Shown: piece after piece, positions 1 to 64,000 of the stretch
How the letters are laid out: every line of letters begins with the position of its first letter
Numbering within the stretch: position 1 is the first letter of the stretch
Assembly (NCBI RefSeq): GCF_001742305.1
Contig: NZ_MJAT01000001.1
Location: 310,001 to 374,000 of the forward strand
Source of the DNA: Desulfuribacillus stibiiarsenatis
Lineage (GTDB): Bacteria; Bacillota; Bacilli; Desulfuribacillales; Desulfuribacillaceae
Length of the DNA stretch: 64,000 bases
Direction of reading: 5' to 3'
Program-made: the position numbers and the translations under genes
Notes under the pieces: model-generated
What the model was told of the DNA's origin: nothing
Seen by the model: the letters and a program-made list of their open reading frames with translations, nothing else
The model's database searches: none

Positions 1-1517
1 ACCAAAGTGTCATACCCATCAGGAAGTTCTAAAATGTTTTCATGAATATCGGCAATGTAAGCAGCCTTCTGAATTTCTTCAATCGAACTATTAAATGCCC
101 CAAATGCGATGTTCTGCTGAATTGTAGTAGAAAACAAAAACGAATCCTGAGGGACGTAGCCAATCGTACTATTAAGTTCAGCCAATGGAATGTCAAATAT
201 GTCCTGGCCACCGATGAATATTGAATTTTGAGGCGGATTATATTGTCGCACCAAAAGATTGATGATTGTCGATTTTCCACATCCTGTTTTTCCTAAAATT
301 GCTGTCGTCGTTCCAGCTTTACATGTAAAAGAAACATTCTTAAGGACGGGTTGCAAATCTTCCCCATAGGAAAACGTAACATTTCGAAAATCAATATCCA
401 ATTGGTTTTCCCCGCTAAGTGTAGTCACATCTGTTTCAGATGTTTCAGATGTACCAGATGTTTTAGGCGCTTCAGACATAGTAGAAGTAGTATTTTGTAA
501 GCTCAGAGGTTTTTCATTAAATTTGGATAATTCTTGATTATGGGTGTCTGCAATATCAGGTGTAACTGCCAGCAGAGCGTTAATTCGCGCTAAAGAAGCT
601 GAGCCCCGTTGAAGCATATTGTATACCCAACCGAAGGCCATCATTGGCCATGTCAAAAGCGCAAGATACCCGTAAAAAGCAACAAAATCCCCTAAAGTAA
701 TATTCCCATCTAACACTTGAATGCTCCCATATGCGAGTACCAGTAGAAAACTAAGGGCAGCAATGAACTCCACCAAAGGGTCGAAAACACCCCATACTTT
801 TGTTAAATGCATATTCTTTTCAAATTTATTGCGGTTTGCCACTTGAAAACGTTCAATTTCTCGCTGTTCTTGGGCAAATGATTTCACCACACGTATACCA
901 GCAATATTTTCCTGAGAAACATCCGTCAAATCAGAAAAAGCCTCTTGCACCATACGAAAACGATTATGAATCAGCTTGCCAAATCGCGACACAACAATTG
1001 CTAAAAAAGGCATAGGAAGTAACGCGATAAGGGTTAGCTTCCAACCAACAGTAAGAATCATCATGACAATGGTAGCAGTACCGAGGATGACAGCATCGAT
1101 TGATAGTATAATCGCAGGTCCCATAGCCATACGTATCGACTTAATGTCATTGGTCGCATGTGCCATTAAGTCACCAGTTTTCTTTTGATTATAAAAGGTA
1201 GGGGATAGCTTTAGAAAATGAGCAACTAACATATTTCTTAATTCAAACTCAAGAAATCGAGCGGCGCCATTGACGAAGAAACGCCAAAAAAACCGGAAGA
1301 TAAAGATTCCGATTGCAAGGCCAATAATCTTAAAGGCAAATTCATTCAGTCGATCCGCGGAAATATAACCGCTTTGTATCTCATCGGTAAACTGTCCCAA
1401 TATTCTAGGAAGTAATAATTGTAATCCATCGACAATCAATACAGCAATAATACCAAGGATATATCGGTGGTAATGTTGTTTGAGAAACCAGAACATTGTT
1501 TTGAATTCTTTTAACAT
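1..1517 (-). CDS. ABC-type multidrug exporter, fused membrane and ATPase domains (partial)
   Basis: The reverse strand reads open from an ATG at 1517, behind a GGGAATG-type ribosome site, to the window edge; about 505 residues are visible. The N-terminal ~320 residues form the six-helix exporter domain. A Ser/Thr-rich linker (with SETSETDVTT) follows, then an ATPase domain with Walker A GKTGCGKST and the Q-loop VPQDSF. The signature motif, Walker B and C-terminus lie outside the window. The architecture matches type IV half-transporters of the BmrA/YheI/LmrA group, which work as homo- or heterodimers in the cytoplasmic membrane. The partner and substrate cannot be told from this fragment. Confidence 0.9.
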   Translation of the reverse strand, partial: MLKEFKTMFWFLKQHYHRYILGIIAVLIVDGLQLLLPRILGQFTDEIQSGYISADRLNEFAFKIIGLAIGIFIFRFFWRFFVNGAARFLEFELRNMLVAHFLKLSPTFYNQKKTGDLMAHATNDIKSIRMAMGPAIILSIDAVILGTATIVMMILTVGWKLTLIALLPMPFLAIVVSRFGKLIHNRFRMVQEAFSDLTDVSQENIAGIRVVKSFAQEQREIERFQVANRNKFEKNMHLTKVWGVFDPLVEFIAALSFLLVLAYGSIQVLDGNITLGDFVAFYGYLALLTWPMMAFGWVYNMLQRGSASLARINALLAVTPDIADTHNQELSKFNEKPLSLQNTTSTMSEAPKTSGTSETSETDVTTLSGENQLDIDFRNVTFSYGEDLQPVLKNVSFTCKAGTTTAILGKTGCGKSTIINLLVRQYNPPQNSIFIGGQDIFDIPLAELNSTIGYVPQDSFLFSTTIQQNIAFGAFNSSIEEIQKAAYIADIHENILELPDGYDTL

Positions 1518-1757
1518 GTCGCATCATTCCCTTGTTGCTAACTAAGTACTTTTATTCTAGCACAAAACCGAGAAACAAACATTTGTATTTTCCATATCGC
1601 ACCTATCCATACATTATTTATATGATGATATCTGCCGTCTAAATATATAGAATAGATATATACTATTGTGATATATCTCACACATTTCGAATCATTTGTA
1701 GCATTCGTTCATGACTTACTAAAACAACATCAGAATCTGACAACAAGAGGTGTAAAC

Positions 1758-2927
1758 ATGGAAAACAACAAAAAACATACAATTGGAATGTGGAAAAAAG
1801 CAATCGTTACAGGACTAGCAGCTTCTTTATTTGCAAGTACACCTACATTTGCATTAGCGGCAACGTACCAAGTGAAGGCGGGAGATACATTATTTCTTAT
1901 TAGCCAGCACAATAAAATTACCGTAGATCAACTGAAAGTTAGTAGTAGCTTAACAAGAGACCACATTTTTGTTGGGGAAGAACTGATTATTCCAGAACCA
2001 TATACAGTGAAATCTGGCGATACTTTATTCTTACTAGCAAGACGCTTTGAGACATCAATGGATGCCATTACGAGAATTAATAATTTACGTACGGATATGC
2101 TTGCTGTTGGCCAAGTACTTTTGATTCCGATGAAATCACCAGCACCAGCACCAACACCAGCACCATCGCCTGCACCGCAAGTCACGACATACACAGTGGT
2201 AAGTGGAGATACCTTATGGTTAATTGCAAGCCGCAACAAGATTACAGTGGATGCATTGATGAAAGCGAATCAATTAACAAGTACTACGTTGCAAATCGGG
2301 CAGGTGCTAGTGATTCCTAATACTGCACAAGAAATCCCTCGTGTGACATATGGAACATATACGGTGAAACAAGGAGACAATAGCTGGAATATTGCTATTA
2401 ATCACGGTATGCCTTTCCAAGAATTCCTTACATTGAACAAATTCACTGACAAAACGATGCTGTCTATTGGACAAGTAGTTCAAATCGCAATTTATAATAT
2501 TCCAGTCCAAAATCCTGTACGTACAGACCGTGGTGCGTATCTTGATTGGTGGACAGAAGTTCAATATGTATTCCCAATCGGAGCAGTAGCGAAAGTAACA
2601 GACCTCTACACAGGATTAACTTGGAATGTAAAGAGAACAATCGGTGCGTTTCATGCGGATAGTGAGCCATTAACATTAGCGGATACGAGAATTATGCAAC
2701 AAGCGTGGGGCGGGGTCTGGAGCTGGACTCCTAGACCAATTTTAGTGGAAGTGAATGGACACCGTATCGCAGCTTCTGCGAGTTCAATGCCACATTCTAT
2801 TCAAGCCATAATAGATAACGGTTTTGAGGGGCATTTCGATATTCATTTCGCGAATAGTATTCGTCATGTGGACGGCCTTGTGGATGCACAACACCAAAAA
2901 GCAATCAATATTGCGGCTGGTAAATAG
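1758..2927 (+). CDS. Secreted protein with four LysM domains
   Basis: The preferred start is the ATG at 1758 behind AGAGGTG, giving 389 residues; upstream in-frame starts lack a ribosome site. Residues 1-34 look like a signal peptide cleaved after FALA. Two LysM domains (about 37-80 and 82-124, with the (K/S)GDTLFL motif) are followed by a Pro/Ala linker (APAPTPAPSPAP), then two more LysM domains (about 143-186 and 195-240). LysM binds N-acetylglucosamine polymers, so the protein should sit in the wall peptidoglycan. The last ~145 residues, with GGVWSWTPRPI and GHFDIHF, form a conserved-looking domain seen in other Gram-positive LysM proteins. I cannot assign it an activity, and the Cys of an L,D-transpeptidase (SHGC) is absent. 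Confidence 0.85.
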   Translation: MENNKKHTIGMWKKAIVTGLAASLFASTPTFALAATYQVKAGDTLFLISQHNKITVDQLKVSSSLTRDHIFVGEELIIPEPYTVKSGDTLFLLARRFETSMDAITRINNLRTDMLAVGQVLLIPMKSPAPAPTPAPSPAPQVTTYTVVSGDTLWLIASRNKITVDALMKANQLTSTTLQIGQVLVIPNTAQEIPRVTYGTYTVKQGDNSWNIAINHGMPFQEFLTLNKFTDKTMLSIGQVVQIAIYNIPVQNPVRTDRGAYLDWWTEVQYVFPIGAVAKVTDLYTGLTWNVKRTIGAFHADSEPLTLADTRIMQQAWGGVWSWTPRPILVEVNGHRIAASASSMPHSIQAIIDNGFEGHFDIHFANSIRHVDGLVDAQHQKAINIAAGK

Positions 2928-2953
2928 TCAATCAAGTATTAGTAAAAGCACAA

Positions 2954-3038
2954 TGCTTGTAAGAATGCTATGCTTGTAAGAATGCTATGCTTGTAAGAAT
3001 GCTATGCTTGTAAGAATGCTATGCTTGTAAGAATGCTA
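2954..3038 (+). repeat. Five perfect 17-bp tandem repeats
   Basis: The unit TGCTTGTAAGAATGCTA is present in five uninterrupted identical copies, followed by a partial sixth (TGCTA). It lies just after the stop codon of the LysM gene and before a terminator hairpin. It is a minisatellite-type array and probably varies in copy number between strains; no coding function is seen. Confidence 0.97.
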
Positions 3039-3082
3039 TGCTATATTGTTGGAACACAATTAATGTAACAACATTCATAGTT

Positions 3083-3118
3083 AAAAGGGGAGACAATTGA
3101 CGTCTTCCCTTTTAATTT
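3083..3118 (+). terminator. Rho-independent terminator after the LysM gene
   Basis: A 12-bp stem (AAAAGGGGAGAC with GTCTTCCCTTTT, one G-U pair) around AATTGAC is followed by an AT-rich tail. It separates the LysM gene from the MscS gene. Confidence 0.75.
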
Positions 3119-3182
3119 ATACAATAGCTGCATATAATGAAGACTAGTGTGAATTTTAATAAAAAAAGGTAGGGGAGACGTA

Positions 3183-4058
3183 ATGGGTATTTTAGAAGAA
3201 TTATGGATTAGTGCATATCAGTACATAACAGATATTGAAATGTGGATACGAGTCATCTCAGTTACCATCAAGATTTTGGTGATTATTGTAGGTGCGCGTA
3301 TCATTGTACATGTAACACGCAAGACAATACAAGAGGTTGTAAAAAAGCGTGATAACAATCTTCTCATGATGGATGAACGACGAATTAATACCGTTAGTAC
3401 ACTACTCTCCAATGTAGTTGGGTACGTCGTGTACTTTATTATGGGGCTTATGATTCTAACGCAGTTCTTCGAAGTGACACCAATACTCGCAGGTGCAGGG
3501 GTCGTTGGATTAGCGGTTGGTTTTGGTGCTCAGAGTTTAGTAAAGGATGTCATCACGGGATTCTTTATTTTATTTGAAGACCAATTTGCTGTTGGTGATT
3601 TTGTGAAAGTTGGCAACTTCCATGGCACAGTCATTGATTTTGGTTTAAGGGTCACGAAAATTAAAAACTGGTCGGGGGAGATTTATATTATCCCGAATGG
3701 ATCCATAGGAGAAGTAACGAACGTCTCTAAGGCAGATTCAGTCGCAGCGGTGGATATTGGAGTGGCATATGAGGAAAATGTTGGCGAAGTAAAGAAAGTA
3801 TTAGAAACAATCCTTGAACAAGCAACGCAAGAGATTGAAGATATTGTTGGGGAAGTGAAGGTCATGGGTGTTCAAGAGTTAGGACCTTCGGAAGTAATTT
3901 TACGTGTAACGGCTGTTTGTAAGCCAGCAGCACATTGGGGAGTTTCTAGGGCACTCCGGGAAAAGATTAAAGAAGAATTCGATTTGCGTGGTATAGAAAT
4001 TCCATACCCTCGCTTAGTCACTTATAAACGGAGTGAAGGGGCAACCCAAAACCCATAG
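3183..4058 (+). CDS. Small-conductance mechanosensitive channel, MscS family (YkuT-like)
   Basis: This 291-residue protein starts at an ATG behind AGGGGAG. It has about three hydrophobic segments; the third (about 100-128) carries the Gly/Ala-rich pore helix pattern GAGVVGLAVGFGAQSLVKD typical of MscS. The cytoplasmic beta domain follows, with DQFAVGDFVKVGNFHGTV. The family opens under membrane tension and releases small solutes during osmotic downshock. The length matches short MscS/YkuT channels. It appears to be a single-gene unit, closed by a shared terminator. Confidence 0.93.
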   Translation: MGILEELWISAYQYITDIEMWIRVISVTIKILVIIVGARIIVHVTRKTIQEVVKKRDNNLLMMDERRINTVSTLLSNVVGYVVYFIMGLMILTQFFEVTPILAGAGVVGLAVGFGAQSLVKDVITGFFILFEDQFAVGDFVKVGNFHGTVIDFGLRVTKIKNWSGEIYIIPNGSIGEVTNVSKADSVAAVDIGVAYEENVGEVKKVLETILEQATQEIEDIVGEVKVMGVQELGPSEVILRVTAVCKPAAHWGVSRALREKIKEEFDLRGIEIPYPRLVTYKRSEGATQNP

Positions 4059-4115
4059 AGAAAATAAGAAGAATCATATCATAGAGTCGAAGAAATCTAT
4101 ATTAAGCATAATATA

Positions 4116-4156
4116 CGAAAAAGGATGCTCACACTACATGAGCATCCTTTTTTCAC
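4116..4156. terminator. Bidirectional terminator between mscS and metQ
   Basis: The stem AAAAGGATGCTCA / TGAGCATCCTTTT with loop CACTACA has A and T runs on both sides, so it can end transcription from both convergent units. Confidence 0.9.
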
Positions 4157-4208
4157 ATGATAATTTCTTATCGTATTAAGTTAAAAGGTAAGAAAGAGAA
4201 ACAGAAAG

Positions 4209-5042
4209 TTAGTAACGAACTTGTGCTGGAACTACTGCGCCTTCGTACTTCTCTTCAATAAACTGTGCAACTTCAGCGCTTAATAAAAGTTCAGCTAATT
4301 TGTTAATTGCTGCGTTTTCCTTAGATTCTGCACGAACAGCTAAAACGTTTACATAAGGAGATTCTGTACCTTCAATGATAAGAGCATCATTTGCAGGAAC
4401 AAAGCCAGCTTGTAAAGCGAAATTCGTGTTAATGATTGCTAAGTCATACTCATCAATCGTAGGAGCTAATAATGATGCATCAACTTCAGTGAAGTTTAAG
4501 TTCTTAGGGTTCGCTACGATATCTTGAAGAGTCCCTTTAAGGCCAACACCTTCTGTTAACGTGATTAGACCCTTAGACTCTAATAGTGCAAGTACACGAC
4601 CAACTTCGCTTACAGCGTTAGGAATTCCTACTTTTGCACCATCTTGCAATTCATTGATATCGCTAATTTTCTTAGAATATCCACCCATAGGCTCGATGTG
4701 AACACCAATTAAAGAGATGATATCGTTTCCTGATTCTGTTACATAGTTCTCTAACCAAGGCTTATGTTGGAAGTAGTTCGCATCTAAATCCCCACCAGCA
4801 AGTGTTTCATTTGGCATTGTGTAATCGTTGAATACGCGAATGTTAAGATTTACACCTTCTTTTTCAAGAAGCGGCTTAATGAACTCCAATACTTCAGAGT
4901 GAGGAACGTCCGTTGCTCCTACTGTAATTGTTACTACGTCAGTTGCTGGTTTCTTAGCGCCACCGCAAGCTACCATTGTGAAAGCAAGAGTTGCGATAAG
5001 TGCAATCGCAAAAAGTTTTTTGAAAGTGTTGTTCGTCGTCAT
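4209..5042 (-). CDS. metQ: Methionine ABC transporter substrate-binding lipoprotein MetQ
   Basis: The protein has 277 residues with a lipoprotein signal whose lipobox ends at TMVAC (Cys near residue 26), so it should be anchored to the outer face of the membrane. The body is an NlpA/MetQ-type binding protein (motifs NYFQHKPWLE and VGIPN) that binds methionine, often D- and L-forms. It is the last gene of metN-metI-metQ, and the SAM-I riboswitch upstream of metN supports methionine as the substrate. Confidence 0.95.
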   Translation of the reverse strand: MTTNNTFKKLFAIALIATLAFTMVACGGAKKPATDVVTITVGATDVPHSEVLEFIKPLLEKEGVNLNIRVFNDYTMPNETLAGGDLDANYFQHKPWLENYVTESGNDIISLIGVHIEPMGGYSKKISDINELQDGAKVGIPNAVSEVGRVLALLESKGLITLTEGVGLKGTLQDIVANPKNLNFTEVDASLLAPTIDEYDLAIINTNFALQAGFVPANDALIIEGTESPYVNVLAVRAESKENAAINKLAELLLSAEVAQFIEEKYEGAVVPAQVRY

Positions 5043-5142
5043 TATGTGACCCCTCCATTATTCCTTAATACCCAATACGGTGTATATAATCCGCTGAATA
5101 TTAGGTTTTTTATCGTCTGTTTTGTTTTCACTGCAATCTATA

Positions 5143-5823
5143 TTAACGGTGGTTGACTCTTTTGGAGAGCCAGTCGCCGATTGTTTGTATAATTTGCACC
5201 ATAAACACTAGCAATAAAATACAGGTATACATCACGAGTGGTTGATTCCGTTGAAACCCATACCGATATGCCATATCACCTAGACCGCCACCGCCAACTA
5301 CACCAGCCATCGCTGTGTAACCAACAAGTGCAACTGCTGTAACAGTAATGCCAGCAACGAGTCCTGGTAGAGCTTCAGGAATCAGTACTTTCCATATAAT
5401 CTCTCGAAGGTTTGAGCCCATTGCCTGAGCTGCCTCGATGACTCCTCGATCGATTTCGTTAATTGATGTCTCTACTAATCTTGCGAAAAAAGGTGCTGCG
5501 CCTACAGATAGGGGCACAACCATTGCTTCATAAGAGATTGCAATTCCCATAATCTTACGCGTCAGGGGAATGAGCATGATTAATAGTAGGATGAATGGTA
5601 TCGAACGCAATATGTTTACGATTGAGCCGATGGTTTGGTTAAGAGTTCTATTCTCTAAGATATGTCCTTTACTTGTTAAAGCAAGTATGAGTCCGAGTGG
5701 AATCCCAATTGCTGTCGCAAGCACTGTCGGCCAGAACACCATATACAGGGTTTCATATAAAGCGACGGAAATTTGCGACCAGTTTAGATTTAGAATATCT
5801 AGCCAAAGTTGTCTAAGGTCCAT
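5143..5823 (-). CDS. metI: Methionine ABC transporter permease MetI
   Basis: This 226-residue integral membrane protein has about five helices and the EAA loop EAAQAMGSNLREIIWKVLIP that docks to the ATPase. It overlaps the end of metN by 11 bases, which suggests translational coupling. It forms the membrane channel of the MetNIQ importer. Confidence 0.95.
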   Translation of the reverse strand: MDLRQLWLDILNLNWSQISVALYETLYMVFWPTVLATAIGIPLGLILALTSKGHILENRTLNQTIGSIVNILRSIPFILLLIMLIPLTRKIMGIAISYEAMVVPLSVGAAPFFARLVETSINEIDRGVIEAAQAMGSNLREIIWKVLIPEALPGLVAGITVTAVALVGYTAMAGVVGGGGLGDMAYRYGFQRNQPLVMYTCILLLVFMVQIIQTIGDWLSKRVNHR

Positions 5824-6868
5824 TGCTAAACACCTCCATTGACACCCCTAGTTGAGTTAAATAGCTTTTCGCTTGTAGTATCTGGTCTGGAGCCCCTTCC
5901 ATGGTAATCACAAGGGTGCCATATGGTGTATCTTGGATACGGTCAATCTGTCCATGGAGAATATTCACCTGTAAATCGAAATTTTTGATTAAATCACTGA
6001 TGATAGGGGCACCCGTTGTTTCTCCAATGAAGGAGAGTTGTAATAAGCAATGGGAATCGGAATGCGCTGTCGCAAATTGCTCTAAGATTGCAGTAGGAAC
6101 CTCTATGTTCGTCACTTGTTTCACAAATTCCCGAGCAATATTTGTCTTAGGACGACTAAAGACTTCAAGTACACTGCCAAGCTCAGCAATTGTACCGTTG
6201 TCTATCACAGCCACACGATCGCATATTTTCTTAATTACTTCCATTTCGTGAGTGATCAGGATCATTGTTAGACCCAGATTTTCATTGATATCCTTCAAAA
6301 GTTCAAGAATCGACTCTGTGGTCTTAGGGTCTAATGCAGAAGTCGCTTCATCACACAAGAGAACCTTCGGATTGTTGGCAATTGCCCGGGCAATGCCGAC
6401 TCTTTGCTTTTGCCCACCACTAAGTTGAGCAGGGTAGGATTCAGATTGCTGGGTTAGTCCTACTAGTTGGATTAACTCAGCTACACGTTTTGTGATGTCA
6501 GCCTTCTTCATACCGGCGATTTCTAAAGGGTAAGCAATGTTATCTCGGACCGTACGAGAAGAAAGTAAGTTAAAGTGTTGAAAAATCATGCCAATCTCTT
6601 TGCGTTTTTCTCTTAGTTGTGACGGTGTGAGATGGGTGATTTCGTCACCATCAACGAATAAATTACCGGACGTCGGTTCTTCCAGCATATTAAAGCAACG
6701 GATTAACGTACTTTTTCCTGCACCACTATATCCAATAATCCCGAAGATTTCTCCGCGATGTATTTCTAGATTGATTTCTTTTAATGCTTCAACGGATTGA
6801 CCTTTTACATGATAGACTTTTTGTAGATTTTGCACTTGAATGATTGGTTCCGTCTTCAAATCTATCAT
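5813..6868 (-). CDS. metN: Methionine ABC transporter ATP-binding protein MetN
   Basis: The protein has 351 residues. Walker A GYSGAGKST lies at about 46-54, followed by the signature LSGGQKQR and Walker B LLCDEATSALD. The C-terminal ~80 residues form the NIL domain, which in MetN binds methionine and causes trans-inhibition. It is the first gene of metNIQ and follows a SAM-I riboswitch with its own terminator, so expression should rise when S-adenosylmethionine is low. Confidence 0.96.
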   Translation of the reverse strand: MIDLKTEPIIQVQNLQKVYHVKGQSVEALKEINLEIHRGEIFGIIGYSGAGKSTLIRCFNMLEEPTSGNLFVDGDEITHLTPSQLREKRKEIGMIFQHFNLLSSRTVRDNIAYPLEIAGMKKADITKRVAELIQLVGLTQQSESYPAQLSGGQKQRVGIARAIANNPKVLLCDEATSALDPKTTESILELLKDINENLGLTMILITHEMEVIKKICDRVAVIDNGTIAELGSVLEVFSRPKTNIAREFVKQVTNIEVPTAILEQFATAHSDSHCLLQLSFIGETTGAPIISDLIKNFDLQVNILHGQIDRIQDTPYGTLVITMEGAPDQILQAKSYLTQLGVSMEVFSNGP

Positions 6869-6901
6869 CTCCCTTACGATATAAATGACGTTGCTAATAA
6901 A

Positions 6902-6931
6902 TAAATAAAAGCGCCCTTCAGAGAAGGGCGC
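6902..6931 (-). terminator. Riboswitch expression-platform terminator upstream of metN
   Basis: Read on the minus strand, GCGCCCTTC pairs with GAAGGGCGC and is followed by TTTTATTT. It lies between the SAM aptamer and metN and is the expected off-state structure when SAM is bound. Confidence 0.93.
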
Positions 6932-6939
6932 ATAATAAT

Positions 6940-7061
6940 TGAGTGTCCTTTCTCATCTCTCAAAGCAAAATCGCTTTGCAGGAATTGGCACCATAGTGAT
7001 TTACCATCACCGGTTGCCGGGTTTCATCGGGCCAGCCCCTCCACCTCTCTGGATAAGAGTA
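6940..7061 (-). promoter_or_regulatory. SAM-I (S-box) riboswitch controlling metNIQ
   Basis: On the minus strand the leader has the S-box hallmarks in order: CTCTTATCCAGAGAGGTGGA, then TGGCCCGATGAAACCCGGCA, then a variable helix and the closing GAGAGATGAGAAAGG. This is the four-way-junction aptamer that binds S-adenosylmethionine; binding favours the terminator just downstream. Confidence 0.97.
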
Positions 7062-7140
7062 TTCAGTTAGTTATTCAAAACTATTATTCAGAACTATTTT
7101 TCAGAACTATTATTTAGAAGTATTTTTAGAACTAGTATGA

Positions 7141-7169
7141 ATAATAACACGATAGTTCCGATGGGTCAA
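7141..7169 (-). promoter_or_regulatory. Sigma-A type promoter for the metNIQ transcript
   Basis: On the minus strand TTGACC and TATTAT are separated by 17 bases, about 75 bases upstream of the riboswitch aptamer. Spacing and position fit the start of the S-box leader. Confidence 0.65.
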
Positions 7170-7179
7170 GTGGAATTTA

Positions 7180-8799
7180 TTAGTGATTTAAAATTCCTTT
7201 ACGCTCGTTTTGCGAAGCTGTTTGTAAAGCGTCGTTCTCTTTGCCTAAGAGCGCATAACGAATACTGTCCGCTAAAGCATACCAGCTAGCTTCAATAATA
7301 TTTTCGGAAACCCCTACAGTACTCCACGTATTTTCACCATTGCTAGATTCAATTAAGACGCGAATCTTCGCTGCTGTGCCATCCTTTTCGTCAATGACAC
7401 GCACCTTGTAATCCGTCAAATGAACATTTTTCAAATCTGGGTAAATATCTTCGAGTGTCTTACGCATGGCATTGTCTAAAGCATTGACAGGACCGTTTCC
7501 TTCTGCTGCAGAAATGCACACGTTGCCATTGACGTTAAGCTTCACGATGGCATCACAAGTGACTCGTTGATCGCCCCGTTTTTCTAATAATATTTTAAAG
7601 GAATCTAACGATATCACGTCTTGAAGACCAGTGAATGCTTTTCGTAGCAATAGCTCGAAAGACCCTTCAGCAGCTTCAAACTGATACCCTTGATGCTCCA
7701 AATCTTTAATTTCTTGTACGATATTCTTTGCTTGAGGATGGTCTTTATCGACATCAATTCCCAATTCTTTTGCCTTAAATAAGACGTTACTTAACCCTGC
7801 AAGCTCAGACATTAAGACGCGGCGTTGGTTGCCAACGGTTTCTGGTTCAATATGTTCGTAAGTTTTCGCATTTTTAAGGATGGCACTGACATGCATACCA
7901 CCTTTATGGGTGAAGGCACTTCTACCGACAAATGGTTGGTTGGGGTGATGCACGACATTTGCTACTTCACTGACGTAACGAGATGTCTTCGTAAGGCGTG
8001 TAATTAATTCTCCAATACAATCATAGTTAGATTTCAATTGAAGATTTGGGATAATCGAGCAAAGGTTGGCGTTCCCACAACGCTCCCCAAAGCCATTCAT
8101 GGTACCTTGAATTTGTTCTGCCCCAGCATACACAGCAGCTAAAGAGTTAGCCACAGCAAGCTCTCCGTCGTTATGGGCATGGATGCCAAGGGGAGTATGT
8201 AGCTCAGCTTTCACTTTCGTGACGATTTCACTAATTTCGTGAGGTAGGGAGCCACCGTTTGTGTCACACAATGCAAGCCAATCAGCACCGCCACGTTCCG
8301 CTGCTTTTAACGCTTCGATTGCATAATCAGGGTTCGCTTTATAACCGTCGAAAAAGTGCTCTGCGTCAAAGATAACTTCTACATGCTTAGACTTTAAGAA
8401 AGCAATGGATTCTTCAATCATGCGCAGGTTTTCTTCTAATGTGGTTCGGAGTGCTTCAATGACCTGAAAGTCCCATGTTTTCCCGAAAATCGCTATCGCT
8501 TGTGCACCAGATGCAACCAGAGCATTTAAGTTCGCATCCTCCGATGGGTCGGAATAAGCCCTGCATGTGCTTCCGAAGGCCGTTAGCTTAGCGTGGGTGA
8601 AAGTTGTCGCGGACGCTTGTAAGAAGAATTCCATATCCTTCGGGTTAGAACCTGGCCATCCACCTTCTATATAAGAAATACCCAGACGATCTAGCTTTTT
8701 CGCAATTTTCAGCTTGTCTTCGCTGGATAAGCTAATGCCTTCACCTTGGGTACCATCACGAAGCGTCGTATCATAAATATAAACTTTCTTTCTCGTCAT
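7180..8799 (-). CDS. cimA: (R)-citramalate synthase CimA
   Basis: This 539-residue protein belongs to the DRE-TIM metallolyase family. The N-terminal catalytic motif DTTLRDGTQ (residues 10-18) and the HAHND metal site match citramalate and isopropylmalate synthases. The opening TQGEGISLSSEDK and the length match the CimA branch rather than LeuA or NifV. It condenses pyruvate with acetyl-CoA, the first step of the threonine-independent route to isoleucine. The C-terminal ~140 residues form the LeuA allosteric dimer domain. No isoleucine genes are adjacent, so it appears monocistronic; the start is preceded by AGAGGTGA. Confidence 0.9.
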   Translation of the reverse strand: MTRKKVYIYDTTLRDGTQGEGISLSSEDKLKIAKKLDRLGISYIEGGWPGSNPKDMEFFLQASATTFTHAKLTAFGSTCRAYSDPSEDANLNALVASGAQAIAIFGKTWDFQVIEALRTTLEENLRMIEESIAFLKSKHVEVIFDAEHFFDGYKANPDYAIEALKAAERGGADWLALCDTNGGSLPHEISEIVTKVKAELHTPLGIHAHNDGELAVANSLAAVYAGAEQIQGTMNGFGERCGNANLCSIIPNLQLKSNYDCIGELITRLTKTSRYVSEVANVVHHPNQPFVGRSAFTHKGGMHVSAILKNAKTYEHIEPETVGNQRRVLMSELAGLSNVLFKAKELGIDVDKDHPQAKNIVQEIKDLEHQGYQFEAAEGSFELLLRKAFTGLQDVISLDSFKILLEKRGDQRVTCDAIVKLNVNGNVCISAAEGNGPVNALDNAMRKTLEDIYPDLKNVHLTDYKVRVIDEKDGTAAKIRVLIESSNGENTWSTVGVSENIIEASWYALADSIRYALLGKENDALQTASQNERKGILNH

Positions 8800-8986
8800 T
8801 ATTGGTCACCTCTAGCCATTTAGAAATTCTCTATATTTTCTGTCAATTGTTTTCGTGTGTTCAATCAATATACCATATCTGATTATGAAAAACTACTGGA
8901 AAAACCCCCGTGCTACTAATCTACTGATATAGGAAGTAGAATTCGACTATGATATACTAGTTTTAACAAATACATACAATTTTCGC

Positions 8987-9026
8987 ACCGAAAAGTCGTA
9001 GTTTCAGTCGAGAAAGTTCGGTTTTT
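8987..9026 (+). terminator. Terminator-like hairpin in the agr leader
   Basis: ACCGAA (8987-8992) can pair with TTCGGT (9017-9022), followed directly by five T. It lies just upstream of the uORF and agrC and could act as a weak terminator or attenuator. The rest of the 250-base gap between cimA and agrC shows a possible -10 (TATACT near 8953) and nothing else recognisable. Confidence 0.4.
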
Positions 9027-9050
9027 AGGAACGTTGGAAGGAGATATGTA

Positions 9051-9089
9051 ATGAAAAGAGAAACAATTACTAGGAGAGATGCACAATGA
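9051..9089 (+). CDS. 12-codon upstream reading frame coupled to agrC
   Basis: An ATG at 9051 behind a very strong GGAAGGAG site opens a frame for MKRETITRRDAQ. Its TGA overlaps the ATG of agrC (AATGA). The arrangement suggests translational coupling or a regulatory leader peptide for the sensor kinase. The peptide itself has no recognisable feature. Confidence 0.45.
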   Translation: MKRETITRRDAQ

Positions 9090-10468
9090 TTACTATTGAA
9101 TCGTTTTTATTTCAATCCGTTCCCGAAGCGATAGTATTTACAGCTTTTGCATTAGCAATGGCTGGGTATATGATTCGTGACCATCTGATGAAAGTCTTAT
9201 TAGCAGGCTTTGTATCTGCTTGTATTGCAGTATCACTTTGGTTTCTAGAAGTCCCTTTTTATGTAAGATTTCTTCTTCAAATACCGCTTTTGTGGATTGT
9301 GCATTATTTTGTGTTTCGTTATCGTTTTAGCAGAGTAATGATAACAATTACAATCAGTATGGGTGTAATTATTATTGCTGAAACAATTAGTATTGAGGCA
9401 GTAACACTTGTGACGTATCTAACATTTGATGATTTGATTAATAGCAATCTATTAAGAATTATTGTACCGAGTGGAGGGTATACAGTTTTAATTTTATCTA
9501 CATACATTTTAAATAGAAAACGATGGTCATTATTTAGAGGAAACTCATTTTCTCAAGAAGTCAGAAATAAAAAAGTAGATTTGTATATATTTGCTCTAAT
9601 TGCTCAGTTGCTAATTGTAGTCATGTTTAACCTTAGTTTAGTAAATGGATTTTATCAACAAAGTGTACTGTTATTTAATATTATGACGTTAACTATTGTT
9701 ACTTTAACACTATTATTATTATTCTTCGTGCAATACTTAATTTCTTCTGCAGAAAAGGCAGGGGAATTGGAGGCACATAAAGACTATTTGAAGAGTGTAG
9801 AAGAACTATTTGTCACAATACGGGGACAAAGACATGATTTCATTAATCATATTCAGGTGTTAAATTCATACATGAAACTCAAAAAGTACGACTTGCTCGA
9901 TGAGTATATTAGTAACTTGACGACGGATGTTAGAGAGATAAGCAAAGTTCTGGTTCCAGATAATCCTACCCTAAGTGCATTATTGCAAACAAAAAGTGTA
10001 TTGTTTGAACGTGATGAAATTTTATTTATGCTAGATTTAAAGGGAGACTTATCAAAAATCCCTTTAGATAAGCTTGATCAAGTAAAGGTACTTGGCAACC
10101 TATTAGATAATGCGAAAGAAGCTATATTGCAAAATCAGGTTCAAGTTAATAAAAGAAAGATATCATTAGTTATTATAGAGCAAGCAAATGAAATACAGTT
10201 TAAAGTGTCTAATCTTGAGCCGATTCTATCAAAAGAATCGATAGCGAGAATGTTTGAGATAGGATATACAACAAAAGAAAATCATACTGGTATTGGATTA
10301 GCGATTGTGAACCAGATAGTTACTAAATATCGTGGGTGTATCAAGGTTTGTAGCTCTCACGAAGAGGGTACTGTATTCGAAATTACCATTCCGAAAGAAG
10401 GGGCTGAGTTTACTGATGAAGGGAATCTCCAGAGGGATAGCGGAACATATTGCGAAACACTCCAATAA
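9086..10468 (+). CDS. agrC: AgrC-like sensor histidine kinase (HPK10/GHKL type)
   Basis: The protein has 460 residues. Residues 1 to about 215 contain six or seven hydrophobic helices, as in peptide-sensing AgrC receptors. The phospho-acceptor region RHDFINH (His about 250) is the HPK10 variant. A GHKL ATPase domain follows with N-box GNLLDNAKEAI and G-box GIGLAIVN. It overlaps agrB by 53 bases and is followed by agrD and agrA, so it should sense the cyclic peptide made from AgrD and phosphorylate AgrA. Its own ribosome site AGGAG lies inside the preceding uORF. Confidence 0.88.
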   Translation: MITIESFLFQSVPEAIVFTAFALAMAGYMIRDHLMKVLLAGFVSACIAVSLWFLEVPFYVRFLLQIPLLWIVHYFVFRYRFSRVMITITISMGVIIIAETISIEAVTLVTYLTFDDLINSNLLRIIVPSGGYTVLILSTYILNRKRWSLFRGNSFSQEVRNKKVDLYIFALIAQLLIVVMFNLSLVNGFYQQSVLLFNIMTLTIVTLTLLLLFFVQYLISSAEKAGELEAHKDYLKSVEELFVTIRGQRHDFINHIQVLNSYMKLKKYDLLDEYISNLTTDVREISKVLVPDNPTLSALLQTKSVLFERDEILFMLDLKGDLSKIPLDKLDQVKVLGNLLDNAKEAILQNQVQVNKRKISLVIIEQANEIQFKVSNLEPILSKESIARMFEIGYTTKENHTGIGLAIVNQIVTKYRGCIKVCSSHEEGTVFEITIPKEGAEFTDEGNLQRDSGTYCETLQ

Positions 10469-11063
10469 GTCCGTATCGGTAAATGTCATGGCCTATGTAC
10501 TGGAAGCTCTATTAGGGGAAATAGTGAAGATAGCAGTTTTTCTTGCTATTGCTTTAGTATTCAATTGTGTAGTGGAAATGACAGCGGTTTTAGTAGGCTA
10601 TATGTTGATGAGAATCTTTACTGGTGGGCCACACTGCACATCCTATATGAGATGCCTAATCTTAGGAATAGTTTCATTTACACCCCTAGCCCTAATTAGT
10701 TACAAAATAGATAGTCAGACAATTCTAGCATTTGTGGTTATTTTATCTACTCTTTTCTCAACCTTTGCCATCTTTCAATGGGTTCCAGGACATTGGCATC
10801 AAAGAAAGCTCAAAAGACCAAAGGAATATTATCAGAATGCATCAACAATATTGTTAATCATTTTTCACAGTGCATCTACTGTGATATTGCTTTCAAATAA
10901 CGTAGAGTTGTATTCAGTCGGACTTGCTGTGCAGCTTGGAATAATATGGCAAGTCACTAATGTTTCCCCTATTGGTTATAAATTGGTCCATATTGCGGAT
11001 CGATTTATGATAAATGCTTTTTCAATATTCCATAAAGGAGGAACTGTCCATGATGAGTCTTAA
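10416..11063 (+). CDS. agrB: AgrB-like accessory gene regulator protein (AgrD-processing protease)
   Basis: The ATG at 10416 (after AGAAGGGG) gives 215 residues, the usual AgrB length; the longer in-frame extension from 10332 lies inside agrC. Residues RIFTGGPHCTSYMRC carry the conserved His and Cys of the membrane cysteine endopeptidase, which cuts AgrD and forms the thiolactone or lactone ring. Four to six hydrophobic helices follow. It overlaps agrC upstream and agrD downstream. Confidence 0.92.
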   Translation: MKGISRGIAEHIAKHSNKSVSVNVMAYVLEALLGEIVKIAVFLAIALVFNCVVEMTAVLVGYMLMRIFTGGPHCTSYMRCLILGIVSFTPLALISYKIDSQTILAFVVILSTLFSTFAIFQWVPGHWHQRKLKRPKEYYQNASTILLIIFHSASTVILLSNNVELYSVGLAVQLGIIWQVTNVSPIGYKLVHIADRFMINAFSIFHKGGTVHDES

Positions 11064-11178
11064 AGTGAAGTTCTATTCAATCGCTGCTAGCGTACTTGCT
11101 GTAGTTGCTGCTACAGACTTTTCAATTGCTAGCTTCGGATCATTTTACCAACCAGAGATTCCAGAAGAATTAAAGTAA
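11050..11178 (+). CDS. agrD: AgrD-like autoinducer pre-peptide (Ser ring residue)
   Basis: This 42-residue frame starts at an ATG (11050; a second ATG follows) behind a perfect AAAGGAGG site and overlaps the agrB stop. Residues 1-21 form an amphipathic, membrane-binding leader. The C-terminal recognition tail PEIPEELK matches the acidic P-x-x-PEEL tail of staphylococcal AgrD. By alignment with that tail the mature peptide should end at Phe32, giving a five-residue ring SFGSF (residues 28-32) closed by Ser28. There is no Cys in the peptide, so a lactone rather than a thiolactone is predicted, as in Staphylococcus intermedius. The exact N-terminal cut is unknown. Confidence 0.85.
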   Translation: MMSLKVKFYSIAASVLAVVAATDFSIASFGSFYQPEIPEELK

Positions 11179-11190
11179 GGGGAAACATAT

Positions 11191-11955
11191 ATGGATTATG
11201 AGGTGCAAGTCATCATCGCTGAAGATCATCCAGCCATACTAGAACATTTAGCATGTTTAGTCGAAAACTTCGAATCATTCAAAGTCGTTGCCACGGCAAT
11301 GAACGGAGAGGATTTTGTACAGCATGTCCGGCGTTTCTGTCCGGATGTCGTATTCGTCGACATTGACTTGCCGCTCATAAACGGGTTAGAAGCAGTAAAG
11401 CAAATACAACAAGAGGGTTTTACCCCGCTTGTTGTATTTTTCACTGCTCATTTAGACCATGCCCTTGATGCTTATCAGCTCTCCGCTGTGGATTATATTA
11501 CGAAACCAATTGATGAAGATAGGGTATATCGGACGTTAAATCGCTTATCCGACCAGATGAAGAAAGACCGCAGCTACATCTCTTCGATTCAAGAGGTTTT
11601 TCTTGATCCAGGACGAATCTATATAAAGGATGGCCATGGTGTTGTTTTTATTAAGCAGCAGGACATTCAATTCGTGACGAAGAAGGATAAGAAGTGTGTC
11701 ATTATAACAAAGGATAAAACTTTTGAAACCAATGAAAGCATGGGAGAGATTGAGCTTAAGCTAAATAAACGAATGTTTATCCGTTCGCATAAATCGTTTA
11801 TCATTAACTTAACGAAGGTACAACAAATTAGCCCTTGGGGAAAAGGGGCTTATGTGATAAACTTTGAAGGAACAACGGAAGAAGCGTATATCACCCGAGA
11901 TAAAGTCCATATGATTTACAAGATATTGAACATACCGTATAAAGAAGAACACTAA
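11191..11955 (+). CDS. agrA: AgrA/LytR-type response regulator with LytTR DNA-binding domain
   Basis: The protein has 254 residues. An N-terminal receiver domain holds the acidic pocket EDH, phospho-acceptor Asp57 (FVDID) and the conserved Lys in ITKP. The C-terminal ~100 residues are a LytTR domain (RSHKSFIINL). It starts 12 bases after agrD behind AAGGGGA and completes the agr circuit by activating target promoters. A hairpin terminator follows. Confidence 0.93.
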   Translation: MDYEVQVIIAEDHPAILEHLACLVENFESFKVVATAMNGEDFVQHVRRFCPDVVFVDIDLPLINGLEAVKQIQQEGFTPLVVFFTAHLDHALDAYQLSAVDYITKPIDEDRVYRTLNRLSDQMKKDRSYISSIQEVFLDPGRIYIKDGHGVVFIKQQDIQFVTKKDKKCVIITKDKTFETNESMGEIELKLNKRMFIRSHKSFIINLTKVQQISPWGKGAYVINFEGTTEEAYITRDKVHMIYKILNIPYKEEH

Positions 11956-11989
11956 TGGAAATCAAAATGGAAGTCGAAATCAAACCCAG

Positions 11990-12013
11990 AACCTCTTAGG
12001 AGGTTTTATTTAT
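11990..12013 (+). terminator. Terminator after agrA
   Basis: AACCTC and GAGGTT form a 6-bp stem around TTAG, followed by a T-rich tail. Confidence 0.7.
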
Positions 12014-12091
12014 TTCATACACGAAATTACATATAGTAGAATGAATAGATAATATGATGGGGAATTTATATAAGCAAGAGGGGGAACATAT

Positions 12092-13618
12092 ATGGAGAAA
12101 CAGGAGGATATCACAACCACCACTCATAAAATCAAGCGATTTGAACGAATACTTATACCTTTTGTAATATTTACAGGGGTATTAATTACGTATTGGATTA
12201 CTGATAACTTCTTATATGGGAACGAATGGAATGGCGAATGGAAGAAAGCACAAGGACTAGGAAACATAATCACACTTCATTATGAATCGGTTGAGCCACT
12301 ACAAACGGTTCAATTAATATCTAAGCATGAAATTACGGGAATTTTACAAGAACGAGATACTGACGTTGGTACGGTGTATTTGTTTTCCGATAGTACTACA
12401 GAAGAAGCAGAAATCGCGGTTGGCTTTGAGAATCACGGGGGAGAAACCTATCATCTTGGTTTTGTTGGAGATGTTCGTTCATTGGAATTAACTAGCATCA
12501 CGCAAATGAGTATGAATGGCTTAGAAATACTAAGAGTTTCAGGAGTCTATGGCGCAAATGCTCCTGTGACGCAGTATTATGCCATCGAGAAAGAAGTGCC
12601 ACTCCCATATCTAATTGTTGACACAGGTTATACCACTGAGGTTGATTTAGACGGGGATGGAGTGATAGAGATAATCGCTCAGCATGGAACGCCAACTACA
12701 ACTTCTCTATACCGTTACTATCAAGACAACTGGCAGGTAACGAATGTGAATCAAGCACTACAAGTATTATCTGTTCGATATGATGACACAAATAAAGAAT
12801 TTGAAGGATACCATGATAATCACAAGACAAAGCGATATCAATTTATCACTACTGTTTCCGAAGTTGGCAAGACTAACTCAGGACTTCAAGAGATTGTAGG
12901 AAAAGATATAAATGAAGCAGTAAAGCAGGCTATTTTGTCGCATAACTCCTTTTATAAAGAGGGGGAAGTAGCGACTGCGGGGCATGTCATTCTAGATACT
13001 CAGGAAATGCCTAATGGAGATACGGTTGTATATACTATTGCTAGTTTTGGAACCTTTGGTTTTGAAAATGGTATTTTCACGAAGATTAGTGGCACTGGTA
13101 GTATTCCTACAGTCATGATATTTTCTAAGCCTAAAGACGGCAACTATGTGTTCGAAGCTTATAAGGAACCTATGGATGGTTCGTATTACGTCGACTCCTT
13201 AAAGAAATTATTCCCGAAAAGATTGCACAAACAAGTATTAGCTTCACAAGAATCGTATCAAGAAGTGATTGAACAGCTAGAACAACAAGCGAAGGAGTAC
13301 TTGCAAACTATCGGACGCGAAGCAATTGTTCAAGCAAAGCATGTCGAGAAGAAGCTATCAACCATTCACGTAGAAGCTTCTAATAAGATTTTTGCAGAGC
13401 ATACCAAGTTCGACCAATTTCTTAATGACTGTCCGTATTGGATTGGAACGAGAGAGCGTGTTGAAAACGGTATCCGTTATATCTACAAAACAGAGCAAAC
13501 GCTAGATACGGAAGGCTTCGATGTAATAATTTTTTCAAAAACAGATGCGCACGGGAATATAATCGAGCGTAGGGAATATAAGATTGTAGGTCCAGAACCT
13601 ATAGTAGTAAAAAAATAG
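12092..13618 (+). CDS. Membrane-anchored protein resembling the extracellular part of BlaR1-type sensors
   Basis: This 508-residue protein starts at an ATG behind AAGAGGGGG. One hydrophobic segment at about 20-42 anchors a large extracellular part. Around residue 175-195 is a calcium-loop-like DLDGDGVIEI, as in VCBS/FG-GAP-like repeats. The segment YTIASFGTFGFENGIFTK and the later PMDGSYYVDSLKKLFP recall the C-terminal domain of Firmicute BlaR1/M56-family regulators. The peptidase and repressor parts are absent, so this looks like a stand-alone sensor or binding domain. The function is unknown and the family link is from memory. Confidence 0.55.
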   Translation: MEKQEDITTTTHKIKRFERILIPFVIFTGVLITYWITDNFLYGNEWNGEWKKAQGLGNIITLHYESVEPLQTVQLISKHEITGILQERDTDVGTVYLFSDSTTEEAEIAVGFENHGGETYHLGFVGDVRSLELTSITQMSMNGLEILRVSGVYGANAPVTQYYAIEKEVPLPYLIVDTGYTTEVDLDGDGVIEIIAQHGTPTTTSLYRYYQDNWQVTNVNQALQVLSVRYDDTNKEFEGYHDNHKTKRYQFITTVSEVGKTNSGLQEIVGKDINEAVKQAILSHNSFYKEGEVATAGHVILDTQEMPNGDTVVYTIASFGTFGFENGIFTKISGTGSIPTVMIFSKPKDGNYVFEAYKEPMDGSYYVDSLKKLFPKRLHKQVLASQESYQEVIEQLEQQAKEYLQTIGREAIVQAKHVEKKLSTIHVEASNKIFAEHTKFDQFLNDCPYWIGTRERVENGIRYIYKTEQTLDTEGFDVIIFSKTDAHGNIIERREYKIVGPEPIVVKK

Positions 13619-13742
13619 GCATGAAATTCTGTAAATATGGTAAACGAAACTCTGTAAAGGGATAACTAGGCAATATATGATGATAGAAGGTAATAAATGA
13701 TGGTAAAAGGGCTTTGCATTATGATCGCGAGGTGATTTTGGT

Positions 13743-14489
13743 ATGAGCTACGAGGATATGGTGATGGGGGAGCTGCAGCAATGGCAAAGCAGGATGACGA
13801 AAAAGCCATCGCTAGTGGACCGCGCAACGAAGGGTATACAGCGTAAAGTAAATCGTGTAATTCCAGAGAAAGCGCACCAAGTGATTACTGCAGCTATCAA
13901 GAACATGGTGCGCGCAGTGTTGTTTGGCTCAGAGTACATTACACAAAGGCCTCGGCGCGTGGGCTCATTAGAAGAGCGCGAGGTCCTGGTGAAAGAGAAA
14001 ATCTCGAAGTACAAAAAGACGGCTGCTGCCAGCGGAGCGGGAACAGGCGCCGGTGGAATCTTGCTCGGGCTTGCGGATTTTCCTATTTTACTAAGTATTA
14101 AAATTAAATTCCTTTTCGATGTTGCAAGTATATACGGTTACAATATTAGTGATTATCGGGAGCGGCTTTATGTTTTACATATTTTTCAGTTAGCTTTTTC
14201 TAGCCAGGAGAGACGAAATGAAGTCTATCAACAAATTGTTGATTGGGATCGAAAAGCGGAAGATATGCCAGTGGATATTGAATCTTTTCCTTGGCAACAG
14301 TTTCAACAGGAGTATCGCGATTATATTGATTTAGCAAAAATGTTTCAGCTTGTTCCAATTATCGGGGCGTTTGTAGGGGCATATGCGAATTATAAGCTAT
14401 TAGATAAGCTCGGAGAAACAGCGATGAATGCATTTCGAATGCGGAAATTGCCTTCCTATACTTATGGGTTGTTTGACGAGTTGAAGTGA
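13743..14489 (+). CDS. EcsC family protein
   Basis: This 248-residue protein starts at an ATG after GAGGTGATTTT. The middle has a Gly/Ala-rich stretch (AAASGAGTGAGGILLGLAD) and the ending IIGAFVGAYANYKLLDKLG typical of EcsC. In Bacillus, EcsC accompanies the EcsAB transporter, but many family members stand alone as here. It probably associates with the membrane; its biochemical role is unknown. Confidence 0.8.
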   Translation: MSYEDMVMGELQQWQSRMTKKPSLVDRATKGIQRKVNRVIPEKAHQVITAAIKNMVRAVLFGSEYITQRPRRVGSLEEREVLVKEKISKYKKTAAASGAGTGAGGILLGLADFPILLSIKIKFLFDVASIYGYNISDYRERLYVLHIFQLAFSSQERRNEVYQQIVDWDRKAEDMPVDIESFPWQQFQQEYRDYIDLAKMFQLVPIIGAFVGAYANYKLLDKLGETAMNAFRMRKLPSYTYGLFDELK

Positions 14490-14534
14490 AGATTTGACGA
14501 ATTACAGTAAGGAATTTATCGAGTTTCAGTAAAG

Positions 14535-14565
14535 AAGGGTACCAGTTAACACTGGTAGCCCTTTT
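14535..14565. terminator. Terminator shared by ecsC and iorB
   Basis: AAGGGTACCAGT and ACTGGTAGCCCTT form a near-perfect stem around TTAA, followed by TTTT on the plus strand. The right arm includes the last codons of iorB. Confidence 0.75.
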
Positions 14566-15118
14566 CAAATGCAAGTTTATTTAATTCAAGAAAACGGCTA
14601 GGGATGATTTTCTCAAGCGCTTTTTCCCATATCGACTTTTCGATTGGTAATTGCTTTGCCAAGTATCCCATTAGAACAACGTTAGCAGCTTTAGGAGTAC
14701 CACACTCCATTGCCATTTCTAAAGCGTTTATTGATTTCACTGCGACCCCAAGATTATCAAGCGTTTGAATGACCTCATTTGGGTATTGGGCGATGCCCAT
14801 AATCACTGGCATTGGCTCGATAACCTGATTGCTGATAAATATTTTCCCATTGGGTTTAAGGTATTCTGCCCAACGGTACCCCTCTAAAAGCTCGAAGGCG
14901 GCAATAAAGTCGGCTTCACCCTTATCAATTGTAGGAGAGGAAATGCTATCACCAATACGAACTTGGGTTACTACGCTACCACCACGCTGGGACATTCCCT
15001 TAATCTCTGACATTTTCACATCATAATCCGCGTCAATGGCAACTTGACTCATAAGCTTACTCGCAAGTATTGTTCCTTGTCCACCGACACCAACTAATAA
15101 AATATTTAATGTATCCAT
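14546..15118 (-). CDS. iorB: Indolepyruvate:ferredoxin oxidoreductase beta subunit
   Basis: The ATG at 15118 shares bases with the iorA stop (TAATG), so translation is coupled; this gives 190 residues. The N-terminal GVGGQGTILASK and MSQRGGSV are typical of the gamma-type domain of 2-oxoacid:ferredoxin oxidoreductases. With IorA it oxidatively decarboxylates aryl-pyruvates to aryl-acetyl-CoA and reduces ferredoxin in the cytoplasm. It is the last gene of the putative dctPQM-paaK-iorAB operon. Confidence 0.95.
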   Translation of the reverse strand: MDTLNILLVGVGGQGTILASKLMSQVAIDADYDVKMSEIKGMSQRGGSVVTQVRIGDSISSPTIDKGEADFIAAFELLEGYRWAEYLKPNGKIFISNQVIEPMPVIMGIAQYPNEVIQTLDNLGVAVKSINALEMAMECGTPKAANVVLMGYLAKQLPIEKSIWEKALEKIIPSRFLELNKLAFEKGYQC

Positions 15119-16893
15119 TAGCAGCAGCCCCCAGTTCCACAAGATCCCTTATCAATCGCATCAAAGTTACATACATTAGAGCATAAATCGCAACCATAGC
15201 ATAAAGTCTGGTTGATTTGGATTTTACCATCCTTAAGGACAATAGCCGGGCAACCGATTTGCATACAGACCTTACAAGTCTTACAGTTTTCGTTAATCGT
15301 AACTGGCTCGTACTTGTTGGTATCAACAAATATACAAGGATGTTCTACTATTATCACAGAAGGCTCGCCAACGGCCAACTCTTGTGAGATTAGATTTTGT
15401 AATTGTGTTAAATCAAATGGATGAGCTTTGAATACGCGCTCTACACCGATAGCTTTACATAATAGCTCAAGATTTACTTCACGGGCATCGTCACCCATTA
15501 ATGTTTTACCACTACAAGGGTTATGCTGTTGTCCCGTCATAGCAGTGGTACGGTTGTCTAAAATCAATGTAGTCGTTTGACTGCCATTGTAGACGATATC
15601 CATTAAACCGTTGACGCCCGTATGGAGGAATGTAGAATCTCCAATGACAGCAACTGTTTTCCCTTTGAAATCAGGATTTGCAAGTTCCATTCCGTGAGCA
15701 CCACCAATGCTATATCCCATACAAATCGTCGTATCCATAGCGTTGAGGGGAGCTAATGCACCAAGGGTGTAGCAGCCAATATCTCCTGAGACAACAAGCT
15801 TCATTTTCTTCAAAGTGAAGAATACACCACGGTGTGGACAACCAGGGCAAAGAACTGGTGGACGCATTGGTGCAGGTTCTGTAGCTAAATTCTCAGCAAC
15901 TGCAGCTGCAGCCTCAAGGTTTGCAATCGACTCTCCAAGAATGCGCTGACGTAGGATTTGTACGCTTAACTCACCGATGTTCGGGAGCACATCTTTGCCT
16001 TTTACGTTTACGCCCATGGCACGAATCTGTTCTTCCATAAAAGGCTCTAATTCTTCAATGATGTAAAGTTCATCGACTTGACTAGCAAATTCTTGAATCA
16101 TATTTTTCGGTAGCGGATAGGAGAAACCTAATTTTAGAATCGAAGCCTCAGGAAGTGCTTCCCGTGCATATTGATACGATACACCGCTAGTAATGACACC
16201 GATTTTTTTATCTTTCCATTCGATATGGTTCACAGGAGTCGTTTCACTGTATTCTTCCAATTTGCGCAAACGGTCTTCGATGACCAATCGACGTTGACGA
16301 GCGAACGCAGGAACCATTACGTATTTTTTATCATTTTTCTCATAAGGTTTGACAGGGACTTCTACACGGTCATTGATTTCAACAAGACTTAAAGAGTGGG
16401 AGATACGCGTTGTCGTTCTAAGCAGTACTGGAGTGTCAAACTGCTCACTAATTTCTAACGCAAGGCCCACCATCTCTTTCGCTTCTTGGCTGTTACTAGG
16501 CTCAAGTAATGGAATCTTTGCAAATTTCGCAAAAAAACGATTGTCTTGCTCGTTCTGTGAGCTGTGCATGCCTGGGTCATCTGCAGAAATGATGACTAGA
16601 CCACCAGTAACGCCAGAGTATGTCACTGTCATTAACGGGTCAGCAGCGACGTTTAGACCTACGTGTTTCATTGCAACAAGTGCTCTAGCACCACCGATTG
16701 ATGCCCCAATCCCTACTTCAAGAGAGACCTTTTCGTTCGGCGACCATTCACTATAAATGGTATCTTTGTATTTGGATATATTCTCCAAGATTTCAGTGCT
16801 TGGAGTTCCTGGGTATGCAGCTGCTACACGAACACCATATTCGTATGCTCCGCGAGCAATCGCTTCATTTCCTGACATAAGTTGCTTGGCCAT
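15118..16893 (-). CDS. iorA: Indolepyruvate:ferredoxin oxidoreductase alpha subunit
   Basis: The start at 16893 has GGAGGAG eight bases upstream and gives 591 residues; a longer frame adds only MKMWRRNS. The N-terminal pyrimidine-binding domain begins MSGNEAIARGA. The thiamine-diphosphate domain includes CPGCPHRG and GDIGCYTLG. The C-terminus has two ferredoxin-type clusters (CKTCKVCMQIGCP and CYGCDLCSNVC) and a Cys-rich tail GGCC. It acts with IorB on indolepyruvate, phenylpyruvate or hydroxyphenylpyruvate, linking aromatic amino-acid breakdown to reduced ferredoxin. A paaK gene for the matching CoA-thioester step lies directly upstream. Confidence 0.96.
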   Translation of the reverse strand: MAKQLMSGNEAIARGAYEYGVRVAAAYPGTPSTEILENISKYKDTIYSEWSPNEKVSLEVGIGASIGGARALVAMKHVGLNVAADPLMTVTYSGVTGGLVIISADDPGMHSSQNEQDNRFFAKFAKIPLLEPSNSQEAKEMVGLALEISEQFDTPVLLRTTTRISHSLSLVEINDRVEVPVKPYEKNDKKYVMVPAFARQRRLVIEDRLRKLEEYSETTPVNHIEWKDKKIGVITSGVSYQYAREALPEASILKLGFSYPLPKNMIQEFASQVDELYIIEELEPFMEEQIRAMGVNVKGKDVLPNIGELSVQILRQRILGESIANLEAAAAVAENLATEPAPMRPPVLCPGCPHRGVFFTLKKMKLVVSGDIGCYTLGALAPLNAMDTTICMGYSIGGAHGMELANPDFKGKTVAVIGDSTFLHTGVNGLMDIVYNGSQTTTLILDNRTTAMTGQQHNPCSGKTLMGDDAREVNLELLCKAIGVERVFKAHPFDLTQLQNLISQELAVGEPSVIIVEHPCIFVDTNKYEPVTINENCKTCKVCMQIGCPAIVLKDGKIQINQTLCYGCDLCSNVCNFDAIDKGSCGTGGCC

Positions 16894-16965
16894 TGAATTT
16901 CTCCTCCACATTTTCAATATTATATATGTTTTCTTTATCTATAAGCCAGGAGTATTAGTAAACTA

Positions 16966-18252
16966 CTAAACTACACTAAGATGCCGTTGATCTATGACAC
17001 GAACTGCTTTACCGGCGGTACGCTCAATAGACTTCGGTTCCAGTAAACGAACCTTTGCTGACACGGACAATACGGTTTTGATTTGGTCTTGCACTCTTTT
17101 CTCTAGCTTTTCTAAATCGCGGTAGTTTCCGGTAAAGAAGCTTGGATCCATTTCTACTTGTACTTCGATCGCATCTAAGTGACCTTTTCTAGTAACAATC
17201 ATCTGGAAGTGGGTAGTTACGCCTTCTGTAGTTGATAGAACACTTTCAATTTGCGAAGGGAAGACGTTCACACCACGAATGACAAGCATATCGTCTGTTC
17301 TGCCCATAACTTTTTCCATTCGTAAGCTTGTACGGCCACATTCACAGGGTTCTGCTATCAACCTACTAATATCGCGTGTTCGATAGCGAATTACAGGGAA
17401 TGCTTCTTTCGTTAATGATGTGAATACTAGCTCGCCCTTCTCACCAATAGGAACGGGTTTTTCTGTTACCGGATCAATGACTTCTACTAGGAAATGGTCT
17501 TCATTGATATGCATTCCGTTCTTGCAGTGGCATTCACCGGCAACTCCTGGTCCAATCAGTTCACTCATTCCGTAGTTATCTGTAGCAATAATCCCTAAAC
17601 GGTCCTCAATTTCTCTGCGCATATCATCTGACCACGGCTCAGAACCAAACATTCCAATCCGCAATGATAAATCCTTACGAGGGTCAATGCCCATCTCATC
17701 CATAACTTCTACTAAATGCAGTGCATAGGTAGGCGTACAGATTAAAACGGTCGTTTTGAAGTCCTGCATTAGCATAATTTGTTTTTTCGTTTGGCCAACA
17801 GAAGCAGGTATTACTAAGGCACCTAGCTTTTCCAGTCCATAGTGTAGACCAAAGCCTCCAGTAAATAGCCCATATCCGAAGCATACTTGTGCTCGGTCCT
17901 TAGATGTTACGCCAGCATTTTCGGCAATTCTAGCAACTACTTCCGACCAAGTATCTAAGTCGCGTTTGGTATAGCCTACGACGGTTGGTTTCCCCGTTGT
18001 GCCAGAGGAAGCATGTACTCTCACAATATCATCCATATCAGCAGCGAACATATTAAACGGATAATTGTCTCGCAAAGCGTCCTTCACCGTAAATGGTAGT
18101 TTCTGAACATCATCTAAAGACTGAATATCCTTCGGCGTGATGCCAAGGGATTGAAAGGCCTCACGGTAATGTGGCACTCTTTCATAGACTCGTTCTACAG
18201 TTTCTTGTAATCGAGAGAGTTGTAGTTCTCTTAAATCTTGCTCAAATGTCAT
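16966..18252 (-). CDS. paaK: Phenylacetate-CoA ligase (first copy)
   Basis: The protein has 428 residues with AMP-forming motifs [26 protein letters not shown] and RYRTRDIS, and the C-terminal AMP-binding domain with Lys in AGKAVRV. It interconverts aryl-acetate, ATP and CoA with aryl-acetyl-CoA. Placed between TRAP genes and iorAB, it could activate imported aryl acids or run in reverse to conserve energy from aryl-acetyl-CoA made by Ior. A second copy (about 60% similar by eye) lies at 21901-23199. Confidence 0.93.
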
Positions 18253-18275
18253 CCGCTGACAGCTCCTTTTCTAAT

Positions 18276-19577
18276 TTATAAGAGACGCGGAAATAATAAA
18301 GCGATTTGTGGGAACACGATAAGAATGGCAATACAGACAATAATAGCAAATAAGAATGGCCATATCCCACTAAATATTTCCATGACGTTTACGTCCTTAG
18401 CTACTCCTGCTACCACATACACATTGGCACCAACTGGTGGAGTAATTACCCCCATTCCAAGTGCAAGTACAACAATTACACCGAACCATATTGGGTCATA
18501 TCCTAAGGCAACAGCGACCGGATAAAAAATCGGTGTTGTCATTAACACAAGTGCTAAGCCATCGATGAATAATCCTAGTAAAAAGTACACGAACAATATT
18601 AAAATCAAAACCATAACGGGAGGTAGTGGAGCTTCTACTGCTAGACTTGCAATACTCGTCGGTAATCCAGTAATGGCGAGGAATCGACTATAGATAAAAG
18701 CAGTTGCTACTAAGAATAGAATCATTGCCGATAAGCGGATTGTTTCTTCTAGGGACTTCACAAAGCCATCCCAGCTTAAGGACCTACGTGCCACAGACAC
18801 AGCTAAGGTTGCGAAAACGCCAACGGCACCTGCTTCGGTAGGTGTGAATAATTCTCCAAATAACCCACCCATAACAGCTACGAAAATCACAACGACTTCC
18901 ATACCACCGGAAAATAACGCCCGTATTTTCTCTTTAAAAGGTACATAAGGACCTGCTGGTGCAGCTTCAGGATCGCGTACTGCTTTAATATATATGGTAA
19001 CCATGAACGCAACCATTAACAAAATCCCTGGCAATATCCCAGCTAAGAAAAGCTTAGAAATAGATTCTCCTGTGGCTACTCCGTATAAAATGAAGATGAC
19101 ACTGGGAGGAATCATAACCCCTATAATAGCTGAGGAAGCAATGGCAGCTGTAGAGAATGAACGCTTGTAGTTATAACGATTCATTTCTGGTAAAGCAACG
19201 GCACTCATCGTAGCCGCTGTTGCAGTCGTTGAACCACAAATCGCACCAAAGGCTGTACATGCTACGACGGTAGCAATCGCAAGGCCACCAGGAAGGTTGC
19301 CAACAATTTTATACGTAGCATCGAAAATTTTCGAACTTAGCCCTGAATAGTACGCAATGAATCCCATCCATACGAAAAGTGGAACCACAATTAAGGAATA
19401 GGATGCAAAGTTACTATAAAGTGTTTGTGTTGCTAGCGATATCGCAGCGTTCATATTTGTAAGATAAGTGTAACCGCCCATACCAATCACTAGCATAATA
19501 AAGGCAACAGGCATTCTTAAAGATAAGAATAAGAAAAGAATTATAATCGATAATATGGCAATTTCTACTGGTGTCAT
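18276..19577 (-). CDS. dctM: TRAP transporter large permease, DctM type
   Basis: The ATG at 19577 behind AAAGGAG overlaps the dctQ stop (ATGA), so 433 residues are read; the longer frame is unsupported. Twelve or more hydrophobic helices and the patterns FTPTEAGAVGV and GMGVITPPVGANVYV mark the ion-coupled large subunit. It is driven by a Na+ or H+ gradient and works with DctQ and DctP. Confidence 0.94.
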   Translation of the reverse strand: MTPVEIAILSIIILFLFLSLRMPVAFIMLVIGMGGYTYLTNMNAAISLATQTLYSNFASYSLIVVPLFVWMGFIAYYSGLSSKIFDATYKIVGNLPGGLAIATVVACTAFGAICGSTTATAATMSAVALPEMNRYNYKRSFSTAAIASSAIIGVMIPPSVIFILYGVATGESISKLFLAGILPGILLMVAFMVTIYIKAVRDPEAAPAGPYVPFKEKIRALFSGGMEVVVIFVAVMGGLFGELFTPTEAGAVGVFATLAVSVARRSLSWDGFVKSLEETIRLSAMILFLVATAFIYSRFLAITGLPTSIASLAVEAPLPPVMVLILILFVYFLLGLFIDGLALVLMTTPIFYPVAVALGYDPIWFGVIVVLALGMGVITPPVGANVYVVAGVAKDVNVMEIFSGIWPFLFAIIVCIAILIVFPQIALLFPRLL

Positions 19578-20068
19578 GGCTGGTCTCCTTTTATAATGGC
19601 GATAAATGATTTTACCCAATCTTTACATACCACAACAGCAAGAATGAGAAATCCAAGAGCAATCAGATAAAAGACCGGGCCCATAGGAATCCCTAAATGG
19701 CCCGTTGTAAGTCCTCGATCTGACATTCTTACACCATAACTAAAGGTTTGATAAGCTAGTAATGTAGTAACTGTTAATACGAATGTGTTGGTAAAAGTGT
19801 CGACAATTCCTTGCTTGCGTTTTGATAATTTTTCGACGAAGATACTAACAAATATATGTCCCTTCGTCTGTAAGGTATGTGCTAAGCCAAGGCCAACAAT
19901 AACGGCCCCTAAGATTTCAACAATTTCTACTGTCCCAGGTATTGGCTTCCATATAATTCGCATAATAATGTTCGATACGATTAAGAGCATAACAGCAACC
20001 AAAGCAATCTGAGCAATCTGAGCAAAGCGAAGGGAAATTGCCGCTATTATTCTTTCTAAAGAATTCAT
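19574..20068 (-). CDS. dctQ: TRAP transporter small permease, DctQ type
   Basis: This 164-residue protein with four predicted helices has the DctQ signature region (GTVEIVEILGAVIVGLGLAHT). It lies between dctP and dctM with a 4-base overlap to dctM. It forms the four-helix membrane partner of the large permease. Confidence 0.92.
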   Translation of the reverse strand: MNSLERIIAAISLRFAQIAQIALVAVMLLIVSNIIMRIIWKPIPGTVEIVEILGAVIVGLGLAHTLQTKGHIFVSIFVEKLSKRKQGIVDTFTNTFVLTVTTLLAYQTFSYGVRMSDRGLTTGHLGIPMGPVFYLIALGFLILAVVVCKDWVKSFIAIIKGDQP

Positions 20069-20086
20069 TGCAGAAACCCTCCCGTA

Positions 20087-21166
20087 TTACTTAAATTCGT
20101 TTCCGTATTGTGCTGAGTATTTTTCGTCCAGTTCACGAACCTTTTTCAGGACGTCTTGACCATTGACTCCGTTTTTCGATACATCAGTAGCCCATTTGTC
20201 TTGTACATTACTGATGGCATCTAACCATTTCTTCTCTTCTTCAGGAGAAAGCTCAATGACGTTCATACCGTGTTTCTCAATTGCGTATTGAAGACCAACT
20301 ATTGCATGCTCTGCTCGTAAGGTGCCATATTTTTTCACAAATTCTGCGTTGACTTCATCGAATATCTTTTGAACATCAGCAGGTAAGGAATCCCACGTCT
20401 TTTGGTTCATTACTTTTACGAAAACAATATTGTAAAGTGATGGTGCTTTAACAACGTTCTTCGTTACTTCAGCAATCTTAAAGCCTTTTAAAATATCAGT
20501 AGGTCCTAGAATACCTTTTACAATCCCAGAGTCTAGAGCTAAATATGCTTCGCTCATTGACATCGATACAGGTGTACCACCAAGTGCTTGAATAACCGGA
20601 ACGGAACCGCCTGCAACACGAATTTCCATGCCTTTTACATCTTCTAATGTATTTATTGGCTTATTACTGATGATATCCCCAGGCCCAGTTGCCCAGAAGT
20701 GCATCACCTTAACATCTTTGTATTCCTTTTGGATTGCTTCGTATGTATCAAATGCTTCTTGAATTGCTAAAGAAGCGACAAGGGCGTTATCATTTTTTAA
20801 GCCTGGTAGTTCAAAAGCGGAAGTAGCTGGGAATACTCCTGGAGTATAAGAAGGTGCTGTTGTACCAATGTCGGCAATACCGTCAGATACACCTGCATAG
20901 ATTTCTGTTGCTCCTAATAATGATCCACCTGGATGCAATACGATATCAATCGTGTGTGGCGTTTCTGCCTCGACACGGTTCTTAATTTCTTCTACCCAAG
21001 CCTTATGACCATCAGCAACCTGAAAGTCTTCACTTGGCCAAAAAGTAGCAAAGTTAAGCTTAATGTTTTTTCCGCCACTTTCACTGGTTGGTTTTGCTGA
21101 TGAACAGCCTGTGAACACGAATGCTACCATGGAAATGATTAGCATCAAAGTTAATATTTTTCTCAT
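20087..21166 (-). CDS. dctP: TRAP transporter substrate-binding lipoprotein, DctP type
   Basis: The ATG at 21166 behind GGGAGG gives 359 residues; the upstream MGGPL extension is formed by the ribosome site itself. The signal ends in lipobox FTGC, so the binding protein is membrane-tethered. The body has the DctP pattern GSVPVIQALGGTPVSM and an Arg-containing EIRVAGG that usually contacts the substrate carboxylate. Cotranscription with paaK and iorAB suggests an aromatic carboxylate as substrate; that is inference. Confidence 0.92.
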   Translation of the reverse strand: MRKILTLMLIISMVAFVFTGCSSAKPTSESGGKNIKLNFATFWPSEDFQVADGHKAWVEEIKNRVEAETPHTIDIVLHPGGSLLGATEIYAGVSDGIADIGTTAPSYTPGVFPATSAFELPGLKNDNALVASLAIQEAFDTYEAIQKEYKDVKVMHFWATGPGDIISNKPINTLEDVKGMEIRVAGGSVPVIQALGGTPVSMSMSEAYLALDSGIVKGILGPTDILKGFKIAEVTKNVVKAPSLYNIVFVKVMNQKTWDSLPADVQKIFDEVNAEFVKKYGTLRAEHAIVGLQYAIEKHGMNVIELSPEEEKKWLDAISNVQDKWATDVSKNGVNGQDVLKKVRELDEKYSAQYGNEFK

Positions 21167-21253
21167 TAGTGGGCCTCCCATATATCTGTTTTACCATCTC
21201 GCTTAAAAACCCAAAAGCATAACAGCTTTAAAGCGATAAAGTGATTTTTTATG

Positions 21254-21283
21254 ATTATAACAGAAGACGAGCTCCTTTGTCAG
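21254..21283 (-). promoter_or_regulatory. Promoter of the dctPQM-paaK-iorAB operon
   Basis: On the minus strand CTGACA and TATAAT are 18 bases apart, about 90 bases upstream of dctP. The -10 element is a perfect consensus. Confidence 0.6.
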
Positions 21284-21321
21284 TCCTTTTTTTCAAAATA
21301 GTTAGAATTTTAAGAGAAAAA

Positions 21322-21346
21322 AAGAAAAAGAGCCATTTGGCTCTTT
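21322..21346 (-). terminator. Terminator after the ACT-domain gene
   Basis: On the minus strand AAAGAGCCA pairs with TGGCTCTTT around AA and is followed by a long T-rich run. It separates the paaK2-ACT unit from the dctP promoter. Confidence 0.88.
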
Positions 21347-21440
21347 AGTACAGAAAAATATAGATTTTGCTATGTTATAGGACATCAAATGGAAGAAATA
21401 ATCTTAATATGTCAATTATGTTGATATCTTTAAGGATCAA

Positions 21441-21872
21441 CTATAATTGATAGACCTGTGCACCCTTTAATACATTGACTTGGTTAGCCAAAAGCGTTTC
21501 AATTGCCTTTTCGACGGTTTCTACACGGAACACAACTAGCGCTTCGTTGTTCTTTTTCTCTAGAAACGCATATAAGTATTCGATGTTAATCGAGTTATCA
21601 TCAAGAATTTGTAGCACTCGGCTTAGTCCACCCGGTTGATCGTCAATCTCTACCGCAATTACATCCGTCTCACTGACTGTAAATCCTTTGCCTTTGAGTA
21701 CATCATAGGCTTGATCTGGCTTATTAACAATCAATCGTAAAATTCCAAAATCAGTAGTGTCTGCAATCGACAATGCACGGATGTTGATACTGTTATCACC
21801 TAATGTCTTCGTTACATCTGCTAATCTACCAGACTTGTTTTCAAGAAACACAGAGATTTGTTTGACTAACAT
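21441..21872 (-). CDS. Tandem ACT-domain protein
   Basis: Several in-frame starts exist; the ATG at 21872 is six bases after AAAGGTG and gives 143 residues. Two ACT domains (about 3-70 and 73-140) with [12 protein letters not shown] and [10 protein letters not shown] fill the whole protein. ACT pairs bind amino acids. Short proteins of this type commonly sit next to paaK in anaerobes and may sense aromatic amino acids. It is cotranscribed with the upstream second paaK. Confidence 0.85.
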
Positions 21873-21900
21873 AAGCATCACCTTTCTTATGGGGTTTTCT

Positions 21901-23199
21901 TTATAGGTTTCTTTTATCGATAATACGTTTTGCCTTGCCTTCGCTACGCTCGATTGTCTTAGGCTCTACAAGTCGAATTTTTGCTGAGATGCCTAAGATA
22001 CTGTCAAGTTCCTTGCGAATCGTACGTTCTAACTCTTCCAAGCGCTTAATCTTGTCGGAGAACATGGATTCAGATACTTCCACGAGAATTTCAAGCTCAT
22101 CTAAGTTACCCTTACGTTCGACGATTAGTAGGTAATGCGGCTCTGTATCACCAATTGATAGAAGGACGCTTTCCACTTGAGAAGGGAAGACGTTCACCCC
22201 GCGAATAATTAACATATCGTCAGAACGTCCAGTGACACGCGTCATTTTCACATGACTACGCCCGCACGAACATGGGTCGATTGTTAGACGGGTAATGTCG
22301 CGAGTACGGTAGCGTAGCATCGGGATACCTTCTTTAGAAATTGTCGTAATGACTAATTCACCTTCTTCGCCATAAGGAAGTACTTCTCCCGTATCAGGAT
22401 TGATAATCTCCGCAATAAAGTGATCTTCAAAAATATGTAAACCATTCTTCTCATGACATTCAGCAGCCACACCTGGCCCCATGATTTCACTAAGACCATA
22501 GATATCATATGCATCAATTTGCATGCGATCCTCAATTTCCTTACGCATTTTCTCGGACCAAGGCTCAGCACCAAAGACACCGATTTTCAAATGCAAATCT
22601 TCACGGGGTATATCTGATTCTGCAAGGACCTCGGCTAAAAACAGGGCATATGAAGGGGTGCAGCATAATACAGTTGCCTGGAAATCATGCATCAGTTTGA
22701 TTTGTCGTTTCGTGTTCCCGCCGGAAATCGGTACTACAGTTGCACCTAGATGCTCGGCTCCATAATGTACGCCAATTCCGCCAGTAAATAGACCATAGCC
22801 ATAAGAGTTCTGTACGACACTCTCAGGGGTTGCACCGTAGGAGGTTAGAGCGCGGGCCATAAGTTCTTTCCAGACCTCAATATCACCTTTGGTGTATCCA
22901 ACCACCGTAGGATTGCCAGTTGTACCCGAGGAAGCATGTAAACGCACAATATCTTTCTTAGTAGCAGCAAAAAGACCAAACGGATAGTGGTCACGCAAAT
23001 CCTGTTTCGTTGTAAACGGGAGTTTTTGTAAATCTTCTAAGGATTGGATGTCAGCAGGTTTGATGTTCAAATCATCAAATTTTTGACGATAAAAAGGAAC
23101 GTTATCGTAAATACGTGTAAGCATTTTCTGCAATTTCTGTAATTGCAACGCTTCCAGATTCGACCGTTCCATTGTCTCTATTTCTGTATTAAAATGCAT
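21901..23199 (-). CDS. paaK: Phenylacetate-CoA ligase (second copy)
   Basis: The protein has 432 residues with [34 protein letters not shown] and the C-terminal EGKAKRI. It catalyses the same aryl-acetate to aryl-acetyl-CoA reaction as the copy at 16966. It forms an operon with the ACT-domain gene, separated by a short gap. Its leader contains an unusual nested inverted repeat (23236-23336). The start follows GAGAGGGGA. Confidence 0.92.
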
Positions 23200-23235
23200 A
23201 AAAATCCCCTCTCTTTATAGAACTTTTATCTCAGC

Positions 23236-23336
23236 GGCGTTACGAATACTCCCACTCTACAGAATGGTTTTTCTATTCTTAAAATAGTTAGAACCATTAC
23301 GTACCCTTAGGTGAAAGTAGAAGTATTCGTAACGCC
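23236..23336. repeat. Nested inverted-repeat element in the leader of paaK2
   Basis: The outer arms GGCGTTACGAATACT (23236-23250) and AGTATTCGTAACGCC (23322-23336) are a perfect 15-bp inverted repeat. Inside are TCTAC/GTAGA, then AATGGTT/AACCATT, then CTATT/AATAG, all in nested order. The whole 101 bp can fold into one long interrupted hairpin. It has no T-run, so it is not a simple terminator. It could be a structured RNA leader or a small non-autonomous (MITE-like) repeat. Confidence 0.8.
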
Positions 23337-23463
23337 AAGCTTTGAACTAAGTTTTCTTTACATTTCATATGAACTTAAAACTCTGTAATTCTACAAAAAG
23401 AGAGGTTATCCTGCCAGTTTTCTGACTTTTTTGAAAAATTATTTTATTTAAGCTGCGGAAGGT

Positions 23464-25635
23464 TTAAGATTCAATCCATTCTAGTTCGATGACATCGCCG
23501 GTCTTAATCGATGCATCGAAAGTAGCTGGCATATGATTCAGGGTCATTCGCAGTCGACTAGAATCCTTTGGTTTCTTCGACATAATATCTATATATTTAA
23601 ATATATCGTTAAACATGATTTGAATATGCTCTTTACGTATGATTGAAATCGAGTCCAGATCTTTTACGCGTGAATCCAGTTTTGCTGGCGCACCATTTAA
23701 CGTTACACTTATGCCTGGGTGCTTCATCGTAATCGTCTCTTGATTCACACGGACAGAAACCTCGAAGCTCCGTAGTAATTCTGGTTCCACAACATCAGTG
23801 ATTGAAAGCTCCTTAGCAGTCGTATTGCGAACTTCAATTTGGTCACCTTCGCGCACCCTTTGGCGTAATGTACCTACTTGGTCATTGATATATATAGTGC
23901 GGGAATCTGTGCTACTACCTGGGAATCGCTTCTCTTGTCCGTTGATAGTAACGGTCATGTCCTTATTGGAGAAATCAAAGTCCGTAACACCACATGCTTC
24001 CATCGCTTCTTTAACGGTTGAAGGTGGATAGCAGAGAAACTGATCACGATCTTGCAAAGGTGTGCTTAACTCTGTAGCTTGACCATTCTTGAACAATAAT
24101 ACCGGTAGCTCTTTACGTTCTCGATTGTAATAAATTGTGAGTGGTTTTAAATCTTCCATTGTTAAAATGTCTGCCAGCATTGCAGATGCATCTTGTCCGT
24201 CTTTGCCTTGTTCGACGATTAGTTCATCGCCTTCCTGTACAGGACTTTCTAATGATGCGATATTGCCGTTTAAAATGATTTTCGCTGGAGTTCCTAGCTC
24301 ACCTCGTATCATGCGTAAATGGCCATTTACTTCCACGCTAAGAGCCATTCCAGGCTTACCGTGTAGCTTATTCATGTCGATGCCTGCAGCAATTAAAGCA
24401 TCGCCAACAGTTAGTTTCTTTAAATCAAAGACGCGAATTTTCTTTTGATTGACAATTAAATTTATAAAATCAATTTTGTGAGACTTGGCTGACATGACAA
24501 TCCCTACAGGTGTAACGGCTTCAGGGCCTTTTAATAGATTATGGTCACCAATTAAATTCTTAATCGCATCAGCACCACGTACAGCTACACGCTCTTTCGG
24601 CAAATGTAGTTGCTGTGCTAATAACTCCGGCAACAACGGAGTCATACTTCCGCCGCCTACCAACATTACCGCTTGTGGACTTTGTTTATTTAACTCTAAA
24701 ATCTTCTCTGCAATTTTCTTCGCTAAGTTTTCAACAGTGCCTCGAATTTCTGAAATAATCTCTTTACTCGCAGCTTCATAAGGGAAGCCAAGCACATCTT
24801 CATAGATAACGGTTTCATTATGTAGGGAACGTTTCAGTTCTTCCGCAACGTTAAAATCTAATAGATATTTCTGGCTGATTGCTTCCGTAATCTCATCACC
24901 AGCAATCGGTACCATTGCGTAAGCGGTAACGGTACCTTCGGCGGTAAGGGCGATATCTGATGTCCCGGCACCAATATCCACTAACGCTAAGTTTAATTTG
25001 CGCATGGTAGCAGGAATTAACACGTTAATGGCTGCTATTGGCTCTAGGGTTAAGGCTGAAATCTCCAATCCTGCACGATCTAATGCCGCCTGCAAAGAAT
25101 CTACAACGATTTTTGGGAGGAATGTAGCAATCACATCAATTGTCGCTTTTTCTCCAAATTGGTCGATGATACTTCCAATCGGGATATCGTCTAACGTGTA
25201 CTCTACAATCGAATATCCAACACAATGATACTTCGTTTTGTCGATTCCTTCGTTTTCTTTTACAAGAATTTTCTGTGCCTGTTGCACTGCTTCTAGTTCA
25301 AATGCAACGACTTCATCTCTAGTAGTAAAAGGCTGATCTTTAATTACCCGGGAAATCTTTGTGCGTACTGTTTTTAGAGATCTTCCTGCAGCTGCTACTG
25401 AAGCATGCGTTAAAGTAATATTCGTCTGGTTTTCAATCCGTGTCTTAATTTTTTGAATGACTTCCGAAACCTTAATTACATCATGGATTTGACCGTCAAG
25501 CATCGATCGCTCTTGGTGTTCGATTACCTCACAAGCTTGAATCGACAGTTTATCTTCCTCTGGAATCGCAAGAATTCCTACGATACTTCGAGTACCTATA
25601 TCTAAAGCAAATATTGGGGAATTCTGATCGTTCAT
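23464..25635 (-). CDS. FtsA-like actin-fold ATPase with a long C-terminal extension
   Basis: The start at 25635 is six bases after AGAGGTG and gives 723 residues. Residues about 8 to 390 show the FtsA/PilM fold: phosphate-1 ALDIGTRSIVG, phosphate-2 LALVDIGAGTSDIAL and adenosine motif AVMLVGGGSM. Classic FtsA is about 420-440 residues; this protein adds about 330 residues with repeated short beta-rich segments (VTINGQ, VTLNGAPAKL, MTLNHMPATF) resembling ubiquitin-like or S1-type modules. Large FtsA-domain proteins of this kind occur in Bacilli and Clostridia outside the ftsAZ cluster. The role is unknown, possibly envelope- or division-related. Confidence 0.75.
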   Translation of the reverse strand: MNDQNSPIFALDIGTRSIVGILAIPEEDKLSIQACEVIEHQERSMLDGQIHDVIKVSEVIQKIKTRIENQTNITLTHASVAAAGRSLKTVRTKISRVIKDQPFTTRDEVVAFELEAVQQAQKILVKENEGIDKTKYHCVGYSIVEYTLDDIPIGSIIDQFGEKATIDVIATFLPKIVVDSLQAALDRAGLEISALTLEPIAAINVLIPATMRKLNLALVDIGAGTSDIALTAEGTVTAYAMVPIAGDEITEAISQKYLLDFNVAEELKRSLHNETVIYEDVLGFPYEAASKEIISEIRGTVENLAKKIAEKILELNKQSPQAVMLVGGGSMTPLLPELLAQQLHLPKERVAVRGADAIKNLIGDHNLLKGPEAVTPVGIVMSAKSHKIDFINLIVNQKKIRVFDLKKLTVGDALIAAGIDMNKLHGKPGMALSVEVNGHLRMIRGELGTPAKIILNGNIASLESPVQEGDELIVEQGKDGQDASAMLADILTMEDLKPLTIYYNRERKELPVLLFKNGQATELSTPLQDRDQFLCYPPSTVKEAMEACGVTDFDFSNKDMTVTINGQEKRFPGSSTDSRTIYINDQVGTLRQRVREGDQIEVRNTTAKELSITDVVEPELLRSFEVSVRVNQETITMKHPGISVTLNGAPAKLDSRVKDLDSISIIRKEHIQIMFNDIFKYIDIMSKKPKDSSRLRMTLNHMPATFDASIKTGDVIELEWIES

Positions 25636-25831
25636 ATCATTCACCTCTAAACCTATTTTGTGCAATATCCATTAATTCGATAAATTTTTCATTTTACCTC
25701 TTTATTTTTCATTTTACTTGACGCCTAATCAATAAAGATGTTGATATTAGTCGATGTAGTTTCACATTTGGAATAGTAAGATTCTATAACAATTGTCCCA
25801 AATTGATATCTGTATAGAATTGCTTTGCGTA

Positions 25832-25860
25832 TTGCATAATACATGGAATCGTGATATAAT
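25832..25860 (+). promoter_or_regulatory. Promoter of the T-box/hisC-aroF transcript
   Basis: TTGCAT and TATAAT are separated by exactly 17 bases, shortly before the T-box leader. The 25636-25831 stretch otherwise holds only an AT-rich region with a 14-bp direct repeat near 25690 and 25710. Confidence 0.6.
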
Positions 25861-25869
25861 TCTAAAAAT

Positions 25870-26134
25870 TAAGAATATGCAGCATTGCATTGCTATGAAG
25901 GAACTAAGTAAACTTAGAAAATCTACAAGGGAATAGGTGTCATTGACTGGAAGCACCTTAGACATTACTAAGTTGAAATTCACTCCTGAGCTAACGGCTG
26001 AAAGTAGTAGGCTGATCGTGCCGAGCGTTATATCGGATATTTGAGTGATTGCTATTGTTATAATAGCTATAACTCGGGTGGTACCGCGGAACCTATGTTT
26101 CGTCCCGAAATGGGATGTTTCATGGGTTTTTTTG
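25870..26134 (+). promoter_or_regulatory. T-box leader, probable Phe (UUC) specifier
   Basis: The T-box core GGGTGGTACCGCGG is at 26076-26089 and is followed by a terminator (26091-26134) ending in seven T. Stem I is visible: AACTTAG pairs with CTAAGTT, with AGTA on the 5' side and GAAATTCA on the 3' side. The specifier position reads TTC (25979-25981) followed by A, which is a Phe codon. Uncharged tRNA-Phe would then switch on the aromatic biosynthesis genes downstream. The specifier assignment is from hand folding. Confidence 0.9.
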
Positions 26135-26167
26135 ATTCTATTTTTTCAGATATTGAGGAGGATAACC

Positions 26168-27277
26168 ATGGTGTCAAAGAATTTATCGAGATTTGTAAGA
26201 AACTGTTTACATGATTTAAAGCCTTATGTACCAGGGAAACCAATTGAAGAAGTAAAACGTGAATTGGGTTTAACGGAAGTAATTAAATTAGCATCCAATG
26301 AAAATCCAATTGGTGCATCGGAAGCTTCTAAGGAAGCGACAAGAAAGCTCCTCGATAATAGCCATATTTATCCTGATGGTAATTGTTATGAATTAAAGCA
26401 AGCGTTAGCTCAGAAACTAAACATATCCACAGAAGAACTAATTGTTGGAAATGGATCTGATGAAATCATTAAATTACTAGCAGAAGCATTCCTAAATCAA
26501 GGGGATGAAGTGATAGCACCGACACCTTCATTTTCTGAGTATTGGTTTGCGGCAACGGTAATGAACGCAACAGTAAAAGGAATTCCTTTAAAATCGGATT
26601 TCACCTATGACGCTGATGCTATGATTGGGGCCGTTACTCCAAAAACAAAGATGATGTTCTTATGTAGTCCTAATAATCCGACAGGAACGTATTTAGCGAA
26701 AACAGAACTAGAGAAAATCCTAACAAGTATACCGAATGATATAGTAGTCGTCATCGATGAAGCGTATTTTGAGTACGCTGATGCGCAAGATTATCCTGAC
26801 GGCGTTCAATATATTCAGGATTATCCAGTAGTTGTGCTACGCACGTTTTCCAAAATATATGGTCTAGCAGCGTACCGCGTAGGGTATGGAGTTGCTCATA
26901 AGGACCTAATTCATTATATTAACCGTGTAAGAGAACCTTTTAACGTCAACAGTTTTGCCCAAGTAGCTGCTGTTGCTGCTTTAGCAGATGAGAAGCATGT
27001 CCAACAAAGTAAGAAAGTTGTAGAAGATGGCAAAGCATTACTATATAAGGCATTTGAAGAATTGGGATTAACATACATTCCATCTCAAGCGAACTTCGTG
27101 TTTGTCGATACGAAGAAGGATTCTAAGCAAGTCTTTACTAAGCTATTACACCGCGGCGTAATTATCCGCACAGGTGATATATTTGGGCAACCAACGTATA
27201 TTCGTGTAACATTTGGTACACAAAAAGAAAACGAAACATTCATTAAAGAATTCCGTGAAGTTCTCGCTGAGTTATAA
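26168..27277 (+). CDS. hisC: Histidinol-phosphate/aromatic aminotransferase HisC
   Basis: The ATG at 26168 follows GAGGAGG and gives 369 residues; the open frame extends back into the T-box, but that part is leader. This is a PLP fold-type I aminotransferase with [20 protein letters not shown] and the PLP lysine in [16 protein letters not shown]. In Firmicutes HisC also transaminates phenylpyruvate and hydroxyphenylpyruvate. Pairing with aroF under a probable Phe T-box favours an aromatic role here. Confidence 0.92.
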
Positions 27278-27308
27278 AAAAACAGGTAAAATCATAGGAG
27301 GTAATATC

Positions 27309-28376
27309 ATGAGTGCAGAAGAGCTAAAGAGTTTAAGAAGTAAGTTAGATGAGATTAATGTTGAGTTGTTAGAGCTTATGACAAAGAGAGCAGAGATTGT
27401 TACTGACATCGGAAAGGTTAAAGCTAAGATTGGCACAAAGCGCTTTGATCCAGTCCGTGAAAGCCAGATGTTAGAAGAATTAGTACAATTAAATAAGGGA
27501 CCTTTCTCTGATGATACAATCCGTCATTTGTTTAAACAAATTTTCAAAGCATCATTAGATTTACAAAAGATTGATCAACAGAAAGAACTCCTTGTAAGCC
27601 GTAAAATTAAGCGTACAGATACAGTGATTGAAATTAAAGGTCTTACAATTGGTGGCGAGGAAAAAGTGATTATCGCAGGGCCGTGCGCTGTGGAAACCTA
27701 TGAGCAAACAAGAGCTGCTGCAGAGAAATTAAAATCGCTAGGTGTTAGACTACTTCGTGGGGGCGCATATAAGCCTAGAACATCTCCTTACGACTTCCAA
27801 GGTCTTGGGGAAGAAGGGCTGCAAATTCTACGTAAAGTTGCTGACGAACTAGATATGATCGTAGTCAGTGAAATCGTGAGCCCGAATGAAATGGAAATGG
27901 CTCATAAATATATCGATATGATTCAAATCGGCGCAAGAAACATGCAGAACTTCGAATTATTAAAAGTAGCAGGTGAAGCGAATATTCCGATAATTCTAAA
28001 GCGTGGTCTTGCTGCTACATTAGAAGAATTTTTATTCGCTGCGGAATATGTAGTTTCACATGGTAATAGCCAAGTTATATTATGTGAGCGTGGAATTCGC
28101 ACATATGAGCGTGCAACAAGAAATACATTAGATATCTCAGCAGTTCCAATCTTGAAGAACGAATCTCACTTACCAGTTCTTGTAGATGTAAGCCATTCCA
28201 CAGGACGTAAGGACATCGTCGTCCCTACATCGAAAGCAGCTTTAGCAGCTGGAGCAGATGGAATTATGGTAGAGCATCATCCGAACCCACCAGTGGCACT
28301 ATGTGATGCAGCTCAACAATTAAATCCAGAAGAAATCGAGAACCTTTGCAATCAGTTAAAACCTTTCTTACGCTAA
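27309..28376 (+). CDS. aroF: Bifunctional chorismate mutase / DAHP synthase
   Basis: The start at 27309 behind ATAGGAGG gives 355 residues. The N-terminal ~90 residues are an AroQ-type chorismate mutase ([20 protein letters not shown]). The rest is a type I-beta 3-deoxy-7-phosphoheptulonate synthase with [21 protein letters not shown] and the metal site around [10 protein letters not shown]. It makes the first shikimate intermediate and is inhibited through the mutase domain, as in B. subtilis AroA. It is 31 bases downstream of hisC in the same T-box unit. Confidence 0.96.
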
Positions 28377-28467
28377 CTGAGACAGCTATAGTCGAAGTGG
28401 AGTTGCGATTGTCCTTAAAACGTGTTAGGATATGTTCAAACATCCTAAGATCGTGGAGGGTTTCCAA

Positions 28468-28638
28468 TTGATTACTAACGAGAAAATACACCGCATTAAC
28501 GAACTAGCTAAGAAATCCAAAGAGTGTGGGCTCAACCGTGAAGAGAAACAAGAACAGTTAATATTACGACAAGAATATATATTATCAGTAAGAAAATCAT
28601 TACAAGCGAATTTAGACAATATTCGTTTGGTAGACTAA
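28468..28638 (+). CDS. YnzC/DUF896 family small protein
   Basis: A TTG start at 28468 behind GTGGAGGG gives 56 residues; alignment with YnzC (KIxRINELAxKxK, LRQEYxxxxRxS) supports this start over the upstream ATG at 28432. The family is a short two-helix hairpin linked to the SOS operon yneA-yneB-ynzC in B. subtilis; its function is unclear. This copy ends about 20 residues earlier than YnzC. A hairpin (TTAGGAT...ATCCTAA) precedes the ribosome site. Confidence 0.85.
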   Translation: MITNEKIHRINELAKKSKECGLNREEKQEQLILRQEYILSVRKSLQANLDNIRLVD

Positions 28639-28640
28639 AA

Positions 28641-28677
28641 AAAGCATGGGCATCGTAAGATGCCCATGCTTTTTTTA
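28641..28677 (+). terminator. Strong terminator after the YnzC-like gene
   Basis: GCATGGGCATC and GATGCCCATGC form a perfect 11-bp stem with loop GTAA, followed by seven T. Confidence 0.97.
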
Positions 28678-28799
28678 TACCAATTTCTATACATTAGGTA
28701 GTTGTTTTGTTTGTTAAATCTTAACTAAACACACAAGATATACAAAGGATGATTATGATTCATTCAGGACATCATTATAAAAGAAGGAGGTGTTGATTA

Positions 28800-28955
28800 A
28801 TGGCTAAAGACGTATTATGTGAAGTGAACAACTGCGTATATTGGACTCAAGGAAACAAGTGTGATGCAGACTCAATTTATGTAGTGAGCCAAAAAGGAAA
28901 CAGAGCTTCTTCTCAAGAAGAAACAGATTGCAAAACTTTCGAAGCTTCTATGTAA
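28800..28955 (+). CDS. DUF1540 domain small Cys-rich protein
   Basis: The ATG at 28800 follows AAGGAGGTG and gives 51 residues. The pattern VLCEVNNCVYW, then NKCDADSIYV and EETDCKTF, matches DUF1540, which carries four conserved Cys that probably bind a metal. Such proteins are common in Firmicutes and some are spore-associated; the exact function is unknown. It is followed by its own terminator. Confidence 0.9.
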   Translation: MAKDVLCEVNNCVYWTQGNKCDADSIYVVSQKGNRASSQEETDCKTFEASM

Positions 28956-28971
28956 TAAAGTATGGACCAGT

Positions 28972-29003
28972 AAAAATGGGCGCCTCTGGGGTGCTCATTT
29001 TTA
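28972..29003 (+). terminator. Terminator after the DUF1540 gene
   Basis: AAAAATGGGCGCC pairs with GGTGCTCATTTTT (two or three G-U pairs) around TCTGG. Confidence 0.85.
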
Positions 29004-29061
29004 ATAAATTAGTGCAAAGCTAAAGGAATATGATTATTGTGATTATGGGGGTGCGGATGAA

Positions 29062-29274
29062 ATGAGAAAAACACGAAGGCAATTTATTCAAATAGGAGCA
29101 TTTATGACATGTGTTAGCTTTCTTGGAACACCGTTTTATACATATATCAAAAAACAATTTGAAATATCCGCTGAGATTTCTTTTATAAAAACACCGATGA
29201 TGCATGGAAATACACTCAGTACGTATATTTCGGAAAATGGAACAATGCATTACAAATCTATATATGAATTGTAA
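29062..29274 (+). CDS. Small protein with twin-arginine-like N-terminus
   Basis: This 70-residue frame starts at an ATG; the upstream GGGGGTGCGG is a possible ribosome site. The N-terminus KTRRQFIQIGAF followed by a hydrophobic stretch resembles a Tat signal (RRxF[I/L]). Only about 40 residues would remain after it, with no cofactor motif. It is unassigned. It lies upstream of the tetraheme cytochrome but is probably on a separate transcript. Confidence 0.55.
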   Translation: MRKTRRQFIQIGAFMTCVSFLGTPFYTYIKKQFEISAEISFIKTPMMHGNTLSTYISENGTMHYKSIYEL

Positions 29275-29429
29275 ATTGTAAGCAATGAATAAACCGTCAA
29301 TATTATGTCACAATATAGAAATAAACAATACAATTATAATCATTTGATATAATGCAATATTTTTACAATAAGAGTCTTTATTCGTTTAGGGGCATATGCC
29401 ACAAATAAAATTGTTTTTTTACTAAGTAC

Positions 29430-29458
29430 TTGAAACATCATGCTTGTTTTAGTAATAT
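29430..29458 (+). promoter_or_regulatory. Promoter of the tetraheme cytochrome gene
   Basis: TTGAAA and TAATAT are separated by 17 bases, about 65 bases before the coding start. The 29275-29429 stretch is AT-rich with no other gene. Confidence 0.5.
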
Positions 29459-29525
29459 AGAATATGAAATGTGAATTTTTTTCGAACATTATACGAAGTT
29501 AACTGAAAGGAAGGAGGTAAGACAA

Positions 29526-29993
29526 ATGGCAAAATTCGATAAAAAGAAATTATGGATTATTGGAATTATAGCTGCTGTAGTTATTATCGGTGGTAGTGTA
29601 GGAGCGATCAAGTATACCTCTACAAATGCATTCTGCGTTCTATGCCATACTTATGAAGAAAACTCTTGGATGGTAGGACAGCATCCTGAAGTTAACTGTA
29701 TTACTTGTCATACAAAGGGACTTATCATGGATAAGACTGTAGGGATTAAGAAAGTTTTCTTAACTGCTACTGGAATGGTAGATCCATGGCATGATAAGTT
29801 ACCAGTTAAATTTAAGGAAGAAAAATGTATTGCCTGTCACTTCGAACCAGCTACTGATGAGAATAAAGATCTTATCGATAGACATGCGAAGTACACAGAA
29901 AACGTTGAAGGTTGCTTAACTTGCCACGGTAATGTGGGTCACGTTCAAGAAATCTTAAACGAAAAGTACGAATACAGTAAGCAACAACAATAA
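29526..29993 (+). CDS. NrfH/NapC-type membrane-anchored tetraheme cytochrome c
   Basis: The protein has 155 residues and starts behind AAGGAGGT. One N-terminal membrane helix (about 9-28) is followed by four CxxCH heme sites at Cys37, Cys58, Cys101 and Cys130. Extra His residues (53, 89, 120, 139) could be distal ligands. This matches NrfH and NapC/NirT proteins, which pass electrons from menaquinol to extracytoplasmic reductases. No nrfA or other reductase is adjacent, so its partner must be elsewhere. It has its own promoter and terminator. Confidence 0.88.
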   Translation: MAKFDKKKLWIIGIIAAVVIIGGSVGAIKYTSTNAFCVLCHTYEENSWMVGQHPEVNCITCHTKGLIMDKTVGIKKVFLTATGMVDPWHDKLPVKFKEEKCIACHFEPATDENKDLIDRHAKYTENVEGCLTCHGNVGHVQEILNEKYEYSKQQQ

Positions 29994-30008
29994 TAATGAT
30001 AAAATGAG

Positions 30009-30042
30009 AGTCACTTGATTCAATCAGGTGGCTTTCTTTTTT
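30009..30042 (+). terminator. Terminator after the tetraheme cytochrome gene
   Basis: AGTCACTTGAT and ATCAGGTGGCT pair fully (with G-U pairs) around TCA and are followed by a T-run. The following 220 bases up to trpB show no clear feature. Confidence 0.92.
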
Positions 30043-30265
30043 TACATTTATTAACACATACTTAATAACGAGGTACGTAATGTTTTGTCAGACTATAACC
30101 TAAAGCGGCTATTTATGGTAAATGTAATTTACGAATTAAATTTATTCACACAAGAAGGAAAAAACGAAAAAGAATCGAATAATTATGAATAATGCGCAAC
30201 AAACTGTCAGAATAGTTTGTGAACACAGCATAAGTAGAGGAATGAATTTAGAGGAGATGAGACTA

Positions 30266-31459
30266 GTGGAAAAAGAAATGAAAAGAGAAACTGGATATTA
30301 CGGGGAGTTTGGTGGTAGCTTTGTACCTGAGGAACTTCAAAAAGCATTGAACCATATTGAAGAATCCTTCTACAAGTATAAAGACGATCCAGAATTTATT
30401 GCTGAACTTGATTACTACAATCGTGAATATGTTGGCCGTCCTAACCCGTTGTATCTCGCAGAGCGTTTAACGGAAAAGCTTGGTGGAGCAAAGATTTATT
30501 TAAAAAGAGAAGAACTAAACCATACTGGTTCACATAAAATCAATAACGTGCTAGGACAGACATTACTAGCGAAGAGAATGGGTGCTAAGCGCGTCATTGC
30601 AGAGACAGGTGCTGGCCAACATGGTGTTGCGACAGCAACGGCATGTGCCATGTTTGGTATGGAATGTGTCATATACATGGGAGAAGAGGATACGAAACGT
30701 CAAGCATTGAATGTGTTCCGTATGGAGTTGCTCGGCGCGAAAGTCGTACCGGCTACTTCTGGAAGCAGAACGTTGAAGGAAGCAGTAGATGAGGCGCTAA
30801 AGGATCTTATGATGAATTATGAGAATACCTATTATATGCTTGGATCTGCTGTTGGTCCGCATCCCTATCCGATGATTGTACGATACTTCCAATCGATTAT
30901 TGGTCGTGAGGCACGTCAACAGATTCTTGAAAAAGAAGGCAAGCTACCAGATGTCGTTATGGCTTGTGTTGGTGGTGGCAGTAACGCTATAGGATTATTT
31001 CATCCGTTTGTAGACGATAAAGAAGTGAAAATCATTGGTGTTGAACCAGGTGGAACTGGAATTGAAGATGGACTCCATGCGGCACCATTAGTTGCTGGTT
31101 CGCCAGGTCTTATCCATGGTTTCAAATGCTATGTAGTACAAGACGAACAAGGCAATCCGAAAAAGACGCATTCAATAGCTGCAGGCCTAGATTATCCCGG
31201 TGTTGGTCCTGAACACAGCTTTTTAAAAGCATCGGAACGTGGGGAATACGTGGCAGTAACGGATAAAGAAGCTCTTGATGCGTTTCAACAGTTATCGAAA
31301 TTAGAAGGTATCATCCCTGCCTTAGAAAGTTCCCACGCAGTAGCGTACGCTATAAAATTAGCGCCACAAATGTCAAAAGACCAAACGATAATTGTGAATC
31401 TTTCTGGTCGTGGAGATAAAGACGTACAGCAAGTTTTTGAAATGCTTAAGAACAAGTAA
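30266..31459 (+). CDS. trpB: Tryptophan synthase beta subunit
   Basis: The best start is GTG 30266, nine bases after GAGGAG, giving 397 residues; an in-frame extension to 30185 lacks a ribosome site. The sequence is canonical TrpB1: [15 protein letters not shown], the PLP lysine in HTGSHKINN, and the phosphate loop [10 protein letters not shown]. It joins indole and serine to tryptophan. No trpA or other trp gene is adjacent, so the gene is physically separate and may use indole from elsewhere in the genome or from salvage. Confidence 0.95.
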
Positions 31460-31516
31460 AGCTTTCAAAAAGTGTACAACGTAGCTCAATACACTATAAT
31501 ATAACTATATACAAAT

Positions 31517-31549
31517 GCCGGGAGTGATTCTCCCGGCCTAATTTATTTG
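31517..31549 (+). terminator. Probable terminator after trpB
   Basis: GCCGGGAG and CTCCCGGC form a perfect stem around TGATT; the following tract is AT-rich but not a pure T-run. Confidence 0.65.
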
Positions 31550-31680
31550 TCCCCTGAATATTACATAACTACCAATTGTAAAAAAAATATCACTTCTATA
31601 ACAAAATGTGATAAAATTATACATATATCTGTATTTTTTTGCTTAAAAATTAAGATGATAGATAGATTAGGAGAGGTTTC

Positions 31681-32499
31681 ATGGGCAAATTTGATGTACT
31701 AACTGCTGGTGGGATGTTTGCAGGAATAACGATCTTAGCTATTGCGATGTTTATGGGAGCAGACTATCAGTTTTCTGGAATAATGGCATTCGTCAGTGCA
31801 TCATCACTTTTTATCGTTGTTGGTGGTTTATTTTGTGCATTAGCAATAAACTTTACCATGAAAGAAATGAAAGGCCTTATAGGTATTATGAAACAGGCTT
31901 TCTACGAAAAGGATTTTGAAATTATTGGATTAATTCAAACGTTTGCTAATTTAGCGTCAAAAGCACGCCGTGAGGGATTACTTGCATTAGAGCAAGAAGC
32001 AGATGAGCTTGCAGATCCTTTTATAAAAAAAGGGGTTATGCTAGCCGTTGACGGTACTGAGCCAGAACTAATTAAAGAAATTATGCAGGCGGAAGTCATT
32101 GCTGTTGAAGAACGTCACCAAAAAGGTATTAATATATTAGTAAAAGGAGGAGAAATGGCTCCTGCCTTCGGTATGTTAGGTACAATTATTGGACTAGTTC
32201 TCATGCTTGGTAACCTTGAGAACCCTGATACAATTGGTCCGAAAATGGCGATTGCACTCATTACGACTTTTTATGGTTCCTTAATTGCAAACTTAGTATT
32301 CATACCATTAGCGGGCAAGCTTACGAATAAAAGTGAGCGTGAAATATTTATTCGACAAATTGCAATCGAGGGTGTTCTAGGTGTTCAATCTGGACAAAAC
32401 CCTAAAATCTTAGAGGAGAAATTAAAAGCTTTCTTATCTACTGCAGAGCGAGAAATCTACGATAAGAAAGACGAGCAAGGGGAAGATGACCGTGGGTAA
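31681..32499 (+). CDS. motP: Flagellar motor stator protein MotA/MotP
   Basis: The protein has 272 residues, four predicted helices and the large cytoplasmic loop between helices 2 and 3. The helix-3 region GGEMAPAFGMLGTIIGLVLML contains the conserved Pro used in torque generation. It starts behind AGGAGAGG and overlaps the next gene by 14 bases. Similarity in helix 3 and the paired motB type suggest the sodium-driven MotP branch, but ion choice cannot be proven by eye. Confidence 0.9.
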   Translation: MGKFDVLTAGGMFAGITILAIAMFMGADYQFSGIMAFVSASSLFIVVGGLFCALAINFTMKEMKGLIGIMKQAFYEKDFEIIGLIQTFANLASKARREGLLALEQEADELADPFIKKGVMLAVDGTEPELIKEIMQAEVIAVEERHQKGINILVKGGEMAPAFGMLGTIIGLVLMLGNLENPDTIGPKMAIALITTFYGSLIANLVFIPLAGKLTNKSEREIFIRQIAIEGVLGVQSGQNPKILEEKLKAFLSTAEREIYDKKDEQGEDDRG

Positions 32500-33268
32500 G
32501 CGTAAACAGGCGTCTGGTGGAGCACCCGCATGGATGGTTACTTTTTCTGACTTAGTAACATTGTTATTGTGCTTTTTCATCCTATTGTTCGCATTCTCTA
32601 CGATTGATGTAGTTAAATTTAAAGCGATTTCTGATTCGTTCCGGAAGAAGAGTATTGTTGAAGGTGGGGTTAACATCATTTCTCCTGACCCACCACTGCA
32701 CGCGAATACGAATGTGCCACTAGATGAGGATAAACATAGTAAAGATGAGGAACAAAAGCAAGACGAGGTTGCAGCACTTCAAGAACAACAACTAGATACG
32801 TTATATGAAGCCATTAAACAGTATCTAGAAGAGAATAAATTAGAAACCGTTATTTCTGCTAGTCGCGATGATAAAGGTGTAACTCTTGAAATTCGTGATC
32901 GTGTATTGTTTGATTCGGGACGGGCGGACATTAAGCCAGAAGGTATACCATTCCTCGCTCGTGTCGGACAGCTGATTCAGAATATGCCAAATCCTATTGA
33001 AATCGAAGGACATACAGACAACCGACCGATATCGACGGCACAGTTTCCTTCAAACTGGGAATTATCTGCTGCTCGTTCTACGAAAGTTGTTCGTTACTTC
33101 ATCACACAGCATCAAATGGCCCCTGACCGTTTCACAGCGTTAGGGTTTGCAGAATTTAAGCCGATTGCATCCAATGTTACGGCCGATGATCGTGCTTTGA
33201 ACCGAAGAGTTGTTATTATTGTTGGGAAGTTAACTGATGAAGAACTATTAAGTCAAAGTAGGAATTAA
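32486..33268 (+). CDS. motS: Flagellar motor stator protein MotB/MotS
   Basis: The protein has 260 residues. A single helix near the N-terminus carries the ion-binding Asp in WMVTFSDLVTLLL, which is closer to MotS (TFSD) than to MotB (PYAD). The C-terminal OmpA-like domain (IEGHTDNRP, NWELSAARS) binds peptidoglycan and anchors the stator. It is translationally coupled to the upstream motP gene. Confidence 0.9.
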   Translation: MTVGKRKQASGGAPAWMVTFSDLVTLLLCFFILLFAFSTIDVVKFKAISDSFRKKSIVEGGVNIISPDPPLHANTNVPLDEDKHSKDEEQKQDEVAALQEQQLDTLYEAIKQYLEENKLETVISASRDDKGVTLEIRDRVLFDSGRADIKPEGIPFLARVGQLIQNMPNPIEIEGHTDNRPISTAQFPSNWELSAARSTKVVRYFITQHQMAPDRFTALGFAEFKPIASNVTADDRALNRRVVIIVGKLTDEELLSQSRN

Positions 33269-33296
33269 AATTTAGTGAATAGTATACGTAAGCAAA

Positions 33297-33342
33297 AAAA
33301 TGCCTGACTCAAGGGTGGTTACCCCAAAGTCGGGCATTTTCG
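33297..33342. terminator. Bidirectional terminator between motS and acuC
   Basis: AAAATGCCTGACT pairs with AGTCGGGCATTTT (one G-U), with an inner GGG/CCC stem. A and T runs on both sides allow use from both strands. Confidence 0.92.
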
Positions 33343-33370
33343 TTTATCCATTGAAAGGACAATGGAACTC

Positions 33371-34510
33371 TTACAACTTATGAAGGACCTTCTTGACTGT
33401 TAATAAGTTCTTCTCATCGATTTCCGGTTTGCGAGGCACTGGCTCATACATTTTCTCTGGATCTTTCATAGAGTGAGGAAGGGCCACAGGTGCATTCACA
33501 GACCATTTGTCAATCCAACTCTTCGGGATTGGTGCTTCCCGAATATCTTGATGATTCATTTCTGCCCAGAGTAATGACCAAGCTCTAGGAACAACTCTCC
33601 ATAAGTCATATCCCCCGCCACCAATGGCGACCCATCTTCCTTGACAGTATGTGTGCGCTAACTGATGCACAAGCTTAGGTATTTCAGCGAATATATTAAT
33701 CGTAGAATATAAGTGCGTTAAGGGATCCAGATAATGGGCATCACAACCGTTTTGGCTAATGATAATATCTGGTTTGAAATTTTCCATGACGGCTGGCAAT
33801 ACTTCGTACAAAGCTTCCTTAAAAGATTCATCTTCAGTAAACGGCTCTAAGGGAATATTATAAGAATATCCAAAACCATCGCCTTCCCCGCGTTCATGGA
33901 TATTACCGGTTCCTGGGAATAGATACTTCCCCGTCTCGTGAAAGGAAATTGTCATGACGTTCGGATCATGATAAAAGATAGATTGCACACCATCCCCGTG
34001 ATGAGCATCCGTGTCAAGGTATAGAACCTTTGCGTTATATTTTAATTGTAAGTGCTTGATTGCTATGGCAGCATCGTTATATACACAGAACCCTGAGGCT
34101 TTATCGGCGAATGAGTGGTGTAAGCCACCACCAAGGTTAAGGGCGTGATGACACTGACCTTCCATCACCATTTCTGCAGCTTGCACAGTACCACCGACGA
34201 TTAGAGATGTTACTCGGTGCATATCTAAGAATGTAGGCGTATCATCTGTCCCTAAACCATATGTTGATGACATGTAGTCTGGAGTAGTAGAAGCATGCTT
34301 CACGGCATCGATATATTCTTTACTGTGAACCGTACCTAACATTTCATCAGATGGAAGCACAGGTGTAAGAATCTGATTTGACTCGATGATCTTCATAGAT
34401 TGCATTAAATCTAACGTCATTTGCAAACGTACGGGATTAAAGGGATGTTCCTCGCCAAAACAATATTGATAATATAAGGCGTCATGTAGCAATAGACTCT
34501 TACCGCTCAT
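33371..34510 (-). CDS. acuC: Acetoin utilization protein AcuC (histone-deacetylase fold)
   Basis: The frame could start at 34522 or 34510; ATG 34510, eight bases after GGATGG, gives 379 residues. The deacetylase motifs LYLDTDAHHGDGVQ, NLGGGLHHSF and GGGGYDLWR carry the zinc and catalytic His-Asp residues. In B. subtilis AcuC removes acetyl groups from AcsA lysine, reactivating it. It overlaps acuB, forming acuABC divergent to acsA, as in Bacillus. Confidence 0.93.
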   Translation of the reverse strand: MSGKSLLLHDALYYQYCFGEEHPFNPVRLQMTLDLMQSMKIIESNQILTPVLPSDEMLGTVHSKEYIDAVKHASTTPDYMSSTYGLGTDDTPTFLDMHRVTSLIVGGTVQAAEMVMEGQCHHALNLGGGLHHSFADKASGFCVYNDAAIAIKHLQLKYNAKVLYLDTDAHHGDGVQSIFYHDPNVMTISFHETGKYLFPGTGNIHERGEGDGFGYSYNIPLEPFTEDESFKEALYEVLPAVMENFKPDIIISQNGCDAHYLDPLTHLYSTINIFAEIPKLVHQLAHTYCQGRWVAIGGGGYDLWRVVPRAWSLLWAEMNHQDIREAPIPKSWIDKWSVNAPVALPHSMKDPEKMYEPVPRKPEIDEKNLLTVKKVLHKL

Positions 34511-35159
34511 TACATAGCCCATCCATAGATAGCCCTAACGGACCTTTCACTGTGTAACCAGCTTTCTCGATTGCAGTACAAATACGCCTTGGGTCCATGG
34601 TTTGCACGCGGAACACTAATGTCTTCTGACCTGTTTTCTTGCTTGGTTTTAGATAAACACTTGTAACATTAATATTTAAGTTTTTGAAAATCAAAGCGAC
34701 TTCTGCAAGCATTCCAGGTTTATCTGTCACATCAACTTCGATATGCGAGCTTGGTTGGTTCACACCCATTAACTCAACTAATGTGTGTAGGATATCAGTT
34801 TCCGTGACAATACCTACAAGCTTTCCCTTTTGAATCACGGGGAGGCATCCAATCCTAAACTCATAAATGACACTAGCAGCATCTTCTACGAAATCCAACG
34901 GATGAGCAGTAATTACATTCGTTATCATAATATCTTTTAATTTTGTACGTTGTAATAGATCATCTTGATCTTCATTCACCAAACGGGAAGGACATACATC
35001 TCGTAAATCACGGTCAGAAATCATACCTACAAGCACTTGATTTTCTACAACAGGTAAATGACGAATTCGATTTTCTTTGGAAATTCTTAATGCGGTAGCT
35101 AAAGAGTCTTCCGGTGATGCAGTGACAACGTTCTTTTTCATGATTTCTTCGATTAACAT
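34500..35159 (-). CDS. acuB: Acetoin utilization protein AcuB (CBS and ACT domains)
   Basis: This 219-residue protein has two CBS domains (about 1-60 and 75-130) followed by an ACT-like domain beginning VDVTDKPGMLAEVA. CBS pairs bind adenine nucleotides, so it may sense energy state for acetyl-CoA synthetase control. It is the middle gene of acuA-acuB-acuC, 12 bases after acuA. Confidence 0.92.
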   Translation of the reverse strand: MLIEEIMKKNVVTASPEDSLATALRISKENRIRHLPVVENQVLVGMISDRDLRDVCPSRLVNEDQDDLLQRTKLKDIMITNVITAHPLDFVEDAASVIYEFRIGCLPVIQKGKLVGIVTETDILHTLVELMGVNQPSSHIEVDVTDKPGMLAEVALIFKNLNINVTSVYLKPSKKTGQKTLVFRVQTMDPRRICTAIEKAGYTVKGPLGLSMDGLCNER

Positions 35160-35171
35160 ATTTATCCCCCA

Positions 35172-35801
35172 CTAGAACATATGTCGATTTTTAAAGCGTA
35201 AATTATCAAAGGTCTCCATCGATTCCATCGGAACATTCGGACCAATCCTTGCCATCAAGAGGTTAGCTGGATGAGAGCAAATTTCAGGGTCATCGGTTGC
35301 AAAATACTCCATCCCTACGCTACTCATAATTTTCTCCATAATTTTGCGGTAATCCCATACCGATAAACCAGTATTCTTCAAATCCCAATGCCAGTAGTAT
35401 TCAGTCGATATGACAATGAAGTTATCCATTTCAGGGTCCATAAATGCGATTTTCATCATTTTCTTCGCTAGACCAAACGCGCGGTATTCCTTAGAAACTT
35501 CGATTGCACCTAATTCTAACAGATCGTCCATATTGCCTTCTGCCCATCGTTCAAAAGGGTCAGGGTAGTGGAACGTGATATAGCCGACTAATGTATTACC
35601 GTCGATGGCGCCGATAATTCTGCCTTCTGGTAGTTCGGAAATTTCAATAAGAGCAGTCTTTTGTTCTGCTGGAGTTCGGAAGGCAACTAGCTCATGGTGA
35701 AACTCTAATTCGCGAATCGTATCTGGGGCTAAAGGTCCTGCAATCGTTAGTGATTTACCGCTCCCAAGATCCACTTCCGAGGAAAAATAATTTTTATTCA
35801 T
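35172..35801 (-). CDS. acuA: Protein acetyltransferase AcuA
   Basis: The ATG at 35801 behind AAGGAGG gives 209 residues. The GNAT fold includes EVSKEYRAFGLAKKMMK, the acetyl-CoA-binding loop. AcuA acetylates and inactivates AcsA in Bacillus; the divergent acsA gene here supports the same role. Confidence 0.92.
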   Translation of the reverse strand: MNKNYFSSEVDLGSGKSLTIAGPLAPDTIRELEFHHELVAFRTPAEQKTALIEISELPEGRIIGAIDGNTLVGYITFHYPDPFERWAEGNMDDLLELGAIEVSKEYRAFGLAKKMMKIAFMDPEMDNFIVISTEYYWHWDLKNTGLSVWDYRKIMEKIMSSVGMEYFATDDPEICSHPANLLMARIGPNVPMESMETFDNLRFKNRHMF

Positions 35802-35839
35802 TTGTTTCCTCCTTAACTGTACTATATCATAGAATACTA

Positions 35840-35869
35840 TTGACATACTATATTAAAATGTTATATAAC
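35840..35869 (+). promoter_or_regulatory. Probable promoter for acsA
   Basis: A perfect TTGACA at 35840 is followed at 18 bases by TATAAC. It leaves about 80 bases of leader before acsA, in the acuA-acsA divergent gap. Confidence 0.45.
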
Positions 35870-35955
35870 AGATAGTATAAGAATATAAATAAGTTAGATA
35901 TTTATAGTATATTTTACCACACAAAAAGGTAGAGGAAAAGAACAGGGGGTCCATT

Positions 35956-37686
35956 ATGGAAAAAGAAATTATTGCTGCGGTTGATACAGATTGCAACTTG
36001 AGAAGTTATGAAGAGGCTTATGAGAATTTTTCATGGGAAGAGGTTGAGAAGAACTTTTCCTGGAATGAGACGAACAAAGTAAATATCGTATATGAAGCAA
36101 TTGACCGTCACGTGGAAAACGGAAATGGTGACAAAGTTGCTTTGATATACTCTGATACAAGCCGCGAACAAATCTTAACGTTTGCTGATTTAAAAGCAAA
36201 GTCCAACCAGTTTGCGAATGTGCTACGCAATAAAGGCATTGGTAAAGGTGATAGAGTCTTCATCTTCATGAATCGTAGCCCTGAGCTATACATAGCTCTA
36301 CTTGGTTCGTTGAAAATCGGCGCCATTGTAGGACCACTATTCGAAGCATTTATGGAAAACGCTGTAACAGACCGCATGATGGATAGTGCTGCTGTTGCTA
36401 TTATAACAACGAGCGCACTTGTTGACCGTATTGCATATAAAGACCTACCAGATTTAAAGCATGTAATCGTTACGAACTTAAATAAAGATAAGAACGAGAA
36501 CGACGAAAAGACATCATTCTATGACTTTGCTGAAGAACTAACACAGGCATCTACAGAAGCAGAAGTTGAATGGTTGAATCGTGAAGATGGCATGCTGTTA
36601 CATTACACATCTGGTTCTACAGGTAAGCCGAAGGGTGTTCTGCACGTTCACAATGCAATGATTCAACACTATCAAACGGCGAAATGGGTACTAGACTTCA
36701 AGCCTGGTGATGTGTACTGGTGCACGGCTGACCCAGGTTGGGTAACAGGTACATCCTATGGTACATTTGCTCCATGGCTACATGGAATTACGAACGTAAT
36801 TCGTGGTGGTCGTTTCAGCCCAGAGGACTGGTATACAACGTTAGAGAAGTATAAAGTAACAATCTGGTACAGTGCGCCAACAGCGTTCCGTATGTTAATG
36901 TCAAAAGGATCAGACATTATTGAGAATTATGACTTAAGCTCGATTCGTCACATTTTAAGTGTAGGAGAACCTCTGAACGCAGAAGTTATTCGTTGGGGAT
37001 TAAAGACATTTAAGAAAAGGATTCATGACACTTGGTGGATGACAGAAACAGGCGGACAAATGATCGTAAACTTCCCTAGCATGGATATTCGCCCTGGATC
37101 TATGGGTAAGCCGTTCCCAGGTATCGTTGCTACAATTGTAGACGATAGCGGAAAAGAGCTTGGTCCGAATCAAATGGGTAACCTTGCTATAAAAGCTGGA
37201 TGGCCTTCCATGATGCGCAAGATTTGGAACAACGATGCGAAATACAGTGAGTATTTCCACTTCCAACCTTGGTACATCTCTGGAGACTCCGCATACAAAG
37301 ATGAAGACGGTTACTTCTGGTTCCAAGGCCGTGTTGACGACGTTATTAACACAGCAGGGGAACGCGTAGGTCCATTTGAAGTAGAGAGTAAATTAGTAGA
37401 ACATCCTGCCGTTGCAGAAGCTGGCGTTATCGGTAAGCCAGACCCTATGCGTGGAGAAATCATTAAAGCATTTATCTCATTACGTGCAGGCTATGAGCCA
37501 AGTGATGAGTTGAAAGAAGAGATTCGCCAATTTGTTAAGAACGGTTTAGCTGCTCACGCTGCTCCAAGGGAAATCGAGTTCAAAGACGGACTACCGAAGA
37601 CTCGAAGCGGTAAAATCATGCGCCGTGTACTAAAGGCTTGGGAGTTAAACCTTCCAACTGGCGACTTGTCGACAATGGAGAAGTAA
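35956..37686 (+). CDS. acsA: Acetyl-CoA synthetase AcsA
   Basis: The protein has 576 residues, close to B. subtilis AcsA. It contains YTSGSTGKPKGVLH, WWMTETGG, the hinge region YFWFQGRVDDVI and the C-terminal acetylation motif TRSGKIMRRVLK, whose Lys is the AcuA/AcuC target. It activates acetate with ATP and CoA in the cytoplasm. It is divergent from acuABC and ends at a strong terminator. Confidence 0.96.
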   Translation: MEKEIIAAVDTDCNLRSYEEAYENFSWEEVEKNFSWNETNKVNIVYEAIDRHVENGNGDKVALIYSDTSREQILTFADLKAKSNQFANVLRNKGIGKGDRVFIFMNRSPELYIALLGSLKIGAIVGPLFEAFMENAVTDRMMDSAAVAIITTSALVDRIAYKDLPDLKHVIVTNLNKDKNENDEKTSFYDFAEELTQASTEAEVEWLNREDGMLLHYTSGSTGKPKGVLHVHNAMIQHYQTAKWVLDFKPGDVYWCTADPGWVTGTSYGTFAPWLHGITNVIRGGRFSPEDWYTTLEKYKVTIWYSAPTAFRMLMSKGSDIIENYDLSSIRHILSVGEPLNAEVIRWGLKTFKKRIHDTWWMTETGGQMIVNFPSMDIRPGSMGKPFPGIVATIVDDSGKELGPNQMGNLAIKAGWPSMMRKIWNNDAKYSEYFHFQPWYISGDSAYKDEDGYFWFQGRVDDVINTAGERVGPFEVESKLVEHPAVAEAGVIGKPDPMRGEIIKAFISLRAGYEPSDELKEEIRQFVKNGLAAHAAPREIEFKDGLPKTRSGKIMRRVLKAWELNLPTGDLSTMEK

Positions 37687-37705
37687 TTCTAAATATAGAA
37701 AATAT

Positions 37706-37760
37706 AACTGAACTCAGCCTGTTCTATGATTGTTATAGGCGAATGAGTTCAGTTTTTTTT
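37706..37760 (+). terminator. Terminator after acsA
   Basis: AACTGAACTCA and TGAGTTCAGTT form a perfect 11-bp stem with an inner imperfect stem, followed by eight T. Confidence 0.95.
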
Positions 37761-37861
37761 CATTAGTTTCTTGATTGGTGGTACATGTTGACATAAAATG
37801 AATGATAGTAAGGTAATCTAGAAGAAATTTTGTTACATGATTTTATAGGAGTGGTGTAAGA

Positions 37862-38170
37862 ATGAAGATCAATTTAATAATATTTGTCAGTTCAAAAGAA
37901 GAGAAGCATATCTATGAAGTGTTCATGAAAACATTTGAATCTGCTATTCGTCCGAACATAGGGGATATAATTGACGATCCTGGTTTCGACCCGAAATTCC
38001 ACAATGGATATGAAGTCGTGAAAGTCACAATCAGTTATGCAAATGATGAATGCTGGGTTTCTTTAGCACCAATGGTTATAGAGCTACAGGATATAGAAGT
38101 AGCCTCTTACATGGAGAAGCTTGTGTCCAATGGATGGGTTATTGTTTCTAGAGACGAACTTGCAAAGTAG
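37862..38170 (+). CDS. Hypothetical protein, 102 residues
   Basis: This soluble-looking protein starts behind AGGAGTGG. It contains EVVKVTISYANDECWVSLAP and no transmembrane segment. I do not recognise the family. It is monocistronic between the acsA terminator and the convergent fic operon. Confidence 0.6.
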   Translation: MKINLIIFVSSKEEKHIYEVFMKTFESAIRPNIGDIIDDPGFDPKFHNGYEVVKVTISYANDECWVSLAPMVIELQDIEVASYMEKLVSNGWVIVSRDELAK

Positions 38171-38231
38171 TATTGAGGATAGTCTATGTTCGCGAAGATA
38201 CGGTTTGACGAAACATACTATAAAAGCACAT

Positions 38232-38265
38232 AAAAAGCAGGTAAGATAAATTGCATCTTACCTGC
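38232..38265 (-). terminator. Terminator of the fic operon
   Basis: On the minus strand GCAGGTAAGAT pairs with ATCTTACCTGC around GCAATTT (nearly perfect 11-bp stem) and is followed by TTTTTAT. Confidence 0.9.
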
Positions 38266-38272
38266 CTACATG

Positions 38273-38863
38273 TCAGTCACTAATTGTACGTTTAATACAA
38301 TCGGCTAAGCGCTTATAATCTATTATTGATTCTATAAATGCTTCGAGAAGTTCGTCTTCACCAACAGCAGTCCATTGGAGGTTATAATTACAGTTTAAAG
38401 CTAAACACCGTAAAAACTCTCTTATTGAGCGTCCGTTTCCTTCACGAAATGGGTGCAGCATATTTAGTTCAGCCATATAGAAGGCTGAATTAACAGAAAA
38501 TCCTTCTAGTGTGGTATCTTTCAAATAGTTATCTGATTTTAACTTATCAAACAAATCCTTAGCACATGGCTCGATATATTGAAAAGAAGCGAAACTTGTC
38601 ATTCCCTTTGAAATGTTTTCTTCTCGAAGTTTACCAGCAAAAGGATATAAATCTTGAAAGATATAATGATGAATTTTCTGTAAATGATGAAGGTCAAAAG
38701 TTCCTTTAATTGGCGTAGACTCAAGTTCTAATAACCTTTGAGCTGTATAAAGACTCTCTGCTTCATTTAAAATTTTTTCATCTTTAATGTCCAATTTATT
38801 AATTAATATATCAATGCCAGGGTAGCAATATTTAGATTTTGAAGAATCGTATTTAAAGGACAT
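38273..38863 (-). CDS. Fic-domain toxin (AMP transferase family)
   Basis: This 196-residue protein has the complete Fic active motif HPFREGNGR at residues 137-145, with catalytic His137 and the phosphate-binding loop. The flap region YPFAGKLREENISKG precedes it, as in VbhT-type proteins. Such enzymes usually transfer AMP onto target proteins such as topoisomerases. No inhibitory helix was found within the protein, and the gene just upstream encodes a separate antitoxin, making this a class I Fic system. The gap between the two genes is three bases. Confidence 0.9.
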   Translation of the reverse strand: MSFKYDSSKSKYCYPGIDILINKLDIKDEKILNEAESLYTAQRLLELESTPIKGTFDLHHLQKIHHYIFQDLYPFAGKLREENISKGMTSFASFQYIEPCAKDLFDKLKSDNYLKDTTLEGFSVNSAFYMAELNMLHPFREGNGRSIREFLRCLALNCNYNLQWTAVGEDELLEAFIESIIDYKRLADCIKRTISD

Positions 38864-38866
38864 AAT

Positions 38867-39055
38867 TTACTTTCTATATTTGCTTAAGATGTAATCAGTA
38901 ATATTATTAATAGCCTGCTCGCTTGTCATTTGACCTCTTAGATATTTTGTACCATATACAACCGAACGTCTATTCATTTTAATACCTTCTACGCCAAGGG
39001 TAGCTCTGACGTTTAACATAGATTTTTTTATTCTTTCATTAGACATAAGTTTCAT
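38867..39055 (-). CDS. VbhA-like Fic antitoxin
   Basis: This 62-residue protein starts at ATG 39055 behind AAGGGGG. It contains TLGVEG (residues 19-24), matching the inhibitory motif [S/T]xxxE[G/N] whose Glu blocks the ATP site of Fic enzymes. The rest (SVVYGTKYLRGQMTSEQAI) fits the antitoxin helical domain. It is coupled to the downstream fic gene. Confidence 0.82.
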   Translation of the reverse strand: MKLMSNERIKKSMLNVRATLGVEGIKMNRRSVVYGTKYLRGQMTSEQAINNITDYILSKYRK

Positions 39056-39167
39056 AGTGATTGCCCCCTTGTTTTATAATTCTCTATATATTATATTATT
39101 ATATGTTGAAATGGTCAAAGTAGTTTAATGTATTCATTTATGTGGTATATGAGATTAGGCATGCAAA

Positions 39168-39323
39168 TCAGGTACAGTAATTGGGGTTTCCCATCAAAAG
39201 ATCTGCTGGAATGTAAGTACATGGAATACCTTTTTTAAAATCGCCAAGCTCCTCTGCTGTTGCGTTACTTTGAGGGACAAATGTTAATATCATAATGAAA
39301 AAGAGAATAATAATACTTTTCAT
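39168..39323 (-). CDS. Small secreted peptide with two cysteines
   Basis: A 51-codon frame with a strong AGGAGG site starts at 39323. Residues 1-22 form a classic signal peptide (Lys2, then an Ile/Phe/Leu core, and NATA before AEELG). The mature ~29 residues contain Cys35 and Cys50, which could form one disulfide, and end NPNYCT. No family is recognised; it could be a peptide signal, a bacteriocin-like product or a small wall protein. The rest of 39056-39595 shows no other gene. Confidence 0.6.
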   Translation of the reverse strand: MKSIIILFFIMILTFVPQSNATAEELGDFKKGIPCTYIPADLLMGNPNYCT

Positions 39324-39595
39324 ATACGTTCCTCCTACTTACTTTGTTGCCTATATTATTGCTAAAACAAAGAAAATGATGTGTTTACATATCCGCCCAA
39401 CTTCCCAAAATAGGATTTTTGGGTATTTTTTTGCCTCTTACAAGCACTTAGTTTTCTAAAACTTTAGAATAAAGGAATTATTGGAAGAATTATAGAATTA
39501 AGGAAGAAAGAGTTTCTAAACAGTATCAATGAGCAGTTAAACATTTTAAGTAAATCCTTAGATTGTATACGAATGAAAGAAAAGGGAGTTTTTTC

Positions 39596-39979
39596 ATGAA
39601 AAGAATGATCATAACGACTATTTGTATAGTTCTAATTACAATGGTAATAGGATGTCAAAAGACAATTCAAGAACCTGCGCAAATAGCATTTAAAGCAGAG
39701 AATGGAACGGTATTAGCTACAGAGTATGATTTGGTAGCTAAAGAGGCAAAAACTCAAGAGATGGATGGGATCAATGAGTTCTTAATGAAATTCAAGGACC
39801 CTAAGAAACTAGCAAAAATGACAGAAGAAAATCTAGGGAAGCCTATTCATATCTACTATAAAGACGAGTTAATATCCTCACCAATTGTGAATAATACCTT
39901 GATTGACGGATGGGTAGTTGTTACTGGAATTGATGAAGAAACAGTAATGGAAATGATTCAAACAATTCAGCAGCAGTAA
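39596..39979 (+). CDS. Lipoprotein with a SecD P1-head-like domain
   Basis: ATG 39596 behind AAAGGGAG gives 127 residues; the earlier in-frame start is not supported. Lipobox VIGC (Cys near residue 18) predicts a lipoprotein. The C-terminal part (LGKPIHIYYKDELISSP...DGWVVVTG) matches the short periplasmic domain of SecD/SecDF, here without membrane helices. The function is unknown. Confidence 0.7.
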   Translation: MKRMIITTICIVLITMVIGCQKTIQEPAQIAFKAENGTVLATEYDLVAKEAKTQEMDGINEFLMKFKDPKKLAKMTEENLGKPIHIYYKDELISSPIVNNTLIDGWVVVTGIDEETVMEMIQTIQQQ

Positions 39980-40086
39980 GGATGAATACAGAAACGAAAT
40001 CTCTAATAATGGTACGAATTGACATTGAGAAGGATATCATATAAAGTGAAATGTATAGCAACCACGGGAAGGGTGACGCAACGAAC

Positions 40087-40098
40087 ATGAAGTACTAA
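40087..40098 (+). CDS. Three-codon leader peptide MKY
   Basis: ATG AAG TAC TAA lies downstream of GGGAAGGGTG, a possible ribosome site, and just ahead of the antiterminator region. Very short leader frames are known for ABC-F attenuators. Evidence is positional only. Confidence 0.4.
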   Translation: MKY

Positions 40099-40245
40099 TC
40101 CTAAGATCGAAAGCTTGAACTGAAGGAATTTTAAGTAGAGAATAATTCTGCTTATTTTGTATTGCCTTCAACACAGTTTTCAGAATAGGATTGGATTTCT
40201 ATAGTTGTGACCCAAGTGTTTTTATCTGTGCGTCTTACTATACCC

Positions 40246-40279
40246 ATGCCCCTATTCTGATATAGATGGGGCATTTTTT
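40246..40279 (+). terminator. Conditional terminator before the ABC-F gene
   Basis: ATGCCCC pairs with GGGGCAT, with an inner CTAT/ATAG, followed by six T. It lies 30 bases before the coding start, where it would block transcription unless the antiterminator forms. Confidence 0.88.
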
Positions 40280-40309
40280 GTCCCTAAAAAATCGAATGGG
40301 GATGACGGT

Positions 40310-41869
40310 ATGATATTACTTGAAGCGCACAATCTTAATCATTATATAAAAGATCGACTATTATTAAATATTAATCATCTACAAATTCACAAAAATGACC
40401 GAATCGGTCTAGTAGGCCATAATGGCAGCGGTAAGACAACGTTGCTACATGTTTTAGCAAATATTATAAAACCTGATTACGGGAACGTTACGCACTATGC
40501 TTACGTGGAACTATTACCACAGCTTAAAGAGACAAAGACAACCAAAAGTGGTGGAGAAGTGACGCAAGCGTATATCAATGAAGCAATTATTAAGGCGCCT
40601 GAGCTTTTGTTAGCAGATGAGCCAACAACTCACCTTGACGCAGAGCACATTGAGTGGTTAGAAAAGAAACTCATCCAGTGGAAAGGTGCTTTCGTCGTCA
40701 TATCTCATGATCGAACTTTTCTCGATGCACTATGTACTAAGATATGGGAAATTAATGAAGGTGAACTCACTGAGTACCATGGGAATTATACAGACTACAT
40801 GGAACATAAAGCTATCGAACAACGTCAAAGAGAATTAGCTTATGAGAACTACATGGCGAAGAAAAAGCAGTTAGAATCAGCGATATTATTAAAGGAACAA
40901 AAAGCGGCCAAAGCGGTCAAAACTCCCAAAAACGTCAGTAATATCGAAGCTAGCAAAACAAAGCCATACTACGCACAAAAGCAAAAGAAGCTGCAAAAAA
41001 ATGCAAAAGCCATAGAAACCCGATTAGAAAAGTTAGAAAAAGTAGAGCCAGTTAAAATTGTATCCGCAATAAAAATGGACCTACCAAACTGGGAGAACTT
41101 TCACTCCCGTACTATCCTTTCGGTTCAAAACAGCAAAGGTATAGTTGGCAACAGAATATTATGGGAAGAAACAAACTTCTCTGCCAAAGGCGGAGAGAAA
41201 CTCGCGATTACCGGTGCAAACGGAAGTGGGAAGACCACTTTATTACACAAGCTAATCCATCAAGAAGATGGGATTCGGTTCTCCCCATCAGTGAAAATAG
41301 GCTATTTCAGTCAAACACTTAACATAATAGATAAAGAACTGTCGATTCTAGAAAATGCAAAGTCTAACTCAAAGCATGATGAGACTCTGGTTCGGACAGT
41401 ACTTGCACGGTTAGGTTTTATTGGAGAGGACGTTCATAAAAAAGTTGTGGTACTAAGCGGTGGAGAACGTGTGAAAGTAGCTTTAGCAAAAATCTTCCTA
41501 AGCGATGTAAATACTCTAATACTAGATGAACCAACGAACTTCTTAGATGTTGAAGCTGTGCAAGCCTTGGAATCTCTATTGAAGGAATACGAGGGCACAG
41601 TAATTTTTGTTTCACATGACCGACGTTTTATTAAGAATTTAGCTACACGAATATTGTCCATAAAAAACGGTAAAATTGAGATTTTTGATGGAACTCTTGA
41701 ACAATTTCAGCAGTTGAAAAAGCAAAATAGCAGACCCGACCAAGCGGATGAAAAACTGCTGCTTGAAATGAAAATCTCAGAAGTTTTGAGTCGATTAAGC
41801 ATGAATCCAACCGAGGAATTAGAGAAGGAATTTCAGTTACTTCTACTGAAGAAGCGAGGTATGAATTGA
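40310..41869 (+). CDS. ABC-F ribosomal protection protein (Vga/VmlR/Lsa-type)
   Basis: This 519-residue soluble protein has two ATPase domains and no membrane helices. Domain 1 has Walker A GHNGSGKTT (36-44), signature KSGGE and DEPTTHLD. The stretch between Walker A and the signature is unusually short, as in Vga and VmlR. A charged linker (about 170-255) lies between domains. Domain 2 has GANGSGKTT, LSGGERVKVALAK and DEPTNFLD. Such proteins rescue ribosomes from lincosamides, streptogramin A and pleuromutilins. The attenuator upstream supports antibiotic induction. The exact drug range is unknown. Confidence 0.9.
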   Translation: MILLEAHNLNHYIKDRLLLNINHLQIHKNDRIGLVGHNGSGKTTLLHVLANIIKPDYGNVTHYAYVELLPQLKETKTTKSGGEVTQAYINEAIIKAPELLLADEPTTHLDAEHIEWLEKKLIQWKGAFVVISHDRTFLDALCTKIWEINEGELTEYHGNYTDYMEHKAIEQRQRELAYENYMAKKKQLESAILLKEQKAAKAVKTPKNVSNIEASKTKPYYAQKQKKLQKNAKAIETRLEKLEKVEPVKIVSAIKMDLPNWENFHSRTILSVQNSKGIVGNRILWEETNFSAKGGEKLAITGANGSGKTTLLHKLIHQEDGIRFSPSVKIGYFSQTLNIIDKELSILENAKSNSKHDETLVRTVLARLGFIGEDVHKKVVVLSGGERVKVALAKIFLSDVNTLILDEPTNFLDVEAVQALESLLKEYEGTVIFVSHDRRFIKNLATRILSIKNGKIEIFDGTLEQFQQLKKQNSRPDQADEKLLLEMKISEVLSRLSMNPTEELEKEFQLLLLKKRGMN

Positions 41870-41896
41870 CCATTTCCAGGCGGAAGTGGTTTTTTC
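41869..41896 (+). terminator. Terminator after the ABC-F gene
   Basis: ACCATTTCC pairs with GGAAGTGGT around AGGC, followed by six T. It begins at the last base of the stop codon. Confidence 0.9.
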
Positions 41897-41938
41897 TATT
41901 TCAATTATAAAAGGGTTTTGTGGTTTAATGTGGAAATT

Positions 41939-41965
41939 ACATACAATACATACAATACATACAAC
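41939..41965 (+). repeat. Three tandem 9-bp repeats
   Basis: ACATACAAT, ACATACAAT and ACATACAAC are adjacent in the gap between the ABC-F terminator and the next gene. Confidence 0.9.
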
Positions 41966-42021
41966 GGATACGAGGGATTTATCTCCTGAAATACAAACTA
42001 TTGATTGGAGTTGGGACTATT

Positions 42022-42603
42022 TTGAAAATAAAAAGGTACTTAACTATTATTATAGTTTTATTAATCACTCTATTGGTAAGCTTAATATCTAATGGCACGC
42101 AAGAAATTCAGAAAGCTAATTATGAATTATTCACAGTAGATAGGATTAAAGAAGGCTATCACCTGTTTACTAATAAGGATGAAAATTTTATTGTAAACAC
42201 ATATATTAGCAAATTATCATTTGAAGAAAACGAAGAAATTGATATTTTCTCTACTTTAGAATACATAGGTAAGAAGAAAAGTGTTCAAATATGGTCAGTG
42301 GGACACTCATATTTCAACCACAATATTTTTGATGGTAGTATAAATTATCATAAAAATATTGTGTTGACTATACTAACTACCACGAGACTAATAAAAGGCG
42401 AAACCTATATTTTGCCATTTATTAAAGAGGGTAGTTATACTGATGATCCTAAAGATGAATTTTGGAAAAAGTATTATACGGAGAAAGAATTGAAATTACC
42501 GAGTGGAAACTACACTTTCACTGCTAGCACTGGTTTTTCTTTGGATGAAGATTTAAAAGAACATGTGAATTTAGAAAATAAGTTTAAGGTATCGGTACAA
42601 TAA
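42022..42603 (+). CDS. Hypothetical exported or membrane-anchored protein
   Basis: A TTG at 42022 after GGAG (11 bases) gives 193 residues; an earlier TTG at 42001 is also possible. A hydrophobic stretch (YLTIIIVLLITLLVSLIS) near the N-terminus suggests a signal or anchor. The body is beta-rich (EEIDIFSTLEYIGKKKSVQIW, GNYTFTASTGFSL) and resembles secreted protease-inhibitor-like folds, but no family is certain. It starts a run of small genes of unknown role. Confidence 0.6.
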   Translation: MKIKRYLTIIIVLLITLLVSLISNGTQEIQKANYELFTVDRIKEGYHLFTNKDENFIVNTYISKLSFEENEEIDIFSTLEYIGKKKSVQIWSVGHSYFNHNIFDGSINYHKNIVLTILTTTRLIKGETYILPFIKEGSYTDDPKDEFWKKYYTEKELKLPSGNYTFTASTGFSLDEDLKEHVNLENKFKVSVQ

Positions 42604-42644
42604 AATCGAATCTAGTCTGGTATTACGAAAGGGTAGTGATTGGT

Positions 42645-42827
42645 ATGGTTAGGCAATTACAATTAGTATTATTATTTTCCATATTAATTAATGTCTTTTT
42701 AATCTACAAAGCATATGTAGTTTCTAACGAAAATTTGAATGCTTATAGTTTATCTTATCAATATTTCAAATCCAATCATCAGCTGTTAATACACGCCCTT
42801 AAAGATAGTTTGGAGAGCGAGCAATAA
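42645..42827 (+). CDS. Small single-helix membrane protein
   Basis: ATG 42645 (GTG 42636 is possible) gives 60 residues. An N-terminal helix (LQLVLLFSILINVFLIY) is followed by a short polar tail. Not recognised; codon use and strand match its neighbours. Confidence 0.5.
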   Translation: MVRQLQLVLLFSILINVFLIYKAYVVSNENLNAYSLSYQYFKSNHQLLIHALKDSLESEQ

Positions 42828-42912
42828 GCAAGAAAATCGCAAACTATTAAGTGAAATCTTTAGTCTGAAAAATCACACGTATCTACAAGTAGAATAAATG
42901 CAGGTGTTTTAA

Positions 42913-43311
42913 ATGAAAAAACATATCAATATACTTTACTTTTCTTGGATTGTAATTTCTTTGGCAATCTTTAGTTATTTAACAATAAAATTCTACCCAA
43001 GGTATCTAGAGAATGAATTTCCGCTATTTACAGACTTAACAGTGCTCATTTTTTTACCCTCTTACTTTTGTTTAACTTGGTTGGCTATACATCTTATGAG
43101 TATTATTACTAAAAACAGAATACTAAACGTAATTATTACTTTTTCTATAGTAGGCATTGCTTTTGTTATTTCTATAATAGGGTTGGAGTTTAACTTACTT
43201 ATGAACACAGTAATTTCTTTATTAGCCCTTTCAATAGGATCTGTACATTATTCAATAACTTTCATTTTGTTTTACTTAAGCGATTTTAATAAGAGTTTAA
43301 ATAACAAATAG
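42913..43311 (+). CDS. Hypothetical membrane protein, four helices
   Basis: The protein has 132 residues with about four hydrophobic segments, starting behind GCAGGTG. It ends in a short basic tail. The family is not recognised; it may form a unit with the neighbouring small membrane genes. Confidence 0.6.
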   Translation: MKKHINILYFSWIVISLAIFSYLTIKFYPRYLENEFPLFTDLTVLIFLPSYFCLTWLAIHLMSIITKNRILNVIITFSIVGIAFVISIIGLEFNLLMNTVISLLALSIGSVHYSITFILFYLSDFNKSLNNK

Positions 43312-43346
43312 AGTCATAGATTTATGTTAGGATCGAGGTGAAAGCA

Positions 43347-43490
43347 TTGTATTATCTTTACGCTTTAATATTAGCTGGTATATCTATTTTCACAGGGGAA
43401 GTTGTAACATTCATTATGCTAGGCTTTATTCTAATGGCTTTAAATAATATTCTGTATGCTCTTAAAGATATTTCTAAGAAGCTAGATTAA
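43347..43490 (+). CDS. Small two-helix membrane protein
   Basis: A TTG at 43347, six bases after GAGGTG, gives 47 residues; a GTG at 43338 is also in frame. Almost all of it is hydrophobic, ending in the polar KDISKKLD. Not recognised. Confidence 0.5.
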   Translation: MYYLYALILAGISIFTGEVVTFIMLGFILMALNNILYALKDISKKLD

Positions 43491-43601
43491 TAACGTAGGG
43501 ATCATAGGGTTTAAGATTGCTGACTACCGGCTACAAAGTTGACCATACATTTATGTAATAAGTATACTGTTGCAACAATCAAAAAAACTGGAGAGAAATC
43601 T

Positions 43602-44209
43602 ATGAGATTCCAATGCGAGCTAGATACCCTAAGTGAATATCTAATAGAAACTGAAGAAATAGACTATAACAATACAATGATTCAAGACAAAGTCAAAGAG
43701 TTAATTGACGGACTAACTATTGAAACAGAGATTATCATGAGAGTCTTTGAGTTTGTACGTGATGAGATATCACATTCTTGGGACATTCAAAGCTCAAGAG
43801 TTACAAGAAAAGCATCAGAGGTTCTCTATTATAAAGAAGGAATTTGCTATGCAAAATCAAATTTATTGGCTGCATTATTAAGAGCAGTAAACATCCCAAC
43901 AGGTTTCTGTTATCAAAAATCACATTAGGTGATACTCCAGATACAGGGTACTGTATACATGCTCTAAATGCGGTTTTTATCTCTCATTTGAGGAAATGGA
44001 TTCGTATAGACTCCCGTGGTAACAAAGAAGGGATAGATGCTCAGTTCTTTATAGATGAAGAAAGAATTGCATTTCCAATTCGTGAGCAATATTTTGAAAT
44101 AGATTATCCTATTATATATGCCAGACCGAATAGAAAAACGATAGAGACTTTAATCAACAACAAAAATTGCTTGGCAATGTACCAAAATGGTTTGCCATCA
44201 GATTTATAA
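43602..44209 (+). pseudogene. Transglutaminase-like protein, one-base frameshift
   Basis: The first frame starts at ATG 43602 behind GGAGAG and runs to a premature stop after FCYQKSH. The next frame continues in register with ITLGDTPDTGYCIHALNAV and RIDSRGNKEG. Together they give a transglutaminase-like protein with the Cys-His-Asp triad (Cys in KEGICYAKS, His in IHALNAV, Asp in RIDSRG). The break lies in the A-run 43915-43919, where one extra A would restore the frame. It may be a real pseudogene, a phase-variable run or a sequence error. Confidence 0.85.
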
Positions 44210-44235
44210 AGATTACTAGTATCTTGAAGAAGTAG

Positions 44236-44373
44236 GTGGTAAGAATCAACGCATCTAAATCCATAACTTTTTATATGTCAGTTTGTTTAATCTTAATAGG
44301 TTTGAGCCTAGTAATTATGTTTGGTATAAGTTTTGCGACTGCCTTTATCGGTCTGTTTATAGGATTAAGCTAG
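44236..44373 (+). CDS. Possible small membrane peptide
   Basis: A GTG-started 45-codon frame follows AAGAAG. It encodes two hydrophobic segments ending FIGLFIGLS. Support is only the reading frame, hydrophobicity and position, so confidence is low. Confidence 0.35.
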   Translation: MVRINASKSITFYMSVCLILIGLSLVIMFGISFATAFIGLFIGLS

Positions 44374-44410
44374 GAGAAATTTTTGGAACAACTTCGAAAG
44401 GAGGAAACAA

Positions 44411-45550
44411 GTGATAGAAGACTATATCTTTTACCTTATATTACTAATAAGCTCTTTTTTAATGGTTTTAGAAGGGCTAAAAAAGCTTCGTGAAAAAAGA
44501 ATAATCTACCAACAGAGACTCTCGCATCTTATCATGACAATAATAACTGCTATTTCTACTTATTTCACTTTTACAAATATGTGGGATTTCGCGGAGGCAA
44601 GAGTAATAACATCTATTTTACTTTTAGTTTTTACAACATTTATGGTATACACAATCCGTAAGTTAATGATTTCCAAGAAATACACGATATTCAATCTTTC
44701 ACAATCTAAAGCAGCAGAAATGGTCGGTACAGTCTTAGTGGAGTTAGGACTGGATTTCAGTCGAATCGATGAAAATGAAAACAGCATCTATACCTTTCAA
44801 GATAGTAAAGCGACCATAAAAATAAAGGAGACTCTTTTATCGTCAGAAAATATTGAGTTGATGTTTCAACATAGTTACGATTTTTCGTTTACTGACGAGT
44901 TTATAGATATACTACGAGGAATAATTGAAGTAGAATTCCCAATGAAAAGAAGTAGACGAGGAGTCATAGAAATAATAACTGGTGTTGGTTTGTCTGTTTT
45001 AGCGGTAGTACTTTTTACAATGAATGTTCCCTTGTATGATACGTATGTAAACAAACAGGTCGCAAATGATTTTGATTTTATATACTCATATGGCTTTCAT
45101 GGTAAGAGTGTTATGAATACTTATACGAATACGTATACAAAAGATTTACAAATGGCTAGCGTAAGAACTACAATCGTTTTCACAAAAGAAGAAAAAGATA
45201 GGATTTTGGCTGAACTCTTTTCTATTGATATATTGAATTATCCAGTTAGTTTTCCAGAATATATTAACATTACGCCAATTTCAAATTATACTTTAGAGGT
45301 GGGAATATTTCAAAAGAAGAAAACAGTAAATTGGACTTCAAACAACATCCCAATAAAAAGTATTAATCTAGATGGATCTTACATTTATTTTGAAGATAAA
45401 GATGCTTACCAAATGATTCAACTAATGAATTTAGTAAAACTTATTGAAGAGATTATTCAGTCAAAGAAAGAGTATCAAGATCTTCCACAAGGTATAGTAG
45501 GATATGCATATTACAACTTAACGGAGGAATTTATATGCATTTCGAATTAG
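44411..45550 (+). CDS. Hypothetical multi-domain membrane protein
   Basis: This 379-residue protein starts with GTG behind a strong AAAGGAGG. Three hydrophobic helices lie in the first ~90 residues and another at about 190-210. Between and after them are soluble regions (KAAEMVGTVLVELGLDFS, and a larger C-terminal part). The family is not recognised. It overlaps the next small gene by 16 bases. Confidence 0.6.
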   Translation: MIEDYIFYLILLISSFLMVLEGLKKLREKRIIYQQRLSHLIMTIITAISTYFTFTNMWDFAEARVITSILLLVFTTFMVYTIRKLMISKKYTIFNLSQSKAAEMVGTVLVELGLDFSRIDENENSIYTFQDSKATIKIKETLLSSENIELMFQHSYDFSFTDEFIDILRGIIEVEFPMKRSRRGVIEIITGVGLSVLAVVLFTMNVPLYDTYVNKQVANDFDFIYSYGFHGKSVMNTYTNTYTKDLQMASVRTTIVFTKEEKDRILAELFSIDILNYPVSFPEYINITPISNYTLEVGIFQKKKTVNWTSNNIPIKSINLDGSYIYFEDKDAYQMIQLMNLVKLIEEIIQSKKEYQDLPQGIVGYAYYNLTEEFICISN

Positions 45551-45714
45551 GAACAATGTTAATACAATTTGCGAGTATCGTTATATTACTAGGAATAGTA
45601 GTATTAATTGTGATTCTAATGACTTTTCCTTTTAGGAAAATATTCAGAAATATAGCAAGATTAGAAACTAGGATGGATGAACTCGAAGAAATTATTAGGA
45701 ACAAATTGAAATAA
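45535..45714 (+). CDS. Small membrane protein with C-terminal coiled coil
   Basis: ATG 45535 follows ACGGAGGA and gives 59 residues. One strong helix (about 8-32) is followed by a charged helix (RLETRMDELEEIIRNKLK) likely to be a coiled coil. It overlaps the preceding gene and is probably translationally coupled. Confidence 0.65.
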   Translation: MHFELGTMLIQFASIVILLGIVVLIVILMTFPFRKIFRNIARLETRMDELEEIIRNKLK

Positions 45715-45739
45715 AGAGAATATTGATTGGAGCTACAGA

Positions 45740-46309
45740 ATGAAGAAACTACTGATAGTATCGCTCAGTCTTTTCGTACTTTGGTTTATTATTCACACGA
45801 TTGCTATAGTCATTGACGGCCTAAATGATGATATCAACGACAATGTTGTTGCAGATGTCGGTGTGGTACTTGGTAACAAGGTTGAGCTAAATGGCGTCCC
45901 TTCTAAGAGACTAGAAGCTAGATTAGATCGAGCAGCGGAACTTTATGAGCATGCTAGCATAAGAAGCATTATCGTAAGTGGCGGAGTAGGCAAAGAGGGG
46001 TTCGATGAAGCAGAAGTCATGAGCACCTATTTAATTTCAATGGGTATTCCTGAAGAAAATATAATAAAAGATAGCAATGGATACAACACACATCTTACAG
46101 CGGTAAATTCGAAGTTAATCATGGATGAGTTAGAGCTTGAATCAGTGGTAGTCATTACACAATACCATCATATAACGAGAACAAAACTAGCATTTAAGAA
46201 AATTGGATTCAAAGAAGTATATTCGGCACACGCTAGAATCTTTGAACTAAGGGACATATATGCTATTGCAAGGGAATTTCTAGCGTACTATAAATACTTA
46301 CTAAAATAG
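45740..46309 (+). CDS. DUF218 (SanA/YdcF-like) membrane protein
   Basis: The protein has 189 residues with an N-terminal anchor helix, followed by the DUF218 pattern VVLGNKVELNG, IIVSGGVG, E(A/V)MSTYL and VVVITQYHHITRT. Related SanA and ElyC proteins affect envelope integrity or polysaccharide metabolism. It lies one base before the CDP-alcohol transferase frame and is likely in the same operon. Confidence 0.85.
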   Translation: MKKLLIVSLSLFVLWFIIHTIAIVIDGLNDDINDNVVADVGVVLGNKVELNGVPSKRLEARLDRAAELYEHASIRSIIVSGGVGKEGFDEAEVMSTYLISMGIPEENIIKDSNGYNTHLTAVNSKLIMDELELESVVVITQYHHITRTKLAFKKIGFKEVYSAHARIFELRDIYAIAREFLAYYKYLLK

Positions 46310-46328
46310 GATGGAGGAGTTGAGAGAC

Positions 46329-46859
46329 ATGATTCCTAATTTCATATCATTGAGTCGAATCATCTTATCTCTGAGCCTATTTCTTATTACACCGTTCAGC
46401 CAAGCGTTTTATCTCATTTATATATATTGCGGAATTAGCGATATGCTAGATGGATTTCTTGCAAGGAAGATGGGAACGGAAAGTAGATTTGGTGAAATAT
46501 TAGATTCTATTGCAGATATGGTCATGGTAGCTGTTCTTCTTGTAATCCTTTTTCCAATAATAAAACCTTCTGAACTAATTATTTTCTGGATTATAGTGAT
46601 TGCGATTATAAGATTTAGTGCAATGACTGTGGCATTAATGAAATACAATGTATTTATAAGCCTACACACCTACGGAAACAAAATAACTGGGGCGATACTA
46701 TTTGTTTTTCCTTTAGTAATCCCTTATGTACCTATGAATTTTTTGGCTTATGGGATTGTGATAGTTGCAAGTATTTCGGCTGTTGAGGAACTTTTTATAC
46801 AGATAATGTCAAGAAAATTACAGGTAAATAGGAAGCACTTTTTCGACAGAAGTCTGTAA
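46329..46859 (+). CDS. CDP-alcohol phosphatidyltransferase family protein
   Basis: ATG 46329, nine bases after GGAGGAG, gives 176 residues. The family signature D-x2-D-G-x2-A-R-x8-G-x3-D-x3-D is complete in DMLDGFLARKMGTESRF plus GEILDSIAD. Five to six helices place it in the membrane, where it transfers a phosphatidyl group from CDP-diacylglycerol to an alcohol. The substrate (for example glycerol phosphate) cannot be told. Confidence 0.87.
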   Translation: MIPNFISLSRIILSLSLFLITPFSQAFYLIYIYCGISDMLDGFLARKMGTESRFGEILDSIADMVMVAVLLVILFPIIKPSELIIFWIIVIAIIRFSAMTVALMKYNVFISLHTYGNKITGAILFVFPLVIPYVPMNFLAYGIVIVASISAVEELFIQIMSRKLQVNRKHFFDRSL

Positions 46860-46961
46860 TTTTATCACCCAGCTTTAAAAATTTTTAAGGATCAGATGAT
46901 GGGAGATGTTTACTAAAAGAAGGAATAGTTTTCATGAAAAAACATTATAAAAAAGTTGCAG

Positions 46962-46987
46962 CCTGACAAACAATTGTCAGGTCTTTA
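46962..46987 (+). terminator. Possible terminator hairpin
   Basis: CCTGACAA and TTGTCAGG form a perfect 8-bp stem around ACAA, followed by the short T-rich TCTTTA. It lies between the CDP-alcohol transferase and the yoaP-like pseudogene. Confidence 0.5.
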
Positions 46988-47026
46988 TGCTATTATGGAA
47001 AGAAATAACACTCCGGAGCTGATATT

Positions 47027-47787
47027 ATGATTATTCAAATTGATCAGAGGAATATTGCAGATGAGCATATCTGTTGCGCAATTTCAGAGAAAACAGGTGA
47101 GAATTGTTCGAAGTCAAAAAAGGATTGGTTAATCGAGCGTTTCAAAGACGGTCTTGTTTTCAAAAAACTGAATGTTCGGGGAAAGGTTTTCATTGAATAT
47201 ATTCCCGCAGAAAAGGCCTGGTGCCCCATTGATGCAGATGGATATATGTATGTTAATTGCTTCTGGGTTTCTGGACAATATAAAGGTCAAGGTTATGGCA
47301 CGTATTACTAAACGAATGTATTTCTGACTCAAGGATAAAAGGGAAAAAGGGGATTGTGATACTATCATCAAAAACAAAAAAACCTTTCCTATCAGATCCT
47401 AAGTATTTAAAATATAAAGGATTTAAAGTTTGCGATACGGCTAGCCCATATTTTGAACTTCTTTACTTACCATTTGAAGAAGAAACTTATGTGCCTAAAT
47501 TCAGAGATTGCACGAAATTAGGGATTACAGAACATAAAGGAATGGTTTTGTACTATTCGAATCAATGCCCCCACACGGAAAAGTATGCAAATATAATCGC
47601 TGGGATAGCACAGAATAGAGGAGTTCCATTCTCTTTAATAAAAATCTCGACGATAGTGCAAGCACAAACCGCACCTTCTCCATTTACTACATATAGCTTA
47701 TTTGATAATGGACTGTTTGTCACAAATGAAATTTTATCAGAGAAAAAGTTTAACAAATTATTAGATGATAAGGAGTCAAACAGATGA
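47027..47787 (+). pseudogene. YoaP-like GNAT acetyltransferase, one-base frameshift
   Basis: The first frame (MIIQIDQRN...) stops at GQGYGTYY. Shifting by one base at about 47301-47306 lets the text continue as LLNECISDSRIKGKKG and then ILSSKTKKPFLSDP, through a YoaP-type C-terminal domain to the stop at 47787. The restored protein is about 253 residues, matching B. subtilis YoaP. It looks like a GNAT acetyltransferase inactivated by loss of one T, unless this is a sequencing error. Confidence 0.85.
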
Positions 47788-48422
47788 CGGAAAAGGTTTT
47801 TGATTATAAAAAAGAATACAAAGAGTTCTACATGCCAAAAGACAAGCCTATGTTAATTGACGTGCCTTCCATGAACTTTATTATGGTTGATGGGAATGGG
47901 GATCCGAATGATAACCCAGAATTCGAGAATGCCGTAGAACTTCTATATGGATTATCTTATACAATTAAAATGAGTCATAAAAAAGGTAAACAACCAGAGG
48001 GATTCTTCGAGTATGTAGTTCCACCTCTTGAAGGACTATGGTGGGTAGAAGATGGCCAATTCAGCTTTGATATAAGAGATAATTGGAAATGGACGGTTAT
48101 GCTTCGCCAACCTGAATTCGTCACAGAAGAAGTGTTTCAGTGGGCATGTACAGAAGTTTCCAAGAAAAAGCCAGAATTAGATATCCAACTAGCCCGATTT
48201 GAGAATTTTGAAGAAGGACTATGTGTTCAAATATTGCATAAAGGTCCTTATGAGACTGAGCCGGAATCCGTTGCCTTGATGGATGAGTTTATTCGTTTAG
48301 AAGATTTGGAAGATTGCTTACGTACAAGGGGTAAGCATCACGAAATTTACCTTTCTGACCCACGCAAAAGCAAACCAGAATCGATGAAAACCGTCATTCG
48401 CCACCCTGTTGCGCGGAAATAG
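47784..48422 (+). CDS. GyrI-like small-molecule-binding domain protein
   Basis: This 212-residue protein overlaps the previous stop (ATGA). It opens with DVPSMNFIMVDGNGDPND and has later segments WWVEDG and LHKGPYETEP, as in the stand-alone GyrI-like family. These bind small hydrophobic compounds; some hydrolyse toxins. The cellular role here is unknown. Confidence 0.85.
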   Translation: MTEKVFDYKKEYKEFYMPKDKPMLIDVPSMNFIMVDGNGDPNDNPEFENAVELLYGLSYTIKMSHKKGKQPEGFFEYVVPPLEGLWWVEDGQFSFDIRDNWKWTVMLRQPEFVTEEVFQWACTEVSKKKPELDIQLARFENFEEGLCVQILHKGPYETEPESVALMDEFIRLEDLEDCLRTRGKHHEIYLSDPRKSKPESMKTVIRHPVARK

Positions 48423-48459
48423 TTGAAATGCCGCATTAAGAATATAGGAGATAGTGTAT

Positions 48460-48735
48460 ATGTCAATTGAAGTGATTAGTATACTTTTCATTATTAACAT
48501 CATTGGGTTTATTATAATGGGCTACGATAAAAATCAATCAAGAAGAAAGGGCCAAAGAATCGCGGAAAGGACTCTGTTCTTGATAGCTGCTACTGGTGGT
48601 GCTTCTGGTATTCTACTTGGAATGAATGCCTTTCGCCACAAGACAAAGCACAAAAGCTTTACCATTGGTATTCCATTATTGCTAATACTTAATCTACTAA
48701 GCGTTACATATATTACAAAGTATATTCAAAATTAG
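48460..48735 (+). CDS. DUF1294 membrane protein
   Basis: ATG 48460, nine bases after AGGAG, gives 91 residues. The pattern YDKNQSRRKGQRIAERTLF and GGASGILLGMNAFRHKTKH is typical of DUF1294, with three helices. The function is unknown. Confidence 0.88.
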   Translation: MSIEVISILFIINIIGFIIMGYDKNQSRRKGQRIAERTLFLIAATGGASGILLGMNAFRHKTKHKSFTIGIPLLLILNLLSVTYITKYIQN

Positions 48736-48752
48736 TTTAAAGGAGCATAGCA

Positions 48753-49130
48753 ATGGAGAAAGACAAACACGTACCACAAAATATTGATGAATATATCGCG
48801 CTCTTTCCAGAAGATGTTCAAAGCAGTTTAACAGCAATTAGAGAATTAATAAAAAGCGAAGCGCCGGAAGCAATTGAGGCAATGAGTTATCAGATGCCAA
48901 CTTTTAAATTGAACGGCAATCTAGTACATTTTGCTGCTTTTAAGAACCATATCGGATTTTATCCTACACCATCAGGAATTGATCAGTTTGTTGATGAGTT
49001 AGGTGAGTATGAATGGGCAAAAGGTTCTGTTAAGTTTCCGTTAAGTAGACCTATTCCGTTCGAGTTAATTCGTAAGATTGTCCAATATAGGATGAAAGAA
49101 AATTTAGAGAAAAAGCAGGCAAAAAAATGA
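48753..49130 (+). CDS. DUF1801 / YdhG-like protein
   Basis: The protein has 125 residues and starts behind AAAGGAG. SYQMPTFKLNGNLVHFAAFKNH and GFYPTPSGI match the DUF1801 family, whose fold resembles iron chaperones of the frataxin group. It overlaps the next gene by four bases (ATGA). Confidence 0.87.
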   Translation: MEKDKHVPQNIDEYIALFPEDVQSSLTAIRELIKSEAPEAIEAMSYQMPTFKLNGNLVHFAAFKNHIGFYPTPSGIDQFVDELGEYEWAKGSVKFPLSRPIPFELIRKIVQYRMKENLEKKQAKK

Positions 49131-49831
49131 GAAAATATTTAATTTTTCTGTTAAGTTTTTTATTTGTTCTCACCGGTGTATTCTACACTGGGTTTAAGGT
49201 TAGTAGCTCTAGAACTTTTCAGCTTTCTGGTGAGCTAATACATAAAGTGGATACAACAGAAAAAGTCGTAGCATTAACCTTTGATGATGGTCCAACGAAA
49301 AATACGGGAGAAGTTTTGGATATATTAAAAGCGTTAGATGTAAAAGCCACATTTTTTGTCACTGGTAGAGAGATTGAAGAGAATATGGATGAGGCAAAGA
49401 GAATCGTGTTAGAAGAGCACGAACTCGGAAACCATTCTTATTCCCACCAACGAATGGTATTGAAAACCCCTTCCTTTATTGAAGAAGAGATTGATAGAAC
49501 AAACGCATTAATCCGAGAAGCGGGATACCAAGGGACAATACACTTTAGACCACCTTATGGCAAGAAACTGCTTGTATTACCTATGGTGTTAAATAATAAA
49601 GGAATTAAAACAATTATGTGGGACATTGAGCCGGAGACCTATCCAGAAATTGCAGCAGACTCAAAAGAAATTATAAAACATGTAGTGGAACGTATCCAAC
49701 CGGGATCGATTATTCTTTTGCATGTTATGTATGAAAGCAGAAGGGAATCGATGGAATCCATAGCAGGCATTGTTACCGAATTACAAGCACAAGGCTACGC
49801 ATTCAAAACAGTTTCAGAACTAATAGAATAA
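49127..49831 (+). CDS. Polysaccharide deacetylase (NodB domain)
   Basis: The protein has 234 residues with an N-terminal signal or anchor (YLIFLLSFLFVLTGVFY). The NodB metal and catalytic motifs are complete: ALTFDDGPT, HSYSH, RPPYGKK and ILLHVM. It should remove acetyl groups from extracellular N-acetylglucosamine polymers such as peptidoglycan. It is coupled to the upstream DUF1801 gene. Confidence 0.93.
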   Translation: MRKYLIFLLSFLFVLTGVFYTGFKVSSSRTFQLSGELIHKVDTTEKVVALTFDDGPTKNTGEVLDILKALDVKATFFVTGREIEENMDEAKRIVLEEHELGNHSYSHQRMVLKTPSFIEEEIDRTNALIREAGYQGTIHFRPPYGKKLLVLPMVLNNKGIKTIMWDIEPETYPEIAADSKEIIKHVVERIQPGSIILLHVMYESRRESMESIAGIVTELQAQGYAFKTVSELIE

Positions 49832-49884
49832 CAATAAAATTATTTTAAGTAAGGGTAAGCTTCAGTTTGAAAGAAGGAATATCG

Positions 49885-50664
49885 ATGAGAAGACAAGTTG
49901 CAAGAAGCATGATGATTTTTCTATCGTTTCTTCTATTTCCTGTTACAATGTTTTATCTATCCCCTGCAATCATTATTGAAGGTGCATTTCATGGAGTGAT
50001 TACAGGGAGTTTTATTGTTTTTGGCGTGTTATTACTAACTGGAGTTATCTTCGGAAGAGCATTCTGTGGATGGTTATGTCCAGGTGCGGGATTACAAGAG
50101 TGCTGTCAGACTGTAATTAATAAGACAGCAAAAGGAGGAAAACTTGATAAGATTAAATATTTCATCTGGATACCTTGGTTATCTGCAATTATTATTTTAC
50201 TAATATTAGCTGGTGGTATCCATAAAGTAAATTTCTTCTATCAAATTCCCCACGGAATATCTATTGCAGAGCCAGTGGCCTATATCATCTATTATTTCTT
50301 CATTGGATTAATTGTTTTATTGGCATTTTTAGCTGGGCGAAGGGCATTCTGTCATTATGTATGTTGGATGGCTCCATTTATAATCATAGGAACTAAAATT
50401 GGCAAGATAGTAAGAATACCACAACTGCATTTAATAGCTGACAAGAATAAGTGTAATAATTGCAAATTGTGTAATAAGAAGTGTCAGATGAGCTTACACG
50501 TAGAGCAGATGGTACAGCAAAATAACATGTCTCATACTGAATGCATTCTATGCGGAGAATGTGTAGATGGGTGCAATCGTGGGGCAATCCAATTAACTTT
50601 GGGCACTTCAAAAACTAATCTTTTATTTGATGAAGCGCAAAAGCATGATCAGATTAAATACTAA
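49885..50664 (+). CDS. NapH/CcoG-like membrane polyferredoxin
   Basis: ATG 49885 behind AGAAGGA gives 259 residues; the TTG at 49867 is less likely. About four helices carry the motifs FCGWLCPGAGLQECC and FCHYVCWMAP. The C-terminal ferredoxin part has CNNCKLCNKKC and CILCGECVDGC for two [4Fe-4S] clusters. Related proteins pass electrons from quinol or load metals. No reductase gene is adjacent, so the partner is unknown. Confidence 0.85.
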   Translation: MRRQVARSMMIFLSFLLFPVTMFYLSPAIIIEGAFHGVITGSFIVFGVLLLTGVIFGRAFCGWLCPGAGLQECCQTVINKTAKGGKLDKIKYFIWIPWLSAIIILLILAGGIHKVNFFYQIPHGISIAEPVAYIIYYFFIGLIVLLAFLAGRRAFCHYVCWMAPFIIIGTKIGKIVRIPQLHLIADKNKCNNCKLCNKKCQMSLHVEQMVQQNNMSHTECILCGECVDGCNRGAIQLTLGTSKTNLLFDEAQKHDQIKY

Positions 50665-50745
50665 GCAGGGGAGCTAATTGTAATCAAATGAAACGTATAT
50701 CTTTAAGTAGCGTCTAAATATAATAATTTTTTTGAGGTGATATGA

Positions 50746-51246
50746 ATGAAAATAAAACGATATTTCTTAGCCATGCTATTAGTATTTGCAATCAGTATAG
50801 TAGGTTGCACACCTACCAAGGATCACACAACACCGAACACACCACCTTCTGATAATCCTGAATTGGCAACAACGTGGAATGAGGAGAGGGTGTATGCTTT
50901 TCTAGAAGAAGTTAACCTGCATGTGCGTCAAATTCCATATCAAACAAATTCGAAAGAGGCAGTAATCCAGCAGTATGAACAATATTTTTCTCCAGAATTA
51001 AGCGAAACAATTTTCAATTCTCTGTACGATAAAACAGATACTGGCTGGCTTGTTCCGGATAGTGACGCGGGTTTAATTTTTGTTGTTTTAGGGAAAAGCA
51101 ACGAGAGTAGTGCAACTGAATTTGAATTCAAAGAGGATTCTATACGAATCCGTGAAACTTATGATATGGGTATGTATAATGCAATTGAATATACGATCAG
51201 TTTTGATACTGGAAAGCCAATTATTACCGATTGGATTCGTGAATAG
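50746..51246 (+). CDS. Hypothetical lipoprotein
   Basis: The protein has 166 residues with lipobox SIVGC near residue 21, followed by a Thr/Pro-rich linker. The mature part (RVYAFLEEVNLHVRQI, SPELSETIFNSLY) is alpha/beta and not recognised. It starts behind TGAGGTGA. Confidence 0.7.
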   Translation: MKIKRYFLAMLLVFAISIVGCTPTKDHTTPNTPPSDNPELATTWNEERVYAFLEEVNLHVRQIPYQTNSKEAVIQQYEQYFSPELSETIFNSLYDKTDTGWLVPDSDAGLIFVVLGKSNESSATEFEFKEDSIRIRETYDMGMYNAIEYTISFDTGKPIITDWIRE

Positions 51247-51272
51247 ACAGCGTATTAAGGAGAAGAGTTAGA

Positions 51273-52157
51273 ATGAAGGAAGAAATCATAGAAAGTCTAC
51301 GTAGCGACTGTTCAAATTGTTTCGGACTATGTTGTGTTGGCCTTTATTTCTCAGCTTCCGAGGGATTCCCTGCAGACAAAAAGGCGGGGCAACCTTGCGT
51401 AAATCTTGAAACGGATTTCCGCTGTAAGATACATGACCTTCTATATGGCAAAGGGTACAAAGGTTGCTTATCCTTTGATTGTTTTGGTGCCGGGCAGAAG
51501 GTCTCCAAATTGACGTTCAAAGGCCAGTCATGGCGGGAACATCCTACACTAGCTAATGATATGTTTGATGCGCTGCTTATCATCACACATCTTCACGAGC
51601 TATTATGGTATTTGGCGGAGGCTCTCCATATAGAATCTATCAGCAATCTTCAAGGGCCCATCACTCAAAAGATAGAAGAGATCGTAGTGTTAACAAATCT
51701 AGAATTAGAAACGCTTAAGAAAATTGATATTATGAGCACTCGTGCTGAAGTAAATAGCATTCTACTTGAAGTCAGCGAGCATGTGCGAACTGAATCATTT
51801 AGCAATCCTTATAATCAAAGTAAACAGGAACACAAACAACATAATAAAGCTGTGCCAAGTAACAGAATGAGCAGTAACAAGATAAAACCTGGAGCAGATT
51901 TCATAGGAGCAGACCTCAGAAAGTATCATCTTAGAGGTGCTAATCTAAGAGGATTTATGCTAATCGCAGCAAATCTAGCTGGTGTAGATTTAGCAGGCGC
52001 GGACTTAATAGGTGTTGATATGCGAGATGCCAATTTACGAGGAGCAGATTTGTCTAGGAGTATTTTTCTCAATCAAAACCAAATCAATTCGGCAAAAGGG
52101 GATAAACATACGAAGATTTCGCCTTTACTACTCCGCCCTGACTATTGGGAGCAATGA
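51273..52157 (+). CDS. Pentapeptide-repeat protein with Cys-rich N-terminal domain
   Basis: The protein has 294 residues. Residues 12-75 are rich in Cys (CSNCFGLCC, PCVN, RCKIHD, GCLSFDCFG), resembling metal-binding CxxC domains. The middle is helical. Residues about 208-262 contain pentapeptide repeats A(D/N)LxG (GADLRKYHL, GANLRGFML, GADLIGVDM, DANLRGADL), which form a short right-handed beta-helix. Some such repeats protect gyrase; here they are too few to claim that. Confidence 0.85.
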   Translation: MKEEIIESLRSDCSNCFGLCCVGLYFSASEGFPADKKAGQPCVNLETDFRCKIHDLLYGKGYKGCLSFDCFGAGQKVSKLTFKGQSWREHPTLANDMFDALLIITHLHELLWYLAEALHIESISNLQGPITQKIEEIVVLTNLELETLKKIDIMSTRAEVNSILLEVSEHVRTESFSNPYNQSKQEHKQHNKAVPSNRMSSNKIKPGADFIGADLRKYHLRGANLRGFMLIAANLAGVDLAGADLIGVDMRDANLRGADLSRSIFLNQNQINSAKGDKHTKISPLLLRPDYWEQ

Positions 52158-52179
52158 AATAAGAATACATATAAATCTT

Positions 52180-52208
52180 AATCTGCGTAAATCCATGCAG
52201 ATTTTTTT
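52180..52208 (+). terminator. Terminator after the pentapeptide gene
   Basis: AATCTGC pairs with GCAGATT around GTAAATCCAT, followed by seven T. Confidence 0.85.
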
Positions 52209-52254
52209 ATTTTTTTAAATATTTTTTAGATTGCATTGCACAAATTACTACTAA

Positions 52255-52270
52255 AGTGTAAAATTACACT
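52255..52270 (+). promoter_or_regulatory. Candidate operator for the XRE regulator
   Basis: AGTGTAA and TTACACT form an inverted repeat with a 2-base spacer, just before an AT-rich promoter-like region upstream of the HTH gene. Autoregulation is inferred from position only. Confidence 0.4.
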
Positions 52271-52361
52271 AAAGATATATAATTACATATAATACTCCAG
52301 CAAAAAAAACTGAAGTCAGAATCTACTTTTCAAATATAAACACAAAAAGGAGTGTGAGAAC

Positions 52362-52826
52362 ATGAACAAAGAACAAGTAATTCATCTCCTCTCAAACAAA
52401 ATAAAACTCATTCGGACGGAAAAGGGATACACCCAAGACAAGATGGCTGAGATCCTCGGGATGTCGAAGAAAACTCTAGTTCAAGTCGAGAAAGGGAGAG
52501 CGGATGCTGGCTGGTCTCATGTTGTAACCCTAGTGACCCTATTTCGTAACAGTCATATACTAGAATCTGTTTTAGGAGATTCGCCGATAGAAGTAATAGA
52601 AACGATTGCCCATGAGGAAATGGTAACCCCAAAGGAAAAGACATTAGGTGGTCGAGTTTGGTGGAAAGAGATTGAATCTAATGGAGAGTTTCGTCTCCAG
52701 CAGAACATCATAAGCCAGCACTACCGGATATTAGATAGAAACGATTTTCGTTGGTATAGCTCTTTTGATAAAGATGATGCGTATATTTGTCTAAACGAGT
52801 TGGCAGAGAAATACAAGTTGGCATAG
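52362..52826 (+). CDS. XRE-family transcriptional regulator
   Basis: The protein has 154 residues. An N-terminal helix-turn-helix (KLIRTEKGYTQDKMAEIL then MSKKTLVQVEKGR, about 14-47) is followed by a ~90-residue ligand or dimer part ending in NRNDFRW and YKLA. It precedes and may control the large membrane protein downstream. It starts behind AAAGGAGTG. Confidence 0.85.
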   Translation: MNKEQVIHLLSNKIKLIRTEKGYTQDKMAEILGMSKKTLVQVEKGRADAGWSHVVTLVTLFRNSHILESVLGDSPIEVIETIAHEEMVTPKEKTLGGRVWWKEIESNGEFRLQQNIISQHYRILDRNDFRWYSSFDKDDAYICLNELAEKYKLA

Positions 52827-52828
52827 GT

Positions 52829-52981
52829 TTGCTGGCTTTGAAATATCTAGATCATATTCAACCTCTAGAAGTTATTGCAGAAAAAACGGAAGACAGCGTT
52901 CTGCGTGAAGTTGTTTTAGAAGCTATTATCGACATTAAGAATGACCCACATGAAAGAAATCTTAAATGGGATGTGGATTAA
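52829..52981 (+). CDS. Possible small protein between the XRE and membrane genes
   Basis: A TTG at 52829 starts about 50 residues (MLALKYLDHIQPLEVIAEK...), overlapping or abutting the regulator stop. Helical and acidic, it ends four bases before the next frame and could be a short linker gene. Only the frame and position support it. Confidence 0.35.
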   Translation: MLALKYLDHIQPLEVIAEKTEDSVLREVVLEAIIDIKNDPHERNLKWDVD

Positions 52982-53005
52982 ACAATGCTTGGAGGGAATC
53001 AAACA

Positions 53006-56000
53006 ATGGACAATCGTACTCGTAAAAAAATCTTTGAAGAAGAGTTAGGAGCTTTAAAGCAAAAAGAATACATTACTCACGATGAGTATTCAATCATTGC
53101 TAATGCTTACGAGATTTATTCCGCAGATCGACAGCTAGCAGTTCAAAAATTACAAGGAATCCAAACCCCAAGTGAGAAAATCATCAAGCCTGTATATCAA
53201 CCGAAACCGAAAAAGGTTTTAAGTGCCCAGGACATTCGTGATCGGAATATTACTTGGATATTAATCGTTGGTGTCATTATGGTATTGCTCTCAGGGGTTA
53301 TTATAGCTACAAGTGCCTGGGATAATTTGAATAACATGACGAAGACAATTGGTATCAGCCTTGTTGCAGTCCTTTTCTTTGCCATCAGTTGGTTAACAGA
53401 GAATAAACTGAAAATCGAAAAGACAGCCTTTGCATTCTGGATTTTAGGAAGTTTATTCCTACCTGTTACCGTTCTTTCAATAGGTTATTTTCAATTATTC
53501 GGGACATATCTATCGATTACAGGTGAGGGGAAGTATCTACTAGGTGTCTTCGCTGTAATTCTGTGTTTTCCCGTCTATGTGTACAGTGCTCATCGCTATC
53601 AGAATAAGTTATTCACATGGATTAGTCTGACGACGTTAAGCTTGGGAATAGGATTTGCGATTGCTTCATTCTATCCTCCCGTGGATGTATTTTACCTTGG
53701 AATGATTGTATACAATTGTCTCTTGTTAGCCGGTTATATGTATTTGAAGAAAAATCAGAGATTCAAGTTATTTTTTGAGGAATTACCTTTGTTTACGCAG
53801 GTCAACCTTATTGTCAGTACGTTGTTAATGCTGAGTTTTTATAAGAGCCCAGTATTTTATGGCTTCAATATCTTACTTACGGCAGTTCTATATATGTTAA
53901 TGGTCTATTCCCAAGGGAAAAAGGAATATGTGTATGTTTTTGGCGGACTCTTGGTATATGGTATCTATCAAGTTGTAGAGAATAGCATATTACAATCGTT
54001 CAACTTCTTAATCTTTGCTCTCGCTGGATTTATCTTTATCGGTTTGGAGAAGTATTTAAAGAATGACGACTCTCTGAAAAAAATCTATCAAATCCTCAGT
54101 GGCGTAGTTTCTCTGATTGCTTTTCTGTATATCAGCGCAGAAGCTATGATGATAGGAATGGGAAGCTCTTCGGTTATTCTGTTAATCTCATATCTTTTGA
54201 TTGCACTGAACTATATCTATCTTGCGTATAAAACAGAGCGTATAATTTTTAGCTATCTTGCGCCCGTGTTTTTAATGGTAGCCGGTTTTCAGTCCTATCA
54301 ATTGATGAAGAATTTTTATAGTTTTTTCGGGGTACCTATTCACATGTTTACACTAGCTGTTGCGATGTTCTTAGGCCTATATGTGTTTAACAAACACAAG
54401 TATTTAATCCCTATCCGTTTTAGTAGTTTACTGGTGTCTATCACAGTGATGTTTATGACGATGTTGCTTGCATTTGTAGATAGTCAATTTAGTCTGTTAA
54501 CCGTAATGCTCTTAATATTTGGTATTGTGTGCTGGGTAGTTCATAAGAAATCTGATCATCCAGATCTTCAATTTATAGGGAAATGGAGTATGCCTGTTGC
54601 ATGGTTTCTTGGCATCCTATCCTATTATTCCGTTGTATATCCTGATTTCCATGAATCCCATTATAGTATCTGGTTAATCTTAGCTACTGTGATTCTTTTA
54701 GGAGTTCATGAGATTTTCAGACGTAAAAGTCAAACAGAATTAGCGGAGAGTTTCTTCTATGTAGGGCATGGGGCGCTCGTCTATACCGTTGGTAATTTAA
54801 TTCTGGCGCTTTCAATGGGAATCAATCAACCAATACTATTTATAGCATGTCTATTCGTCTATATATATAGTATGTACCGCACTACGATGGAATCGATGGT
54901 TAAGTATTCTCTGTACGGTGCATTTACAATGTTCACGATTACATTACTAGCCTTTATAGAGTATTGGAATCTTTCTTCCATCCACTATACGCAGGTGTTA
55001 CTGTTTGCATCGGCAGGGATATTTCTTTTATGGTATCAAGTCTCTGACAGTTGGCGTAAGAGAATTATGTTCTATTTAATCCCATTCTCTTTGATTACTG
55101 TGTTATTTACGATGATCGAGACAACGTATTTCGATGTAGAGAATGTGATTACTTCTGTTCTAGCGATTATACTTTCTCTATGGATTATTAAAGCATGCAA
55201 TCGCCCACTGATTAACATTTTGCCTTTAGCAGCATTCATTTACATTATGGACATCACTGTAAACGACGCTATGTTCCAATCCTATGAGAAGGCTTTCATT
55301 CTTCTAGGTACGATTTTTATCGTGAAAATCGTCGGTGAAAAGCTACAGAAGCATTTGTACAATACAAGTACGAAGAAAGACTATGAAATCATTGATTCGA
55401 TCGACTGGTACACATTGACAGCATTTGTTTTAACAATTCAGATGATGTTTATCTATCAAGCAAATCTATTCCTAGCAGTCATTCCGTACTTGCTCATTCC
55501 TTACCTGTTATTCTCGCAAATCAAGCGAGTGGATGGAGCGGTTACGAAAATCGTTCAGACAATTACTGTGGTTAGCATTCTATTGCCATATTACTACTTG
55601 CTTTACCGTCTAGATGTACCAAGAATTATAGAAACAGAGCTTATAGTTCTTCCTTGGATATTGCTTGTAATCGTACTGTCAACGCGTTTGTGGTCATCAC
55701 AGCAAGCATTGATGAAAAAGCTCGAGTATGGTGTTCTAGTAGCTGCAGCAATCTTTCTGCTAAACGATACACTCATACAAAACAATCCATTAGAAGGCAT
55801 CATTTTAGGAATTCTATGTTTAATTTCGATTATCGGGGGATTCTATAAGAGAAAGAAGAGTTTCTTTTTCATAGGCATTGGGACTTTAGGGGTTAACGTC
55901 TTAATTAACACGCGGGAGTATTGGGGTAACTTGCCTTGGTGGGCGTACCTACTGGCTGCTGGACTGATTCTGATTGTTGTTGCTAGCTTGAATGAAATTG

Positions 56001-56074
56001 AGAAGAATAACGGTGGTAAGAAACCGAAGATTAACAAAGAGGTTATTATAGAGAAGTTTAAATCGTGGCAATAA
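53006..56074 (+). CDS. Very large polytopic membrane protein (about 1022 residues)
   Basis: ATG 53006 behind TTGGAGGGA is the likely start. The first ~85 residues are soluble and charged (FEEELGALKQKEYITHDEYS), a pattern like N-terminal short-helix domains of DUF2157-type proteins. The rest has about 25-30 hydrophobic helices with few charges. Such giant membrane proteins occur in Firmicutes without known function. The XRE regulator upstream suggests regulated expression. Confidence 0.75.
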   Translation: MDNRTRKKIFEEELGALKQKEYITHDEYSIIANAYEIYSADRQLAVQKLQGIQTPSEKIIKPVYQPKPKKVLSAQDIRDRNITWILIVGVIMVLLSGVIIATSAWDNLNNMTKTIGISLVAVLFFAISWLTENKLKIEKTAFAFWILGSLFLPVTVLSIGYFQLFGTYLSITGEGKYLLGVFAVILCFPVYVYSAHRYQNKLFTWISLTTLSLGIGFAIASFYPPVDVFYLGMIVYNCLLLAGYMYLKKNQRFKLFFEELPLFTQVNLIVSTLLMLSFYKSPVFYGFNILLTAVLYMLMVYSQGKKEYVYVFGGLLVYGIYQVVENSILQSFNFLIFALAGFIFIGLEKYLKNDDSLKKIYQILSGVVSLIAFLYISAEAMMIGMGSSSVILLISYLLIALNYIYLAYKTERIIFSYLAPVFLMVAGFQSYQLMKNFYSFFGVPIHMFTLAVAMFLGLYVFNKHKYLIPIRFSSLLVSITVMFMTMLLAFVDSQFSLLTVMLLIFGIVCWVVHKKSDHPDLQFIGKWSMPVAWFLGILSYYSVVYPDFHESHYSIWLILATVILLGVHEIFRRKSQTELAESFFYVGHGALVYTVGNLILALSMGINQPILFIACLFVYIYSMYRTTMESMVKYSLYGAFTMFTITLLAFIEYWNLSSIHYTQVLLFASAGIFLLWYQVSDSWRKRIMFYLIPFSLITVLFTMIETTYFDVENVITSVLAIILSLWIIKACNRPLINILPLAAFIYIMDITVNDAMFQSYEKAFILLGTIFIVKIVGEKLQKHLYNTSTKKDYEIIDSIDWYTLTAFVLTIQMMFIYQANLFLAVIPYLLIPYLLFSQIKRVDGAVTKIVQTITVVSILLPYYYLLYRLDVPRIIETELIVLPWILLVIVLSTRLWSSQQALMKKLEYGVLVAAAIFLLNDTLIQNNPLEGIILGILCLISIIGGFYKRKKSFFFIGIGTLGVNVLINTREYWGNLPWWAYLLAAGLILIVVASLNEIEKNNGGKKPKINKEVIIEKFKSWQ

Positions 56075-56090
56075 ATGAAAGGTGATGTTG

Positions 56091-56582
56091 ATGAGTTTCA
56101 TTCAGTCATTCCCGCCTTTACTATATGAGGATAGTCGAATATTGATCCTGGGCTCTATGCCCGGGGTTATTTCTCTTGAGGAAAATCAGTATTATGCGCA
56201 TCCAAGAAACCACTTCTGGCGGATTCTATATTCCCTACTTGATGAATCATTGGAACACGACTACGATGCGAGAAAGCGATTCTTACGGGAAAAAGGGATT
56301 GGATTGTGGGATGTGTTACATTCCTGTGTTCGAGAAGGAAGCCTAGATACTAGTATTCGCAATGAATCAGTGAATGACTTGCGTTCGATCTTAGGCACTC
56401 ATCCGAATATACGGGCAGTCTTCTTCAATGGTGCAAAAGCGGCCGAAACCTTCCGTAAAAAAGTCGGCTTTACTTTTGATAACATCGCGTTTATACAACT
56501 ACCATCGACTAGTCCAGCGTACACCATACCTTATGAAGAAAAGCTTGAGAAATGGAAAGTCATAAAGGAGTACCTATGCTAA
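56091..56582 (+). CDS. Hypoxanthine/uracil-DNA glycosylase (family 6, HDG-type)
   Basis: ATG 56091 after AAAGGTG gives 163 residues. LILGSMPGVISLEENQYYAH and PRNHFWRIL match the HDG branch of the uracil-DNA glycosylase superfamily, which removes hypoxanthine from DNA. LPSTSPAYTIPY is the second active-site motif. It overlaps the next gene at its stop codon. Confidence 0.9.
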   Translation: MSFIQSFPPLLYEDSRILILGSMPGVISLEENQYYAHPRNHFWRILYSLLDESLEHDYDARKRFLREKGIGLWDVLHSCVREGSLDTSIRNESVNDLRSILGTHPNIRAVFFNGAKAAETFRKKVGFTFDNIAFIQLPSTSPAYTIPYEEKLEKWKVIKEYLC

Positions 56583-56959
56583 AAAGAAACCGTATAATGT
56601 ATGCTACGTTCGTATGTATTGTCATTCTTTTAGGCCTTGCTTCTAGGGCGTTTCCTTTGGATTGGTGGGGTGACCAATATATAGGCGATGTACTATGGGC
56701 TCTGATGGTATTCTATTTATTCGCAACAGTTTTCCATAGAAAAGATACCTATTGGATTGCAGTAGTCGCTATAGGTTTTGCATTTGCCATTGAGATCAGT
56801 CAGTTGTATCAAGGGGACTGGATAAACTCCATTCGGTACACTAGAGTTGGTGGACTTATTTTAGGGTATGGATTTTTATGGTCGGATTTAGTTGCTTATA
56901 TTGTAGGGGTTTCCATCGGTGCTATTTCTGATCGATATTTATATAAAAGTGAGGGGTAA
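56576..56959 (+). CDS. DUF2809 membrane protein
   Basis: ATG 56576 after AAAGGAG gives 127 residues, overlapping the glycosylase stop. LASRAFPLDWWGDQYIGDVLWALMVF and EISQLYQGDW are typical of DUF2809, with four helices. Its function is unknown. Confidence 0.9.
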   Translation: MLKRNRIMYATFVCIVILLGLASRAFPLDWWGDQYIGDVLWALMVFYLFATVFHRKDTYWIAVVAIGFAFAIEISQLYQGDWINSIRYTRVGGLILGYGFLWSDLVAYIVGVSIGAISDRYLYKSEG

Positions 56960-56965
56960 TATTTG

Positions 56966-57445
56966 ATGGAACAAATTGAAGGTATGGATATACGCCCAGT
57001 TACTGATGAAGATTTGGATGAAGTATTGCACTTATTCTACCAAACGGTTCACACTATAAATGCTCAAGATTATCGGCAGGACCAGCTTGATACTTGGGCA
57101 CCGCAACATCCAGATAAGGAAAAATGGTTAACTTCGTTACGAAGCAACATTGCTTATGTTATCAAACAAGACAACAAGTTAGTTGGTTTTGCGGACTTAA
57201 ATCAGAGAAGATATATTGATAGATTATTCGTTCACAAAGATTACCAAAGGATGGGCATTGCAAGTTTACTGGTAACAACTCTTGAAGCTGAAGCTAAGAA
57301 ATTAAAGTACAATGAAGTAATGACAGAAGCTAGTATTACTGCTAGAGGTTTTTTTGAAAAAAAGGGGTATGATACCGTTCGAATGCAAGATAAAGAGTTA
57401 AGAGGTATGTTTTTTAGGAACTATATTATGAAAAAAGAATTATAA
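56966..57445 (+). CDS. GNAT family N-acetyltransferase
   Basis: ATG 56966 gives 159 residues; the ribosome site GAGGGG is about nine bases upstream. The acetyl-CoA motif is RLFVHKDYQRMGIASLLV, and MDIRPVTDEDLDEVLHLF is the typical N-terminus. The substrate is unknown. Confidence 0.9.
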   Translation: MEQIEGMDIRPVTDEDLDEVLHLFYQTVHTINAQDYRQDQLDTWAPQHPDKEKWLTSLRSNIAYVIKQDNKLVGFADLNQRRYIDRLFVHKDYQRMGIASLLVTTLEAEAKKLKYNEVMTEASITARGFFEKKGYDTVRMQDKELRGMFFRNYIMKKEL

Positions 57446-57526
57446 ACTACAACTTTTAAATATGATAGAATGGAATCGAAGGCAAATAATACCATGGTAA
57501 TTTATGGATTTTAAGGTGGTTTCCGT

Positions 57527-57784
57527 TTGAATAAGAAAAAACGAAGAATATTTGTGGTAATAATTTTAATGTGGTTAGTTTTTGCAGGTACAGATTTCAC
57601 ACTTGCGGCTTTGGATAAGTCGCCGATCTTTGCTCTCCCAATTGTTAAGTACAAAGATGGTGGTTCAGTTGAGTTTTATGGACTAGGGTACAAAGTAATT
57701 CGATATGTGAATTTATCTGTTGAAAGTGGCCCAGTGGTTGAAAAAGTGGAATTTGGCACTTGGTTCATGAAGTTTCAGCGATAA
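57527..57784 (+). CDS. Small membrane-anchored hypothetical protein
   Basis: A TTG start behind AAGGTGG gives 85 residues. An N-terminal helix (FVVIILMWLVFAGTDFTLA) is followed by a short extracellular beta-like part (GGSVEFYGLGYKVIRY), a pattern seen in small Bacillus membrane proteins. It is the last gene before the cassette array. Confidence 0.65.
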   Translation: MNKKKRRIFVVIILMWLVFAGTDFTLAALDKSPIFALPIVKYKDGGSVEFYGLGYKVIRYVNLSVESGPVVEKVEFGTWFMKFQR

Positions 57785-57796
57785 ATCTAGAATGTA

Positions 57797-57877
57797 TTTT
57801 CCCGAACCAAGGTTCGTCTAAGATCCAGCTTGTGCTATCTTTTACGAACCCCATGTTCGGAAAGGAAGTAGTTAGGC
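57797..57877 (+). other. attC-like recombination site A (start of the cassette array)
   Basis: Imperfect palindromic arms TTTTCCCGAACCAAGGTTCG (57797-57816) and CGAACCCCATGTTCGGAAA (57845-57863) flank TAAGATCC...ATCTT, the hairpin seen in the other sites. The core GTTAGGC (57871-57877) has the right-side consensus G^TTRRRY. A clear left core is not obvious, so this may also be a diverged site or an attI-like boundary. Confidence 0.6.
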
Positions 57878-57908
57878 GAAATCATTAGCTCGGCAATGGA
57901 GGAGTACT

Positions 57909-59015
57909 ATGGAAGATATTTTTGGGATGTTGTCATCGACATTAGATTTAAGGGATACTTATCGGCTCGGTCAAAAGGTTTCCTCAGAGAATTTACTTGA
58001 GAATAAGAAGAAAGTGAATCAGATTATTTCGCTAGCAAAGAAAAATGCTAAAAGTGATAAGTGTCTTTATTGTGGAGAGAAGGTCACGAGTTTCTGTAAT
58101 TCACATACTATACCTGCTTTTATTCTAGAAAATATATCAGTTGAAGGGAACTTGTATAACTTTAATAAGATGATTGGCTCACCTTTAATTAAAGATGAGG
58201 ATGGTATCAATAGGTCAGGAACTTTTTATGTTATCTGCAGAGATTGTGATAGTAAGGTGTTCGCAGAATACGAAAATCCAGATAAGTACTCTACTGATCC
58301 GAGCCATAAGATGCTAGCTCAGATAGCAATGAAAAATTTCTTGAAGAATATTTATAAAAGAAAGCTTGAATTTGAAATATATAAGATAGTTAATGAACAG
58401 ATGGGACTACCTTATGGTATGTTAGAGCATCAAAGTAATATTATTGAATTGGACTTGAATGAATTTACGAATGAGTATATACGAGCTAAGAAGTCAGCTG
58501 AGAAGAATAAGAGTGATGCGTATTATATGTTCTTTTGTGAACGCCTAGATTATGTTGTTCCTGTTGCCTTCCAAGGTCCGATTGCTATGTCAACTGACTT
58601 AGAGGGTGGAGTTATTAATAAGTTGTTCGATATGGATCCGAAATATAAGCTTCAGGAGCTGCATTTATGTATTTTCCCATTTAAGGAAGAAAGTCTTGTA
58701 TTTATGTTTATTGATAGTCGATCGAAGAGATATAGAAAATTTTATAAGCAGTTTAGAAAGCTTTCCTTGGAAGAACAGTTAAAGGTAGTTGTATATTTAA
58801 TTTTTGCGTATACAGAAGATTTCTTTATACATAAGGACTTAGATGATGAGATATTGCGTAATGAAGTATTACTTGAGATTAGCGGTAAATCGTCAATAGT
58901 TACGTCAATGATACCCTTTGTTGATGGAGATGAAGTTGTTCAACAATCTTATGATTTCAGTCAACTAAGTCAAGTTCCCAATATTTTTAGTAAAAGATAT
59001 GAAGTAGGTCGCTAA
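57909..59015 (+). CDS. Cassette gene: zinc-finger/HNH-like hypothetical protein
   Basis: This 368-residue protein starts behind GGAGGAG, 38 bases after the GTTAGGC core. The N-terminal third has CLYCGEK (Cys52, Cys55), FCNSH (Cys63, His66) and ICRDC (Cys110, Cys113), a metal-binding arrangement like HNH or other treble-clef folds, with SHTIPAFILEN. The remaining ~230 residues are helical, with no family recognised. It lies in the same array as the RT gene and is followed by attC-like site B, so it probably moves as one cassette. Confidence 0.6.
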   Translation: MEDIFGMLSSTLDLRDTYRLGQKVSSENLLENKKKVNQIISLAKKNAKSDKCLYCGEKVTSFCNSHTIPAFILENISVEGNLYNFNKMIGSPLIKDEDGINRSGTFYVICRDCDSKVFAEYENPDKYSTDPSHKMLAQIAMKNFLKNIYKRKLEFEIYKIVNEQMGLPYGMLEHQSNIIELDLNEFTNEYIRAKKSAEKNKSDAYYMFFCERLDYVVPVAFQGPIAMSTDLEGGVINKLFDMDPKYKLQELHLCIFPFKEESLVFMFIDSRSKRYRKFYKQFRKLSLEEQLKVVVYLIFAYTEDFFIHKDLDDEILRNEVLLEISGKSSIVTSMIPFVDGDEVVQQSYDFSQLSQVPNIFSKRYEVGR

Positions 59016-59022
59016 TGACTGT

Positions 59023-59150
59023 GCCTAACAATGCACTCTAGTTCGCTTTGCCTATTTTAGGTCATGCCTTCAAAGAAGCAAAGCACATTTCCAGCCCAAG
59101 ATAAGAGCTATCTAGGGCTGAGAAACGTCTTTAGTGCGGGGACGTTAGAG
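59023..59150 (+). other. attC-like site B
   Basis: The left core GCCTAAC (59023-59029) and right core GTTAGAG (59144-59150) bound 128 bases. The inner arms GCACT (59033) and AGTGC (59133) pair in the right order. The centre has several hairpins, including AAGATAAGAGCTATCT inside CAGCCC/GGGCTG. The site starts six bases after the zinc-finger gene and precedes the RT gene, as expected for a cassette junction. Confidence 0.8.
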
Positions 59151-59230
59151 GAAATGGCACTATTAGATTCATTAAATAGATTATTAGTATAATATAGCTT
59201 GCAAAGTGAGAAGCAGGGGTGTAATAGATT

Positions 59231-60799
59231 ATGGCATATAACCTGGATGATATCACCAAAGAGTTCATGTTTAAAGGATTATTCTCGGAATATTTACCGT
59301 CTAATTATAACTTAGATAGTAAAAACATTAATATATTTGAGGACGTTGAAATTTCTCAAAGCTCTGATTTTATAGACCCTTACAAATATTCAATGAGCCG
59401 ATTTATTGATAACGAAAAACGTAGAGTTATATATTTGCCAGAGTTAACTGCCTATTTATCAGTTGTAAAGTATATGAAAGAAAATAACATTATTAAAGAA
59501 CTTGTGGATTTTTCGATTAGCGGTAATAGCTCTTTTTCAAAATTAGTACAAGCCAATGGCAAATTATCCAAACATGAGATTTCTTATTTTGGTGATTATA
59601 TCGAAGATGTAGAAATGGATGATGAATTATTCGTTTCAACATATATTCCAAATGTAGTAGAAAAAATAAACAGAGCTAAAGGCGCAAAAGGTATCTTATA
59701 TTTAGATATATCAAATCATTATGCAAGCATATACACACATATATTACCATCTATTTTATTGGGATATGACGAGGCAATTACTCAATTTAAAATATTCTTA
59801 AGTAATAATCAGGATGAAAGAGTAACAAGTGATTACAAAAAATATAAAGATTTAGATGAGAAAGTAAGAGCACTTAATGCAGGAAGAACCAATGGTTTAC
59901 TAACAGGCACCTTAATTTCCCAGTTTATTGCAGAAGCTTTATTAACTCGTATAGATAAAGAGATTGAAAAAAGGAACATTAATTTTGTAAGGTATGCTGA
60001 TGATTATGAGGTTTTTATTTACGATGAAAATGAAATAGAGAAAATTTCAACTGAAATTAGTGACACTATAGCAAAGTACCACTTTACCTTTAATAACGAA
60101 AAATCAAGATATATCCAGTTTCCTTATTATGCGGTAAAGAATTTGGAGAAAATATACAACAGATACTTGCAGTCAAATGTTGACTCACCAGAAATTATAG
60201 AGCTTTTCAATACATATTTTAGTTTGGAGAAAGAAGGAACGAAGGGTGCAGTTAGGTACTTAATAAAATCAATTGATCAAAGGATAAAAATAAAAGACAA
60301 ACAACTTTATACCTCTTTTCTATTGAATGTTTTGGTTAACGACAATAGATCGTTAATAAAAGTATGTGAGCTAATTGTTAGGGAGAAAGAAAACTTGTGT
60401 TTTAAGGATGATCATATTGAGATTATAAAAAATTTGTTAAATCAATATATTGTCACAAAAAAAGAGTTGGAAGTAATTTGGTTATTATATCTATTGAAAA
60501 ATTTGGGAGTTAATGCCTTAGACGAAGATACAATGATGAAAGTTATACATAGTAATAATGAATTAGCGTTAGTTATGATTATCGATGAATATAAACTCAA
60601 CATAAATGATGAAATTAAAAAAGTATTAATCCAATCGGCAAAATCTTGGATACTACTATATCAGTTATTTCTAAGAGAGTATATAACAAAAGAAGAGTTC
60701 AAAGTAAAGTCGGGGATTAAAAAGAATATTGCGTTTTACTCTAGGTTAAAACACAAGCAGTTCACTCATTATAAAAGTATCAATATGGCTAATAAATAA
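59231..60799 (+). CDS. Cassette gene: Abi/DRT-like reverse transcriptase
   Basis: This 522-residue protein starts behind CAGGGGTG. Reverse-transcriptase motifs are in order: RRVIYLPELTAYLSV (about 64-78), YLDISNHYAS with Asp159, GLLTGTLISQFIAE (222-235) and RYADDYEVF with Asp257 and Asp258, followed by FNNEKSRYIQFPY. No maturase, thumb/X or endonuclease domain and no retron-type RNA is visible. The last ~220 residues are helical. This matches the AbiA/AbiK/UG class of defence RTs rather than retrons or group II introns. A cassette-internal -10 (TATAAT, 59188-59193) may drive it. Confidence 0.85.
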   Translation: MAYNLDDITKEFMFKGLFSEYLPSNYNLDSKNINIFEDVEISQSSDFIDPYKYSMSRFIDNEKRRVIYLPELTAYLSVVKYMKENNIIKELVDFSISGNSSFSKLVQANGKLSKHEISYFGDYIEDVEMDDELFVSTYIPNVVEKINRAKGAKGILYLDISNHYASIYTHILPSILLGYDEAITQFKIFLSNNQDERVTSDYKKYKDLDEKVRALNAGRTNGLLTGTLISQFIAEALLTRIDKEIEKRNINFVRYADDYEVFIYDENEIEKISTEISDTIAKYHFTFNNEKSRYIQFPYYAVKNLEKIYNRYLQSNVDSPEIIELFNTYFSLEKEGTKGAVRYLIKSIDQRIKIKDKQLYTSFLLNVLVNDNRSLIKVCELIVREKENLCFKDDHIEIIKNLLNQYIVTKKELEVIWLLYLLKNLGVNALDEDTMMKVIHSNNELALVMIIDEYKLNINDEIKKVLIQSAKSWILLYQLFLREYITKEEFKVKSGIKKNIAFYSRLKHKQFTHYKSINMANK

Positions 60800-60826
60800 T
60801 ATATTCAAATAATATTATGCCACACC

Positions 60827-61003
60827 CTCTAACAATGTGTATGCACTAGGGTACGGATGCAATTTTGATGCAAGAAGCTAAGCTAAGATGCCAAGCACGT
60901 AGCGACTGCCGCAACCGCATTTCTTCGCTGGGTGCAAAAGCACCGCAAAGAAGTATTTACTGTGGGTACAGCTCAGAAACGCCGCATACACGGAACGATA
61001 GGC
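60827..61003 (+). other. attC-like site C
   Basis: Left core CTCTAAC (60827-60833) and right core GATAGGC (60997-61003) bound 177 bases. Inner arms GTGTATGC (60837) and GCATACAC (60984) pair perfectly over 8 bases. A central hairpin TTCTTCGCTGGGTGC/GCACCGCAAAGAAG is present. The right core has A instead of the second T of the consensus. About 85 bases of it are closely similar to site G1 at 63578-63660. The remaining gap up to 61116 holds only the cassette leader described elsewhere. Confidence 0.78.
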
Positions 61004-61116
61004 GACAGACTCTGCGATTACCGCGCCTCCTGCGCGGATTAACAGAGCAATGATAGAATCGTATAAATTTAAGTATATGTTAAGATAACTTACTGCGCGA
61101 GGAGTTGTTAGCATTG

Positions 61117-61575
61117 ATGAGCGAAAAAGAGAGTTGGGTTATAGCAATATTACTAGCGGTTGCCACCTTAACGATTACAGATTTATCCCCAGTCTATTCA
61201 GAAGCGTTAACACTTTACTATATTAGAGTTGGTTTGCTACTTTTAGCTGCAATATTGGGCTATTTTATAATTAATAATGTTTACAGTTTGAAAAGTGAAA
61301 AATCGCAAATAGAGAGATGGAAAGGCTTTTGCAAACAAGGTTTAGCTATGAGTATTGGAAGAATAAGTATAGCAATATTTATTTTTTTAAACTTATTGAT
61401 TACTGGGGGTCAATATATTTTTTATGGTCAAAAGGTTTGGCTAACTATACTATCATTACAGTTAATAGATGTATTTGCGATAATTACTATACTAGGGGTA
61501 TTTAGTTTGTTAGCAAGTGTTGTAGTGTACTACGAAATGGAAAGAAAATATAAGAATATGGAAGAGCGCAATTAG
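61117..61575 (+). CDS. Cassette gene: small membrane protein
   Basis: ATG 61117 (TTG 61114 is close) follows GAGGAG and gives 152 residues. There are four hydrophobic segments (AILLAVATLTITDLS, IRVGLLLLAAILGYFI, AIFIFLNLLITGG, LIDVFAIITILGVF) and a charged tail. No family is recognised. It lies between attC-like sites C and D. Confidence 0.6.
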   Translation: MSEKESWVIAILLAVATLTITDLSPVYSEALTLYYIRVGLLLLAAILGYFIINNVYSLKSEKSQIERWKGFCKQGLAMSIGRISIAIFIFLNLLITGGQYIFYGQKVWLTILSLQLIDVFAIITILGVFSLLASVVVYYEMERKYKNMEERN

Positions 61576-61648
61576 AAGAAGGTTTTTTATGGAAGTTGTG
61601 TAAATTCGCAGCGTCCTCCTGCTTTTGGTATCGAAAGCAGAGACCGTC

Positions 61649-61700
61649 GCCTAACAAAGCACTCGCATAAGATAATAGTATGGTAATGCTCTATACGAAG
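61649..61700 (+). other. Truncated attC-like site D
   Basis: The left core GCCTAAC (61649-61655) is followed by AAAGCACTCGC and AAGATAATAGTAT, as in the left half of other sites. No right core or matching right arm is found before the next reading frame. This looks like the left half of a site fused to a deleted cassette. Confidence 0.5.
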
Positions 61701-61703
61701 TGA

Positions 61704-61997
61704 TGGCGCCCTACTTATGAAGATGCTAAAAAGAAATGGATTCAACGGGTAAAGGATTTAAGGGAACAAGGCGTTTATCTCGTTGAATACAATCAATTAC
61801 GAGTTGGTTTAGATGATACTTATCCAGTGGGAAAAGTAGATTTAGTCTTTATGGAAAACGGTGAAAAGAAAGTAAAAAAGGATGTTCAATTGTGGTTTGC
61901 TACAAGAAATGATAAGTGGAAGTTAGGAAATTTGGATTATCGTTACGATGATATTAAAGAAGAATGGGAAGATGCTTTAAGTGGGAATCTAAACTAA
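61704..61997 (+). pseudogene. Cassette gene fragment without a start codon
   Basis: An open frame of 97 codons runs from the TGA at 61701 to the TAA at 61995. It reads EDAKKKWIQRVKDLREQGVY and ends WEDALSGNLN. No ATG, GTG or TTG occurs early enough to start it. It looks like a soluble domain whose 5' end was lost together with the right half of attC-like site D. Not recognised. Confidence 0.6.
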
Positions 61998-62101
61998 CGG
62001 GTAGCGTTAGCTTAATACTTTTGGGGTCATTCTGCCCACATCCACTAGCTAAGATATGGTTATCTAAATCTAGCGGACGTTGCAGAAGCCAGACGTTATA
62101 T
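61992..62101 (+). other. attC-like site E
   Basis: Left core AACTAAC (61992-61998) overlaps the stop of the fragment gene. The right core is GTTATAT (62095-62101). The centre contains CTAGCTAAGATATGG then TTATCTAAATCTAG, matching the hairpin of sites B and F, with TTCTGC/GCAGAA further out. The inner arm near the left core pairs less well than in sites C and F. Confidence 0.65.
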
Positions 62102-62210
62102 GACAGTTCCGAAGACCACACTAGATAGAAATATGGGAGCAATTATCGATTTACAAATTTTGCAAAAGATTATATGCTATTAGTAATAAAAGATTTAAGG
62201 TGGTGTGGTC

Positions 62211-62381
62211 ATGTTAAAAGATGAAATAAAAAAGGCGATTGATGACATGCCAGAAGACTGTTCAATTGAGGATATCCAATATACTTTATATGTTCAAACG
62301 AAAGTAAGAAAAGGACTAAAAGACTTAGACGAAGGAAGATATGTGACACAGGACGAGATGGAACAGCGGTTTTCAAAATAG
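62211..62381 (+). CDS. Cassette gene: antitoxin of a RelE/ParE-type module
   Basis: The protein has 56 residues, starting behind TTAAGGTGG. It is charged and helical (MLKDEIKKAIDDMPED, VRKGLKDLDEGRYVTQDEM), matching small antitoxins paired with RelE/ParE toxins. It overlaps the toxin frame by four bases. No DNA-binding motif was seen. Confidence 0.75.
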   Translation: MLKDEIKKAIDDMPEDCSIEDIQYTLYVQTKVRKGLKDLDEGRYVTQDEMEQRFSK

Positions 62382-62686
62382 CTAAAGCAGTAGTATGGAC
62401 TAATACGGCAATGGATGATTTAGAGCAAATAGTAAGATATATTTATCGGGACTCACCTTCATATGCTGTATCGTTTTATGATACCGTAATTGATAAAGCA
62501 AAAACGTTAAAAGAGATGTCTAAACGAGGAAGAGTAGTCCCAGAACTGGGTGATGAGCATATACAAGAAATATCTGTTCATAAATATAGAATGATCTATC
62601 AGATATCTGAAACACGAGTAGAAATAATAACATTTACTCATGGCGCAAGAGAATTAAATAACTACTTTGAGATTAGCCCACGATGA
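62378..62686 (+). CDS. Cassette gene: RelE/ParE-type toxin
   Basis: The conserved toxin text runs from IAKAVVWTNTAMDDLEQIVRY through PELGDEHIQEISVHKYRMIY to FTHGARELNNYF. The family N-terminus (K-x-V-W-T) would be encoded just before the first ATG at 62411, but no canonical start lies there. An ATA at 62378 overlapping the antitoxin stop, or a -1 relation to the antitoxin frame, are options. Its targets would be mRNA at the ribosome (RelE) or gyrase (ParE). Confidence 0.82.
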   Translation: MAKAVVWTNTAMDDLEQIVRYIYRDSPSYAVSFYDTVIDKAKTLKEMSKRGRVVPELGDEHIQEISVHKYRMIYQISETRVEIITFTHGARELNNYFEISPR

Positions 62687-62723
62687 TAATTGTGGGATTT
62701 TTTTGTTTGCGGATATACCCGTC

Positions 62724-62919
62724 ATATAACAACGCATCACTACAAAGGTGCGGAAGCTATCGATGCATGAAGTGCTGCACCGTGGGTATAACATGTAGCA
62801 CCTGCCGCACCACATCCCTGAGCCTACCGAGTCGGCTTGCCGAGGATAAGATAAGAGTTATCTAACCCTCGGTCTTCGCCTGTAATGCTCAGTGACGTCT
62901 GTGATGCGAGACGTTAGGC
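62724..62919 (+). other. attC-like site F
   Basis: Left core ATATAAC (62724-62730) and right core GTTAGGC (62913-62919). Inner arms CGCATCAC (62733) and GTGATGCG (62901) pair perfectly. The centre contains AAGATAAGAGTTATCT, as in site B. Length is 196 bases, in the range of long chromosomal attC sites. The cassette leader after it (62920-63091) holds no gene but has a -10-like TAAAAT near 63056. Confidence 0.8.
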
Positions 62920-63091
62920 GAGACAGACTCTTCGATTACCGCACGTCCTGTGCTGATCTAAAAGATAGTATACATATATAATAATTTATAAGTAGCGGTA
63001 AAAGCGTATTAAACTAACGGGCAGTAATATTTAACTAGGTGATTGGGGTTTTATGGTAAAATGAAGGTGTTTAAGGGGAGTGGTTCAATAA

Positions 63092-63535
63092 ATGAATGAT
63101 ACTTTTGTGACAAAGGTTAAGAAATTTTTAGCTTTATTATTGATTGCAGGTGTTCTTACTGGTATCTCATATCTTATTGTTTACAAAGTTTCATTGTTAC
63201 CAAACGGTTATAATATTGTTCTAGTGAAAAACGATAGTATATCGTTGAAATCATTCAATATGGTAGGGATGGAAAAGAATATTATAGACGTAAATTTTTC
63301 AGAAAAAGATATTTGGAAGATTGGAGCCATAGAAGATGAAATAAAAAGACAAAAGGAATTTTTTTGGCTCTTCTTTTCTGCGGTTACTATATCTATATTT
63401 TTGTTAGTTTATAAGCTTCGTAAAAGAATGAAATTTTGGAAAGCAATTTTTGAAAGTAATATTATTATTTCTGTTTTGTTTCCAATAGTTCATATTAGTA
63501 GCTCGGTGAATAGGATAAGTAATTTAATTTCTTGA
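63092..63535 (+). CDS. Cassette gene: membrane protein
   Basis: This 147-residue protein starts behind AAGGGGAGTGG. Hydrophobic segments at about 11-30 and 90-108 flank a soluble loop (FNMVGMEKNIIDVNFSEKD). A third lies at 122-136. The family is not recognised. It sits between attC-like sites F and G1. Confidence 0.6.
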   Translation: MNDTFVTKVKKFLALLLIAGVLTGISYLIVYKVSLLPNGYNIVLVKNDSISLKSFNMVGMEKNIIDVNFSEKDIWKIGAIEDEIKRQKEFFWLFFSAVTISIFLLVYKLRKRMKFWKAIFESNIIISVLFPIVHISSSVNRISNLIS

Positions 63536-63541
63536 TTACTG

Positions 63542-63660
63542 AACAAACGGGTAGCATTAGTTCAATAGGCACCATATTTCTTCGCTCGGTGCGAAGCACC
63601 ACAAAGAAGGATTAATTGAAGGTACAGCTCAGAAACATCGATGATACCCGTCCGATAGGC
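63542..63660 (+). other. attC-like site G1
   Basis: Left core AACAAAC (63542-63548) and right core GATAGGC (63654-63660). Inner arms GGGTAGCAT (63549) and ATGATACCC (63641) pair at eight of nine positions. The centre TTCTTCGCTCGGTGC...CAAAGAAG is closely similar to site C, so the two share ancestry. Confidence 0.75.
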
Positions 63661-63690
63661 AGGACATCACTCGCTGCGCTCAAAAGTCCT

Positions 63691-63836
63691 GCCTATCGTG
63701 GCGCGGGCTTTACACCCGCTGATAGGCTGCTCGCGCAAAACGCTCGCAACGACGCCTATCAACGGCTTTTGCGGACATTCCTTTGTTGTGCACGCACAAC
63801 TTCGGTCACACTCGCAAATCCCGCGCCACGTTATAT
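63691..63836 (+). other. attC-like site G2 (tandem with G1)
   Basis: Left core GCCTATC (63691-63697) and right core GTTATAT (63830-63836). Arms GTGGCGCGGG and CCCGCGCCAC pair perfectly over 10 bases. Between G1 and G2 a perfect hairpin GATAGGCAGGAC/GTCCTGCCTATC spans 63654-63697. The segment is strikingly GC-rich in an AT-rich region and codes for nothing recognisable. Confidence 0.7.
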
Positions 63837-63884
63837 GCAATAGGGGCAATAAGATAGATTCAATAAAATAGGGGGATAACATTA

Positions 63885-64000
63885 GTGATAGAAATTCTTG
63901 AAGAGCCAATCGGAATAACATATAGATCATTAGTATCTTTGGCATTTGAAGTCTGTAATAACTTCACTTTGGTGAAAAGAGATCAATTGCCATTAAATCA
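63885..64000 (+). CDS. Cassette gene, partial, hypothetical
   Basis: A GTG at 63885 follows TAGGGGGAT and opens a frame to the window end (MIEILEEPIGITYRSLV...). Only 38 residues are visible; no family can be named. Its position after site G2 suggests that the array continues beyond the window. Confidence 0.5.
   Translation, partial: MIEILEEPIGITYRSLVSLAFEVCNNFTLVKRDQLPLN

Follow-up and report, generated by a model that had tools for sequence, protein, structure and literature searches.

Which signal, if any, does the small gene behind agrB in Desulfuribacillus stibiiarsenatis encode, and through which residue would its ring be closed? The question arises in a stretch of 64,000 nucleotides of contig NZ_MJAT01000001.1 (hereafter the window), for which an AgrD precursor of 42 residues devoid of Cys had been proposed at 11050-11178. 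Reading of the open reading frames confirmed the coordinates, the length, and the absence of Cys. The locus is very probably a quorum-sensing operon of the Ser (lactone) Agr type, with lactone formation, secretion, and signaling argued by analogy with the family. A predicted new peptide signal in a lineage without a described one would, taken alone, add a single member to those known; the wider distribution of Ser among related precursors is the more interesting result.

The agr Operon and Its Genes

The operon has the order agrC-agrB-agrD-agrA and spans 9086-11955 of the forward strand (Table 1), with family matches for all four proteins in profile searches. The N-terminal half of the AgrC-like protein is hydrophobic and contains several membrane segments; the kinase domains come after it, and the phospho-His motif RHDFINH is found at residue 249; the match to the staphylococcal AgrC model NF046015 is weak (36 bits, cut-off 500). 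The 5' end of agrB overlaps agrC by 53 bases, and the catalytic pair of its product, His73 and Cys80, lies within GGPHCTSYMRC, both residues being invariant in the 78 AgrBs compared. An AgrB with catalytic His and Cys, a polytopic sensor kinase, and a LytTR regulator, as expected of an Agr system, occur together in the operon. This is the single AgrB locus found in the genome. A search of the PDB by sequence with AgrB returned no relative, and a scan of viral contigs and of a collection of 84,980 species genomes found none either.

Table 1. Features of the agr locus in the window.
Feature	Position	Strand	Remarks
agrC-like sensor histidine kinase, 460 aa	9086..10468	+	SPOB_a / HATPase_c
agrB, membrane cysteine peptidase, 215 aa	10416..11063	+	PF04647, 98.7 bits
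agrD, signal precursor, 42 aa	11050..11178	+	TIGR04223; kept in G001
Predicted ring SFGSF (Ser28-Phe32)	11131..11145	+	Ser28 codon 11131-11133; gap-free alignment columns
C-terminal recognition tail YQPEIPEELK	11146..11175	+	presumably removed by AgrB
agrA-like response regulator, 254 aa	11191..11955	+	Response_reg + LytTR
Terminator-like hairpin closing the operon	11988..12012	+	hairpin also given as 11988-12007; 8 pairs followed by ATTTATTTCA, recognized by pattern alone

AgrD scores well above the cut-off of the NCBIfam model TIGR04223 (quorum_AgrD; E 3.7e-9, 36.5 bits, cut-off 19). The first 14 bases of its gene lie within the 3' end of agrB, and a Shine-Dalgarno sequence AGGAGG stands shortly 5' of the ATG (MMSLKVKFYSIAASVLAVVAATDFSIASFGSFYQPEIPEELK; the site is also given as AAAGGAGG). 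Ser occurs at residues 3, 10, 14, 25, 28, and 31, and the presumed ring Ser is placed five positions before a tail of the Y/D/H-[EQ]-P type, as in the AgrD family.

At the other end of the operon, a short open reading frame (MKRETITRRDAQ, 9051-9089) has its own Shine-Dalgarno-like site, ends by sharing ATGA with the start of agrC, and may serve as a translational leader. Binding repeats of the S. aureus AgrA type gave no match in the window at up to one mismatch to the consensus; such repeats are a staphylococcal detail and do not define the wider Agr family. No convincing short repeats turned up in the surroundings of the operon.

Conservation within the Family

The only same-family genome, G001, carries agrC-agrB-agrD in the same genomic setting. 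Its AgrD shares 21 of the 42 residues of the AgrD of the window in a gap-free alignment, overlaps agrB in the same way, and has Ser at the same column, the ring and tail reading SMGTI-YEPEMPAELK. Since the same gene recurs there with the same agrB overlap, agrD is more than a chance open reading frame. The AgrBs of the two genera share 46% identity and both keep the motifs. Conservation does not extend to the output arm even inside the family: G001 has no agrA beside agrCBD, the best match in its genome being a paralogue with 32% identity.

The flanks of the two loci also differ. In G001 (L089, from 10403 onwards), agrCBD is placed directly 5' of indolepyruvate oxidoreductase genes, while in the window agrA and two more genes (12092-13618 and 13743-14489) stand between them, over 11191-14489. 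A comparison of two gene orders would fit either a gain of these three genes in one lineage or their loss in the other.

Predicted Position of the Ring

To derive the register, TIGR04223 was run over 398 genomes of the class; 72 genomes matched, and their loci yielded 71 usable sequences. Nine AgrDs read beside AgrB relatives were added (seven also TIGR04223 matches, two not), giving an alignment of 80 sequences whose reach is that of the model and of close AgrB relatives, at one genome per species. The column of Ser28 (window numbering) holds Ser in 40 sequences, Cys in 38, and Leu in two, while the residues flanking it are variable, including the other ring columns. Columns 28-32 have no gap in any sequence, so that the ring length is constant at five. 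In the tail, Pro38 is invariant (80/80), and P35, E40, and L41 are each kept in 68-71 sequences. The assignment of Ser28 as the ring residue in a ring SFGSF, made in the original prediction, is thereby borne out: the alignment lends good support to a ring SFGSF with the AgrB cut at Phe32/Tyr33, because Ser or Cys fills column 28 in 78 of 80 sequences and the five ring columns are gap-free.

Distribution of Ser and Cys and the AgrB Tree

Reviews present Ser as the exception, found in the S. intermedius group and E. faecalis, and S. pseudintermedius and E. faecalis are the cases named among characterized systems (PMC3673130, PMC12312760). In the sampled genomes, Ser is instead the usual state outside Staphylococcus. 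Among the 25 genera with AgrD, 16 have Ser only and five Cys only; three have both, and one has Ser, Cys, and Leu. Genus g11, taken to be Staphylococcus from its rings resembling staphylococcal AIPs, contributes 24 Cys and one Ser, whereas all other genera together contribute 39 Ser, 14 Cys, and two Leu. Thus, the statement that Ser-type peptides are uncommon holds for characterized systems only; among the Bacilli surveyed, the Ser form is commoner than the Cys form outside Staphylococcus. Among the papers covered, our literature search found no account of Ser-type AgrD in Bacilli beyond the known examples; the novelty of the survey is accordingly tentative.

The ring residue follows the AgrB phylogeny. 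On a quick tree of 78 AgrBs, it changes four times, compared with a mean of 27.6 after shuffling. A more careful tree search, from which 12 long-branched or troublesome rows were left out (including some Cys types of unsure place), again gave four changes, where shuffling gave 23.5 on average and none of 200 shuffles was as low, although near-copies inflate the clustering. A branch with 100/100 support sets apart the Ser side, together with the two Leu types and one Cys switch (L008); a single old split describes the bulk of the data and not every sequence. The AgrB of the window belongs to the Ser side, where it pairs with that of G001 at 100/100 support. A separate switch, alone within the Cys clade, is L061 (PTSTGFF), the one staphylococcal Ser type.

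AgrB1 and AgrB2 of S. aureus are unable to process an AgrD containing Ser (PMC10482373). This agrees with the tree and suggests that enzyme and nucleophile go together. We lean, with little more than even confidence, towards Ser (lactone) Agr signaling as an old branch of Bacilli with an AgrB lineage specialized for an oxygen nucleophile; the window would lie inside it, and the staphylococcal thiolactones would represent the other branch. Given how cleanly the ring residue tracks the AgrB branch, the choice of AgrB between oxygen and sulfur is directly testable, and natural switches are available in both directions (L007/L008 within one genus, L053/L061 in Staphylococcus). Some AgrB columns distinguish the Ser from the Cys types, e.g., position 128 (Thr in 33 of the 36 Cys types); they were not accepted as specificity residues, as they may be clade markers only.

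A third AgrD-like type was noticed beside AgrB (L011, L013, and L099-L118) in genus g5 (a match in 61 of 100 genomes), which we read as Paenibacillus-like from its peptides. In the 20 sequences read, Leu, Ile, or Met occupies the ring column and is followed by an invariant Lys-Pro (..LKPxxHSPEIPKELRK). There is no Ser or Cys nucleophile at the usual place, and the AgrB partner retains His and Cys; judging from these sequences, the product could be linear, a Lys lactam, or something else. TIGR04223 missed this type in G004. Brevibacillus phage Davies, reported to carry an agr cassette (PMC3901668), encodes a hypothetical protein (KC595518.2, 28164-28280) with a weak resemblance to the Lys-type AgrD (41% identity over 39 aa, E 0.6). 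In addition, an AgrB relative (24% identity) is present at 14466-15065 of NZ_CP061968.1, a record labeled as a Klebsiella pneumoniae plasmid, possibly through Gram-positive contamination.

Proposed Mechanism and Mature Product

The genes, motif residues, register, and phylogenetic pattern are read directly, and the family suggests how they would act. The hydrophobic N-terminal half of AgrD would anchor it at the membrane, and the catalytic Cys of AgrB would cut it between Phe32 and Tyr33. The hydroxyl of Ser28 would then resolve the acyl-enzyme as an oxygen ester, giving the five-residue lactone SFGSF with the N-terminal leader still attached, and a second protease would free the peptide from this leader. 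The exported peptide would be sensed by AgrC, which would phosphorylate the LytTR regulator AgrA and so reach its target genes. The sample contains one positive control, since one staphylococcal Ser type, PTSTGFF (L061), was recovered; it fits the lactone of the S. intermedius group, RIPTSTGFF. The proven lactone of this group is described in PMC3673130 and PMC10482373.

Several points weigh against a lactone operon. AgrB homology alone is no proof, and a linear peptide released by hydrolysis is compatible with the sequence. Two AgrD relatives, L011 and L013, have Leu in the ring column and show that some AgrB partners lack the usual nucleophile, and the output arm is not conserved. A linear product, or a ring closed by Ser25 or Ser31, is nevertheless improbable: AgrD does have Ser at both positions, and column 25 holds Ser in 19 of 75 sequences, but only column 28 is nearly always Ser or Cys, column 31 being mostly F/Y/W and column 25 variable and sometimes gapped. 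A decayed or silent operon without a signal product is harder still to credit. The missing adjacent agrA of G001 would fit such a decay, yet the window has four intact frames with Shine-Dalgarno and terminator-like sites in place, and the motifs have been kept in two genera whose AgrBs have diverged to 46% identity.

The lactone operon stands as the preferred reading, and the more serious alternative concerns the product originally predicted and not the identity of the operon. The nonamer FSIASFGSF had been put forward as the signal; no sequence evidence fixes its N-terminal cut, and a bare SFGSF is about as plausible. The calculated [M+H]+ values of the cyclic forms are 526.23 for SFGSF, 710.35 for IASFGSF, 944.45 for FSIASFGSF, and 1160.53 for TDFSIASFGSF, each linear form being heavier by 18.01. 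That the mature signal is this bare lactone without a tail, or a head-to-tail cyclopeptide arising from it by an acyl shift, is a real possibility to which we give somewhat less than even weight. Ala27 directly precedes Ser28, SIA|S resembles a signal peptidase site, and Ala is the commonest residue before the ring Ser (18 of 33 distinct Ser cores). The Listeria AIP is a tail-less pentamer, CFMFV (PMC4916163), and PMC11297923 reports a rearrangement of pentameric thiolactone AIPs to homodetic cyclopeptides. On the other hand, staphylococcal AIPs usually retain part of the tail, the lactone of S. intermedius has nine residues in all (PMC3673130), and S. aureus uses MroQ and not signal peptidase (PMC10482373). 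Two CPBP proteins (PF02517) are encoded in the genome of the window, neither of them near the operon.

Comparison with Known and Surveyed Systems

The nearest AgrBs on the tree belong to agrCBD loci of other Bacilli (L003, L026, L043, L044, L045, L055), with a Ser ring and mostly a Y[QE]PE.P tail. Among the loci read (L003, L004, L005, L009), a kinase gene precedes agrB as in the window, and agrA is not adjacent in the stretches covered. The ring sequences of these agrCBD loci are all different, and none of the loci is characterized in the papers found.

The Fsr system of Enterococcus faecalis likewise produces a Ser lactone, GBAP, from an AgrB-type enzyme (PMC12312760), as predicted for the window. 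Its ring, however, has nine residues and fsrD lies inside fsrB (PMC3673130, PMC12312760), in contrast to the five-residue ring and separate agrD of the window. The agr system of Listeria monocytogenes shares the five-residue ring, and its tail-less AIP (PMC4916163) offers a possible model for the N-terminal cut, but it is a Cys thiolactone.

The original prediction had stressed the similarity to the S. intermedius lactone. In form this is upheld: S. intermedius / pseudintermedius agr and the window share Ser at the ring column, Gly at the third position, and Phe at the last (STGFF / SFGSF), as well as an AgrB with His and Cys. Kinship of the Ser is not supported. The staphylococcal gene order is BDCA as opposed to CBDA, the AgrBs are far diverged, and the S. 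intermedius-type AgrB, judged from L061, is a lone Ser switch in the Cys clade, whereas that of the window is in the Ser clade. Because the ring residue changes mainly across one AgrB branch of 100/100 support, with L061 and the window on opposite sides, the likeness of the ring residue appears from the tree to be convergent.

Follow-up and report, generated by a model that had tools for sequence, protein, structure and literature searches.

The last part of the window, a stretch of 64,000 nucleotides from the genome of Desulfuribacillus stibiiarsenatis, carries an array of attC-type sites and accessory genes headed by an attI-like site. Judging from sequence comparisons, this is very probably what remains, without a recombinase, of a Bacilli integron-type system that is run by a non-canonical recombinase, the remnant being made up of an attI and five to six cassettes. 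We read positions 56500–64000 of the window together with the continuation on the same contig (C1).

Arm scans without composition weighting could not separate the window sites from shuffles, and for this reason a covariance model and a cassette closure test were adopted instead. The training set of the model (R1) comprised 38 attC sites taken from Bacilli genomes other than that of the window, which contributed no sequence to it. It matched the window exactly three times, at 59024–59149, 62725–62918 and 60828–61002, corresponding to sites B, F and C, all on the strand of the genes, and the next matches were at noise level (E > 4). The original prediction, which had read the region as an integron-type cassette array (or CALIN), is confirmed, and the condition under which covariance models would have refuted it, a score for none of the sites, does not apply. 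Elsewhere in the same genome, R1 detected arrays on two contigs, C36 and C38 (best E = 1e-19 on the latter), as well as a site on C6.

The array starts with the attI-like site A (57795–57874, + strand), which has its G^TT crossover at 57871/57872 and a fold z of −5.2. The complete attC sites, all on the + strand, are B (59022–59150; E = 1.8e-7, or 2.8e-8 with filters off; bottom-strand fold z −4.6), C (60826–61003; E = 1.5e-3, or 2.3e-4 with filters off) and F (62723–62919; E = 8.7e-5, or 1.3e-5 with filters off; fold z −4.0); the right core of C is GATA, not GTTA. Site D (61648–61735, +) consists of a left half only, with the R'' core GCCTAACAAAGCACTCGC present, R' absent and the right half lost, in agreement with the predicted absence of a right core, and R1 gave it no score in the window scan with filters off. 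Site E (62025–62101, +) is degenerate: it has a good right half (R' ACGTTATATGAC, crossover after the G at 62095), but the R'' core is missing, and it was matched weakly with filters off (E = 1.2; fold z −3.8). Paired cores had been predicted for B, C, E, F and two further sites, G1 and G2. This holds for B, C and F, whereas E lacks R'', G1 is just a short repeat, and G2, here called palindrome G, is a strong palindrome of another type. By DNA fold z, sites A, B, E, F and G folded better than shuffles, and C and D did not. The shared AAGATA..TATCT apical hairpin that had been noted in A, B, E and F is real, and it recurs in the attC of other genera.

Palindrome G (63648–63835, +; cores GATAGGC/GTTATATGC, ends ACGTTATATGC, DNA fold z −6.1) is attC-like and received no score from R1 with filters off. 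Palindromes of this type (GATAGGCAGGAC..GTCCTGCCTATC GTGGCGCGGG..CCCGCGCCACGTTATATGC) occur in arrays of both genomes of the family, at 63648–63835 in the window and at 11868–12010 in locus L179, 363–512 in L184 and ≈17283 in L015, and related copies are found on C36 and in the family relative G001. They may represent another type of attC or a mini-cassette that carries no gene. Two other kinds of small element were seen. A CTAACGGGTAGCGTTAG-like repeat is present in three copies near decayed sites in the window (61989, 63009 and 63539). In addition, the cassettes of both family members contain small hairpins in which the loop, GTCCT, is constant and the stem varies, placed immediately behind the crossover or immediately ahead of the attC. 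Thirteen were counted in four array loci of ≈27 kb in total (L023 at ≈5831, 6801, 7061 and 9243; L179 at ≈10808, 11068 and 11660; L181; and L184), compared to none in window positions 1–57000 and near zero in shuffles; degenerate versions lie at ≈61011–61030 and 62938–62955 in the window. These hairpins are possibly regulatory.

In an integron cassette, the R'' at the 3' end pairs with the first bases after the G^TT of the same cassette, the two being brought together when the cassette circularises. In every testable cassette of the window, the 5' end is the reverse complement of the 3' end, and this check, which was not part of the original prediction, is the strongest one. Beyond GTTA, this closure extends over 3, 4, 6 and 6 nt for A–B, B–C, C–D and E–F, respectively (P = 2.5e-5 for all four jointly), over 5, 6, 6, 5 and 0 nt on C38, and over 5, 0 and 0 nt on C36. 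Among Bacilli arrays, closure of at least 4 nt was found in 60% of neighbouring pairs, compared to 4.7% when pairs were drawn at random, 11% between both sides of a single site and 7% between next-but-one sites; in other phyla, the corresponding values were 76% for closure and 3% for the control. Terminators give no such complementarity between the upstream and downstream ends of a gene, which speaks against regarding the sites as structured repeats (terminators, REP-like elements or RNA motifs) scattered between unrelated genes of an ordinary genomic island. The intergenic palindromes, the decay of some sites and the presence of other repeats would agree with such an island, but Rfam yielded no attC-like match and no family fitting the window sites, the sites are biased to one strand, and their G^TT boundaries are exact. 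We find this explanation scarcely credible.

In the attC alignment, 94% of the cells were paired, with 160 double changes, compared to 45 in shuffled alignments and at most 26 when the partners were slid. This covariation supports an attC that would act as a folded strand, and the rarity of G–T pairs in the alignment would fit that strand being DNA. The 95-nt attC type folds into three hairpins on one closing stem.

The cassettes of the window all lie on the + strand. Cassette 1 (57872–59144) starts with GTTAGGC, ends with GCCTAAC and contains an ORF of 368 aa (57909–59015) for which there was no Pfam match. Cassette 2 (59145–60997) encodes a DRT-type defence reverse transcriptase, UG31 (ORF 59231–60799; PADLOC RT_UG31, E = 3.2e-135; Pfam RVT_1). 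Cassette 3 (60998–61655) encodes a membrane protein (61105–61575), and its 6-nt closure is with the left core of D. Cassette 5 (62096–62913) holds an ORF at 62205–62381 followed by a ParE toxin at 62411–62686 (Pfam ParE_toxin, E = 1.3e-12), and is probably a toxin-antitoxin pair, in which the first ORF, from its position, is the probable antitoxin. A decayed cassette 6 (62914–63647) begins at the F crossover and encodes a small membrane protein (63092–63535), and no matching R'' was found downstream. The cassette proteins of relatives (sample of n = 73) include acetyltransferases and proteins of the NUDIX, glyoxalase, phosphotransferase-like, HepT and kinase types, as well as matches to defence nucleases. 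Elsewhere in the window, a T-box leader (25886–26110, +) and a SAM riboswitch (6950–7059, −) were seen, both ordinary.

Site A had been taken for an attC without a clear left core. Instead, it aligns with the segment directly following the recombinase at two loci, the relic on C38 and the intact gene of G001, from which it follows that the window array starts at an attI that has lost its recombinase. C38 carries a tyrosine recombinase gene truncated at its 5' end, with an attI-like site and then cassettes behind it. In G001, the recombinase is intact (373 aa) and is followed by an attI and by cassettes encoding a lipoprotein, AbiGi/AbiGii and a NACHT protein; the next attC is interrupted by a group II intron. 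Group II introns were seen inside or right after attC at 11561–13454 in L023, together with a reverse transcriptase/maturase, and at 12827–13084 in L179. The AgcS symporter on the right flank of the window was not found in G001. No recombinase gene adjoins site A, no tyrosine recombinase is present on C1, consistent with the prediction that no integrase was in view, and a second copy was not found in the genome. The truncated gene, the decay of sites D and E and of the 3' part of the array, and the lack of a second copy all suggest a loss of activity in this genome. The arrays on C1, C36, C38 and C6 are probably decaying and no longer movable by their own enzyme.

The same layout of recombinase, attI and cassettes as in G001 was found in the Paenibacillus-like genomes (family f4, with the named relatives Paenibacillus and Saccharibacillus), with up to 14 attC on the strand of the recombinase and almost none on the opposite strand. 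In 11 copies of the attI from relatives, the last 11 nt up to the GTTA are identical, and beyond this point the pairwise identity drops to 0.35. Past G^TTA, each genome has a different first cassette. The attI in the Paenibacillus-like genomes is a long imperfect hairpin (for example L064 4070–4175, fold z −4.8); the canonical attI is not known to be such a long hairpin. Some cassettes are common to genomes in which they have different neighbourhoods, and the homology stops at the cassette borders. In related genomes, the genes differ exactly at G^TT, so that the second condition set for refuting the original prediction, a region kept fixed with no gain or loss of genes at these positions, does not apply either. 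In one case (L061 11268–12110 and the reverse strand of L067), the cassette bodies are 94% alike in two genera, while the attC sites are unlike; simple cassette transfer is insufficient to account for this pair, and the attC was presumably replaced by some route.

The distribution of the system was determined in 399 genomes of the class Bacilli, a sample chosen at class level because genus, family and order provided just two genomes. The attC type was present in 49 of the 399 genomes and the recombinase or a near relative in 25, with 23 having both. The attC was therefore found in 23 of 25 genomes with the recombinase, compared to 26 of 374 without it (Fisher p = 1e-21, a figure partly helped by selection, since the R1 training sites adjoin such recombinases). 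Both recombinase genomes without attC (G021 and G178) have an IS91-associated type of the enzyme. Conversely, in 12 Bacilli genomes with three or more attC matches, a recombinase of this kind was not detected at the cut-off applied. Three of these (G287, G331 and G367) have at least seven strong attC matches each and no recombinase at E < 1e-50; in these, the recombinase was lost or has diverged, or another enzyme is used. Such arrays are common in the Gram-positives of the class Bacilli. Similar recombinases, which also lack the IntI-specific domain, stand at the head of arrays in Bacteroidota (Flavobacterium enshiense, Chitinophaga and others), and the cassettes of these arrays close over 5–6 bases; no attC was found near the recombinases of Halonatronum and of some Bacteroidota.

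We considered whether the window could be a plain CALIN, in which attC cassettes of ordinary integrons had arrived by transfer without any local enzyme ever moving them, the recombinase family being unrelated. The window has no recombinase, a few CALINs have been reported in Firmicutes (PMC9024848), and XerCD or a distant IntI might be capable of acting on the attC. However, the window array is headed by an attI-like site that matches the segment after the recombinase in two loci, a canonical IntI was present in none of the 31 attC-bearing genomes tested, the attC family is shared among Bacilli, and the order recombinase-attI-attC is kept in many genomes, in line with the co-occurrence above. 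This makes a plain CALIN improbable, and the remnant of a system with its own recombinase remains the preferred reading.

The recombinase lacks the IntI-specific domain of ≈41 residues. In the phmmer alignment to the Vibrio integrase (2a3v), there is a gap where the IntI-specific part lies, and the distance from the K box to the LRH is 67–70 aa, compared to 109–110 aa in IntI. The curated integron-integrase model TIGR02249 gave a score of 218 bits, below its cut-off of 265 bits. A tree of 58 recombinases placed IntI in one clade (support 100/99) and the Bacillota recombinases in a separate one (98/94). Nevertheless, the predicted recombinase fold (mean pLDDT 80.6) was structurally closest to the integron integrase 2a3v. 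The original suggestion that the array might belong to a new lineage was right, though the non-canonical nature of the recombinase could not be seen from the window. The protein has an extra N-terminal region with weak similarity, below the cut-off, to HARP. The IntI-specific domain is a defining criterion of the integron integrase and is held necessary for activity (PMC9668308; PMC2426708). By this criterion the recombinase is not that of a canonical integron: the arrays would work like an integron, but by the domain rule they are not one.

The lack of the domain is shared with recombinases that neighbour IS91-type transposases, and the recombinase could conceivably be part of an IS91-type transposon that lies beside the arrays by chance. 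Shorter relatives (L069–L071) are indeed followed by an IS91-type transposase, and in L069 (genome G085) an attC array adjoins the IS91-type recombinase, on the other strand. The long recombinases, in contrast, are followed by attI and attC and by no transposase, and the IS91-associated group forms a clade of its own (100/99) in which two of the three genomes have no attC. A chance association of this kind is very unlikely. The closure and attI tests led us to discard the terminator, REP and IS91 readings alike.

In the integron-type system that we propose, a tyrosine recombinase of ≈370 aa, encoded just upstream of the attI and read in the same direction, would join the single-stranded, folded attC of circular cassettes to the attI at G^TT, presumably acting on the folded bottom strand. 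The local recombinase, which has no IntI-specific domain and stands apart from IntI, would be the enzyme that moves the cassettes, and arrays of defence, toxin-antitoxin, acetyltransferase and other accessory genes would be built in this way. We consider it likely, if less firmly so than the nature of the window itself, that the domain is not required for attC recombination; that an older and wider group of domain-less recombinases runs arrays in Bacillota and Bacteroidota, and probably in Nitrospirota; that canonical IntI is one later branch of it; and that surveys requiring the domain missed much of the diversity of integrons.

Whether integrons are missing from Firmicutes has been raised as a question (PMC2426708), and a survey listed one complete Firmicute integron and a few CALINs (PMC9024848). 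That these recombinases fail the protein criterion used would explain why standard searches missed the arrays. We found no description of such arrays in Bacilli or Bacteroidota in the literature searched, which had bioRxiv and most subscription journals outside it. On the sequence evidence, this is a new integron variant in Gram-positives. It makes accessible an extensive pool of mobile genes with accessory functions (defence, toxin-antitoxin and transferases) in these bacteria and provides a natural test of the purpose of a domain that is held necessary for activity.

Compared to known systems, the window resembles a CALIN in having several attC and no integrase nearby, and by membership it is one; it differs in having its own attI and in that the relic of a recombinase of matching type survives in the genome, on C38. 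The IS91-neighbour recombinases of L069–L071 belong to the same superfamily, but lack the extra N-terminal region. The survey (PMC9024848) names no complete Firmicute integron other than that of Limnochorda pilosa, known here by description, which had been identified by the criterion of a canonical IntI. The features of a canonical integron that are present here include attC cores with complementary L arms and a conserved fold, closure at G^TT, and an attI that adjoins the recombinase and has varied first cassettes, as seen in the 11 copies from relatives and on C38, and in the window for the attI without its recombinase. The closest counterpart is the sedentary chromosomal integron of Vibrio with IntIA (2a3v), which likewise has attC with R''/L''/L'/R' arms and a G^TT crossover, an attI next to the recombinase gene, and arrays of varied accessory genes, and whose integrase is the best match of the Bacilli recombinase in both fold and sequence. 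Unlike in Vibrio, the Bacilli enzyme has the extra N-terminal region in addition to lacking the IntI-specific domain, its gene points into the array, the attI itself is a long hairpin in the Paenibacillus-like genomes, and the 95-nt attC has three hairpins on a closing stem.
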